Part shown: positions 1 to 34,529 of the stretch, one piece after another | Layout: every line of letters starts with the position of its first letter | Position numbering within the stretch: position 1 is the first letter of the stretch | Origin: a virus | Virus record (IMG/VR): IMGVR_UViG_3300046777_000454 | Span: 1 to 34,529 of that record | DNA length: 34,529 nucleotides | Strand: one strand, 5' to 3' | Notes under the pieces: model-generated | Database searches by the model: none | What the model was told of the DNA's origin: nothing | What the model saw: the letters and a program-made list of their open reading frames with translations, nothing else | Program-made: the position numbers and the translations under genes

Positions 1-127
1 GAAACCGAATACGACGACGAAGCCGAACTGGATGAAGAAGATGGCGAGGAAGAAGCTACCTCGCAGGAACTTCCTGATGATGTCACTGTCAAGGTTAAAG
101 TTGATGGTGAAGAAGTGGAAGTCACCC
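1..127. repeat. Direct terminal repeat, left copy (circular-contig overlap)
   Basis: These 127 bases are identical to 34403-34529. An exact overlap of 127 is a common k-mer length in short-read assembly, so it most likely marks a circular or circularly permuted molecule and not a biological terminal repeat. Joining the two copies restores one unbroken scaffold reading frame, which supports closure. The sequence lies inside a gene, as expected for an arbitrary break point. Confidence 0.95.
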
Positions 128-843
128 TAGCAGAGCTTCGGAATGGCTATAGTCGGACTTCAGATTACACACGGAAGGCTCAGGCCCTAGCTGAAGAGCG
201 TAAAGCATTTCAGTCAGAAGCCGAAACCATCCGTCAAGAACGCGCTCAATACGCTGAGTTGTTGCCGCTGCTCCAGCAGCAGTTAGTGCAACAAGCCAGT
301 GCGGAGCCTGATTGGGACACTCTTTATAACGAAGACCCCATTGAGGCAGCGCGGTTAGAACGGCAGTGGCGTAAATCCCGTGAAGAGCAAACGTATCGCT
401 TGCAGGCCATTCAGGCTGAACAGCAACGTCTCGCACAGGAAGCAGCCGCAGACCAAGTTCGCCAAGTGCAGGCATTTGTAGAAGCCGAACGCGCAAAGCT
501 CCCTGATGTTATCCCAGAGTGGAAAGATCAGGAGGTTATGGCACGGGAGGCAAAAGAAATTCGTGATTGGGCTGTCAGCCAAGGTTTGACAGAGCAGGAA
601 ATTGAAAGCCTGCGCCAAGCCAGCCACGTTGCTCTTATTCGCAAAGCCATGCTGTATGACAAGGGCCGCACCAAGGTCGCTCAGGCTACTAACAAGCCGA
701 AGCAAAAGACCAAGGTAATTCGTCCCGGTTCAAGTGGCACTCAGGTCGATAGCCGTTCAACCGATGTAAAGAGGGCTTCTCAGCGCCTTGTGCGTAGTGG
801 CCGTGTCTCAGATGCAGCCGCTCTTTTGGATAAACTCATTTAG
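1..843 (+). CDS. Scaffolding protein, C-terminal part (gene continues from 34220)
   Basis: The reading frame is open from base 1 and joins in phase to the start at 34220, giving a 341-residue protein in the closed circle. It is highly charged: a very acidic N-terminal third, then a Gln/Glu/Ala-rich stretch likely to form coiled coil, then a basic C-terminus. That composition, and its place directly before the major capsid gene and after the portal, fit the internal scaffold that guides procapsid assembly and leaves before DNA packaging. Scaffold sequences diverge widely, so the call rests mainly on composition and order. A capsid gene ribosome site follows 15 bases after the stop. Confidence 0.75.
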   Translation, partial: ETEYDDEAELDEEDGEEEATSQELPDDVTVKVKVDGEEVEVTLAELRNGYSRTSDYTRKAQALAEERKAFQSEAETIRQERAQYAELLPLLQQQLVQQASAEPDWDTLYNEDPIEAARLERQWRKSREEQTYRLQAIQAEQQRLAQEAAADQVRQVQAFVEAERAKLPDVIPEWKDQEVMAREAKEIRDWAVSQGLTEQEIESLRQASHVALIRKAMLYDKGRTKVAQATNKPKQKTKVIRPGSSGTQVDSRSTDVKRASQRLVRSGRVSDAAALLDKLI

Positions 844-857
844 TAAGGACTTGAATA

Positions 858-1820
858 ATGGCTATTGTTACTAATACCTTCACCCGTTACTCGGCTATCG
901 GTATCCGTGAAGACCTGTCGAACGTCATTTACAACATCTCGCCGGAAGAAACTCCGTTCATTGCGAACATCGCACGCGAGAACGTGAAGAACACCTACTT
1001 CGAATGGCAGACGGACGCTCTGTCGGCTGCTTCGGCCTCTAACGCCGCACTCGAAGGTGACGACATCTCTTCGTTCCAAGCTGTTACGCCGACTGCTCGC
1101 GTTGGCAACTACACGCAGATCAGCACGAAGAACGTCATCATCTCCGGAACGCTCGAAGCCGTTGATAAGGCTGGCCGTCGCTCGGAACTGACCTATCAGC
1201 TCGCCAAGATGGGCGCTGAACTGAAGCGTGACATGGAAAGCGCACTGCTCGCTAACCAAGCCGCTGTTGCTGGTAACACCACGACTGCTCGTCGCACGGC
1301 TGGTCTGCCTGCTTGGTTGACCTCGAACACCTCGTTCGGCACGGGCGGTGCTGACCCGACTGTTGGCTCGACCCCGACTGCTGCCCGCACGGACGGCACT
1401 CAGCGTGCCTTCACCGAAACGCTTCTGAAGGAAGTTGTTGCTGAAGTCTGGACTTCTGGCGGCACTCCGAAGATGCTCATGGTTGGTGCATTCAACAAGC
1501 AGGCTGCTTCGGCATTCTCCGGCATCGCCACGAAGTTCCGTGACGTTCCGGCTGGCCAGCAGGCTCAGATCATTGGCGCAGCAGACGTTTATGTGTCTGA
1601 CTTCGGCACAATCAACATTGTTCCGAACCGCTTCCAGCGCGCTCGTGACGCATTTGTTGTCGATCCTGAGTATGCTTCGCTCGCCATCCTGCGTCCGATC
1701 CAGCAGACTGAGCTGGCTAAGACGGGTGACGCTGAGAAGCGCCTGATGCTCGTTGAGTATGGCCTGAAGGTCAGCAATCAGGCAGCGCATGGTATCGTAG
1801 CAGATTTGACCACGGCATAA
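858..1820 (+). CDS. Major capsid protein (SU10-like / DUF5309, HK97 fold)
   Basis: A 320-residue protein that resembles the SU10-type major head protein family (formerly DUF5309), which adopts the HK97 fold and forms the icosahedral shell. Visible family features are the N-terminal segment with 'SPEETPF' (about residues 29-35), the 'TYFEWQTD' strand near residue 50, and a C-terminal half containing 'DVYVSDFGTINIVPN'. Codon use is strongly biased toward C/G at third positions compared with neighbours, typical of a very highly expressed gene. The start follows an AAGGA ribosome site at 843-847. A stem-loop lies just behind the gene. Confidence 0.9.
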   Translation: MAIVTNTFTRYSAIGIREDLSNVIYNISPEETPFIANIARENVKNTYFEWQTDALSAASASNAALEGDDISSFQAVTPTARVGNYTQISTKNVIISGTLEAVDKAGRRSELTYQLAKMGAELKRDMESALLANQAAVAGNTTTARRTAGLPAWLTSNTSFGTGGADPTVGSTPTAARTDGTQRAFTETLLKEVVAEVWTSGGTPKMLMVGAFNKQAASAFSGIATKFRDVPAGQQAQIIGAADVYVSDFGTINIVPNRFQRARDAFVVDPEYASLAILRPIQQTELAKTGDAEKRLMLVEYGLKVSNQAAHGIVADLTTA

Positions 1821-1838
1821 GCAAGACTTGACTACGAT

Positions 1839-1862
1839 GGGGAGGGGTTTCGGCCTCTCCCC
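1839..1862 (+). terminator. GC-rich stem-loop after the capsid gene (partial terminator candidate)
   Basis: Nine-base-pair stem: GGGGAGGGG (1839-1847) pairs with CCTCTCCCC (1854-1862) with one G-T pair and the loop TTTCGG. It is followed only by TGACTTTC and not a long T-run, so full termination is uncertain. A hairpin here could attenuate transcription after the capsid gene or protect the 3' end of its mRNA, as seen behind capsid genes in other phages. Confidence 0.5.
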
Positions 1863-1880
1863 TGACTTTCAGGAGGGAAG

Positions 1881-2189
1881 ATGACCAAACGTATTCTGAA
1901 TGACGACAGCGCAACAACGGGCATCGTCACTTCATTTCACTATGACGCTGACAAGGATGAGGCTATCATCCAGAAGACACAGGATGTGTCCGGCATCATT
2001 GAAGCTAACAAGGCCGAATTTAACGCTGCACCAGAGCGTTGGGGGGAGTGGTCTAAGGTTGGCTCTATTCCGCTTTCAGTATATTATGAGCTTGAGCGCA
2101 AAGGCATCCTACAGGATCAGAAGGCGCTCGCTAAATGGCTGAATGACCCCGACAATCGGGCGTTCCGCACAAGGCCGGGGACTATCTAA
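1881..2189 (+). CDS. Conserved phage head-region protein, unknown function
   Basis: A 102-residue acidic/basic mixed protein without membrane segment. The start is preceded by a strong AGGAGGG ribosome site (1871-1877). It sits between the major capsid and the adaptor and its stop overlaps the next start, so it is probably translated together with head-completion genes. I recognise no enzymatic motif; features such as 'ERWGEWSKVGSIPLSVYYELERKG' could be described as a helical region but give no function. A minor head or connector-associated role is inferred from position only. Confidence 0.7.
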   Translation: MTKRILNDDSATTGIVTSFHYDADKDEAIIQKTQDVSGIIEANKAEFNAAPERWGEWSKVGSIPLSVYYELERKGILQDQKALAKWLNDPDNRAFRTRPGTI

Positions 2190-2809
2190 TGGCGATTACA
2201 ACGTATTCAGAGTTGAAAACGGCAGTAGCAGATTGGCTCAATCGCTCTGACCTTACCTCTGTTATCCCTAACTTCATTTCGCTCGCTGAAGCGCAGATGA
2301 ACCGCCAAATCCGTCATAGGAAGATGGTGACACGGGCAGACGCAACTCTGGATACGCCGTATTTTGCTGTTCCTGCTGACTGGCTGGAGAACATCCGCTT
2401 CCAGTTGAACACAAATCCCATTACGCCGCTCAAGTTTGTCACGGCAGAGCAGCTTGCTGAAGACAGCCAAATCTACATTCCGTCCGGCCAGCCCATGTTT
2501 TACACGATGGTTGGGCAGCAATTTCAGGTTCTTCCGACACCTGATAGCTCTTACACGGGTGAATTGACCTATTACGCTAAAATCCCGTCATTGAGCGATG
2601 CAGCGCCGACCAACTGGCTGCTGACAGAGGCCCCAGATGTGTATCTCTACGCTACATTGGTGCAGTCTGCGCCCTATCTGAAGGAAGATGAGCGCACGGG
2701 TGTCTGGGCTGGTCTGTATCAGACGCTCGTAAATGACATGAAAATTGCTGATGAACGTGCTAGAATTGGCAGCAGCAAGTTAACACCACGTATTCGGCCT
2801 TTTGTCTAA
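2189..2809 (+). CDS. Head-tail adaptor protein (SU10 adaptor-like)
   Basis: A 206-residue protein beginning 'MAITTYSELKTAVADWLNR' and containing 'LISLAEAQ'-type helix (here FISLAEAQMNRQIR, residues 27-40), a hallmark of the adaptor family that forms a dodecameric ring under the portal in short-tailed phages of the SU10 type. The later segment with 'YYAKIPSLSD' and 'YATLVQSAPYL' also fits that family. The start overlaps the preceding stop by one base. In the particle it should connect the portal to the nozzle. Identification is by pattern recall and not by a search. Confidence 0.8.
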   Translation: MAITTYSELKTAVADWLNRSDLTSVIPNFISLAEAQMNRQIRHRKMVTRADATLDTPYFAVPADWLENIRFQLNTNPITPLKFVTAEQLAEDSQIYIPSGQPMFYTMVGQQFQVLPTPDSSYTGELTYYAKIPSLSDAAPTNWLLTEAPDVYLYATLVQSAPYLKEDERTGVWAGLYQTLVNDMKIADERARIGSSKLTPRIRPFV

Positions 2810-2819
2810 GGAGCTTTAG

Positions 2820-3200
2820 ATGTCGTTCTCCAACTACCTTGAAAATAAGGTGATGCTGCACGTTTTTGGCGGCACATCTTACACCGCGCCTGCAACTTTG
2901 TATGTTGGCCTCTATACGTCTGATCCCGGCGAGGGCAACACAGGCACGGAAGTCTCTGGTGGCTCGTATGCTCGTCAGTCTGCTGCCTTCACAGTGACAG
3001 ATAACGCTGCTGCTAACACGGCTGCCATCGAGTTTCCGACTGCAACAGGCTCTTGGGGGACTGTAACCTATGTTGGCATCAGCGATGCGTCATCTGGCGG
3101 CAATCTGCTGGCTTCTGGCGCTCTGACGACCTCCAAGACGATTAGCAGCGGTGATGTGTTCCGTATTCCAACAGGCGATCTCGACATTACACTGGACTAA
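2820..3200 (+). CDS. Small tail-fibre-like structural protein (Gp80-like)
   Basis: A 126-residue protein with the start 'MSFSNYLENKVMLHVFGG', a segment 'LYVGLYTSDPGE' (27-38) and later 'TYVGISDASSGG'. This pattern is familiar from small phage proteins annotated as tail fibre or Gp80-like, predicted to be all-beta. The ribosome site AAGGAG lies at 2808-2813, seven bases before the start. It opens the fibre block. Exact role in the particle (decoration or fibre attachment) is not determined by the sequence. Confidence 0.75.
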   Translation: MSFSNYLENKVMLHVFGGTSYTAPATLYVGLYTSDPGEGNTGTEVSGGSYARQSAAFTVTDNAAANTAAIEFPTATGSWGTVTYVGISDASSGGNLLASGALTTSKTISSGDVFRIPTGDLDITLD

Positions 3201-3203
3201 TAG

Positions 3204-4079
3204 ATGAGCTTCTATGGTAGCGGAAATTACGGGGCAGGGGCTTACCCCGCTGGCGCTCCGTCCGGCTACGGAAGCGGCCTCTATGGTCGTGGAAGCTATG
3301 GTGAAGACGCAATTGAGGGCGCGGCGACCATTGCTGCGTCCTCAGACGTATCTGCTACTGCTCAACGGATTAAGGATGGTGCTGCTGCTGTTGCGGCCAC
3401 ATCTGATGTTACGGCATCTGCTATCCGTTATGCGAATGCACAGGTCGCAATCACTGGGCAGTCTAATGTAAATGCATCCGCTGTTCGCGTTGCCTTTGGC
3501 GCTTCTGCAATTACGGCGACAAGCAACGTTACGGCAGTCGGGCAAAAGACAATCCCCGGCGCTGCTGCGATTACAGCTACGTCAGATGTCACGGCAACGG
3601 CAACAAGAACGACATTTGCTGCCGCTGAGATCAACGCTACAACGACATTTACGGCAAACGCTAATCGTATCGTCTTCGCAGCGTCCGAAATAAACGCTCT
3701 CAGCGCGATTACGGCCTCTGCCGTGCGTTATGCCCAGACAACCATTGATATTGCCTCTACGAGCGCCCTGACGGCCTCTGGCGTGATGGTTAACTCGGCT
3801 GCCGCACTGCTTTCAGCTACATCAAGCGTTGCAATTGCTGCTGGAATTAGATTTACTGACAGCGCAGCGGTAAGCGCGACAAGTGTAGTTACCTGTAACG
3901 CGGTAAAGAAATGGGAGCCGCAACCTGTCACACCTGAAACGTGGACACCGCAGGCAGAAACGGGAGAAACGTGGACACCTGTTGTCGTGACTTCTGAGAC
4001 TTGGGATGAAGTCGCAAATACTAACAAGACATGGACGCCAATTTCTGTTACAGAAGAAACTTGGCAGCAAGCTGCATGA
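3204..4079 (+). CDS. Three-part repeat protein: Gly/Tyr-rich head, ten 20-residue repeats, five 10-residue repeats
   Basis: A 291-residue protein with a very regular build. Residues 1-38 are Gly/Tyr/Ser rich (GYGSGLYGRGSYG). Residues 39-238 are exactly ten repeats of 20 residues with no insertion or deletion; a typical unit is GAAAITATSDVTATATRTTF. Residues 239-241 are a linker and 242-291 are exactly five 10-residue repeats carrying a central Glu/Lys-Thr-Trp (VTPETWTPQA, ETGETWTPVV and so on). No enzyme motif. Lying between fibre genes, it is probably an elongated beta-rich fibre or adhesin; a beta-solenoid is inferred from the constant unit length. A single Cys occurs in the last 20-residue unit. 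Confidence 0.8.
   Translation: MSFYGSGNYGAGAYPAGAPSGYGSGLYGRGSYGEDAIEGAATIAASSDVSATAQRIKDGAAAVAATSDVTASAIRYANAQVAITGQSNVNASAVRVAFGASAITATSNVTAVGQKTIPGAAAITATSDVTATATRTTFAAAEINATTTFTANANRIVFAASEINALSAITASAVRYAQTTIDIASTSALTASGVMVNSAAALLSATSSVAIAAGIRFTDSAAVSATSVVTCNAVKKWEPQPVTPETWTPQAETGETWTPVVVTSETWDEVANTNKTWTPISVTEETWQQAA
3318..3917 (+). repeat. Ten tandem 60-bp coding repeats
   Basis: Ten consecutive 60-base units encode the 20-residue repeats of the surrounding gene. Units are diverged in bases yet constant in length. Common positions are an A-x-I/V start, S/T-x-V/F in the middle and T/S-A at the end of each unit. Confidence 0.85.
3927..4076 (+). repeat. Five tandem 30-bp coding repeats (Thr-Trp units)
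   Basis: Five 30-base units encode 10-residue repeats, each with E/K-T-W at positions 4-6 of the unit. They follow directly after the ten longer units, with one three-residue spacer, and end two bases before the stop-codon region. Confidence 0.8.
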
Positions 4080-4087
4080 GGTAAAAG

Positions 4088-4825
4088 ATGGCTGATACAA
4101 CCACAACTAACCTTGGGCTTACCAAGCCTGAAGTCGGCGCTTCTGCCGATACTTGGGGGACCAAGCTAAACACTGACCTTGATTTGGTCGATGCGCTGTT
4201 CGCTGCTGGCGGAACAGGCACAAGCGTTGGTCTTAATGTTGGTGCGGGCAAGACGCTTGCCGTTGCTGGGACACTGGCTCTCACCGGCAACGTGACGGCC
4301 AATAGCGCGACAATCAGCCCGACTGAACTCAGCTATCTCGACGGCGTAACGTCTAACATCCAGACGCAACTTGGTAACGCGATTACCGCTTCTGGCACAG
4401 CAACGCTGACGAATAAGACGATTGCGTTTTCTAGCAACACGCTGACGGGTGTGGCTCCGCTGGCCTCTCCGACATTCACTGGCACTGTGACAACAGCGAC
4501 GACTGACCTTCTCGGCTCAGTCCGCTCAAACATCACAGCGGTTTCTGCGTCCGCAATTGACTGCTCTGCTGGCAACTTCTTCACGAAGACCGCATCTGGT
4601 GCGCTGACTTGGACGTTCACCAATGTGCCATCATCTCGCGCCTTCTCGCTGCTTCTCGAACTGACTAATGGCGGCACAGGCACACAGACTTGGCCCGCTG
4701 CTGTTAAGTGGCCGGGTGGAACTGCGCCGACGCTGACGACATCTGGTGTCGATATTCTTGGCTTCATCACTGATGATGGCGGCACAACATGGCGCGGTGT
4801 CGCCCTTATGGTGGATAGCAAATAA
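4088..4825 (+). CDS. Tail fibre protein with beta-rich repeats
   Basis: A 245-residue protein starting 'MADTTTTNLGLTKPEVGAS', followed by 'TWGTKLNTDLDLVDALF', a widespread start in phage tail fibres ('TNLGLTKP...DTWG..iN.'). The middle holds the familiar fibre segments ISPTELSYLDGVTSNIQTQL-like and 'GTATLTNKTI' and 'APLASPTFTGTVTT'. The C-terminal part (about 150-245) is a compact beta-rich domain with 'TWTFTNVPS' and 'TTWRGVALMV'. It is probably a trimeric fibre shaft and tip on the tail. The stop overlaps the start of the LamG protein, so the two are likely made in fixed ratio. Confidence 0.85.
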   Translation: MADTTTTNLGLTKPEVGASADTWGTKLNTDLDLVDALFAAGGTGTSVGLNVGAGKTLAVAGTLALTGNVTANSATISPTELSYLDGVTSNIQTQLGNAITASGTATLTNKTIAFSSNTLTGVAPLASPTFTGTVTTATTDLLGSVRSNITAVSASAIDCSAGNFFTKTASGALTWTFTNVPSSRAFSLLLELTNGGTGTQTWPAAVKWPGGTAPTLTTSGVDILGFITDDGGTTWRGVALMVDSK

Positions 4826-6837
4826 TGCTTGACCGCATTTTGATTGGTTCTTCCGTAGAGCCGAACGACCCCAACTTCAAGAACGTAACGCTGCTGCTCC
4901 ACGGCGATGGGAGCAACGGCGCACAGAACAACACGTTCATCGACAGCAGCACGAATAACTTCACGATTACCCGCAATGGCAACACGACGCAGGGTTCGTT
5001 CTCTCCGTATGGTAGCAACTGGTCTAACTACTTTGATGGTAGTGGGGATTATCTGACTGCGCCTAGTAATGCCGCATTTGATTTTTCTACAAGCGACTTC
5101 ACAGTTGAATGTTGGTTTATAGCTTCAGCTGTTTCGTCAAATATGTCATTGGTCAATAATTACAATGCTGGATCGGCTGGCTGGGGCATACAGTGGCGTT
5201 CTGATGTAAGTGAATATCGGTTTTTCTGGGGCGACACAGTCCTTCTAAGTTACGCAGCGACACCAACTGTAGGTGCTTGGACGCATATTGCTGTTTCACG
5301 TTCAGGAACATCTTTGAAGATGTTTGTAAATGGCGTGCAAGTAGCATCAGCAACCAATTCAACTAGCCTAAGCGGAGGAACGACTGTGGTTGTCGGCGCG
5401 ATCAATGCGTCTGGCTACACACAGTATTTCAATGGCTACATCTCAAACGTCCGAGTGGTCAAAGGCACAGCCGTCTATACCGCAGCCTTCACGCCCAGCA
5501 CAACGCCACTCACAGCAATCACCAACACCTCACTGCTGACTTGCGCCTATAACCGCTTCCGCGATGGCAGCACGAACAACTTCACCATCACCCGCAATGG
5601 CGATGTGAAGGTAACGAACCTTGCTCCGTTTGCGCCTTCGTCTGCTTACAGCACCAGCACGAATGGTGGCTCTGCGTATTTTGATGGGAATGAAGACTTT
5701 CTTACTTCGCCGGACAATGCTGCTGTGCAGTTTGGCAGTGGTGATTTCACTATTGAAATGTGGGTTTATTTTTCTTCTGCTAATATAGCTGAACAGCAAT
5801 ACCTACTATTCAACGGCGCAAATGCAAATTCTTATGGGCCGTATAAATTATACTACAACGGAGCAAATAACTTAAAAATATACGGCTCTTCAAATGGATC
5901 GTCATGGGACGTTTTTAACGGGCTTAATGTAATTACTACAGTAGTAAGTGATTGCTGGTATCACATAGCACTTGTCCGATCCGGTAGTACATTTAGTGCG
6001 TATGCAAATGGTGTTCGCCAATCAACCGCCTCTGTTTCAGGTTCCCTAATCTCAACTGGAACACCAGTACGGATTGCAGCAGGTGACGCATTTGGGTCGT
6101 ATAATTTTAATGGCTATATGTCTAATTTCCGTATGGTTAAGGGTACTGCGGTTTATGATCCATCGCAAAGCAGTCTGACTATCCCGACCGCACCCGTTAC
6201 CGCCATCACAAACACATCCCTACTGCTGAACTTCACCAACGCGGCCATCTTCGACAACTCAATGAAGAACGACCTTGAGACTGTCGGCAACGCTCAGATC
6301 AGCACGAGCGTGAAGAAGTTTGGCACGGGTTCGATGGCGTTTGATGGTAGTGGGGACTATCTCTATCCAGCCGCAAGCCCAAATCTCGCTATGGGGACTG
6401 GAGATTTCACTGTCGAAGGATGGATTTACGCAACTGGAACGCCAAGCGATAGCCCAATTTTCGAATGCCGCTCAACAGGTAGTGCCACTGACGGGTTCAC
6501 TCTGACGGCCTTTAGCTCAAGCGTAATACGCCTATTCTGTGGCAGCGCGCTCATCTCTTCATCAAGCACGACTTATGTCGGTCAATGGGTGCATTTGGCA
6601 GTTGCCCGTGTTTCTGGAACCACGACCTTTTATATCAACGGAACAAGCGTTGGCTCAACAACATCAACAATTAATTGGACGAACCAAGACGTAATTGTTG
6701 GGGGTGGGCGCTATTCCGCCGGATCGTCAATCAACGTATCATTCACAGGTTACATCGACGATTTCCGCATTACCAAAGGCGTGGCCCGCTACACCGCAAA
6801 CTTCACACCGCCCACAGCGGCATTCCCGAATAAGTAA
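4825..6837 (+). CDS. Receptor-binding fibre protein with three LamG/concanavalin-like modules
   Basis: A 670-residue protein made of three related modules of roughly 215-225 residues. Each has an opening 'hhFDGsgDYL' strand, a 'F/FTh-E-hW' strand (for example DFTVECW, DFTIEMW, DFTVEGW) and a closing 'F-x-G-Y-h-x-x-h-R-h-x-K-G' segment near residues 202, 427 and 640. These are the marks of LamG-like (concanavalin A-like) carbohydrate-binding jelly rolls. It most likely binds surface polysaccharide of the host. The centres of modules 1 and 2 (about 5100-5450 and 5740-6170) are richer in A+T and use different codons from the module edges, which are alike even in bases, a sign of module exchange. 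Confidence 0.85.
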   Translation: MLDRILIGSSVEPNDPNFKNVTLLLHGDGSNGAQNNTFIDSSTNNFTITRNGNTTQGSFSPYGSNWSNYFDGSGDYLTAPSNAAFDFSTSDFTVECWFIASAVSSNMSLVNNYNAGSAGWGIQWRSDVSEYRFFWGDTVLLSYAATPTVGAWTHIAVSRSGTSLKMFVNGVQVASATNSTSLSGGTTVVVGAINASGYTQYFNGYISNVRVVKGTAVYTAAFTPSTTPLTAITNTSLLTCAYNRFRDGSTNNFTITRNGDVKVTNLAPFAPSSAYSTSTNGGSAYFDGNEDFLTSPDNAAVQFGSGDFTIEMWVYFSSANIAEQQYLLFNGANANSYGPYKLYYNGANNLKIYGSSNGSSWDVFNGLNVITTVVSDCWYHIALVRSGSTFSAYANGVRQSTASVSGSLISTGTPVRIAAGDAFGSYNFNGYMSNFRMVKGTAVYDPSQSSLTIPTAPVTAITNTSLLLNFTNAAIFDNSMKNDLETVGNAQISTSVKKFGTGSMAFDGSGDYLYPAASPNLAMGTGDFTVEGWIYATGTPSDSPIFECRSTGSATDGFTLTAFSSSVIRLFCGSALISSSSTTYVGQWVHLAVARVSGTTTFYINGTSVGSTTSTINWTNQDVIVGGGRYSAGSSINVSFTGYIDDFRITKGVARYTANFTPPTAAFPNK

Positions 6838-6849
6838 CTGGAGGCAAAA

Positions 6850-7299
6850 ATGATTGTCGCTATCGTAAATAATGGAGCCATCGAACAGACGGGTGACCTA
6901 TACGTCCTGTTCCCTAACGTATCGTTCCCGGCATCAGGCCCGTCGAGCGAATGGATGGCCGAGAACAACCTTGTCCCGGTGACTTACTTCAAGGCGCATG
7001 ACGCAGCCACGCAGAAGCTGGTTTCCTGCGAAGCCTATCTCGAAGGCGGAAGCGTTTACGCGGTGACTGTGGAAAGCCTCTCCGCTGATGAACTGACAGC
7101 CAAGGACGAAGCCACAAAGGCTGGCAACCGCAATGTCCGCAACTCGAAGCTGGCTCTGTGCGATTGGACGCAGCTTGCAGACGTTAACCTGACTGCTGAA
7201 TGCAAGACGGCGTTTGCTGATTACCGCCAAGCCCTGCGTGATATTGACCTGCTCAATCCCGTATGGCCTGACGCTCCCGCTGAAGAATGGGTTGCCTAA
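6850..7299 (+). CDS. Tail assembly chaperone-like protein (fibre-associated)
   Basis: A 149-residue protein whose C-terminal half contains 'RNSKLALCDWTQLADV', 'YRQALRDIDL' and 'NPVWPDAPAEEW', the signature of the phage tail assembly chaperone family (Phage_tail_APC). Members usually lie directly behind fibre genes, as here, and are thought to assist folding or to sit on the fibre. The N-terminal half (about 1-85) has a different, variable sequence, as is usual. A GGAGG ribosome site at 6840-6844 supports the start. The protein is probably cytoplasmic during assembly. Confidence 0.8.
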   Translation: MIVAIVNNGAIEQTGDLYVLFPNVSFPASGPSSEWMAENNLVPVTYFKAHDAATQKLVSCEAYLEGGSVYAVTVESLSADELTAKDEATKAGNRNVRNSKLALCDWTQLADVNLTAECKTAFADYRQALRDIDLLNPVWPDAPAEEWVA

Positions 7300-7301
7300 C
7301 A

Positions 7302-7499
7302 ATGGATATGTCTTTCGGCGTCGATACGCTTCTTACCATCATCGCTGGCGTATTCGCCATCATTGGTGTTTGGACGCAACTGAGCAACCGATTGGCCATT
7401 CTCGAAACGAAGCTGGAATACGGCGACGAGAAATTCGGGGAAATCATGATGCACCTACGCCGGATTGAAGATAAGCTGGATAACAAGGCAGACCGCTAA
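7302..7499 (+). CDS. Small membrane protein with cytoplasmic coiled-coil tail, possible lysis accessory
   Basis: A 65-residue protein. Residues about 7-27 (VDTLLTIIAGVFAIIGVWTQL) form one hydrophobic segment written here in part as TLLTIIAGVFAIIGVW; the rest is charged and heptad-like with many Leu/Glu/Lys. I chose the ATG just behind the preceding stop; another in-frame ATG lies upstream at 7287 inside the previous gene. No good ribosome site is visible, so translation may depend on re-initiation. Its place directly before the endolysin (one-base overlap) suggests a second holin-like or regulator protein of lysis, but that is inference. Confidence 0.65.
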   Translation: MDMSFGVDTLLTIIAGVFAIIGVWTQLSNRLAILETKLEYGDEKFGEIMMHLRRIEDKLDNKADR

Positions 7500-8026
7500 T
7501 GGCTGCCGCCAACTTCAATAAGTGCCTCTCGGTTATCCTTCACCACGAAGGCGGGTTCGTTAATCACCCGAAAGACCCCGGAGGCGCTACCAACCTTGGC
7601 GTGACCAAGAAGGTCTACGAAGAGTGGGTGGGGCATCCTGTTACTGAACAGGTAATGCGCAAGTTAACGCCGCAGCTCGTATCTTCACTCTACAAAGTGA
7701 AATACTGGAACGTTCTAAAGTGCGATGACCTTCCCGCTGGCCTTGATTTGTGTGTCTTTGACTTTGGGGTAAATGCAGGGACTGGTCGCTCTGCACGCTA
7801 TCTACAGCGCCTTGTGGGGGCCAGAGAAGATGGCGCGATAGGTCCGAAGACACTTAGTCTTGTGAAGGCTCTGGTGACGCTAAAAGGTGGTGATAATGTC
7901 GTTGACGAATTCCAAGAAAGTCGCCGCGTTTATTACCGCAAGCTCCCGACTTTCTCTACTTTTGGCCGTGGGTGGCTTCGTCGCGTTGATGAAGTCGAAG
8001 TTGCAGCAAAGGCGATGGCGAAATGA
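7499..8026 (+). CDS. Endolysin, GH108 N-acetylmuramidase
   Basis: A 175-residue peptidoglycan hydrolase. The N-terminal motif HHEGGFVNHPKDPGGATN (residues 15-32) matches glycoside hydrolase family 108, with Glu17 of the E-G-G motif as the expected catalytic acid. The later part with 'FDFGVNAGTGRSARYLQ' and 'DGAIGPKTL' matches the peptidoglycan-binding domain usually fused to GH108. It cleaves the glycan backbone of the cell wall at the end of infection. There is no signal peptide or anchor, so release depends on the holin encoded next (ATGA overlap at 8023). Length is normal for the family. Confidence 0.93.
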   Translation: MAAANFNKCLSVILHHEGGFVNHPKDPGGATNLGVTKKVYEEWVGHPVTEQVMRKLTPQLVSSLYKVKYWNVLKCDDLPAGLDLCVFDFGVNAGTGRSARYLQRLVGAREDGAIGPKTLSLVKALVTLKGGDNVVDEFQESRRVYYRKLPTFSTFGRGWLRRVDEVEVAAKAMAK

Positions 8027-8244
8027 CGGGGGCTGGTATTGAAAGTGCCATTCTTAATCGCATCCGGGTCTGGTGGCGTCCTATTACCTGTGTCGGGATT
8101 GCGGCAGCGGTTTTCGTCAACGCTATCATATTGCCGCTCATGCGGAAGGAGCCGATTTCGCTTACAGATTTGGCGGCTACGATTGCGTCTTGTGCAACTA
8201 TTTTCGCGGTGAGGGAATGGGGCAAAATAAATGGGGCCGATTAA
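8023..8244 (+). CDS. Holin, two predicted membrane segments
   Basis: A 73-residue protein with two hydrophobic stretches, about residues 19-40 (ITCVGIAAAVFVNAIILPLM) and 48-64 (TDLAATIASCATIFAVR), joined by a short charged loop (MRKEP). It resembles small holins of alphaproteobacterial phages and gene-transfer agents. It should form holes in the inner membrane and set lysis time, letting the soluble endolysin out. Start overlaps the endolysin stop (ATGA), and its 3' end overlaps the next gene by 14 bases, giving a compact lysis operon. Confidence 0.8.
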   Translation: MTGAGIESAILNRIRVWWRPITCVGIAAAVFVNAIILPLMRKEPISLTDLAATIASCATIFAVREWGKINGAD

Positions 8245-8590
8245 TCCGTTCCTTGGCTATGTGGCGGCAGGCGCTCTTGTTATTGGCATCGCCGCCGGAT
8301 GGAAGGTAAAAGATTGGCAGTGCGACGCTGCCTACGCTGCTGCGCTTGAAAAGGCTGAGAAGCAGCGCAAAGAACTTCAGGGGAAAATAGATGCGGTTTC
8401 TACGCTTTACGAAGCCCAGCGGGATCAAGCCAATGTCGTGGTCGCCGGAAAAACACGGGAAATTAGGGAAATTTACAAAACGCTTCCTGCCGTTCCTGCT
8501 GATTGTGCTGTTGATGTTCGCGTTCTCCGGCTGCTCGAAAGCGGTGTCAGTGATGCCAATTCCGCAGCCTCCGGCAAACTTAGCGAATAG
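8231..8590 (+). CDS. Rz: Inner-membrane spanin subunit (Rz-like)
   Basis: A 119-residue protein with an N-terminal membrane segment (about residues 6-25, FLGYVAAGALVIGIAAGWKV) followed by a long charged helix with heptad character (about 33-85) and a flexible C-terminus. That is the layout of an i-spanin anchored in the inner membrane with a periplasmic coiled coil. The o-spanin gene starts inside it in another frame. Together they fuse inner and outer membranes in the last step of lysis, which implies a Gram-negative host. Sequence similarity to lambda Rz is not obvious; the call is from architecture and position. Confidence 0.8.
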   Translation: MGPINPFLGYVAAGALVIGIAAGWKVKDWQCDAAYAAALEKAEKQRKELQGKIDAVSTLYEAQRDQANVVVAGKTREIREIYKTLPAVPADCAVDVRVLRLLESGVSDANSAASGKLSE

Positions 8591-8741
8591 CTGTCCAGAG
8601 CTTCCAAAACCGCCTCAGCCGCTCTCCGATCCTGAGCGCGCCATCTGGGAATTGGAAATAATTGCCAAATATGGTGATTGTGCGCTACGTCACCGCTTGA
8701 CGATTGATGCGTGGAGAGACGCGGCTCGTCAAAGCAAATGA
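8391..8741 (+). CDS. Rz1: Outer-membrane spanin lipoprotein (Rz1-like), overlapping Rz
   Basis: A 116-residue protein in the +1 frame relative to the i-spanin gene, overlapping it for 200 bases and then running on alone. It has a basic N-region, a hydrophobic signal (about 32-46) and a lipobox-like FSGC with Cys48 as the lipidation site, followed by a Pro-rich mature part (MPIPQPP, PKPPQP), as in Rz1 proteins. The start at 8391 has an AGGGG ribosome site seven bases upstream; a second in-frame ATG at 8433 would give a more ordinary signal peptide. The C-terminus is longer than in the smallest Rz1 proteins. Confidence 0.82.
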   Translation: MRFLRFTKPSGIKPMSWSPEKHGKLGKFTKRFLPFLLIVLLMFAFSGCSKAVSVMPIPQPPANLANSCPELPKPPQPLSDPERAIWELEIIAKYGDCALRHRLTIDAWRDAARQSK

Positions 8742-8753
8742 GGGGTGAAGTAT

Positions 8754-9755
8754 ATGACAGCCAAAATTGTATCTGATGAAGAGTTTATTCAGCTTTGGCG
8801 ACAAGCCAATGGTAGCCCGCGCCAAATTTCTGAATTATCCGGGATGAGCGAGCGCGTTATTTATAAACGCCGTCAAGGATTGGCCAATAAAGGCATTATT
8901 CTTCAGACATCGCCACGAGGAAACGCCGGAAGCTTCGGTTCTTGGTCGTCAAATGACATTGGACGGGCCTATAAGAACCAAAATGAGCTTTACGTTGACA
9001 CTGGAAGCATCATAATCTTCTCAGACGCGCATTGGTGGCCTAATCATTGGCGCACTGTGGCCCATGAGGCTCTGCACATCCTGATTAAAGAGATAAAACC
9101 ACGCGCAGTTGTCGCTAATGGCGATATTTTCGATGGCGCACGGGTTTCTCGGCACGCTCCAATGGGTTGGTCGGACCTTCCTACAGTCAAGGGTGAGCTT
9201 GAGACTTGCCAAGAGCGTATGGCTGACATTGAAATGTTGCTTCCAAAGGGCTGTGCGACATTCTGGAACGTTGGTAACCACGATATGCGCTTTGACCGAA
9301 TGTTGGTTAGCAATTCCTCTGAATATGAGGGCATTGTAGAGCGTTTAGAAGACAAGTTTGACCGCTGGGACTTCGCATGGTCCCTTATGGTAAACAATAG
9401 CGTGATGATTAAGCACCGCTATCACAACGGCATTCACGCAGCCTATAACAATACCCTGAAGGCTGGCCGCTCTATCGTTACGGGGCATCTTCACCGCCTC
9501 GCCGTAACGCCTTGGGCTGACTATAATGGTCGCCGCTGGGGTGTAGATACAGGAACTCTGTCAGACCCACATGGTCCGCAGTTTGATTACGCAGAAAACA
9601 ACCCGTCTCCGCATACATCTGGTTTTGCGGTATTGACCTTTAAGGACGGGTTTCTCTTGCCACCAGAGTTGTGCGAGGTGCTAAATGGCAAAGCGTATTT
9701 CCGGGGCCAATGTGTATTCGACGGAGGAGATAGCGATGACGATCTCAGCAATTGA
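8754..9755 (+). CDS. Calcineurin-like metallophosphoesterase with N-terminal helix-turn-helix
   Basis: A 333-residue protein. The metal-binding motifs are complete: S-D-A-H (Asp91, His93), N-G-D (Asp124), G-N-H-D (174-177), a His near 221/224, and G-H-L-H (244-247). Residues about 21-45 (RQISELSGMSERVIYKRR) look like a helix-turn-helix. The family hydrolyses phosphoesters with two metal ions; substrates range from DNA ends to nucleotides, and the substrate here cannot be read from the sequence. I use the ATG at 8754 because AGGGG lies eight bases before it; a GTG at 8745 is also in frame. It sits between lysis and tail genes, an odd place for an enzyme. Confidence 0.88.
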   Translation: MTAKIVSDEEFIQLWRQANGSPRQISELSGMSERVIYKRRQGLANKGIILQTSPRGNAGSFGSWSSNDIGRAYKNQNELYVDTGSIIIFSDAHWWPNHWRTVAHEALHILIKEIKPRAVVANGDIFDGARVSRHAPMGWSDLPTVKGELETCQERMADIEMLLPKGCATFWNVGNHDMRFDRMLVSNSSEYEGIVERLEDKFDRWDFAWSLMVNNSVMIKHRYHNGIHAAYNNTLKAGRSIVTGHLHRLAVTPWADYNGRRWGVDTGTLSDPHGPQFDYAENNPSPHTSGFAVLTFKDGFLLPPELCEVLNGKAYFRGQCVFDGGDSDDDLSN

Positions 9756-10065
9756 GTTTCTCGAGCGCGCCGCTGACCTTATGCTCGAACGTGGGCAGGA
9801 GTATGATAGCCCAGAAGGTGAGCGCAGCATGGGGCGCACTGTAGCTGCCTTTAACGTTCTAACTGGAAACATCCTGTCGGAGCATGAAGGTTGGCTGTTT
9901 ATGCTGCTTCTGAAGCTGTCTCGTCAGGCTCAAACGCCTCATTGGCATCAGGATAGCTCTGAAGATGCTATTGCTTACGCGGCCTTGATGGCAGAGGCAT
10001 GGCAAAATGACGATGAAGATGATATAGAGATTGTGTTTAGGTTCACTCCCGACGATGACGAGTAG
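9736..10065 (+). CDS. DUF6378-like conserved phage protein
   Basis: A 109-residue acidic protein with 'ERGQEYDSPEGERSMG' near the start and 'LLLKLSRQAQTPHWHQDSSEDAIAYAALM', written here in parts as LKLSRQAQ, HQDSSEDAIAYAAL. This matches the pattern of DUF6378 proteins, common in phages and of unknown function. The ATG at 9736 has a GGAGGAGA ribosome site (9723-9730); a further upstream ATG at 9685 is in frame but would overlap the phosphoesterase gene by 71 bases and lacks such a site. The very acidic tail (DDEDDIE) may hint at DNA mimicry or simply solubility. Confidence 0.75.
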   Translation: MTISAIEFLERAADLMLERGQEYDSPEGERSMGRTVAAFNVLTGNILSEHEGWLFMLLLKLSRQAQTPHWHQDSSEDAIAYAALMAEAWQNDDEDDIEIVFRFTPDDDE

Positions 10066-10067
10066 CT

Positions 10068-11552
10068 ATGGCCCTTTTACCGCTGACAATTCCTCCCGGC
10101 GTTTATCGCAGCGGCACTGAGCTTCAGTCTGCTGGGCGTTGGTATGACGTAAACCTCGTCCGTTGGACTGAGGGTGCTATGGAGCCTGTTGGCGGCTGGG
10201 AGCGGCGTGGCAATGGAACGCTCACAGGCAAGGCTCGTGGCCTCTTAACATGGAAGACAAACTCTGGCGTTCGTTTTGCCGGAATTGGCACTTCCTCTAA
10301 GCTATATGTTATGACACAATCCAGCGGGTTGGTGGATGTTACACCAACTGGATTTACGGCTGGATCAGACGATGCTTCAACGGGCGCTGGTTATGGGATT
10401 GCTAACTATAGTGCTGGCTATTACGGCACACCTCGTCCTGATGCTGGTTCTGTAACGCCAGCAACCACATGGAGTTTTGATACTTGGGGCGAGTATCTCG
10501 TCGGCTGTTCTACGTCTGACGGAAAGCTATACGAATGGCAACTTGACGCTTCAACGCCAACTAAAGCTGCGCAGATTGCCAACTCACCAACTGGGTGTCA
10601 AGGCATACTTGTCACTGCTGAACGCTCTGTATTCGCTCTGGGCGCTGATGGTAACGCTCGTAAGGTTGCGTGGTCTGATCTCGAAAACAACACTGTCTGG
10701 ACTGCATCATCCACCAATCTTGCTGGCAGCCAAATCCTTCAGACGACAGGTAAGATTATCTGCGCCAAGCGTGTTCGCGGCCAGAACCTTATCCTGACTG
10801 ACATCGATGCACACGTTGGAACCTATGTCGGCCAGCCTTTTGTATATACATTTGAAATTGCAGGCCGTGCGTGCGGTATCGTATCTGCAAACGCGGTAGC
10901 TGTTCTTGATAACGCAGCCGTATGGATGGGCCAGAAGGGCTTCCATATGTATGACGGCTACGTCAAGCCGCTTCCGTGCGAAGTCTATGATTACGTCTTT
11001 AACAACATCAACACGAACCAAATCTCTAAGGTCTACGCTGTAAACAACGCACAGTATAACGAAGTTTGGTGGTTCTATCCGTCCGCTAACTCGAACGAGA
11101 ACGACAGCTACGTTGCGTGGGATTACGTTGAAAACCACTGGACGATTGGCACGCTTGCTCGCACTTGCGGAACAGACCGCAGCGTATTCCGTAACCCGAT
11201 TATGGTTGGCGCAAACGGCTACATCTATGACCATGAGGTTGGCCTAAACTACGACAGCGCGCTGCCTTATGCGGAAAGCGGCCCGGTGCAGATCGGCAAT
11301 GGCGACAATATCATGTATATTAACGAGCTAATCCCTGATGAGAAAAATCAGGGCGGTGTCGTTGCCACATTCAAGACGCGCTACTATCCTAACAGCGAAG
11401 AAACGTCTTATGGGCCTTACACATTGGCTAATCCGACATCCGTTCGCTTTAATGGCCGTCAGGTTAAGATGCGCGTTACAACCACAGCGCCCGCAACGAG
11501 TTGGCGTGTAGGCACGCAGCGCGTGAATGCCGTTGCTGGGGGCCGTAGGTGA
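10068..11552 (+). CDS. Tail nozzle / tail-completion protein (inferred)
   Basis: A 494-residue, mainly beta protein beginning 'MALLPLTIPPGVYRSGTELQ' followed by 'GRWYDVNLVRW' and 'PVGGWERR'. I know this start from conserved proteins in short-tailed phages that form or complete the tail tube (nozzle, or packaged-DNA stabilisation-like proteins). Repeating elements such as WSFDTWGEYLV, LYEWQLD and VAWDYVENHW suggest beta-propeller-like blades. It probably closes the channel below the adaptor. Translation of the next gene is coupled by a GTGA overlap. The exact structural role is inferred. Confidence 0.7.
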   Translation: MALLPLTIPPGVYRSGTELQSAGRWYDVNLVRWTEGAMEPVGGWERRGNGTLTGKARGLLTWKTNSGVRFAGIGTSSKLYVMTQSSGLVDVTPTGFTAGSDDASTGAGYGIANYSAGYYGTPRPDAGSVTPATTWSFDTWGEYLVGCSTSDGKLYEWQLDASTPTKAAQIANSPTGCQGILVTAERSVFALGADGNARKVAWSDLENNTVWTASSTNLAGSQILQTTGKIICAKRVRGQNLILTDIDAHVGTYVGQPFVYTFEIAGRACGIVSANAVAVLDNAAVWMGQKGFHMYDGYVKPLPCEVYDYVFNNINTNQISKVYAVNNAQYNEVWWFYPSANSNENDSYVAWDYVENHWTIGTLARTCGTDRSVFRNPIMVGANGYIYDHEVGLNYDSALPYAESGPVQIGNGDNIMYINELIPDEKNQGGVVATFKTRYYPNSEETSYGPYTLANPTSVRFNGRQVKMRVTTTAPATSWRVGTQRVNAVAGGRR

Positions 11553-12661
11553 CACTAAAGCTCCCGCCACCTCCCGGCACATATAATGCGGCCTATGAGG
11601 CGCAGCGCAACCGCCTTATAGAGCTGTTTGCGGGGACGACCTATATTAAGGGCCAAGATGTAGGTGTTTACCAACCTGCAAAACTCATCGCGTCCGATGC
11701 GTCGTTTGTCACAACGGATACGCACACGCCGACAACCGGCAGCCTGTCGTGGAATACGCTAGATGGGACGCTTGACCTCGGCATGGAATACGGCGTGATC
11801 CAGCAGATCGGCCAAGAGGTTTATGCCCGCGTAGAAAACATGACTGGCTCGACGCTTCCGAACGGGACAGTTGTCGGCTTTTCCGGTGTTGGCGCGAACA
11901 ACGTGCTGTCAGTCACAAAATACCTTGCAGATGGGTCCACGCCAACGCTCTACATCCTTGGCGTTCTAACTCATGAACTGCCAGACAGTGGTGAAGTAGG
12001 TTATTGCACTACATTCGGCCATGTTCGCGGCATCAATACCAGCGCGTTTAGTGTGGGAGACATTCTTTACGCATCACCCACAACGGCTGGCGCGTTTACA
12101 AACGTCAAGCCAACCGCTCCTGACAATGTGGTTCCTGTTGCTGCCGTATTAAAAGTAGGGACAACGGACGGAGAGATATTTGTCCGGCCAGCGATTGAGC
12201 AGCAATACTATAACGGCCAGTTCACTAAGAACGCGACGATTACTCCAGCGGCTGCGAATACGGCATATGCGCTTGCTTGGGACACTACAGTCATCACTGA
12301 GGGGATTACGCTTACTGGAAGCCCTACGACACGCCTAACTGTGGCTCATAGCGGCCTTTATAACTTCGCTGCCCGCATCCAGTTCTCATCCAGTAACTCT
12401 AACGCCAAGTCCGCGTGGATGTGGCTGAAGAAGAACGGAACGACAAATATTGCGTCAAGCACGGCTGTAGGCTCTCTGAAAGATAGCGGTGGCTATACTG
12501 TTCTTGCCATTAACGACTTCGTATCGCTTGGTGTAAACGACTACATTGAACTTATGTGGGCAGTAGATGACACTGGGCTTCAGCCGACGAATGTTGCGGC
12601 CACAGCGTTTGCACCATCTTCGCCCACAGCCCACGTTGCAGTCACGCAGGTGCAGCAGTGA
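11549..12661 (+). CDS. Tail fibre/spike protein with C-terminal jelly-roll-like domain
   Basis: A 370-residue protein starting with GTG that overlaps the nozzle stop by four bases. The first 200 residues hold 'VYARVENMTGSTLPNGTVVGFSG' type strands (seen as ARVENMTGSTLPNGTVV) common in phage fibre base domains. The C-terminal ~140 residues have 'LTVAHSGLYNFAARIQFSS', 'AWMWLKKNGTTNIASS' and 'DYIELMWAVDD', a pattern like the C1q/TNF-type jelly roll that often forms the trimeric tip. It is probably a second, shorter receptor-binding or tail-attachment fibre. Confidence 0.75.
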   Translation: MTLKLPPPPGTYNAAYEAQRNRLIELFAGTTYIKGQDVGVYQPAKLIASDASFVTTDTHTPTTGSLSWNTLDGTLDLGMEYGVIQQIGQEVYARVENMTGSTLPNGTVVGFSGVGANNVLSVTKYLADGSTPTLYILGVLTHELPDSGEVGYCTTFGHVRGINTSAFSVGDILYASPTTAGAFTNVKPTAPDNVVPVAAVLKVGTTDGEIFVRPAIEQQYYNGQFTKNATITPAAANTAYALAWDTTVITEGITLTGSPTTRLTVAHSGLYNFAARIQFSSSNSNAKSAWMWLKKNGTTNIASSTAVGSLKDSGGYTVLAINDFVSLGVNDYIELMWAVDDTGLQPTNVAATAFAPSSPTAHVAVTQVQQ

Positions 12662-13026
12662 TCCCAGTTTACGAGCAGTTTCACGCTCGGCGTAAATATA
12701 TTGAAGATGCTCTGGAATATGCGAAGGGAACGCATACGATAGATGACATCTGGAATGGTATAGTTGACGGAACGTTTCAGTTTTGGCCCGGTGAAAAGTC
12801 GGCAATCATAACTGAAGTGCAAATCTATCCGCAGAAGAAGGCAATGCACATCTTCCTTGCGGGTGGAGACTTAAACGAACTCCTAGAGATGGAGAAGTCG
12901 GTTAGAGCCTTTGCTAAAACTATTGGCTGTAATTCGATGTCAATATCTGGTAGGAGGGGATGGCTAAGAATTTTTGAGCGTGATGGGTGGGAGGAAATTT
13001 GCACCACCATCGCTAAGGAGCTTTAA
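12658..13026 (+). CDS. Small conserved virion-block protein, possibly GNAT-like fold
   Basis: A 122-residue protein starting with GTG overlapping the fibre stop (GTGA). Conserved-looking parts are 'WNGIVDGTFQFWPGEKSAIITEVQIYP' (for example FQFWPGEKSAIITEV) and 'CNSMSISGRRGWLRIFERDGWEE', here GRRGWLRIFERDGW. This combination occurs in small proteins encoded beside internal virion genes of T7-like phages and resembles acetyltransferase-like folds, but the acetyl-CoA site cannot be confirmed. It may be an internal virion or assembly protein. Confidence 0.65.
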   Translation: MIPVYEQFHARRKYIEDALEYAKGTHTIDDIWNGIVDGTFQFWPGEKSAIITEVQIYPQKKAMHIFLAGGDLNELLEMEKSVRAFAKTIGCNSMSISGRRGWLRIFERDGWEEICTTIAKEL

Positions 13027-13028
13027 GT

Positions 13029-13892
13029 ATGTCTAAGGGCGGCCAGACTGCTACTCAGCAAACAACGCAGCAGCTAAACCCGTTTGTGCAGGATCTGATG
13101 ACACGCGGCTTCATGGCTGCGCAGAATGTGGCATCAATCCCCTATCAGGCATATACTGGGCCTCGTATTGCTCAGTTCCGCCCGCAGGAGCAGCAAGCGT
13201 TCCAGATGGCTCAAGAGGCCGCTACGGGCCGCGTTGGTGCATCTCAGCTTGAACAGGCTACGCAGGCCGCTCAGATGGCTGCTGGATACTCTCCGGCTCA
13301 ATTCCAGCAGAACGTGCAGGGTTTCATGTCTCCGTATCAGGAGAGCGTTGTAGACGCCACGATGCGCCGTTTGGCTCAGAGCCGTGCGGAACGTGATGCA
13401 GCGACCCGCGCTCAGTTGGCTGGCTCCCGTGCATTCGGTAACGAACGCCGTGGTGTTTATGAAGCGCAATTGGCCGCAGAGCAGGATTTGAACACCGCTC
13501 AGACGTTGGCGAACCTTTATCAGCAGGGCTATGGTCAGGCCGCTGGTCTGGCTCAAGGGCTTCCGTCACAACAACTTGCTGCTGCAAGTCAATTGGCTGG
13601 CCTTGGTGGGCAGGCTATTTCGCAAGAGCAGGCTCGCCAGCAAATGCTTATGGGTGCTGGTCAAGCGCAGCGTCAAATGGCGCAGCAAAACCTTGATGTT
13701 GCATATCAGGACTTCCTTGCGCAGCGCGGATATCCCGTTGAGCAGCTCAAAATACTTCAGTCTGGGATCGCTGGTGTTCCGGCTACAACATCTTCTTCAA
13801 CAACCAGCACGACACCCGGCCAAGGGTTCCTCGGCACGGCTGGCGATATTGTTGGTATCCTTGGCGGCCTCAAGAAACTTGGGATTTTCTAA
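13029..13892 (+). CDS. Internal virion / ejection protein, Gln/Ala-rich
   Basis: A 287-residue protein starting 'MSKGGQTATQQTTQQLNP' with a long Gln/Ala/Arg-rich helical centre (about 50-235) and a Gly/Thr-rich hydrophobic end (TTSSSTTSTTPGQGFLG, then GDIVGILGGLKKLGIF). Helical, Gln-rich proteins with hydrophobic tails in this location are typical of the core or ejection proteins of short-tailed phages that leave with the DNA and build a channel through the envelope. AAGGAG (13015-13020) precedes the start. The last 16 residues could insert into membrane. Confidence 0.7.
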   Translation: MSKGGQTATQQTTQQLNPFVQDLMTRGFMAAQNVASIPYQAYTGPRIAQFRPQEQQAFQMAQEAATGRVGASQLEQATQAAQMAAGYSPAQFQQNVQGFMSPYQESVVDATMRRLAQSRAERDAATRAQLAGSRAFGNERRGVYEAQLAAEQDLNTAQTLANLYQQGYGQAAGLAQGLPSQQLAAASQLAGLGGQAISQEQARQQMLMGAGQAQRQMAQQNLDVAYQDFLAQRGYPVEQLKILQSGIAGVPATTSSSTTSTTPGQGFLGTAGDIVGILGGLKKLGIF

Positions 13893-13894
13893 TT

Positions 13895-14464
13895 ATGGCT
13901 CTTTTTGGCAATAATATGCAGCCGATGGGCGAAATGACAGATGCTGAACAGCTTGCTCAGTTGATGCAGGGCAATCTGAAGGGCCAGCTTTCGTCCGCTG
14001 ATAAGCTCTCCGCTCTTGGGGCGTTGCTCAAGTCAGTGTCACGCGGCTCAACAACTTCTCCCGCGCAGGTTATTCAGGGCGTTCAGGCTCAGAAAATGGC
14101 TGAAGTTCAGGGGCGCTTGCAACTCCAGCAGCTTCGTCAGCAGGCGCAGCGTAAAGCAGAGCTTGACGCATTGAAGCAGCAATATGTTGCCAATGTAAAA
14201 GACCCGCAGATGGCTCGCGCTATCCAGTTGATGAGCGATGACGATTTCAGCAAGTTGATTATTGAGCAGAATAAGGCTCAAGCTCCAACTCGCTTGTCAT
14301 TTGATCCACTTGGCCGTCCTCGTGATCCGTTCACTGGCGCTATCGTTAATCCGACTGCTCGTTTGCAAGGATTACCGACTGTTGCCAGCGATGAGGAATA
14401 TAACGCACTTCCGTCTGGAACGGCATTTGTTGACCCTGAAGGCAATATTCGGAGTAAACCATAA
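13895..14464 (+). CDS. Internal virion protein candidate
   Basis: A 189-residue protein, helical and Gln/Leu-rich in its first 120 residues (LQLQQLRQQAQRKAELDAL), then a Pro/Gly-rich tail with 'PTRLSFDPLGRPRDPFTGA' and 'YNALPSGTAFVDPEG'. The tail phrase 'ALPSGT-x-F-x-DP-x-G' is familiar from phage internal proteins. It lies in an uninterrupted series of five such genes with overlapping ends. Function is inferred from position. Confidence 0.65.
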   Translation: MALFGNNMQPMGEMTDAEQLAQLMQGNLKGQLSSADKLSALGALLKSVSRGSTTSPAQVIQGVQAQKMAEVQGRLQLQQLRQQAQRKAELDALKQQYVANVKDPQMARAIQLMSDDDFSKLIIEQNKAQAPTRLSFDPLGRPRDPFTGAIVNPTARLQGLPTVASDEEYNALPSGTAFVDPEGNIRSKP

Positions 14465-15174
14465 TGGGATGGCGTGACGCACCAATTGTAAAGGCTGCTC
14501 CTGAAGCACTTCAGAGGCCCATTGATCCAACGCAAACGCCCGGTTTTCAGGCATCTGTAGCTGGCGCAACGGCCCGCGCCCGTGCAGGCGTGGAGGCTGA
14601 AACTCCTCCTCCCGGCTATCGCTGGGCAGATGCAACGCGCACGCGGCTTGTTCCTATTCCCGGCGGCCCTGCTGATAAGGCGCAGCCAACGCTCAATACG
14701 CAACAAAAGCTATCCGCTCGCGAAGATGCCGCATATCGTGTGGCGTTAGCTCGTCAGTTAAAAGAAAACACAAAGGGCCTTACTGGGACAGGGCTTTTTG
14801 GTCCATTATTTTCGAATTTTGGCGGAACGAGATCGGCAGATGCTGAAGCTGTAATTGAAAATCTGCGTCAAAAGGGTGCCATGGCAGCAGTTCTTGAAAT
14901 GCTTCAAGAAACTGGCGGTAAGAACCCATTCACACCTATGAGCCAAGGCGAAGTCGCTATTATTGCTGGTTCAAAGATACCTCCTATGGGTATTAATCTT
15001 AGTGATAAGGTAAATCAGCAATCGGCAAATCAAATCGAGCGCGCCGGATCAAGGGCATATAAGCTACTTGGTGGAACGCAGGCGCAGTTGGAGGCTGACA
15101 TTAACCGCCTTCTTGGCCGCGCACAGACAACAAATCGCGCAAATGCTGGGGTTAAAGTCGAAAGGGTTCGCTAA
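14464..15174 (+). CDS. Internal virion protein candidate
   Basis: A 236-residue protein. Near the start is 'ETPPPGYRWADATRTRLVPIPGGPAD' (seen as PGYRWADATRTRLVPIPGGP), a short motif found repeatedly in phage internal proteins and related to the tail phrase of the upstream gene. The rest is helical. There is no membrane segment or enzyme motif. One-base overlaps (TAATG) join it to both neighbours, so the ejection-protein group is translated as a unit. Confidence 0.65.
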   Translation: MGWRDAPIVKAAPEALQRPIDPTQTPGFQASVAGATARARAGVEAETPPPGYRWADATRTRLVPIPGGPADKAQPTLNTQQKLSAREDAAYRVALARQLKENTKGLTGTGLFGPLFSNFGGTRSADAEAVIENLRQKGAMAAVLEMLQETGGKNPFTPMSQGEVAIIAGSKIPPMGINLSDKVNQQSANQIERAGSRAYKLLGGTQAQLEADINRLLGRAQTTNRANAGVKVERVR

Positions 15175-17396
15175 TGGCGAAGAAGAGTGCCACTTATCGC
15201 GTTTCCCTTCCTGATGGGCGCGTATACAACGTAACTGCACCAGAAGGCACTCCGCGTAACGAGCTTATTCGTATTGCTCGCGAAAGCGAATTGCCGCAGC
15301 GCACAACTGGCTTTGGCATTCCGGCAATTGATGTTCCGCTGTCCGCTTTGAATGAAGCCGTTATTGGTGGCGTTCAAGGCTTGTCTCGAATGACATCAGC
15401 CATCACAGACCCGGTTATTGAGGCTGGCCTTAACCTCATTCGCCCCGGGCTTGGAACAAGTGGTCGTCAGGCGACTGAGGAAACCCGTAGCCGCATTGAG
15501 CAGGAGGCATCTCGCCGCACAGTAGCCCGCCCAACGCCTTTGGCTCGTGAAACTGGTCAGGTTCTTAGTTCTTTTGCTGCCGGTGCTTTGCGCGCCCCTT
15601 CTGCCGTTGCCCGTATCGCTCCTCGTGCGGCTCCAGCGATTACTCGCGCTATTCAAGGAGCTGTTGGCGCTCAGGCAGTTCCAACTCCCGGTCTGACGCA
15701 GGCGCAATCCGCCCTATTGGGTGGAGCAACTAACGTCATCCTTCCTCCTGCTCTACAGGCTGTTGCCCGCACTCGTCCGGCTCAGGCCGCACTTGGCGCA
15801 GTATCTCGTGCTGCTGCCCCTGTTGTTGGCGCTCTCGATGAAGGCGCTACAGCTCTTCGCCGTGCTGTTGGAATTGAGACACCTGTGCGCGCTCCAATCC
15901 AAGCTGCGCCAGTGGCAATGCAGGCTGCAGAAGTCCCAATTTCTCGTATGGCCCTTCCAGAGGCCACTCAGCAAGCCATCCCGCAAGTTGAAGAAGCTCT
16001 TGGTCGTGAAGCTGCCCAGCGCCTCCGTAACTTTGAGCGGATTGGTGTAACGCAGCCTACAACCGGCATGATTACTCGCGAGCCGGGTGTTTGGCAGTTT
16101 GAGCGCAACACAATGGGCCAAGTAAATGTTGGCGAGCCTATTCGTGACGCGATTGTTAAGGTCAACGATGAGATCAATCAGGCCGCAACAGACCTTATCC
16201 AAAAGGTTGGCGTTGCAGATGACGTTGAAAAGGTTGGCGCACTTGCCGCAGAGGCCCTTCGTAAGAAGGAGCAGGATATGCAGCGCGTTGTGGGTCAGTT
16301 GTATAAAAACGCTCGTGAACAATATGGCGAAAAGTCTGCCGGTCCTGTTCAGAACTTCCTAAGCCAACTTGATAACCCCGACTTGGTTGACAACGAAGCG
16401 TTTGATACAATTCGGAACAGCATCACTAAGCGCCTTCAGCGTTATGGCATGACCGGCGATAGCGGCCTACCGCGCCAAGATGCCGTTATGACAGTCGGCC
16501 AAGCTGAAGAAATGCGGAAATTCATTGGCGGACTTGGAAACGCGACAGACCCAAACATTCGTCGTATCCGTGCGCAGCTTATTGAGGCGCTCGACGATGA
16601 CGTTGTAGCTGGGTTTGGAGATGACGCATTTAAGGTTGCCCGCGCAGCCGCAAAGCAACGCTTCACAGAATTTAAGGATACGTTGGCTGGCAAGATGGGT
16701 GCTGGTGACGTTGCACCAGAGCGTATTACGCAGCGCCTCATGTCTGCATCAACGCCGTTGTCAGACTTCCGCAACCTGAAGGCAACTCTTCTTACGGGTG
16801 AAGCTGATCAGGTTGCTCGTGGTCAGCAGGCGTGGTCTAGCATTGGCGCACAGGCTCTGAACGATCTGTTTTCGTCTGCCCGCGTTGGCGAAAACATGGT
16901 ATCAGGCGCTCGTTTGCTAAAGAACTTTAATAAGAACATTGCTCGGTATCGTGAACTTCTCAATCGTGAAGAATACGTCACCTTGAACCGCATTGTTCGC
17001 GCTGCTCGTGACGCCACTGTTCCTGTTGACTTTTCAAACGTGAATACGTCTGGGACAGCGACAGCACTTGCAAACCTGTTTGCCGATCCCATCAAGGGCG
17101 GACGTTCTGGCGTTAAGACCATGATTGCTCACCTCGCGGCTGGTTTTGCTGGTGGTCCAGTTGCAAACGTGGCTGTTGCTGGCGCTCAAGAGGCTGCTAG
17201 AACGGCAGCAGAGCGCGCAGCCGCAGATGAGGCGGTTCGCCGTGCATTGCTTACCACACAGCCTCTAAACGTTGCCCAAGCGGTTCGTGCTAGTGCAATG
17301 CCGCAGCCTGTAGCAGCTCCGGCTCGTGGGATGACTTTCCCCGGCATCCTTGGTTCAATTTACGGACCGGCCTTCCCACCAGAAGAAGAGATGTAA
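15174..17396 (+). CDS. Large internal virion (ejection) protein
   Basis: A 740-residue protein. Residues 1-40 contain 'YRVSLPDGRVYNVTAPEGTP', a small N-terminal domain seen in several phage internal proteins. An Ala/Pro/Arg-rich part follows (about 90-260), then a long helical region (about 260-620) and a Gly/Ala-rich hydrophobic segment near 640-665 (AHLAAGFAGGPVANVAVAGA) able to enter a membrane. Its size and place before a virion transglycosylase fit the largest ejection protein, which extends the tail across the periplasm in podoviruses. Confidence 0.7.
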   Translation: MAKKSATYRVSLPDGRVYNVTAPEGTPRNELIRIARESELPQRTTGFGIPAIDVPLSALNEAVIGGVQGLSRMTSAITDPVIEAGLNLIRPGLGTSGRQATEETRSRIEQEASRRTVARPTPLARETGQVLSSFAAGALRAPSAVARIAPRAAPAITRAIQGAVGAQAVPTPGLTQAQSALLGGATNVILPPALQAVARTRPAQAALGAVSRAAAPVVGALDEGATALRRAVGIETPVRAPIQAAPVAMQAAEVPISRMALPEATQQAIPQVEEALGREAAQRLRNFERIGVTQPTTGMITREPGVWQFERNTMGQVNVGEPIRDAIVKVNDEINQAATDLIQKVGVADDVEKVGALAAEALRKKEQDMQRVVGQLYKNAREQYGEKSAGPVQNFLSQLDNPDLVDNEAFDTIRNSITKRLQRYGMTGDSGLPRQDAVMTVGQAEEMRKFIGGLGNATDPNIRRIRAQLIEALDDDVVAGFGDDAFKVARAAAKQRFTEFKDTLAGKMGAGDVAPERITQRLMSASTPLSDFRNLKATLLTGEADQVARGQQAWSSIGAQALNDLFSSARVGENMVSGARLLKNFNKNIARYRELLNREEYVTLNRIVRAARDATVPVDFSNVNTSGTATALANLFADPIKGGRSGVKTMIAHLAAGFAGGPVANVAVAGAQEAARTAAERAAADEAVRRALLTTQPLNVAQAVRASAMPQPVAAPARGMTFPGILGSIYGPAFPPEEEM

Positions 17397-17992
17397 TGAA
17401 TAAAAACCTCGCCGCTCACGTTGACGCAATGGCTGCAAAGTATGGCGTTCCTGCGTCCCATGCTCGTGCCATCTTCCAGATTGAAAGCTCTGGAGGAAAG
17501 AATATGGGGCGCTCAAAGGCTGGCGCTCGTGGCCCAATGCAGTTGATGCCAGCCACAGCCAAAGAGCTTGGCGTGAATATCGACGATCCGTTTGAAAACA
17601 TTGAAGGCGGCGTGAAATACTACTCTCGTCTTCTAAAGCGTTTTGGCGACCCAATTCTTGCCGTTGCAGCATACAACGCTGGCCCACGCAATGTTCGTGA
17701 AGCTGGTGGCGTTCCAAAGTTTAAGGAGACACAAGACTATGTTCGCAAGTTTACGAGCATGGTGGGCGCTCCTAACCTCATGGACAAAGTGGCTCCACAG
17801 GTAGCACGCTCTGCTCCCGGTAAGCCTTTGACAATGAAGTTGGATGAACCGGCTCCGTTCATGGGTAAGCCAGTAGACGTAGAAGCTGAGACGGAAAGCA
17901 ACTTCGCTTCGCTGTTGGCAAAAATTGGCATAGGCGGAAAACGCAAGCGCCAGACGAAGAAAACCCCCGGCATTCTTGATGGATTGTTTTAA
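17396..17992 (+). CDS. Virion-associated lytic transglycosylase (SLT domain)
   Basis: A 198-residue protein. The SLT-type transglycosylase domain covers about residues 3-125: IESSGG with catalytic Glu30, GPMQLMPATA (46-55) and AAYNAGP (91-97) are all intact. It cuts peptidoglycan to let the tail or ejected proteins pass the wall when DNA enters. In T7 this domain is fused to a very large internal protein; here it is a separate gene directly behind the large ejection protein (TAATG overlap). The C-terminal ~60 residues are Lys/Arg rich (KRKRQTKK). Confidence 0.9.
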   Translation: MNKNLAAHVDAMAAKYGVPASHARAIFQIESSGGKNMGRSKAGARGPMQLMPATAKELGVNIDDPFENIEGGVKYYSRLLKRFGDPILAVAAYNAGPRNVREAGGVPKFKETQDYVRKFTSMVGAPNLMDKVAPQVARSAPGKPLTMKLDEPAPFMGKPVDVEAETESNFASLLAKIGIGGKRKRQTKKTPGILDGLF

Positions 17993-18111
17993 TGGCTAAG
18001 AAAGCGGCTAAGGATAACCCGTGGACACCTCAGGCGCGTAAGAAGCGCCGTCATGCCAAGCCCGGTCTGCGCCATCGCAAGAAGTTAGGGCCTCGCTCGC
18101 ACCTTAGATAA
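17992..18111 (+). CDS. Tiny very basic protein (39 aa)
   Basis: The start overlaps the transglycosylase stop (TAATG). The 39 residues hold about 17 Lys/Arg/His (KKRRHAKPG, RHRKK). It resembles ribosomal or DNA-packing tails in composition, yet I recognise no family. Being the last gene before the terminator, it would be made with late proteins; binding to packaged DNA is a guess. Confidence 0.55.
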   Translation: MAKKAAKDNPWTPQARKKRRHAKPGLRHRKKLGPRSHLR

Positions 18112-18113
18112 AG

Positions 18114-18151
18114 AAAAGGGCCTAGTTCCCCCAACGAGACTAGACCCTTTT
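18114..18151. terminator. Bidirectional rho-independent terminator between convergent operons
   Basis: AAAAGGGCCTAG (18114-18125) pairs with CTAGACCCTTTT (18140-18151) with a single C-A mismatch, loop of 14 bases. A-run on one side and T-run on the other let it work on both strands. It lies between the end of the rightward late block (18111) and the end of the leftward operon (18195). Confidence 0.8.
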
Positions 18152-18194
18152 CCCACCTTGAGGAATGGTGTGGCCTTTTCCTTTTAAGGCTTAA

Positions 18195-18407
18195 TCATTC
18201 GTCGTCAATAGCATTTAAAGGTGTTTCTGGAGGAAGTTCTTCTGGCAGGCGAGCATAATCCTCTCCTGCATTAATCAATTCCTTCAGAGCTGTTTGGACA
18301 AGCTCTCCGCCATCCCACTGCCCAGTAAGCACGCCACGATACACAACTGAACCTTCACGATAGTTGTTAGCGACCTTTACACGCGCTTCTGTGAGCAGTT
18401 TGCTCAT
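18195..18407 (-). CDS. Small acidic protein at the end of the recombination operon
   Basis: A 70-residue protein starting 'MSKLLTEARVKVANNYREG'. The ATG at 18407 has GGAGG five bases upstream, so it is preferred over an in-frame TTG at 18422 or a longer reading. The C-terminus is Pro/Glu/Asp rich. No family recognised. It is the last gene of the leftward operon and follows SSB by 11 bases. Confidence 0.65.
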   Translation of the reverse strand: MSKLLTEARVKVANNYREGSVVYRGVLTGQWDGGELVQTALKELINAGEDYARLPEELPPETPLNAIDDE

Positions 18408-18418
18408 AACGTCCTCCA

Positions 18419-18808
18419 TCAAAATGGCGCTTCGTCGTCAAGATAGTCATCACGCTGATAGCCGTTTTGCTTTGCCTTGTCATGAGCAGTCGGCTGACGA
18501 GCTGGCGCATCATTGCGAGACATAAGCTCGAGTGCATCTTGATCGACAGTAACGTTATACTGCGCCTTGCCTTCGTATTCGCCAATGACCAAGCTGCCTT
18601 CGACGGCAACCTTAGTTCCTTTGGTAAGATATGTGTGAAGCGATTGGGCGCGCTTGCCCCACAGAGAGCAGCGGAACCAATTCGTCTGCTTATTGTCTCC
18701 GTAGCCCTGTGAAACGCCGACAGGGAACGAAAGCACTTCATCTCCGTTCTTGGTTTTCTTAAACTCTGCATCGCGCCCTAGTGCGCCAGTGATAAATACC
18801 TTTTGCAT
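18419..18808 (-). CDS. ssb: Single-stranded DNA-binding protein
   Basis: A 129-residue OB-fold protein: 'MQKVFITGALGRDAEFKKTKNG' (seen as ITGALGRDAEFKKTKNGDEV), 'TNWFRCSLWGKRAQSLHTYLTKGTKVAVEG' (seen as WFRCSLWGKRA) are typical SSB strands. The protein ends in DDEAPF, an acidic tip of the kind that recruits partner proteins. It protects single-stranded DNA during replication and ERF-mediated annealing. I begin at 18808 because upstream in-frame codons give unrelated sequence. Confidence 0.92.
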   Translation of the reverse strand: MQKVFITGALGRDAEFKKTKNGDEVLSFPVGVSQGYGDNKQTNWFRCSLWGKRAQSLHTYLTKGTKVAVEGSLVIGEYEGKAQYNVTVDQDALELMSRNDAPARQPTAHDKAKQNGYQRDDYLDDEAPF

Positions 18809-18809
18809 C

Positions 18810-19046
18810 TTACATCCCCAATGCTGAAATATAGGTGTCCAGAACAGCTTCCCATTCTTGACGCTCGTGCTTTTCCATTGCGCGGAGCTTGATAATCTGG
18901 CGCATAATCTTTGCGTCATAGCCCCGGTTCTTGGCTTCCGAGTAAACCTCACGGATGTCGTCGGATACTGCCTTCTTATCTTCTTCGAGGCGCTCAATGC
19001 GCTCAATCAACAAACGCAGTTCATCTGCTGCAACCATTTCACTCAT
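18810..19046 (-). CDS. GapR-family (DUF2312) nucleoid protein
   Basis: A 78-residue, fully helical protein with 'LLIERIERLEEDKKAVSDD' and 'EVYSEAKNRGYDAKIMRQII' (in parts: IRE VYSEAKNRGYD, KIMRQIIKLR). This is the conserved core of DUF2312/GapR, an alphaproteobacterial protein that forms clamps around overtwisted DNA and helps topoisomerases during replication. The chosen ATG has GGAGTG eight bases upstream. It overlaps NinB by eight bases. Its presence is the best clue to an alphaproteobacterial host; a role in handling supercoils before the phage replisome is inferred. Confidence 0.88.
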   Translation of the reverse strand: MSEMVAADELRLLIERIERLEEDKKAVSDDIREVYSEAKNRGYDAKIMRQIIKLRAMEKHERQEWEAVLDTYISALGM

Positions 19047-19419
19047 AATAATCACTCCAGTTAACGCCATGCTTTGAGCCATAGGCATAGATAAATTCAA
19101 TCAGGTCTGACATTTGGGCCTTAGTTAGCCGTGATGAGCTGAACCCTAGTGGAAATGGCTTTCCGTCAATCCCATGCTCGAAGGCTACTTCGTGACCGCA
19201 GGCAGCCATAAAGATGCACTTCCAAATCTCAGGGATATGAACACGGCCTTCCGGCTTTGCTCTGCTGACATCCGACAGCATGGCCCACATCTTAGCGTTC
19301 TGGTCGTCACTCCGCTTCTCTGGGCTAATCTTGACCACAGCGTTAACCGGGGCCTTGTCGATTAGCGCCTTAGCCAAGTCTCTCTGATACTGGCCGCGCA
19401 AGTGAACCACCTGTGACAT
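19039..19419 (-). CDS. ninB: NinB-like recombination protein
   Basis: A 126-residue protein with 'ISPEKRSDDQNAKMWAML' (31-48), a central 'WKCIFMAACG', and 'SSSRLTKAQMSDLIEFIYAYG' near the C-terminus (seen as LTKAQMSDLIEFIYAYG). This matches NinB (Orf of lambda), which binds single-stranded DNA and SSB and helps annealase loading. An AAGGAG ribosome site lies nine bases before the start. Location beside SSB, ERF and the exonuclease supports the role. Confidence 0.9.
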   Translation of the reverse strand: MSQVVHLRGQYQRDLAKALIDKAPVNAVVKISPEKRSDDQNAKMWAMLSDVSRAKPEGRVHIPEIWKCIFMAACGHEVAFEHGIDGKPFPLGFSSSRLTKAQMSDLIEFIYAYGSKHGVNWSDYYE

Positions 19420-19421
19420 TT

Positions 19422-19760
19422 CTAATCTCCTTCTCTCGTTTCTAGTTTGTGGCGGTGAGGGCTTTTACTGAAAAACTCTTCCGCTAGGGCCTTCATATTG
19501 ATGCCGTGGGCTTTCTCAAACGTTTCTTCACCCTGCATATGTTGCTGAGAATGGCACGACTTGCAAAGACTAATTGTCCACTTGTCGCTAGGCTTGATGC
19601 CCATACCGCCATCAGTCCCCTTGCGAACGTGCGCTACTTCGATTGCCTCAGTAGACCCACACGCGCAGCAGGCGAACCCACGAACCCAAGCCCTATGCGC
19701 TGGAGAGCGTTTTCCCTTCTCAGCCTTATCTGACTTGTTTTTAATGCGCTGTGGAAGCAT
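19422..19760 (-). CDS. HNH-like zinc-binding nuclease (DUF968-like)
   Basis: A 112-residue protein with a CCACG knuckle (Cys31/32 and Cys34), 'EVAHVRKGTDGGMGIKPSD' (His44) and 'LCKSCHSQQH' (Cys66, Cys69, His70, His74). The spacing is that of HNH-type nucleases related to NinG/DUF968 recombination endonucleases. It probably cuts branched or specific DNA during recombination. I start at MLPQRIKN (19760) because a longer reading would overlap the HTH gene over 120 bases. Confidence 0.8.
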   Translation of the reverse strand: MLPQRIKNKSDKAEKGKRSPAHRAWVRGFACCACGSTEAIEVAHVRKGTDGGMGIKPSDKWTISLCKSCHSQQHMQGEETFEKAHGINMKALAEEFFSKSPHRHKLETREGD

Positions 19761-19971
19761 TCGCCAATTCCTTGAGTGTATACCTCGCAACGCGGCGCTC
19801 TTCTCCATGCCGGTCCATGACGTAGTTCCACGACATATCAATATGATGCCCTTCATCACGAAGGTCTTTGATACGAGCAGCAAGGCGCATAATGCCCATT
19901 TCTTTCATGGCTTCCATTGGGCCGATTGGGGCCTTCTTCAGCCAAGCCAAAACCATTTCATTCTGTGTCAT
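19741..19971 (-). CDS. Small helix-turn-helix protein (HTH_39-like)
   Basis: A 76-residue protein: 'QNEMVLAWLKKAPIGPMEAM' then 'GIMRLAARIKDLRDEGHHI' and 'RYTL', a winged-helix pattern found in small phage proteins (HTH_39). It probably binds DNA. GGGAG lies eight bases upstream of the ATG at 19971. It overlaps the exonuclease gene by 14 bases and the HNH gene by 20, all in one leftward operon. A regulatory or recombination-adaptor role is possible. Confidence 0.8.
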   Translation of the reverse strand: MTQNEMVLAWLKKAPIGPMEAMKEMGIMRLAARIKDLRDEGHHIDMSWNYVMDRHGEERRVARYTLKELANASTAH

Positions 19972-20581
19972 GTGAAAACTCCCTGTTGAGTTGCTCAATT
20001 TCACGCTCCACTTCCGTCAGAAACTCAGTCACCTTCGCCTCAAGTTCTGCGATGGCGGCATCATCTCTTTCTACGCGGATGACAAACAGTTGCAGATGTT
20101 CTGGCAGGCGCGGGTCGAATGACACGAAGTCGCACCATTGCCGATCCGTGCAGCGCATTTGCCACAACATCTGGTTCATATATTTGCTGGGAGCCTTCTT
20201 GGCCTTCAGCGTCTCTATATGGGTTGTCGTGTTAGGACACTTAATTTCTATGAGGCCATCATCGCCTACAAGGCCATCAGGGCTTGCGTGAGTATGCTTT
20301 AGCACTGGATGGATGGCGATACCCATTTCATCTACGAATGTGCCTGTATGGGCCTCATAAGCCTTTCTGGCAGCATCCTCCTGCGCCGTTCCCCATTCCA
20401 TTGCCGCATTCTTAAACGTCTCCGCAGGAACACCTGTAAGACGCTCTGCGATAATGCGGTTCTTTAGGTTCTCACGGGATGCTCCCCATCCCGACTTAGT
20501 GGTGGCCAGAGCCTCATTAAGCTGACTAGCTCCTAGTGATCCGCAACGAGCCAACAGCCATTCTTCGCTCCCCTGTTCCAT
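19958..20581 (-). CDS. YqaJ-family recombination exonuclease
   Basis: A 207-residue protein of the lambda-exonuclease/PD-(D/E)XK type. Visible: 'QGSEEWLLARCGSLGAS' (3-19), 'EWGTAQEDAARKAYE' (62-76, with Glu68), 'SPDGLVGDDGLIEIKCP' (100-116; Asp102, Glu112, Lys114) and 'MNQMLWQM' (135-142). The D...ExK...Q set is complete. It digests one strand of double-stranded DNA ends so that ERF can anneal the remaining strand. It lies two bases behind the ERF gene. Confidence 0.92.
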   Translation of the reverse strand: MEQGSEEWLLARCGSLGASQLNEALATTKSGWGASRENLKNRIIAERLTGVPAETFKNAAMEWGTAQEDAARKAYEAHTGTFVDEMGIAIHPVLKHTHASPDGLVGDDGLIEIKCPNTTTHIETLKAKKAPSKYMNQMLWQMRCTDRQWCDFVSFDPRLPEHLQLFVIRVERDDAAIAELEAKVTEFLTEVEREIEQLNREFSHDTE

Positions 20582-20583
20582 AA

Positions 20584-21144
20584 TCAGCCCTTCTTCTTCT
20601 GCAACACGCCTACAACGTAATTGTATTGGTCAAGCGTCATCTCATTGAGGCCATTAATCTTGAGCTTCTTGCAGATGGCCACAACATCGCTCTGCGTAGC
20701 TGCAATCAGATCTTGGACATTCTCAAGTTGATCCCGGTCAATGCGCTGGGCGTTATAGTTCGTTGGCTTGGCAGATGCGGCGTTGCCATCGTCATCTTCC
20801 GTCGCAAGGCCGAACGCCAACTGGAGGCCATAGCGGCGAGCATAGCTGTTTGCAGAGCCATATCCATGTGCATTGTTCTTTTCTGCCGGGACGAAATAAA
20901 TACCAGCAGACAACTCACCAGTATCGTGAATGTAGAATGTCTCTACTGCACTTCCGCCATCACGATCATGAGAAAATTGGCGAAACCACAAGCCGTGCTT
21001 ACGGATCGGCTCAATTGCCTCCACGATTGCGCCAAAGTCTGCATACTTTGATTTAAACGCAGGATTGGCCTTGTTCTTCTTTGCGCTTTCCAGCTCAGGT
21101 AATGCAGCGGCTAGTGCAGCTAAAATTGTTTTATGTTCCGTCAT
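20584..21144 (-). CDS. erf: ERF-family single-strand annealing protein
   Basis: A 186-residue protein with 'NPAFKSKYADFGAIVEAI' (27-44) and 'GYGSANSYARRYGLQLAFG' (94-112) followed by an acidic 'TEDDDG', the signature of P22 ERF-type annealases. It anneals complementary single strands in phage recombination and genome circularisation or repair. It works with the YqaJ exonuclease, NinB and SSB of the same operon. The C-terminal part (about 125-186) is a separate small helical domain. Confidence 0.92.
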   Translation of the reverse strand: MTEHKTILAALAAALPELESAKKNKANPAFKSKYADFGAIVEAIEPIRKHGLWFRQFSHDRDGGSAVETFYIHDTGELSAGIYFVPAEKNNAHGYGSANSYARRYGLQLAFGLATEDDDGNAASAKPTNYNAQRIDRDQLENVQDLIAATQSDVVAICKKLKINGLNEMTLDQYNYVVGVLQKKKG

Positions 21145-21145
21145 C

Positions 21146-21322
21146 TTACTTTCCCTTCAAGCTCTTGAGGCGGTCTTGCAGTTCTTCTGCAACATCTGGG
21201 TGGTGGTCTGCGATGCTTGCCAGCATAAGAATGAGATAGCCGAGCTTGAACGATGCCGTGTCGCCATAAGGCTCACCGCGTTCTGCATCTAATATTGCGA
21301 GAATGGTTTCGTGGTTAGACAT
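21146..21322 (-). CDS. Small helical protein, first gene of the recombination operon
   Basis: A 58-residue protein beginning 'MSNHETILAILDAERG' with 'KLGYLILMLASIADHHP'. The ATG at 21322 has GGGAG seven bases upstream. No recognised family. It is the promoter-proximal gene of the leftward operon, directly before ERF, where anti-host or regulatory peptides are often found. Confidence 0.6.
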   Translation of the reverse strand: MSNHETILAILDAERGEPYGDTASFKLGYLILMLASIADHHPDVAEELQDRLKSLKGK

Positions 21323-21446
21323 TTCTAAACTCCCTTCGTTTCTAACTCGCTCAACATACAACCTGTTTTGGTTAATGCAAGAGAAAAAATATCGTTGACA
21401 TATTATTTTTTAAGCACCATTTGAGGGGAGCGAAAAGGAGTTTTAA
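21323..21446. promoter_or_regulatory. Divergent control region between the leftward and rightward early operons
   Basis: This 124-base, AT-rich spacer separates divergent genes. On the - strand, TTGCAT (21380-21375) and TATGTT (21358-21353) with 16 bases between could be the -35 and -10 boxes for the recombination operon. Between them lies AACC-TGTTTT-GGTT (21360-21373), a small inverted repeat suitable as an operator. On the + strand a perfect TTGACA occurs at 21395-21400 with no clear -10 box, and a ribosome site AAGGAG at 21435-21440. Confidence 0.45.
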
Positions 21447-21656
21447 ATGCACACACGAGTAAGGGAACTATTGGGTATGGCCGCTTATTGGGGCATCACC
21501 CGTCGAGCAATCGCAAAAAAAGCAGGAATTGCTGAGACGACATTTACTAACTGGCGCACAAACTGCCCGCGCCTTACAACACTTGAGCAAGCCGAGAAGG
21601 CGCTTGAGCAATTGATTGAAGAGCGGGGCTATCTCAATGAAAAAGTGGAAGGCTAA
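21447..21656 (+). CDS. Cro/XRE-like small DNA-binding regulator
   Basis: A 69-residue protein with helix-turn-helix 'RRAIAKKAGIAETTFTNWRT' (about 19-38), typical of lambda-repressor/Cro-like folds, and a helical end. It is first in the rightward early operon, with AAGGAG upstream, and likely controls the divergent region behind it. No partner repressor with a protease domain is visible in the genome, so it is more probably an early-to-late switch than a lysogeny repressor. Confidence 0.78.
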   Translation: MHTRVRELLGMAAYWGITRRAIAKKAGIAETTFTNWRTNCPRLTTLEQAEKALEQLIEERGYLNEKVEG

Positions 21657-22074
21657 AAAGGCTTACTGCGCTGAGGGGCATAAGCATGACAGTTTGTCAG
21701 AGGCTAAACGCTGTGACCAACTTCATGAAATGCTCAGGCGCGGTGACATTAGCGACCTAATCGTGTGGCCTCAGTTCTTCTTTGTCATCAATGGACGGCA
21801 AGTGAAGCACGATAACGGACGCAGGTTAGGGGTGAGGTTAGATTTCGGTTACGTCCAGCACGGCAGGGAGATTGTCGAGGACGTAAAGGGAAGCAACAAG
21901 GCTATGGATAGCCGCGATTGGCCTATACGAAAGGCTGTGTTTAGGGCGCTATTCCCTACATATGAGCTTAGAGAAATAAGGCCGGAGCGGAGGAAGGGAG
22001 TAACTCAACGCCCCGGCCACGCCACCACCGCAGCGTGTGATGATGATATAGAAATGAAGGGCAAAAAACAATGA
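21637..22074 (+). CDS. DUF1064 nuclease-like protein
   Basis: A 145-residue protein starting 'MKKWKAKKAYCAEGHKHDS'; 'SLSEAKRC' (19-26), 'RLDFGYVQHGREIVEDVKG' (67-85; Asp69, Asp82, Lys84) fit the PD-(D/E)XK-type core of DUF1064, a family common in phage replication regions and thought to cut DNA junctions. Overlap with the upstream gene is 20 bases; I reject a TTG start at 21616. The role in resolving branched replication or recombination products is inferred from the fold. Confidence 0.85.
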   Translation: MKKWKAKKAYCAEGHKHDSLSEAKRCDQLHEMLRRGDISDLIVWPQFFFVINGRQVKHDNGRRLGVRLDFGYVQHGREIVEDVKGSNKAMDSRDWPIRKAVFRALFPTYELREIRPERRKGVTQRPGHATTAACDDDIEMKGKKQ

Positions 22075-22451
22075 TAACCATCAAGCACAATCGAAAAATG
22101 CCTACGCAGGAATACAAGCCAAAGTTCGAGTGGCCCATCTCTAGCGCGCCTGTCGCTCCACCAGCGCCAGAGGTTAAGGTTGCGCCTAAGATTATCAGTG
22201 AAAAGGGCAATGCGCTCATCAAGCAGGTTATGGATGAATATGGCGTAACCAGAGAGGAATTATTCAGCAGTTCACGCGTTAAGCCAATCATCACAGCGCG
22301 CCGTCATTTGATGTCATTGATGCACGATAAGCTAAACTGGAACGCGCAGCGCATCGCTCATTTCATGGGTGTAGACCGCACGACAGTAAGCCATCACATT
22401 GGCCTGCGTCGTAGTTCAATCGTGAAATATGGCTCTTTTAAGATGCCGTGA
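22071..22451 (+). CDS. DnaA domain-IV-like protein
   Basis: A 126-residue protein. Residues about 1-42 are a Pro-rich disordered leader. Residues about 48-112 match the DNA-binding domain of DnaA: 'EYGVTREELFSSSRVKPI', 'ARRHLMSLM', then 'RIAHFMGVDRTTVSHHI' in which VDRTTVSHH replaces the usual R-D-H-T-T-V. There is no AAA+ ATPase domain. It may bind DnaA boxes in host or phage DNA to direct or block host initiation. It lies directly before the replication protein gene (ATGA overlap with DUF1064). Confidence 0.85.
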   Translation: MITIKHNRKMPTQEYKPKFEWPISSAPVAPPAPEVKVAPKIISEKGNALIKQVMDEYGVTREELFSSSRVKPIITARRHLMSLMHDKLNWNAQRIAHFMGVDRTTVSHHIGLRRSSIVKYGSFKMP

Positions 22452-22468
22452 GCTGTGGTATTGTTTGC

Positions 22469-22504
22469 GGGCTGGGGAGAGTTTGCCGCTCTCAGACCCA
22501 GCCC
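22469..22504 (+). promoter_or_regulatory. Strong two-part hairpin in the leader of the replication gene
   Basis: GGGCTGGG (22469-22476) pairs with CCCAGCCC (22497-22504), and inside it GAGAG (22477-22481) pairs with CTCTC (22489-22493), loop TTTGCCG. No T-run follows, so a simple terminator is unlikely. It lies in the 134-base gap before the replication gene and may be an attenuator, an RNA stabiliser or a protein-binding site. Confidence 0.55.
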
Positions 22505-22533
22505 TAACATCGCCTATGGAGGAGGCAACGCTG

Positions 22534-22584
22534 ATGAGATTATCTAGACAAAGCCATCTCTCCCTGCAAGCTAAAGGGGATTGA
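22534..22584 (+). CDS. Possible 16-residue leader peptide
   Basis: ATG at 22534 follows a strong GGAGGAGG ribosome site and opens a 16-codon frame (MRLSRQSHLSLQAKGD) ending two bases before the replication gene start. Together with the hairpin upstream this could control translation of the following gene by coupling. Chance cannot be excluded for so short a frame. Confidence 0.3.
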   Translation: MRLSRQSHLSLQAKGD

Positions 22585-22585
22585 G

Positions 22586-23317
22586 ATGCACTATTTTCAA
22601 TTTAATATTGGCGATTACGCCAGCCACACTCGCCATCTCACTCCGATGGAGGATTTGGCTTACCGACGGCTGCTCGACCTTTACTATCTAAAAGATGGTC
22701 AAGTGTATGGCGATGAGGCTGAAGTCGCTCGTCAAATTGGCTTGCGTGAGTATATCCCAGAGGTAACTCAGGTGCTTCAGGACTTCTTCTGCATTGGAGA
22801 AGATGACCGCTGGACGCATGACCGCTGTGACGCAGAAATGGCTGATTACCGCCGTTTTTTGGAGAAGCAGAAGGAGAATGGGAAGCTGGGTGGCCGTCCA
22901 CCTAAAAACCCAGAAAAACCCACCGCTAACCCAGACCTAACCCAAACTGAACCCAAAAAAACCCTAACCACTAACCATAAACCACTAACCACTAACCAAG
23001 ATATATCCTCTAACGAGGATATGTCATCTGACGATGACGCCCCGGTCAGACCTCAAGAAATTATTGATGCTTGGAATTCGATGGCAAGGCGAGTTGGTCT
23101 GTCTGAGATCAAGGTGCTTAATTCAAAGCGAATGGTGTCGTTGAAGGCTAGGATTAGGGAATGCCCTGATGTGGAAACATGGTCTGTAGCATTACAGAAC
23201 ATCGAAAGGTCAAAGTTCCTACGCGGTGAGAATGACAGAGGCTGGAAGGCCAACTTCGACTTTTTGCTTCAGCCGTCGAGCTTCACCAAACTTATCGAGG
23301 GAAGTTACAATGTCTGA
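22586..23317 (+). CDS. DUF1376 replication-initiation-type protein
   Basis: A 243-residue protein. Residues 1-95 are a clear DUF1376 domain: 'YFQFNIGDYASHTRHLTPMEDLAYRRLLDLYY' (in parts: FNIGDYASHTRHL, YRRLLDLYYLKDG) and 'CDAEMADYR'. A hydrophilic linker rich in Lys/Pro/Thr/Asn follows (about 96-150), then a C-terminal helical domain (about 152-243) ending in 'GWKANFDFLLQPSSFTKLIEG', shared with phage replication proteins of the lambda-O-like group. It probably binds the phage origin and recruits host helicase. The linker DNA carries iteron-like repeats. Its end overlaps the methyltransferase start by eight bases. Confidence 0.88.
   Translation: MHYFQFNIGDYASHTRHLTPMEDLAYRRLLDLYYLKDGQVYGDEAEVARQIGLREYIPEVTQVLQDFFCIGEDDRWTHDRCDAEMADYRRFLEKQKENGKLGGRPPKNPEKPTANPDLTQTEPKKTLTTNHKPLTTNQDISSNEDMSSDDDAPVRPQEIIDAWNSMARRVGLSEIKVLNSKRMVSLKARIRECPDVETWSVALQNIERSKFLRGENDRGWKANFDFLLQPSSFTKLIEGSYNV
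22926..23022. other. Candidate replication origin: CTAACC iterons plus dyad inside the DUF1376 gene
   Basis: Six CTAACC hexamers lie at 22926, 22937, 22964, 22971, 22985 and 22992. The last four form two CTAACC-A-CTAACC pairs whose starts are 21 bases apart, two helical turns. They fall in two different reading frames, so protein repeats alone do not explain them. Directly after is an AT-rich stretch and a perfect dyad ATATCCTC-TAAC-GAGGATAT (23003-23022). Lambda has its origin in the same kind of place, inside the O gene. Confidence 0.5.
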
Positions 23318-24245
23318 GTTTCGCTACGGCAGCGTTTGCTCTGGCATTGAGGCGGCAACGGCTGCTTGGCATCCACTTGGCTGGGAGCCAGCCTTTTTCA
23401 GCGAGATCGAACCTTTTCCACGCGCTGTCTTGTCTCACCACTATCCAGATGTTCCTCTACATGGGGATTTTACAACAATTGAGGGGAATGAATATGGACC
23501 AATTAAGCTTCTTGTCGGAGGAACCCCGTGTCAGTCCTTCTCAATCGCTGGCCTCAGAGGAGGATTGGATGACAATCGTGGCAACCTGGCGCTTGAGTTT
23601 CTTAGGCTTGCTGACAGAACACGGCCCAGATGGTTGGTTTGGGAGAACGTCCCCGGTGTCTTGTCATCGCATGGAGGACGGGACTTTGGCTCCATCCTCG
23701 GGGGCATGGTCGAACTCGGGTATGGGTTCGCCTACCGAGTGCTTGACGCTCAATACTTCGGAGTGGCCCAGCGCCGCCGCCGTGTGTTCGTTGTCGGATG
23801 TCTTGGAGACGCAGCCCGTGCCGCAGCGGTTCTCTTTGAGCGCCACTGCTTGTCAGGGGATACTGCGCCGATCTCTACGAAGGAAGGTGACTTTTACAGA
23901 TGTGGTCAAACATCATCTGGAGGCTGTCGCTCAATCTCAACCAGCAAGCCAACAATCATAAATTCCTTAACTGCTCATGGCGGGCATAGGAATGAGGTAA
24001 CAGATATTGCGAGCGGATTTGCTGTCCCCTTTTTCATTGACGGAAAGCCAGCCATCAGGAGGCTGACACCAGTTGAATGCGAACGGCTGCAAGGGTTTTC
24101 TGACAACTTCACACGTATCCCCTGGCGGAACAAATCAGAAGATGACTGCCCCGATGGACCACGTTACAAAGCACTGGGAAACTCAATGGCTGTTCCAGTT
24201 ATGCGCTGGATTGGCGAAAGAATTAAGAAGGTAGAGGAACTATGA
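23310..24245 (+). CDS. C5-cytosine DNA methyltransferase (Dcm-type)
   Basis: A 311-residue enzyme with all main motifs: S-V-C-S-G-I-E (8-14, motif I), GGTPCQSFS (70-78) with catalytic Cys74, WENVPGV (111-117), QRRRRVFVVG (154-163), the variable recognition region (about 165-245), LTPVECERLQGF (252-263) and GNSMAVPV (290-297). It transfers a methyl group to C5 of cytosine and probably protects phage DNA from host restriction; no matching restriction gene is present. GAGGGA precedes the ATG at 23310; an upstream in-frame start would be inside the replication gene. A second frame is open for a long stretch within it (see 23494-23961). Confidence 0.95.
   Translation: MSEFRYGSVCSGIEAATAAWHPLGWEPAFFSEIEPFPRAVLSHHYPDVPLHGDFTTIEGNEYGPIKLLVGGTPCQSFSIAGLRGGLDDNRGNLALEFLRLADRTRPRWLVWENVPGVLSSHGGRDFGSILGGMVELGYGFAYRVLDAQYFGVAQRRRRVFVVGCLGDAARAAAVLFERHCLSGDTAPISTKEGDFYRCGQTSSGGCRSISTSKPTIINSLTAHGGHRNEVTDIASGFAVPFFIDGKPAIRRLTPVECERLQGFSDNFTRIPWRNKSEDDCPDGPRYKALGNSMAVPVMRWIGERIKKVEEL
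23494..23961 (+). CDS. Overlapping +1-frame protein inside the methyltransferase gene
   Basis: A 155-residue frame wholly inside the methyltransferase gene (its codons 62-217), shifted by one base. ATG at 23494 has GAGGGG at 23481-23486, a near-ideal spacing of seven bases. The protein contains 'MDQLSFLSEEPRVSPS', 'WFGRTSPVSCHRMEDGT', 'GSPTECLTLNTSEWPS', 'VCSLSDVLET' and 'ACQGILRRSLRRK'. From memory, proteins with this same series occur in many phage and prophage gene lists, often beside or within dcm genes. They may be true dual-coding products, or a predicted family created by the constrained methyltransferase codons; sequence alone cannot decide. No domain of known activity. Confidence 0.5.
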   Translation: MDQLSFLSEEPRVSPSQSLASEEDWMTIVATWRLSFLGLLTEHGPDGWFGRTSPVSCHRMEDGTLAPSSGAWSNSGMGSPTECLTLNTSEWPSAAAVCSLSDVLETQPVPQRFSLSATACQGILRRSLRRKVTFTDVVKHHLEAVAQSQPASQQS

Positions 24246-24421
24246 ACAATCGTTTGGAAAAGACTGCTTCAGTAGCAAAATATGGCTTGGATATGCTGCA
24301 CGCCCACTGCCAGACGTTAAACGGCTACAAGTGGGTGCAAGCCTCTGGGAAGCGTTACGTCATCGCAAAGGATGATAATGGGCGCCATTACCTAGACCTA
24401 CGGCTTGCGAAGGATGCCTAA
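24242..24421 (+). CDS. Small conserved-looking protein of unknown function (59 aa)
   Basis: Starts in an ATGA overlap with the methyltransferase stop. The 59 residues include 'YGLDMLHAHCQTLNGYKWVQ' read as helix then 'YVIAKDDNGRHYLDLRL', a small alpha/beta pattern. No known family. It begins the chain of tiny genes that fills the region up to the terminase. Confidence 0.6.
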   Translation: MNNRLEKTASVAKYGLDMLHAHCQTLNGYKWVQASGKRYVIAKDDNGRHYLDLRLAKDA

Positions 24422-24590
24422 GAACACTGGCCGCTGCCCACCATTCGAGTTGGTGGATATAATCTTCCGCAACGGAGAGATACGCAGAGCCGTTGACCCA
24501 CAGAGGTGGAGATGGAAACCAATGGAGTTTGAACACGATTGGGAGATTGTCCGCTGGCAGCGCAGTTTTGTTAAAGACGAAAAAAAATAA
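24414..24590 (+). CDS. Small phage protein with Trp-rich C-terminus (58 aa)
   Basis: The ATG at 24414 lies eight bases before the end of the preceding frame; an in-frame TTG at 24405 is possible. 'DIIFRNGEIRRAVDPQRWRWKP' (in parts: RNGEIRRAVDPQRWRW) followed by 'DWEIVRWQR' is a pattern I know from short phage proteins of unknown function. A promoter follows within 11 bases of the stop. Confidence 0.6.
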   Translation: MPKNTGRCPPFELVDIIFRNGEIRRAVDPQRWRWKPMEFEHDWEIVRWQRSFVKDEKK

Positions 24591-24600
24591 CATAAATGTA

Positions 24601-24668
24601 TTGACGAATGTGTTTTAGGCGTTAGGATGGCCTCATTGGAACGGCAATTCCGCCAAGTTCCAACGGCC
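24601..24668 (+). promoter_or_regulatory. Sigma70-like promoter followed at once by a 5' hairpin
   Basis: TTGACG (24601-24606) and TAGGAT (24623-24628) are 16 bases apart. The predicted transcript start (about 24635) coincides with a hairpin: TTGGAAC (24636-24642) with GTTCCAA (24657-24663) and an inner GGC/GCC pair (24643-24645 with 24652-24654). The outer GGCC boxes at 24629 and 24665 can also pair in DNA. The hairpin would cap the mRNA of the next gene; it may protect against 5' decay or be an operator. Confidence 0.5.
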
Positions 24669-24685
24669 TAGGGAGGGCCAAAAAA

Positions 24686-24964
24686 ATGTTCGCTTCTTCT
24701 CTTAACGAAGCCTTTTCCTCTGCAACTCCAGGAGCCTGCAAGGCTTTGGTTGCTCAAGGCATCAACTTTACTGTTGCTGTGGAAAATGCTCGTGGAGAGT
24801 GGTTCCTCCTTCATGCCGAAAGTCAGTCTCATGCGTCTGATTTGGCCCACCACTGGGTTAACACAATGGGCGCTCGCGGTGCCTCTTGCTGGCGCATCTT
24901 TGAAGATGGTATCGCGCCAAAGAAGTTTGCCCTTGTTGTTCCAGAAGTAGAATGGGCTGAATAA
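24686..24964 (+). CDS. Hypothetical protein (92 aa), own promoter
   Basis: A 92-residue, mildly acidic soluble protein beginning 'MFASSLNEAFSSATPGACK'; it has 'FTVAVENARGEWFLLHAES' and 'SDLAHHWVNTMGARGASCW', suggesting an alpha/beta fold with two Cys. GGGAGGG lies at 24670-24676, about nine bases before the start. I recognise no family. Having its own promoter and hairpin suggests strong early expression, as for host-takeover proteins. Confidence 0.65.
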   Translation: MFASSLNEAFSSATPGACKALVAQGINFTVAVENARGEWFLLHAESQSHASDLAHHWVNTMGARGASCWRIFEDGIAPKKFALVVPEVEWAE

Positions 24965-24996
24965 GCCCATTCATTAGAAACGAAGAGGACTTAGAA

Positions 24997-25173
24997 ATGG
25001 AAAACGCAGATATTCAAAAAGGCATCATGCTGGAGCGCCAGCGGATTATTGACCGGCTAGAATACGGCGTTCGTGAAATTCGGCACTCTCTTGTTGGAAC
25101 TGGCCGTGACTGGGAATTGGTCGCAGAGTTTCTTGAGGAAGAAATTGCCGTAATCAAAAGCAACGAACATTAA
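24997..25173 (+). CDS. Small helical protein (58 aa)
   Basis: Begins 'MENADIQKGIMLERQRIIDR' and is rich in Glu/Arg/Ile, probably two amphipathic helices. GAGGA (24985-24989) lies seven bases upstream. No family recognised. The upstream phrase GAAACGAAGAGGACTTAGAA resembles leaders of neighbouring small genes. Confidence 0.55.
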   Translation: MENADIQKGIMLERQRIIDRLEYGVREIRHSLVGTGRDWELVAEFLEEEIAVIKSNEH

Positions 25174-25185
25174 GGGAGGTTAGAA

Positions 25186-25284
25186 ATGAACATCACTTGC
25201 AAAGAGGCGATATTCACCACGCTTTGCTCATTCGCTATCGGCTGGTGCGCTGTTGTCGCTCTCACGAAGGAGTTGGCGCTGTGA
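25186..25284 (+). CDS. Tiny single-pass membrane peptide (32 aa)
   Basis: GGGAGG at 25174-25179 precedes the ATG by six bases. Residues about 9-26 (IFTTLCSFAIGWCAVVAL) are hydrophobic with two Cys. The frame ends in a GTGA overlap with the next gene. Probably an inner-membrane peptide; purpose unknown. Confidence 0.45.
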   Translation: MNITCKEAIFTTLCSFAIGWCAVVALTKELAL

Positions 25285-25406
25285 TTAGCTACCGCGACTA
25301 TCTCGACCTCAAAAAAATCCGACCAATCGTCATTGAACGCACGACCAAACGTAAAGGCGACAAGGTAATCACCAGTAGCTACAAAAAGGCGGAGGTTGTG
25401 AAATGA
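25281..25406 (+). CDS. Small basic protein (41 aa)
   Basis: GTG at 25281 overlaps the stop of the membrane peptide, with AAGGAG about nine bases upstream. The product 'MISYRDYLDLKKIRPIVIER' and onward is Lys/Arg rich and probably a beta-rich nucleic-acid or protein binder. A longer in-frame reading from 25197 would overlap the membrane peptide by most of its length and lacks a ribosome site. Confidence 0.45.
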   Translation: MISYRDYLDLKKIRPIVIERTTKRKGDKVITSSYKKAEVVK

Positions 25407-25624
25407 AAAGCGCCATCATGATACGCAAGACATCTCCCATCTCGGTAGCCAAGCTGCCTAATAAGTGGGACAGCGAAGAATACTACAAGAGGCTGATGCT
25501 CGCGAGCGCAAAGGCTGAATGCCAAGCTATCATGGACACAGGCAAGACATATGGCCCAATGACCGAAGCGCAGCAAATTGCGTCTATCGAATGGGCTTAT
25601 GACGTAAAAGTATCAAGACTTTGA
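25403..25624 (+). CDS. Hypothetical protein (73 aa)
   Basis: Starts in an ATGA overlap with the preceding gene. The sequence 'LPNKWDSEEYYKRLMLASAK' and 'GPMTEAQQIASIEWAYDV' suggests a small helical protein. No family recognised; soluble, no signal. Confidence 0.6.
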   Translation: MKSAIMIRKTSPISVAKLPNKWDSEEYYKRLMLASAKAECQAIMDTGKTYGPMTEAQQIASIEWAYDVKVSRL

Positions 25625-25635
25625 GGGAGAGAGAT

Positions 25636-25752
25636 ATGCAGACGATTTATGACATTGTAGCCGCGCTGGTGGCTTTATTTGTAGCCGTGTTCGTTGTTGT
25701 ATTCGCTGGCATCGCTGCCGTTGAGGTCGCATGGAAGGTGTTCGGAAAATGA
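25636..25752 (+). CDS. Tiny membrane peptide (38 aa)
   Basis: GAGGGAGAG lies just upstream of ATG 25636. Residues about 5-31 are almost wholly hydrophobic (IVAALVALFVAVFVVVFAG), followed by a short charged end. It is a single-pass membrane peptide. The end overlaps the next start (ATGA). Confidence 0.5.
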   Translation: MQTIYDIVAALVALFVAVFVVVFAGIAAVEVAWKVFGK

Positions 25753-25814
25753 GCGACGGACTGATAATGAGCATAATTTTAATTGTCTGGGGTTTATCTT
25801 GTTATGCAGTTTGA
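25749..25814 (+). CDS. Very short membrane peptide (21 aa), doubtful
   Basis: Opens in an ATGA overlap with the preceding peptide; product MSDGLIMSIILIVWGLSCYA plus one Val is mostly hydrophobic. A further 14-codon frame begins within it at 25804 (MQFEFMSEWECRDD) and reaches the next gene start, so translation could pass along a chain of overlaps. Chance remains quite possible. Confidence 0.3.
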   Translation: MSDGLIMSIILIVWGLSCYAV

Positions 25815-25840
25815 ATTTATGTCGGAATGGGAATGTCGTG

Positions 25841-26161
25841 ATGACTGACACGCCACCAGACTGGGTTCTGACCGAAGCTGCGAAGCGGTGTGGGATCAGG
25901 TGGTCAGGAACCGATGACTTGCGCAAACTTTATGCGGATAAGGAGTGTTATCGCGCCTATTCAGCCCTATGCGACATGATCCAGAAATACGAGCAGCCGC
26001 CCGTTGATCGGAAGCTGTTGTGTGCGCGTGAGGCTATGGCCGAACCTTTGCACGATATTACCGCCAGCAGCTTCCGCGCAGGGGAGAAGGATGACTGGGA
26101 CGCGATTAAGGCTTGCATCCGCGCCATCGAACTTTGGGAAGAGGGGTTTGGCCGTGATTGA
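25841..26161 (+). CDS. Hypothetical protein (106 aa)
   Basis: Begins 'MTDTPPDWVLTEAAKRCG', then 'LRKLYADKECYRAYSALC' and 'REAMAEPLHDITASSFRAG'. The pattern 'P-P-x-W-V-x-x-A-A-x-x' with a following helical region occurs in small phage proteins of unknown function. Soluble, slightly acidic. Its end overlaps the GTG of the next gene. Confidence 0.65.
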   Translation: MTDTPPDWVLTEAAKRCGIRWSGTDDLRKLYADKECYRAYSALCDMIQKYEQPPVDRKLLCAREAMAEPLHDITASSFRAGEKDDWDAIKACIRAIELWEEGFGRD

Positions 26162-26378
26162 AAAGGAGATGTTCATTAAGAACGGCAAGATCATACCGGC
26201 TGATGACGTTTACCTAGACCAACGCAATGCAACCATCGAAGCCCAAGCGGTAGAGATCGAGCGGACTGGGCAGCGCATCTTGATGTGGCTTGGCGCATAT
26301 CGTGACGGGCTTTCAAAGGATGCAATAGCAGACTTGCAATCCATTGCCCGCGCAGCACTGGGAGAAGGTAATGACTGA
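26154..26378 (+). CDS. Hypothetical protein (74 aa)
   Basis: GTG at 26154 with GAGGGG seven bases upstream gives 'MIEKEMFIKNGKIIPADDVY' and a helical end 'ADLQSIARAALGEGND'. An ATG at 26169 is a shorter option. No family recognised. ATGA overlap with the next gene. Confidence 0.55.
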   Translation: MIEKEMFIKNGKIIPADDVYLDQRNATIEAQAVEIERTGQRILMWLGAYRDGLSKDAIADLQSIARAALGEGND

Positions 26379-26613
26379 CCCAATCGTCCTGCGAGTAGAT
26401 AACGACCTAGCTGATCAAATCGTAACTGTATGGCTAAAGCAGCATATGGAATGGATGCTAGACGCATACGATAATGCACATTGCGAAGAGGACAAAATTG
26501 AGGCTTGTGCTGACTTCCTTTCAATGCACCGGGTGCATCAATATGTCAGCGGAGAGTTAGATGACGGACAGAGAGAAAAAGTATCTGAACTACAGAAAGG
26601 CGCTATTGCCTGA
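26371..26613 (+). CDS. Hypothetical protein (80 aa)
   Basis: Starts in an ATGA-type overlap, with GGAGAAGG shortly upstream. 'VTVWLKQHMEWMLDAYDNAH' and 'EACADFLSMHRVHQYVSG' suggest a helical protein. It resembles short phage proteins of unknown role. Its last 53 bases overlap the next start. Confidence 0.6.
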   Translation: MTDPIVLRVDNDLADQIVTVWLKQHMEWMLDAYDNAHCEEDKIEACADFLSMHRVHQYVSGELDDGQREKVSELQKGAIA

Positions 26614-26728
26614 GCAAATCGAAAGAGCGAGGCGTAGATACATCGGCTTAGTCCGAGAAGCACGCAGGCTTGAGATGAACTGGGTATTAACGAACAAGGA
26701 ACTCTACGGAGAACTGGAGGAGTTGTAA
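26561..26728 (+). CDS. Small charged helical protein (55 aa)
   Basis: ATG at 26561 has GGAGAG five bases upstream (26551-26556). The product is rich in Arg/Glu/Leu ('REKKYLNYRKALLPEQIERA', 'RRYIGLVREARRLEM') and likely forms one or two helices with DNA- or protein-binding surface. It overlaps the preceding frame by 53 bases, more than usual here. Confidence 0.45.
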   Translation: MTDREKKYLNYRKALLPEQIERARRRYIGLVREARRLEMNWVLTNKELYGELEEL

Positions 26729-26754
26729 GGCGTAAACAAACGAAGGAGAAAGAG

Positions 26755-26937
26755 ATGAAGAAGGTTCTTATTGCAATCGCGTTAGCATCAATGGCCGCAC
26801 CGGCAGCAGCGCAAGGGTTTACATATTACCTTGTCGAGCAGTGGGTGCAGAACGGAAATCGTTTCTGTCGCTACAGCAATGGCGCGGTTATCGCTGCTGG
26901 CTACTCGATCTGCCCACTTTCAATCCGTGGCCTATAA
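26755..26937 (+). CDS. Small exported protein with signal peptide (60 aa)
   Basis: 'MKKVLIAIALASMAAPAAAQ' is a textbook Sec signal with expected cleavage after AAA or AAQ, leaving a mature peptide of about 40 residues with two Cys (RFCRYSNG, SICPLS) that could form a disulfide. GAAGGAGAAAG lies upstream. It would act in the periplasm; a role in blocking superinfection or in the envelope is inferred only. Confidence 0.6.
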   Translation: MKKVLIAIALASMAAPAAAQGFTYYLVEQWVQNGNRFCRYSNGAVIAAGYSICPLSIRGL

Positions 26938-26964
26938 CAAGCTATTTAGGAGGGGTAATTTATC

Positions 26965-27144
26965 ATGATTGAATTAGCTTACATTCTTGGAGGCTTCGCA
27001 GGAGGCTTCGTTGTTGGATATATCGTTTGTGCTATAATCCTTGGAGAACGGATTGAGGTGCTTCAGGATGAAATGCGAACCTACACAGACCGAGACGAGC
27101 TTGGCCGCTTCAAAGGCTCAATGCGAAAACTCAAATACGATTAA
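26965..27144 (+). CDS. Small membrane protein (59 aa)
   Basis: AGGAGGGG lies about seven bases before ATG 26965. Residues about 2-27 are a Gly-rich hydrophobic segment (ILGGFAGGFVVGYIVCAIIL); the rest is charged and likely cytoplasmic (RTYTDRDELGRFKGSMRK). Probably a single-pass inner-membrane protein of unknown role. Confidence 0.55.
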   Translation: MIELAYILGGFAGGFVVGYIVCAIILGERIEVLQDEMRTYTDRDELGRFKGSMRKLKYD

Positions 27145-27241
27145 GCACCATATCAACTGCGCCGTAACACGCTGGGGAGATATACGTTCTTGGTGTGATT
27201 GCGGTGCAGTGTTGACAAATCACCATGCAAGGGCGAAATAG
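27068..27241 (+). CDS. Possible small Cys/His (zinc-ribbon-like) protein (57 aa), doubtful
   Basis: Lies in another frame over the end of the membrane protein gene by 77 bases. Cys/His spacing 'HHINCAVTRWGDIRSWCDCG' (seen in parts as HHINC and WCDCG) resembles zinc-knuckle peptides common in phages, which is the main reason to list it. The ATG at 27068 has no good ribosome site; a TTG at 27041 is in frame. Confidence 0.4.
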   Translation: MKCEPTQTETSLAASKAQCENSNTIKHHINCAVTRWGDIRSWCDCGAVLTNHHARAK

Positions 27242-27246
27242 CGCGC

Positions 27247-27549
27247 ATGGAAGACACCATTAAAAAATTGGAAAGTAATGGGAAGTTTGTCGAGGGCCAT
27301 CCCGGTGGTCCCGGCAGACCTAAAGGCGTTCCTAACAAAACCACGCGTCTTGCTAAGGCTGTGATCGCGGAAGCAGCAGATCGCCTTGGAGGCCCTGACC
27401 GATTGGTAGAGTGGGCGAAAGAAAACGCAGGAAACGAACGTGTCTTCTGGGGGACAATCTATCCGAAGCTGCTACCTCTGCAGGTAAACGCTGAGATTGA
27501 AGGGAACATAGCCGTTCGCGGCGCTCTGGTATGGAAGACACCGAGCTAA
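27247..27549 (+). CDS. Terminase small subunit (inferred)
   Basis: A 100-residue protein with 'GHPGGPGRPKGVPNKTTRLA' (an AT-hook-like GRPKG with flanking basic residues) followed by a helical part 'ADRLGGPDRLVEWAKENAG' and 'FWGTIYPKLLPLQV'. This layout is common in the gene directly before terL in many phages. It should recognise the packaging start on phage DNA. It overlaps the large subunit by 19 bases. No classical HTH is obvious, so the call leans on order and the short conserved phrase. Confidence 0.75.
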   Translation: MEDTIKKLESNGKFVEGHPGGPGRPKGVPNKTTRLAKAVIAEAADRLGGPDRLVEWAKENAGNERVFWGTIYPKLLPLQVNAEIEGNIAVRGALVWKTPS

Positions 27550-28811
27550 AAAACATTGAAAGCCCGTATGAGCCGCGAAAGCAGTTCATGCCGCTTCATT
27601 TGCGTGAGAGGCGCTGGGCAATCGTTGTTGCTCACCGACGCGCCGGGAAAACTGTAGCCTGCGTTAACGACCTAATCAAAGAGGCTGCGTGCTGCATTAA
27701 GCCAAACCCACGCTTCGCTTACATCGCGCCACAGCTCAACCAAGCTAAAGACATCGCATGGCAGTATCTCCTCGAATACACCGAATGCTTTGGGGCTGAA
27801 CGCAAGGTAAACGCCTCCGAGCTTTGGATTGAGTTGCCGAACAATGGCGCTCGCATCCGCATCTATGGCGCTGACAACCCGGATCGCCTGCGTGGTATCT
27901 ATCTCGACGGCTGCGTGCTTGACGAGTTTGGTGATATGAACCCGACAGTCTGGACACAGGTTATTCGCCCTGCTCTCTCAGACCGCAAAGGCTGGGCCAT
28001 CTTCATTGGCACGCCAAAGGGCAAGAACGTATTCTACGACCTATGGCAGAACGCTGAGACTGATGAAGATTGGTCGCGTCTCATGCTTAAGGCGACAGAG
28101 ACGAAGCTACTTGACGACAAGGAACTCAACGATGCTCGCCGCATGATGAGCGAAGAAGAGTTTGCGCAGGAATACGAGTGCAGCTTTGAAGCGGCCATCA
28201 GAGGTGCTTACTATGGCAAAGAACTTAGCGAAGCCGACGCAGATGGTCGAATTACATCTGTTCCTTATGACCCATCTCTACCAGTCCACACTGCTTGGGA
28301 CCTTGGTATGTCCGATAGCACAGTTGTCTGGTTTATACAGGCTCACGGCGGGGAGACACGATGGATTGACTGCCTCAAAGGCGAAGGGGTTGGTCTCGAC
28401 TGGTATGTAAAGCAGCTACAGGACAAGCCTTACATCTGGGGGAACCACTATCTTCCACACGACGTTCGCGTCCGTGAGCTTGGCACTGGCAAGAGCCGCT
28501 TAGAGGTTTTGCAGGAGCTGGGGCTGCGGAATGTCGAGATTGCGCCACGAATGGACATCATGGACGGCATTCAGGCTCTACGCCTACTGCTACCGCGTTC
28601 GTGGTTCGATAAGAACAACTGCAAGACCGGCATTGAGGCACTGAGAATGTATCGGCGCATATACGACGACAAGCGCCAAGAGTTTCAATCTCATCCATTC
28701 CACGACTGGACATCCCACTACGCAGACGCTGCAAGATACTTTGCCATAGCGCATCGCGAGCAAATGGGTTATACAGCACCGATTAAACGCAACATTCGTG
28801 GTATTGTTTGA
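27531..28811 (+). CDS. terL: Terminase large subunit
   Basis: A 426-residue packaging motor. Walker A is AHRRAGKT (34-41), Walker B GCVLDE (127-132), coupling motif GTPKG (160-164). The C-terminal RNase-H-like nuclease shows Asp257 (AWDLGMSDST), Asp311 (LPHD) and Asp399 (HYADA). It docks on the portal, pumps DNA into the procapsid using ATP and cuts it. Length is somewhat short compared with many large terminases (450-550) but all motifs are in place. Confidence 0.95.
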   Translation: MEDTELKNIESPYEPRKQFMPLHLRERRWAIVVAHRRAGKTVACVNDLIKEAACCIKPNPRFAYIAPQLNQAKDIAWQYLLEYTECFGAERKVNASELWIELPNNGARIRIYGADNPDRLRGIYLDGCVLDEFGDMNPTVWTQVIRPALSDRKGWAIFIGTPKGKNVFYDLWQNAETDEDWSRLMLKATETKLLDDKELNDARRMMSEEEFAQEYECSFEAAIRGAYYGKELSEADADGRITSVPYDPSLPVHTAWDLGMSDSTVVWFIQAHGGETRWIDCLKGEGVGLDWYVKQLQDKPYIWGNHYLPHDVRVRELGTGKSRLEVLQELGLRNVEIAPRMDIMDGIQALRLLLPRSWFDKNNCKTGIEALRMYRRIYDDKRQEFQSHPFHDWTSHYADAARYFAIAHREQMGYTAPIKRNIRGIV

Positions 28812-29113
28812 TGAAAACTCCTGCATGGCAGCGCAAAGAGGGCAAAAGCCCATCTGGGGGCCTCAATGCGAAAGGCCGTGCATCAGCTAAGGCTCAAGGT
28901 ATGAACCTGAAAGCCCCTGTTAAGTCTGGTGATAATCCTCGGAGGGCCTCATTCCTAGCACGCATGGGCAATATGCCCGGTCCAGAGCGTAATGCGAAGG
29001 GCGAACCGACCCGCCTTCTACTATCGCTGCAAGCGTGGGGTGCGTCATCTAAAGCAGACGCGAAGGCCAAAGCTAAAGCCATTTCCGCCCGTAACAAGGG
29101 AAAATCCAAATGA
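28811..29113 (+). CDS. DUF6321-like basic protein
   Basis: A 100-residue Lys/Arg/Ala-rich protein: 'MKTPAWQRKEGKSPSGGLNA' then 'GRASAKAQGMNLKAPVKSGD' and 'SFLARMGNMPGPERNAKGEP', a pattern I associate with DUF6321. Start overlaps the terminase stop (TGATG). It is the first of three tandem basic small genes before the portal. Function unknown; DNA binding in the head or during packaging is plausible. Confidence 0.75.
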   Translation: MKTPAWQRKEGKSPSGGLNAKGRASAKAQGMNLKAPVKSGDNPRRASFLARMGNMPGPERNAKGEPTRLLLSLQAWGASSKADAKAKAKAISARNKGKSK

Positions 29114-29262
29114 AGAATGGTTTATACGCGAATATCCACGCCAAGCGGGAACGTATCAAGGCTGGCTCTGGGGAGAAGATGCGGAAGCCGGGGACTAAGG
29201 GTGCGCCAACCGCTTCAGCCTTCAAGGCTGCTGCTAAAACTGCAAAGGTCAAAAAGAAATGA
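29110..29262 (+). CDS. Small Lys-rich protein (50 aa)
   Basis: Starts in an ATGA overlap. 'MKNGLYANIHAKRERIKAGS' and 'GEKMRKPGTKGAPTASAFKA' is a phrase I know from conserved tiny phage proteins near portal genes. Highly basic, probably flexible with DNA-binding capacity. Ends in an overlap with the next gene. Confidence 0.7.
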   Translation: MKNGLYANIHAKRERIKAGSGEKMRKPGTKGAPTASAFKAAAKTAKVKKK

Positions 29263-29435
29263 AGAAACTCGACGCTGCCGCAAAGAAGATTGCTAAGGTT
29301 ATGGGCGAATACAAGCGCGGCACTCTGCACGCTGGTGTTAACCCGAAAGGCCCTGCAAAGGCTCCTCTCGCCAAATCCCGCAAGCAGGCTATTGCGATTG
29401 CAATGTCTGAAGCCGGTAAGATGAAAAAGAAGTAA
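29259..29435 (+). CDS. DUF6496-like small basic protein (58 aa)
   Basis: ATGA overlap with the preceding gene. 'VMGEYKRGTLHAGVNPKGPA' and 'SRKQAIAIAMSEAGKMKKK' match DUF6496, where the K-x-R/x-K-QAIAIA-x-SEA motif is typical. Lys-rich. Its function is unknown; it is repeatedly seen beside packaging and portal genes. Confidence 0.78.
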   Translation: MKKLDAAAKKIAKVMGEYKRGTLHAGVNPKGPAKAPLAKSRKQAIAIAMSEAGKMKKK

Positions 29436-29444
29436 GGCTACCAC

Positions 29445-31814
29445 ATGGCATATCGCAAGAACTCAAAGCCGTCGAAGGCGCAAGTTGCCGCAGCCTCCTA
29501 TCAGGACACAGGTGTTCCGAACGGGAATACCGAAGGCAGCAGCATGGACGATATGCCTGATGATGAAATGTCTATGGAGCTTCCCGATGGCGCAGAGCTG
29601 TCGGTAGAAGATGGCGGCATTGAAATGGAAATGCCTGAAGAAGAGGCGATGTCTGAAGAAGAAATTCAGAATATCGTTTCTGGCGAGATTGATGACGCTC
29701 AATCCTACATTGACGACGTAATCAGCCCAGAGCGCGCAGAAGCAGGCCAATACTACAAAGGTGAGCCTTTCGGTAACGAAGAGGAGGGCCGCTCTCAAGT
29801 CGTGTCGATGGATGTCCGCGACACTGTGCAGGCCATCATGCCGTCGATTATGCGTGTGTTCTTCGGCTCGTCAAAGGTTGTGGAATACGCTCCGAACCGC
29901 GCTGAAGACATTCAGATTGCAGATCAGGCGACTGATTACGTCAACTACTGCCTGACACGCGACAACAACCTATTCATCCACGCTTACGCCATGTTCAAGG
30001 ATGCTCTCATCCGTAAGAACGGCTTTGGTAAGATTTGGTGGGATGAGACTGAGAAGGTTGAAACCTACGAGATCGACGGCATTGATGAGAACGGCTACAT
30101 GGTTCTCATGTCCGACCCTGATGTTGAACTTCAGGAAGTCGAAGTCGAATACATGGAGCAGGAGATGGCAACGCCTGAGGGCATTGTCACTGTTGTCCAG
30201 ATGCCGACCTACAGCGCAAAGGTTGTTCGTCGCACGAAGGAAGGCCGCCTCAACGTAGCGGCGCTGCCGCCAGAAGAGTTTCTGATTGACCGGCGCGCTA
30301 AGTCGCTGAACGACTTCGACTTTATCGGCCATCGTCGCTACATGACCGTCTCTGAGCTTGTGGCTATGGGCTATGAGCAGGACGAAGTTGAGCAACTGGG
30401 CTACGAAACTCAGGATGACTTTGAAGGCAACCAAGAAGCGTTTGACCGCAACCCGCAAGCAACCATTCTTGGCGCTGGCCGCACGGATGTTGCAAGCCGT
30501 AAGGTTCTCTACATTGAAGGCTATCTCTACATTGACGTAGATGGCGATGGCATTGCTGAACTGCGCAAGGTCTGCGTTGGTGGCTCTGCCTACAAGCTGC
30601 TGCATCAGGAAGCTGTAGACGACCATCCATTCTTTGACTTCTGCCCAGACCCAGAGCCTCACACGTTCTTCGGTATGTCGATTGCAGACGTTGTGATGGA
30701 CATTCAGCGCATCAAGTCGTCAATTATGCGCAATACGTTGGATAGCTTGGCTCAGTCGATCTATCCGCGCATGGGTGTCGTTGAAGGTCAGGTGTCGATT
30801 GAAGACGTTCTGAACACTGAAGTTGGCGGCATCATCCGCATGAAGCAGCAAGGCGCTGTGCAGCCGTTCGTTACGCCGAATGTGTCGAGCGCCGCATTCC
30901 CCATGCTCGAATACATGGATGCCGTTAAGGAGAGCCGCACAGGCATTACGAAGGCATCTGCTGGTCTAGACCCCAATGCTCTGGCTAACTCCACTGCAAC
31001 GGCTGTTAACGCGACTGTAACGGCCTCTCAGCAGCATATTGAGCTAATCTGTCGCTTGTTTGCCGAAACTGGCTTCAAGACAATGATGACCAAGGCGCTG
31101 AAGCTATTGGTGAAGAACCAAGACAAGCCGCGTCTGGTGCGTCTGCGCAATGAGTTTGTGCCTATCGACCCGCGTGTCTGGGATGCAAACATGGATGTTG
31201 TGGTAAATGTGGCTCTCGGCACTGGATCAGACCAGCAGAAGATGGGCTTCTTGAACGTCATTGCCCAGAAGCAAGAGATGATTATGCAGCAGCTTGGTCC
31301 TGTTGGTAATCCGCTCGTGTCACTTGACGGCTACTACAACACGCTTGAGCAGATGCTGGCTGTCGCTGGCTTCAAGGACGTTTCTCAGTTCTTCCAGAAC
31401 CCGCAGGGCTTCCAACCTCCCGCTCCTCCGGCCCCGCAGCCCAGCCCAGAGCAAATCTTGGCTCAGGTTCAGGCGCAGAGCATTCAAGCTGACATCCAGA
31501 AGAAGGCCGCAGAGCTTGAGCTTCAGCGTGAAGAAATGCTGCTGAAGGATGACCGAGAACGCGACAAGATTGACGCTGAAGTCATGATTAAGGCTGCTGA
31601 GATTGAAGCTAAATACGGCACGGCTGTAAACACGGCTAACATTGAAGCCCTGATGCAGCGTGACCGCGAACTTCTCCGTCAGCAAGGCAATGTGCAGAAA
31701 GCTATGGTTGCCGCACAGCAACAGGCCCAAGCTGCACAAGACCAGCAGTTTGTAGACCAGTTAGCAGAAGAGCAGATGGCTCAGATTGCCGACCAAGAAC
31801 AGGGGATGATGTAA
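29445..31814 (+). CDS. Portal protein (SU10-like)
   Basis: A 789-residue protein. After an acidic Met/Glu/Asp-rich N-terminus (about 1-75) comes 'GRSQVVSMDVRDTVQAIMPSIMRVFFGS' (seen as VRDTVQAIMPSIMRVFFG) and 'ALIRKNGFGKIWWDETE', characteristic of portals of the SU10/P22-like podovirus type. The C-terminal part (about 660-789) is a long Gln/Ala/Glu-rich helix, probably the barrel. It forms the dodecameric ring for DNA entry and exit and docks terminase. Ribosome site AAGG is at 29435-29438. Confidence 0.9.
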   Translation: MAYRKNSKPSKAQVAAASYQDTGVPNGNTEGSSMDDMPDDEMSMELPDGAELSVEDGGIEMEMPEEEAMSEEEIQNIVSGEIDDAQSYIDDVISPERAEAGQYYKGEPFGNEEEGRSQVVSMDVRDTVQAIMPSIMRVFFGSSKVVEYAPNRAEDIQIADQATDYVNYCLTRDNNLFIHAYAMFKDALIRKNGFGKIWWDETEKVETYEIDGIDENGYMVLMSDPDVELQEVEVEYMEQEMATPEGIVTVVQMPTYSAKVVRRTKEGRLNVAALPPEEFLIDRRAKSLNDFDFIGHRRYMTVSELVAMGYEQDEVEQLGYETQDDFEGNQEAFDRNPQATILGAGRTDVASRKVLYIEGYLYIDVDGDGIAELRKVCVGGSAYKLLHQEAVDDHPFFDFCPDPEPHTFFGMSIADVVMDIQRIKSSIMRNTLDSLAQSIYPRMGVVEGQVSIEDVLNTEVGGIIRMKQQGAVQPFVTPNVSSAAFPMLEYMDAVKESRTGITKASAGLDPNALANSTATAVNATVTASQQHIELICRLFAETGFKTMMTKALKLLVKNQDKPRLVRLRNEFVPIDPRVWDANMDVVVNVALGTGSDQQKMGFLNVIAQKQEMIMQQLGPVGNPLVSLDGYYNTLEQMLAVAGFKDVSQFFQNPQGFQPPAPPAPQPSPEQILAQVQAQSIQADIQKKAAELELQREEMLLKDDRERDKIDAEVMIKAAEIEAKYGTAVNTANIEALMQRDRELLRQQGNVQKAMVAAQQQAQAAQDQQFVDQLAEEQMAQIADQEQGMM

Positions 31815-33961
31815 TGGCTTCACAAGCACCAGTTGTAACGCAAGCCGACCTTGACGCTTACATTGCATCTTACCAAAAGGCGCAAGCAGATCAGGCTGCG
31901 GCGCTGGCCGCTGCTCAAGCTACTGGTATGTCGGACCGCTACACGCAGCTTTATGGCGGTGCTGATATTGTTCCCGGCACTACGCAGGGCATCCTGTCCA
32001 ATATGGGAATTGAGAACCCGTATCTGCCTGTTTACTCACTAATCGGCAGCGCAAGTGTTGGTAACGACCTTGCTAACGAGCGTATGCAGTTTGCACCCAT
32101 TCCTGGTGTTTCGTATCGTTTGGTGGATAAAACCACTGGTGAAACGACCACAGCGAACACGCCTGAAGAAATTAAAGCCTTGATTGCACAAAGCAATGCA
32201 CTGTCTGCTGCTGGCGGAAAAGGCGCTAATCTGGCAATCGAAAGCAACCAAACTGGTAGCTGGTCGCCTGTTTTCACAGATGAGCCAAACCCGCTGTTTA
32301 ACGATATTACGAAGATTGCTTTAGCTGGTATGATTGCCGCCACAGGTGCTGGTCTTCTTCAGCCTGGTGGATTGGGTGGCGTGGGTGCTGCTGGGACAAC
32401 TGGCGCTGGCGCTGCTGGTGCAGGGACCGCTGCTGGCGCTGCTGGATTGGCTCCTGTTGCTACAGTTGCTGCTGCTGCTCCTGCCGCTGCGGCAGCTACA
32501 ACTGACTTGGTTGTCACCGCTCTGATGTCAAAAGGTTTCACCGCTGCACAAGCTGCCGCATTAGTGGCCTCTGGCGGAGCTGCTGCTGCCTTGTCTAGTT
32601 CAGGCGCGGCTGGCTCGACAACTGGAACAACGGCTGCATCAAACGCTACAAATACGATGCCCACAGCAACCACAACTGGCCCTGATTTGCTTCTGACAGC
32701 GCAACAAACTGGTTCTACTATTCCTGCCGTTGTTCCCGCTGCTGCCGCAGCTACTACTGCAGCGGCGACTGCAACCACGCCTGCAGCCACATCAAATACT
32801 CCCGCACCAAATCCTGCGGAGGATTTAACCTTAACGGCTCAAACGCAGCCGACAAATCTTCTGCCTGCAGAATTTCTTGCTCCTGCCGCTGTTGCTGCCG
32901 CTGCCGCTGCAAATGCCGCTGGTGCAACGACTACAGCCGCAGAGACTGCATCAACCCGTACAACTCCTACCGCTGAAGAGACTGCCGCATTAAACGCCGG
33001 TGCTGGCGCTGGCGGTATTCTTGGCACTGGATTGAGCGCAACACAGCTTGCTACACTTGCAAGTATTGGCGTATCTGGTCTTAATAGCCTGTTTGGTGGT
33101 GGCTCTGGTGGTGGAACTGGCGCTGGAACGCCTTACGTCTCCGCTCTAGGCGCTATGCCTAGCTTTACACCGCGCACTCAGATCAATCCTAACATCACGG
33201 ACTACGAGCGTTATGGCTATGGACCAGAGGCTTTGTTCTTCTCTGGTGGGCAGCGTTTAGATACATATACGCCTACTGCAGCGACTACTGCCGCGCAAAC
33301 AATATCTCCGGTTGCAACTCCAGCGGCAACAACTCCTGCTGCCACGCCGACAAATCTGATTGATAGTGCTGCTGGCGGAGTAAACCTTACATTGAATGAA
33401 GGTGCTGGGACCGCTGGAACTGGCCCGCAGATTGGCGGAAATCTTGGCCCAGCAACTCCTGAGAACACGGGAATGACGCAGGAGCGCCTTGACCAGCTAC
33501 AGGACCGCTTTGAGAATATGCGCTCTGGCGAGTTTTTCAATTACTTCAAGTCTGTCAATGACGTTCTTGGTAACTACGCTGCAAAGGGCATCATTACGCC
33601 TAACGATGCACAGGTATATCAATCTCGCTTGGAGGCCGCCGCATCTACGCCTGGCGCTACACTTGCTTCACTGCAATCAGCGGTTCCAATGCCGCAAATC
33701 TCGGACTTCATAGGTCCAACTGGAACGCGCCCTGTATATACATATACCGCTCCGTCTCAGCCGATTGTGGACCGTAGCGCATACATTAATGATTTGTATA
33801 AGCAACTAGGAGCGCAAGTTTCTCAGGGGTTTCTTCCGAATACAGCGGCGCAGAACATACAAAGTCAACTGCGGCAGACATATCTAAACCCACAGTCGAC
33901 AACTGAGCAACTTCAGAACGTTTACAACACGGCTATCCAGCAATATCGGCCACTTATCTAA
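31814..33961 (+). CDS. Large Ala/Thr-rich virion protein between portal and scaffold
   Basis: A 715-residue protein. The N-terminal ~190 residues are ordinary in composition and include 'YGGADIVPGTTQGILSNMG' and a hydrophobic stretch at about 177-196 (AGMIAATGAGLLQPGGLGG). The centre (about 190-520) is almost only Ala, Thr, Gly, Pro and Val with repeats of D-L-x-L-T-A-Q. The C-terminal ~170 residues are normal again and helical ('ERLDQLQDRFENMRSGEFFN'). Internal or ejected virion protein is likely from place and make-up. The Ala-rich middle could be flexible or fibrous. TAATG overlaps join it to both neighbours. Confidence 0.65.
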   Translation: MASQAPVVTQADLDAYIASYQKAQADQAAALAAAQATGMSDRYTQLYGGADIVPGTTQGILSNMGIENPYLPVYSLIGSASVGNDLANERMQFAPIPGVSYRLVDKTTGETTTANTPEEIKALIAQSNALSAAGGKGANLAIESNQTGSWSPVFTDEPNPLFNDITKIALAGMIAATGAGLLQPGGLGGVGAAGTTGAGAAGAGTAAGAAGLAPVATVAAAAPAAAAATTDLVVTALMSKGFTAAQAAALVASGGAAAALSSSGAAGSTTGTTAASNATNTMPTATTTGPDLLLTAQQTGSTIPAVVPAAAAATTAAATATTPAATSNTPAPNPAEDLTLTAQTQPTNLLPAEFLAPAAVAAAAAANAAGATTTAAETASTRTTPTAEETAALNAGAGAGGILGTGLSATQLATLASIGVSGLNSLFGGGSGGGTGAGTPYVSALGAMPSFTPRTQINPNITDYERYGYGPEALFFSGGQRLDTYTPTAATTAAQTISPVATPAATTPAATPTNLIDSAAGGVNLTLNEGAGTAGTGPQIGGNLGPATPENTGMTQERLDQLQDRFENMRSGEFFNYFKSVNDVLGNYAAKGIITPNDAQVYQSRLEAAASTPGATLASLQSAVPMPQISDFIGPTGTRPVYTYTAPSQPIVDRSAYINDLYKQLGAQVSQGFLPNTAAQNIQSQLRQTYLNPQSTTEQLQNVYNTAIQQYRPLI

Positions 33962-34197
33962 TGGATAAACAACAAATCATTGATGACGCGGCCCACGCAA
34001 AGCGCCTCTTAGAAGACCACATTCTTCTGGAGGCTTTTGCACAAGTAGAGGCTGACATTTATAACGAGTGGCGCACCACCGCATTAGGTGACGACCAGCA
34101 CCGCTCGGACCTGTTTCACACGCTCAAAGGACTAGAGCGTTTGAAAGCACGCCTACAGGCAATCCTTGAAGCAGGAGTGCTTGCCTCAAGGAATTAA
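33961..34197 (+). CDS. Small conserved helical protein before scaffold
   Basis: A 78-residue protein, 'LLEDHILLEAFAQVEADIYN' and 'DLFHTLKGLERLKARLQAIL'. Such short helical proteins appear between portal and scaffold genes in many podoviruses; their role is unknown and may concern procapsid assembly. Start overlaps the preceding stop (TAATG). Confidence 0.7.
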   Translation: MDKQQIIDDAAHAKRLLEDHILLEAFAQVEADIYNEWRTTALGDDQHRSDLFHTLKGLERLKARLQAILEAGVLASRN

Positions 34198-34219
34198 CAT
34201 TTATGAAAAAAGGTGATAT

Positions 34220-34529
34220 ATGACGGAACAAGTCGGCAACCCCGATACTGGGATCGGCCTCCACGAAGCAACCTTAGCCATCAGCAAACTGCTCGGCCCT
34301 GAAGAGGATAACCAAGGCGAAGCTGAGGCGCTAGACCCAGAAATGGGCGAGGCAGAAGCGGAGTATGAGGAAGAAGTAGAAGCCTCTGATGAGGAAGATG
34401 CGGAAACCGAATACGACGACGAAGCCGAACTGGATGAAGAAGATGGCGAGGAAGAAGCTACCTCGCAGGAACTTCCTGATGATGTCACTGTCAAGGTTAA
34501 AGTTGATGGTGAAGAAGTGGAAGTCACCC
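34220..34529 (+). CDS. Scaffolding protein, N-terminal part (continues at position 1)
   Basis: ATG at 34220 follows AAAGGTG (34208-34214). The first ~100 residues are extremely rich in Glu and Asp, then 'LPDDVTVKVKVDGEEVEVT' leads into the C-terminal part at position 115 onward. The frame is open to the end of the window. Together with 1-843 it makes a protein of 341 residues. The last 127 bases of this part are the duplicate of 1-127. Confidence 0.75.
   Translation, partial: MTEQVGNPDTGIGLHEATLAISKLLGPEEDNQGEAEALDPEMGEAEAEYEEEVEASDEEDAETEYDDEAELDEEDGEEEATSQELPDDVTVKVKVDGEEVEVT
34403..34529. repeat. Direct terminal repeat, right copy (circular-contig overlap)
   Basis: Exact copy of 1-127. 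Removing one copy leaves a 34,402 bp circle. The codon phase is preserved across the junction (34220 to 34403 is 183 bases, 61 codons), so the scaffold gene reads through without a shift. Confidence 0.95.

Follow-up and report, generated by a model that had tools for sequence, protein, structure and literature searches.

A periodic protein encoded behind a Gp80 bead gene is probably the rope of a GP4-type beaded phage fibre

The 291-residue protein P291, encoded directly downstream of a homolog of the fibre protein Gp80, probably acts as the rope (string) in a GP4 fibre I-type beaded side fibre of a short-tailed phage. It most likely represents a Trp-anchored rope variant of the GP4-like beaded fibre that is absent from the family libraries searched. 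The window, by which we mean the whole stretch of DNA analysed (34,529 nucleotides), is a 34.5-kb virus record of this short-tailed phage, and it also encodes a scaffold, a tail assembly chaperone, an endolysin, a terminase, and a portal. The features relevant to the fibre are as follows.

858–1820, plus strand: SU10-type major capsid protein (PF17236, E 2e-101).
2189–2809, plus strand: SU10-type head-tail adaptor protein (PF24175, E 4e-37).
2820–3200, plus strand: Gp80 bead protein of fibre I, 126 aa (PF23140, E 7e-48; PDB 8jou chain a, E 6e-13; Foldseek TM 0.80 to 8jou_a).
3204–4079, plus strand: putative rope protein P291, an ORF of 291 aa with an ATG start, periodic and with no match in Pfam, PHROGs, or the PDB.
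3204–3317, plus strand: Gly/Tyr-rich N-terminus of P291, residues 1–38 (read from the sequence; YG pattern kept in relatives).
3318–3917, plus strand: ten 20-residue units, residues 39–238, proposed Gp80-binding array (unit length kept in 163/167 steps among relatives).
3918–4067, plus strand: five 10-residue Trp units, residues 239–288, proposed anchor (six Trp with the KKW of the last 20-residue unit; an aromatic residue at exact 10-residue spacing in nearly all relatives).
4088–4825, plus strand: tail fibre protein adjoining the rope gene (phrog_9017 tail fiber, E 1e-12).
4825–6837, plus strand: protein with three LamG/concanavalin-like domains, a candidate receptor binder (PF13385, E 2e-57).

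From residue 39 onward, P291 consists of ten consecutive 20-residue units, five 10-residue units, and a terminal QAA, with no insertion or deletion. The layout described in the initial annotation, including the Gly/Tyr-rich start that occupies residues 1–38, is therefore exact. The lag-20 identity in the repeat region is 0.411, whereas 500 shuffles reached at most 0.230 at any lag. Each 10-residue unit ends in (E/K)TW(T/D/Q) and the last 20-residue unit ends in KKWE, giving six tryptophans separated by five exact 10-residue intervals. In this Trp tail, the lag-10 identity is 0.442 and the lag-20 identity 0.545 (shuffle maximum, 0.333). The ten 20-residue units share a mean pairwise identity of 36%, indicating that the period outlives the sequence. 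At the DNA level, the rope gene is 48% identical at lag 60, which points to an old protein-level repeat rather than a recent DNA duplication. Two GARACNTGGAC segments, searched as an exact DNA pattern, were not found in viral contigs.

The relatives of P291 preserve the unit length and vary the unit number by whole units. The six complete near relatives (68–82% identity) all display the 10 × 20 + 5 × 10 layout, and a seventh ends at a contig edge and is incomplete. In a rope group of 30% identity the layout is 8 × 20 + 5 × 10, a difference of whole units. A dynamic-programming fit was applied to 27 non-redundant sequences, two of which are non-ropes that add no steps. The step length was 20 in 163 of the 167 steps, the complete ropes contained 7 to 14 units, and the Trp spacing in the rope tails was exactly 10 throughout this set. 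These results bear out the earlier proposal of a fibre protein under a strict unit-length constraint, and a fibre component is very likely. The YG pattern of the N-terminus is also retained among the P291 relatives. Across the wider rope family, the number of 20-residue units ranges from about 5 to more than 20, as in the 476-aa rope of L174 with about 20 or more, while the lengths of 20 and 10 hardly change. A family rule of invariably five Trp units was rejected, since this wider sampling gave one to five Trp intervals. The cultured relative Octadecabacter DB2 gp11 has units of 22 residues, not 20.

The gene preceding P291 belongs to PF23140, the Pfam family "Podophage GP4 fiber I protein gp80", and the PDB entry matched by its predicted fold, 8jou, is titled "Fiber I and fiber-tail-adaptor of phage GP4". 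Besides ten chains of Gp80, this entry contains a 93-aa adaptor as three chains. In GP4 fibre I, an elongated rope protein reportedly connects five gp80 dimers, with five such fibres on a 15-fold collar. PF23140 was present in all 12 repeat-protein records tested, several of which are related and were fetched through one scan. Gp80 matches occur in 318 phage records, where the usual label is head or tail protein; with GP4 Gp80 as the query, no match was obtained in the genome contigs. The Gp80 and rope genes (2820–4079) lie in one frame with TAATAG alone between them, an arrangement also seen in three near relatives (L001, L002, and L005). The Gp80 fold additionally resembles connector/neck proteins of Bas63 and Sf14 (PDB 9mt4_K and 9c39_K; TM about 0.7), a resemblance suggesting that the bead descends from an older neck protein. 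The neck-fibre gp80 of A-1(L) was rejected as a candidate because it is a different protein that has only the number in common.

The association of the 20-residue period with Gp80 was assessed in a rope-blind sample, in which viral contigs were chosen by Gp80 alone and the ORF following Gp80 was scored for its lag-20 z value. ORFs with z > 4 were counted as periodic, and other ORFs of at least 120 aa served as controls. The ORF after Gp80 was periodic in 55/78 contigs (70%), compared with 8/355 control ORFs (2%), and the median z values were 9.2 and 0.2, respectively. Among the exceptions inspected, 7/11 carry a periodic ORF with a Trp tail, or the start of one, farther downstream. After removal of redundancy, 15/19 ORFs following Gp80 still passed, and the best lag was 20 or 40 in 16/19. 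This sample thus ties the period to Gp80. The best lag is likewise 20 behind Gp80 in Burkholderia DC1, BcepIL02, BcepMigl, Ochrobactrum POI1126, and Sinorhizobium PBC5, in some of these only close to the 99% shuffle level, and the gene in this position in BcepIL02 is annotated as "virion-associated". In Itty13, Atu_ph08, PBC5, and phiM5, lag 20 alone lies below the 99% shuffle level, and at least one phage, the mycobacteriophage Bernardo, has a Gp80 homolog without an adjacent downstream 20-residue repeat protein. Sinorhizobium phiM5 and Octadecabacter DB virus 2 are cultured and carry both genes; for phiM5, gp17 (Gp80) has been reported from the particle proteome, but gp18 has not. The period follows the Gp80 gene even in repeat proteins without detectable sequence similarity to P291. 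That the constraint tracks the neighboring gene across such dissimilar proteins points to a binding partner that sets the period.

The exact period and the alternating small/hydrophobic pattern would also suit units that fold by themselves into a monomeric or trimeric β-solenoid shaft, in which each 20-residue unit is one coil and the Trp units form the tip. AlphaFold2 predicted P291 alone with a mean pLDDT of 46.8 and no residue above 70, the Trp tail and the N-terminus appearing as coil. As a stand-in for the complex, the in-frame read-through product of Gp80 and P291 was folded. Its Gp80 part was well predicted (block means mostly 73–89), the Trp tail had a pLDDT of about 40, and the model as a whole had a pTM of 0.37 with no confident contact or interface. 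The repeats in this fusion model are solenoid-like, with three short strands per 20-residue unit at a pLDDT of about 60, and weak Foldseek matches to left-handed β-helices such as LpxD and GlmU (E 0.16–1) point in the same direction. The low confidence for P291 alone argues against such a fold, as does the different strand count between runs, with two strands per 20-residue unit in one run versus three in the other. In addition, the columns of the 20-residue units are mostly Ala, Ser, Thr, and Val with few large core residues, and the period goes with Gp80 genes rather than with a conserved unit sequence. The authors of the LSH1 paper (PMC13243795) suspect that similar β-helix predictions are hallucinations. 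Considering the disagreement between runs and the linkage of the period to the Gp80 gene, we regard the β-solenoid put forward in the initial annotation as improbable. Trimeric β-spiral or YadA-type shafts also differ from P291 in their units of about 14–15 residues instead of 20.

The comparison with GP4 itself relies on the L196 record, whose Gp80 matches GP4 Gp80 (the 8jou chain) with 100% identity across 132 compared residues. The neighboring gene encodes a 325-aa protein whose best lag is 20, with an identity of 0.208 across its repeats versus 0.201 for the highest shuffle. This rope matched no PDB chain, and neither did the Lessievirus rope, searched both as a single sequence and as a profile. 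The GP4 rope probably corresponds to the L196-type gene, although the L196 rope sequence is not among the PDB chains; the rope in 8jou may have been built without sequence. By eye, the L196 rope contains about 11 units, compared with the ten Gp80 chains in 8jou, which makes a ratio of roughly one 20-residue unit to each Gp80 subunit plausible. Because some ropes have an odd number of units, the data do not require each subunit of a dimer to take exactly one unit.

The proposed fibre of P291 resembles GP4 fibre I, from a Ralstonia podophage, in its Gp80 bead, in a gene for a 20-residue periodic protein that immediately follows the bead gene on its 3′ side, in the short tail of the virion, and in a C-terminal-side rope tail with a period of 9–10 residues. 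The two ropes differ in that they share no detectable sequence similarity and in that R-x-L-x-V elements at 9–10 residue spacing, as read from the GP4-like and Lessievirus sequences, stand in place of the Trp 10-residue units. Moreover, neither the window record nor nine Trp-type relatives yielded a detectable homolog of the 93-aa fibre-tail adaptor (8jou_D), whereas this adaptor is present in the L196 record and in DC1. The rope anchor of the window phage would therefore differ from that of GP4, and we do not count the P291 system as a full GP4 member. The earlier statement that the arrangement was unfamiliar from described phage fibres is only partly right, as GP4 fibre I appears to be the same kind of fibre.

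Other systems share individual elements. PHROG 19041, "virion structural protein", unites the L196 and DC1 ropes; its members (Lessievirus DC1 gp54, BcepIL02 gp56, and the L196 rope) follow Gp80 and have the 20-residue period, although the profile does not match P291. According to the LSH1 paper (PMC13243795), 8JOU_g forms a fibril between the adhesin and the tail collar, the GP4 protein is dimeric, and in LSH1 the homolog of 8JOU_g adjoins a badly predicted, unexplained repeat-like stretch. By this description, the gp34–gp36 module of the Alishewanella phage LSH1 is similar in placing a Gp80-like fibril protein beside a badly predicted stretch with an N-terminal adhesin-like domain; LSH1 is, however, a siphovirus. 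SU10 (Kuravirus) has its adaptor and capsid families in common with the window and possesses spaced tryptophans in a dock loop, but its long fibres are trimeric and anchored by the N-terminus, and the excerpted description reports no Gp80 rope.

The Trp end is among the best-conserved parts of the rope and constitutes its constant end. In nearly every rope, the last Trp comes 3–12 residues before the C-terminus, and foreign globular domains have been added on the N-terminal side or within the array (L139, L150, L171, and DB2 gp11). The Trp end is thus more likely the virion anchor, and we infer that the Trp array would attach the rope to a collar component other than that used by GP4. In L139 (2657–5047), the array seems to be interrupted by a LamG-looking domain that sits between rope units.

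Aromatic-rich repeats frequently bind glycans. On this general ground, the Trp array could be a distal receptor- or sugar-binding tip, as the initial annotation had suggested. A receptor-binding tip would not be expected among the most conserved parts of the protein, however, and the added globular domains lie on the opposite side or inside the array. The replacement of the Trp array by R-x-L-x-V repeats of 9 to 10 residues in GP4-like and Lessievirus ropes also speaks against it, and we consider a sugar-binding tip very improbable. Alternatively, the Trp units may serve as a strap for fibre docking: the extended chain would offer its tryptophans one after another to the three subunits of a trimeric fibre, and P291 would thereby tie the next fibre to the tail, be it the 4088–4825 product or the LamG protein. 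Such a strap concerns the Trp tail only and is compatible with a rope. The nozzle loop of SU10 offers a precedent, with Trp839, Trp847, and Trp857 spaced 8 and 10 residues apart (PMC9509320), and the six tryptophans of the window family, where five exact intervals are always found, equal 2 × 3. The wider family nevertheless has two to six tryptophans without keeping to multiples of three, and L034 and C72C1 have no fibre gene between the rope and the next tail gene. We consider a docking strap unlikely.

In the proposed beaded fibre, for which threading, stoichiometry, polarity, and anchor role are deduced rather than observed, the rope chain would thread a row of Gp80 beads. Each 20-residue unit would be a pair of short β-strand-forming halves that docks one Gp80 subunit (or dimer), so that the bead, and not a self-contained fold, would fix the unit length, while the unit number would set the number of beads per fibre. 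The C-terminal Trp units would fix the rope to the tail collar, leaving the N-terminal side as the free end, where other phages have globular, probably adhesive, domains. A broader proposal, which we advance tentatively and with somewhat less than even confidence, is that the 20-residue unit serves as a molecular ruler in widespread beaded phage fibres, with one Gp80 bead per unit across dissimilar sequences, and that the Trp units are a new C-terminal virion anchor in a fibre of reversed polarity with a free N-terminus. If the ruler is real, bead number and fibre length could be read from the genome. The link to ropes would also give a function to many unannotated or misannotated proteins ("serine-rich adhesin" and "ribonuclease E"), provide Gp80, a common orphan virion protein, with a partner in the periodic rope gene, and possibly explain the doubtful β-helices that AlphaFold draws for such stretches.

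Elsewhere in the structural region of the window, the 740-aa product of 15174–17396 had no Pfam or PHROG match, and the 715-aa product of 31814–33961 had no PHROG match. The overlapping ORFs at 8231–8590 and 8391–8741 are Rz/Rz1 spanin-like; in the second, a hydrophobic stretch is followed by a lipobox-like FSGC. Rope-like proteins were also noticed under other labels. Octadecabacter Antarctic DB virus 2 gp11 (L032, 6669–8195), annotated as "ribonuclease E", combines a globular domain, the 22-residue repeats, and six tryptophans at a spacing of 10, and the ropes of two Manatee Spring phages (L034 and L035) are annotated as "serine-rich adhesin".
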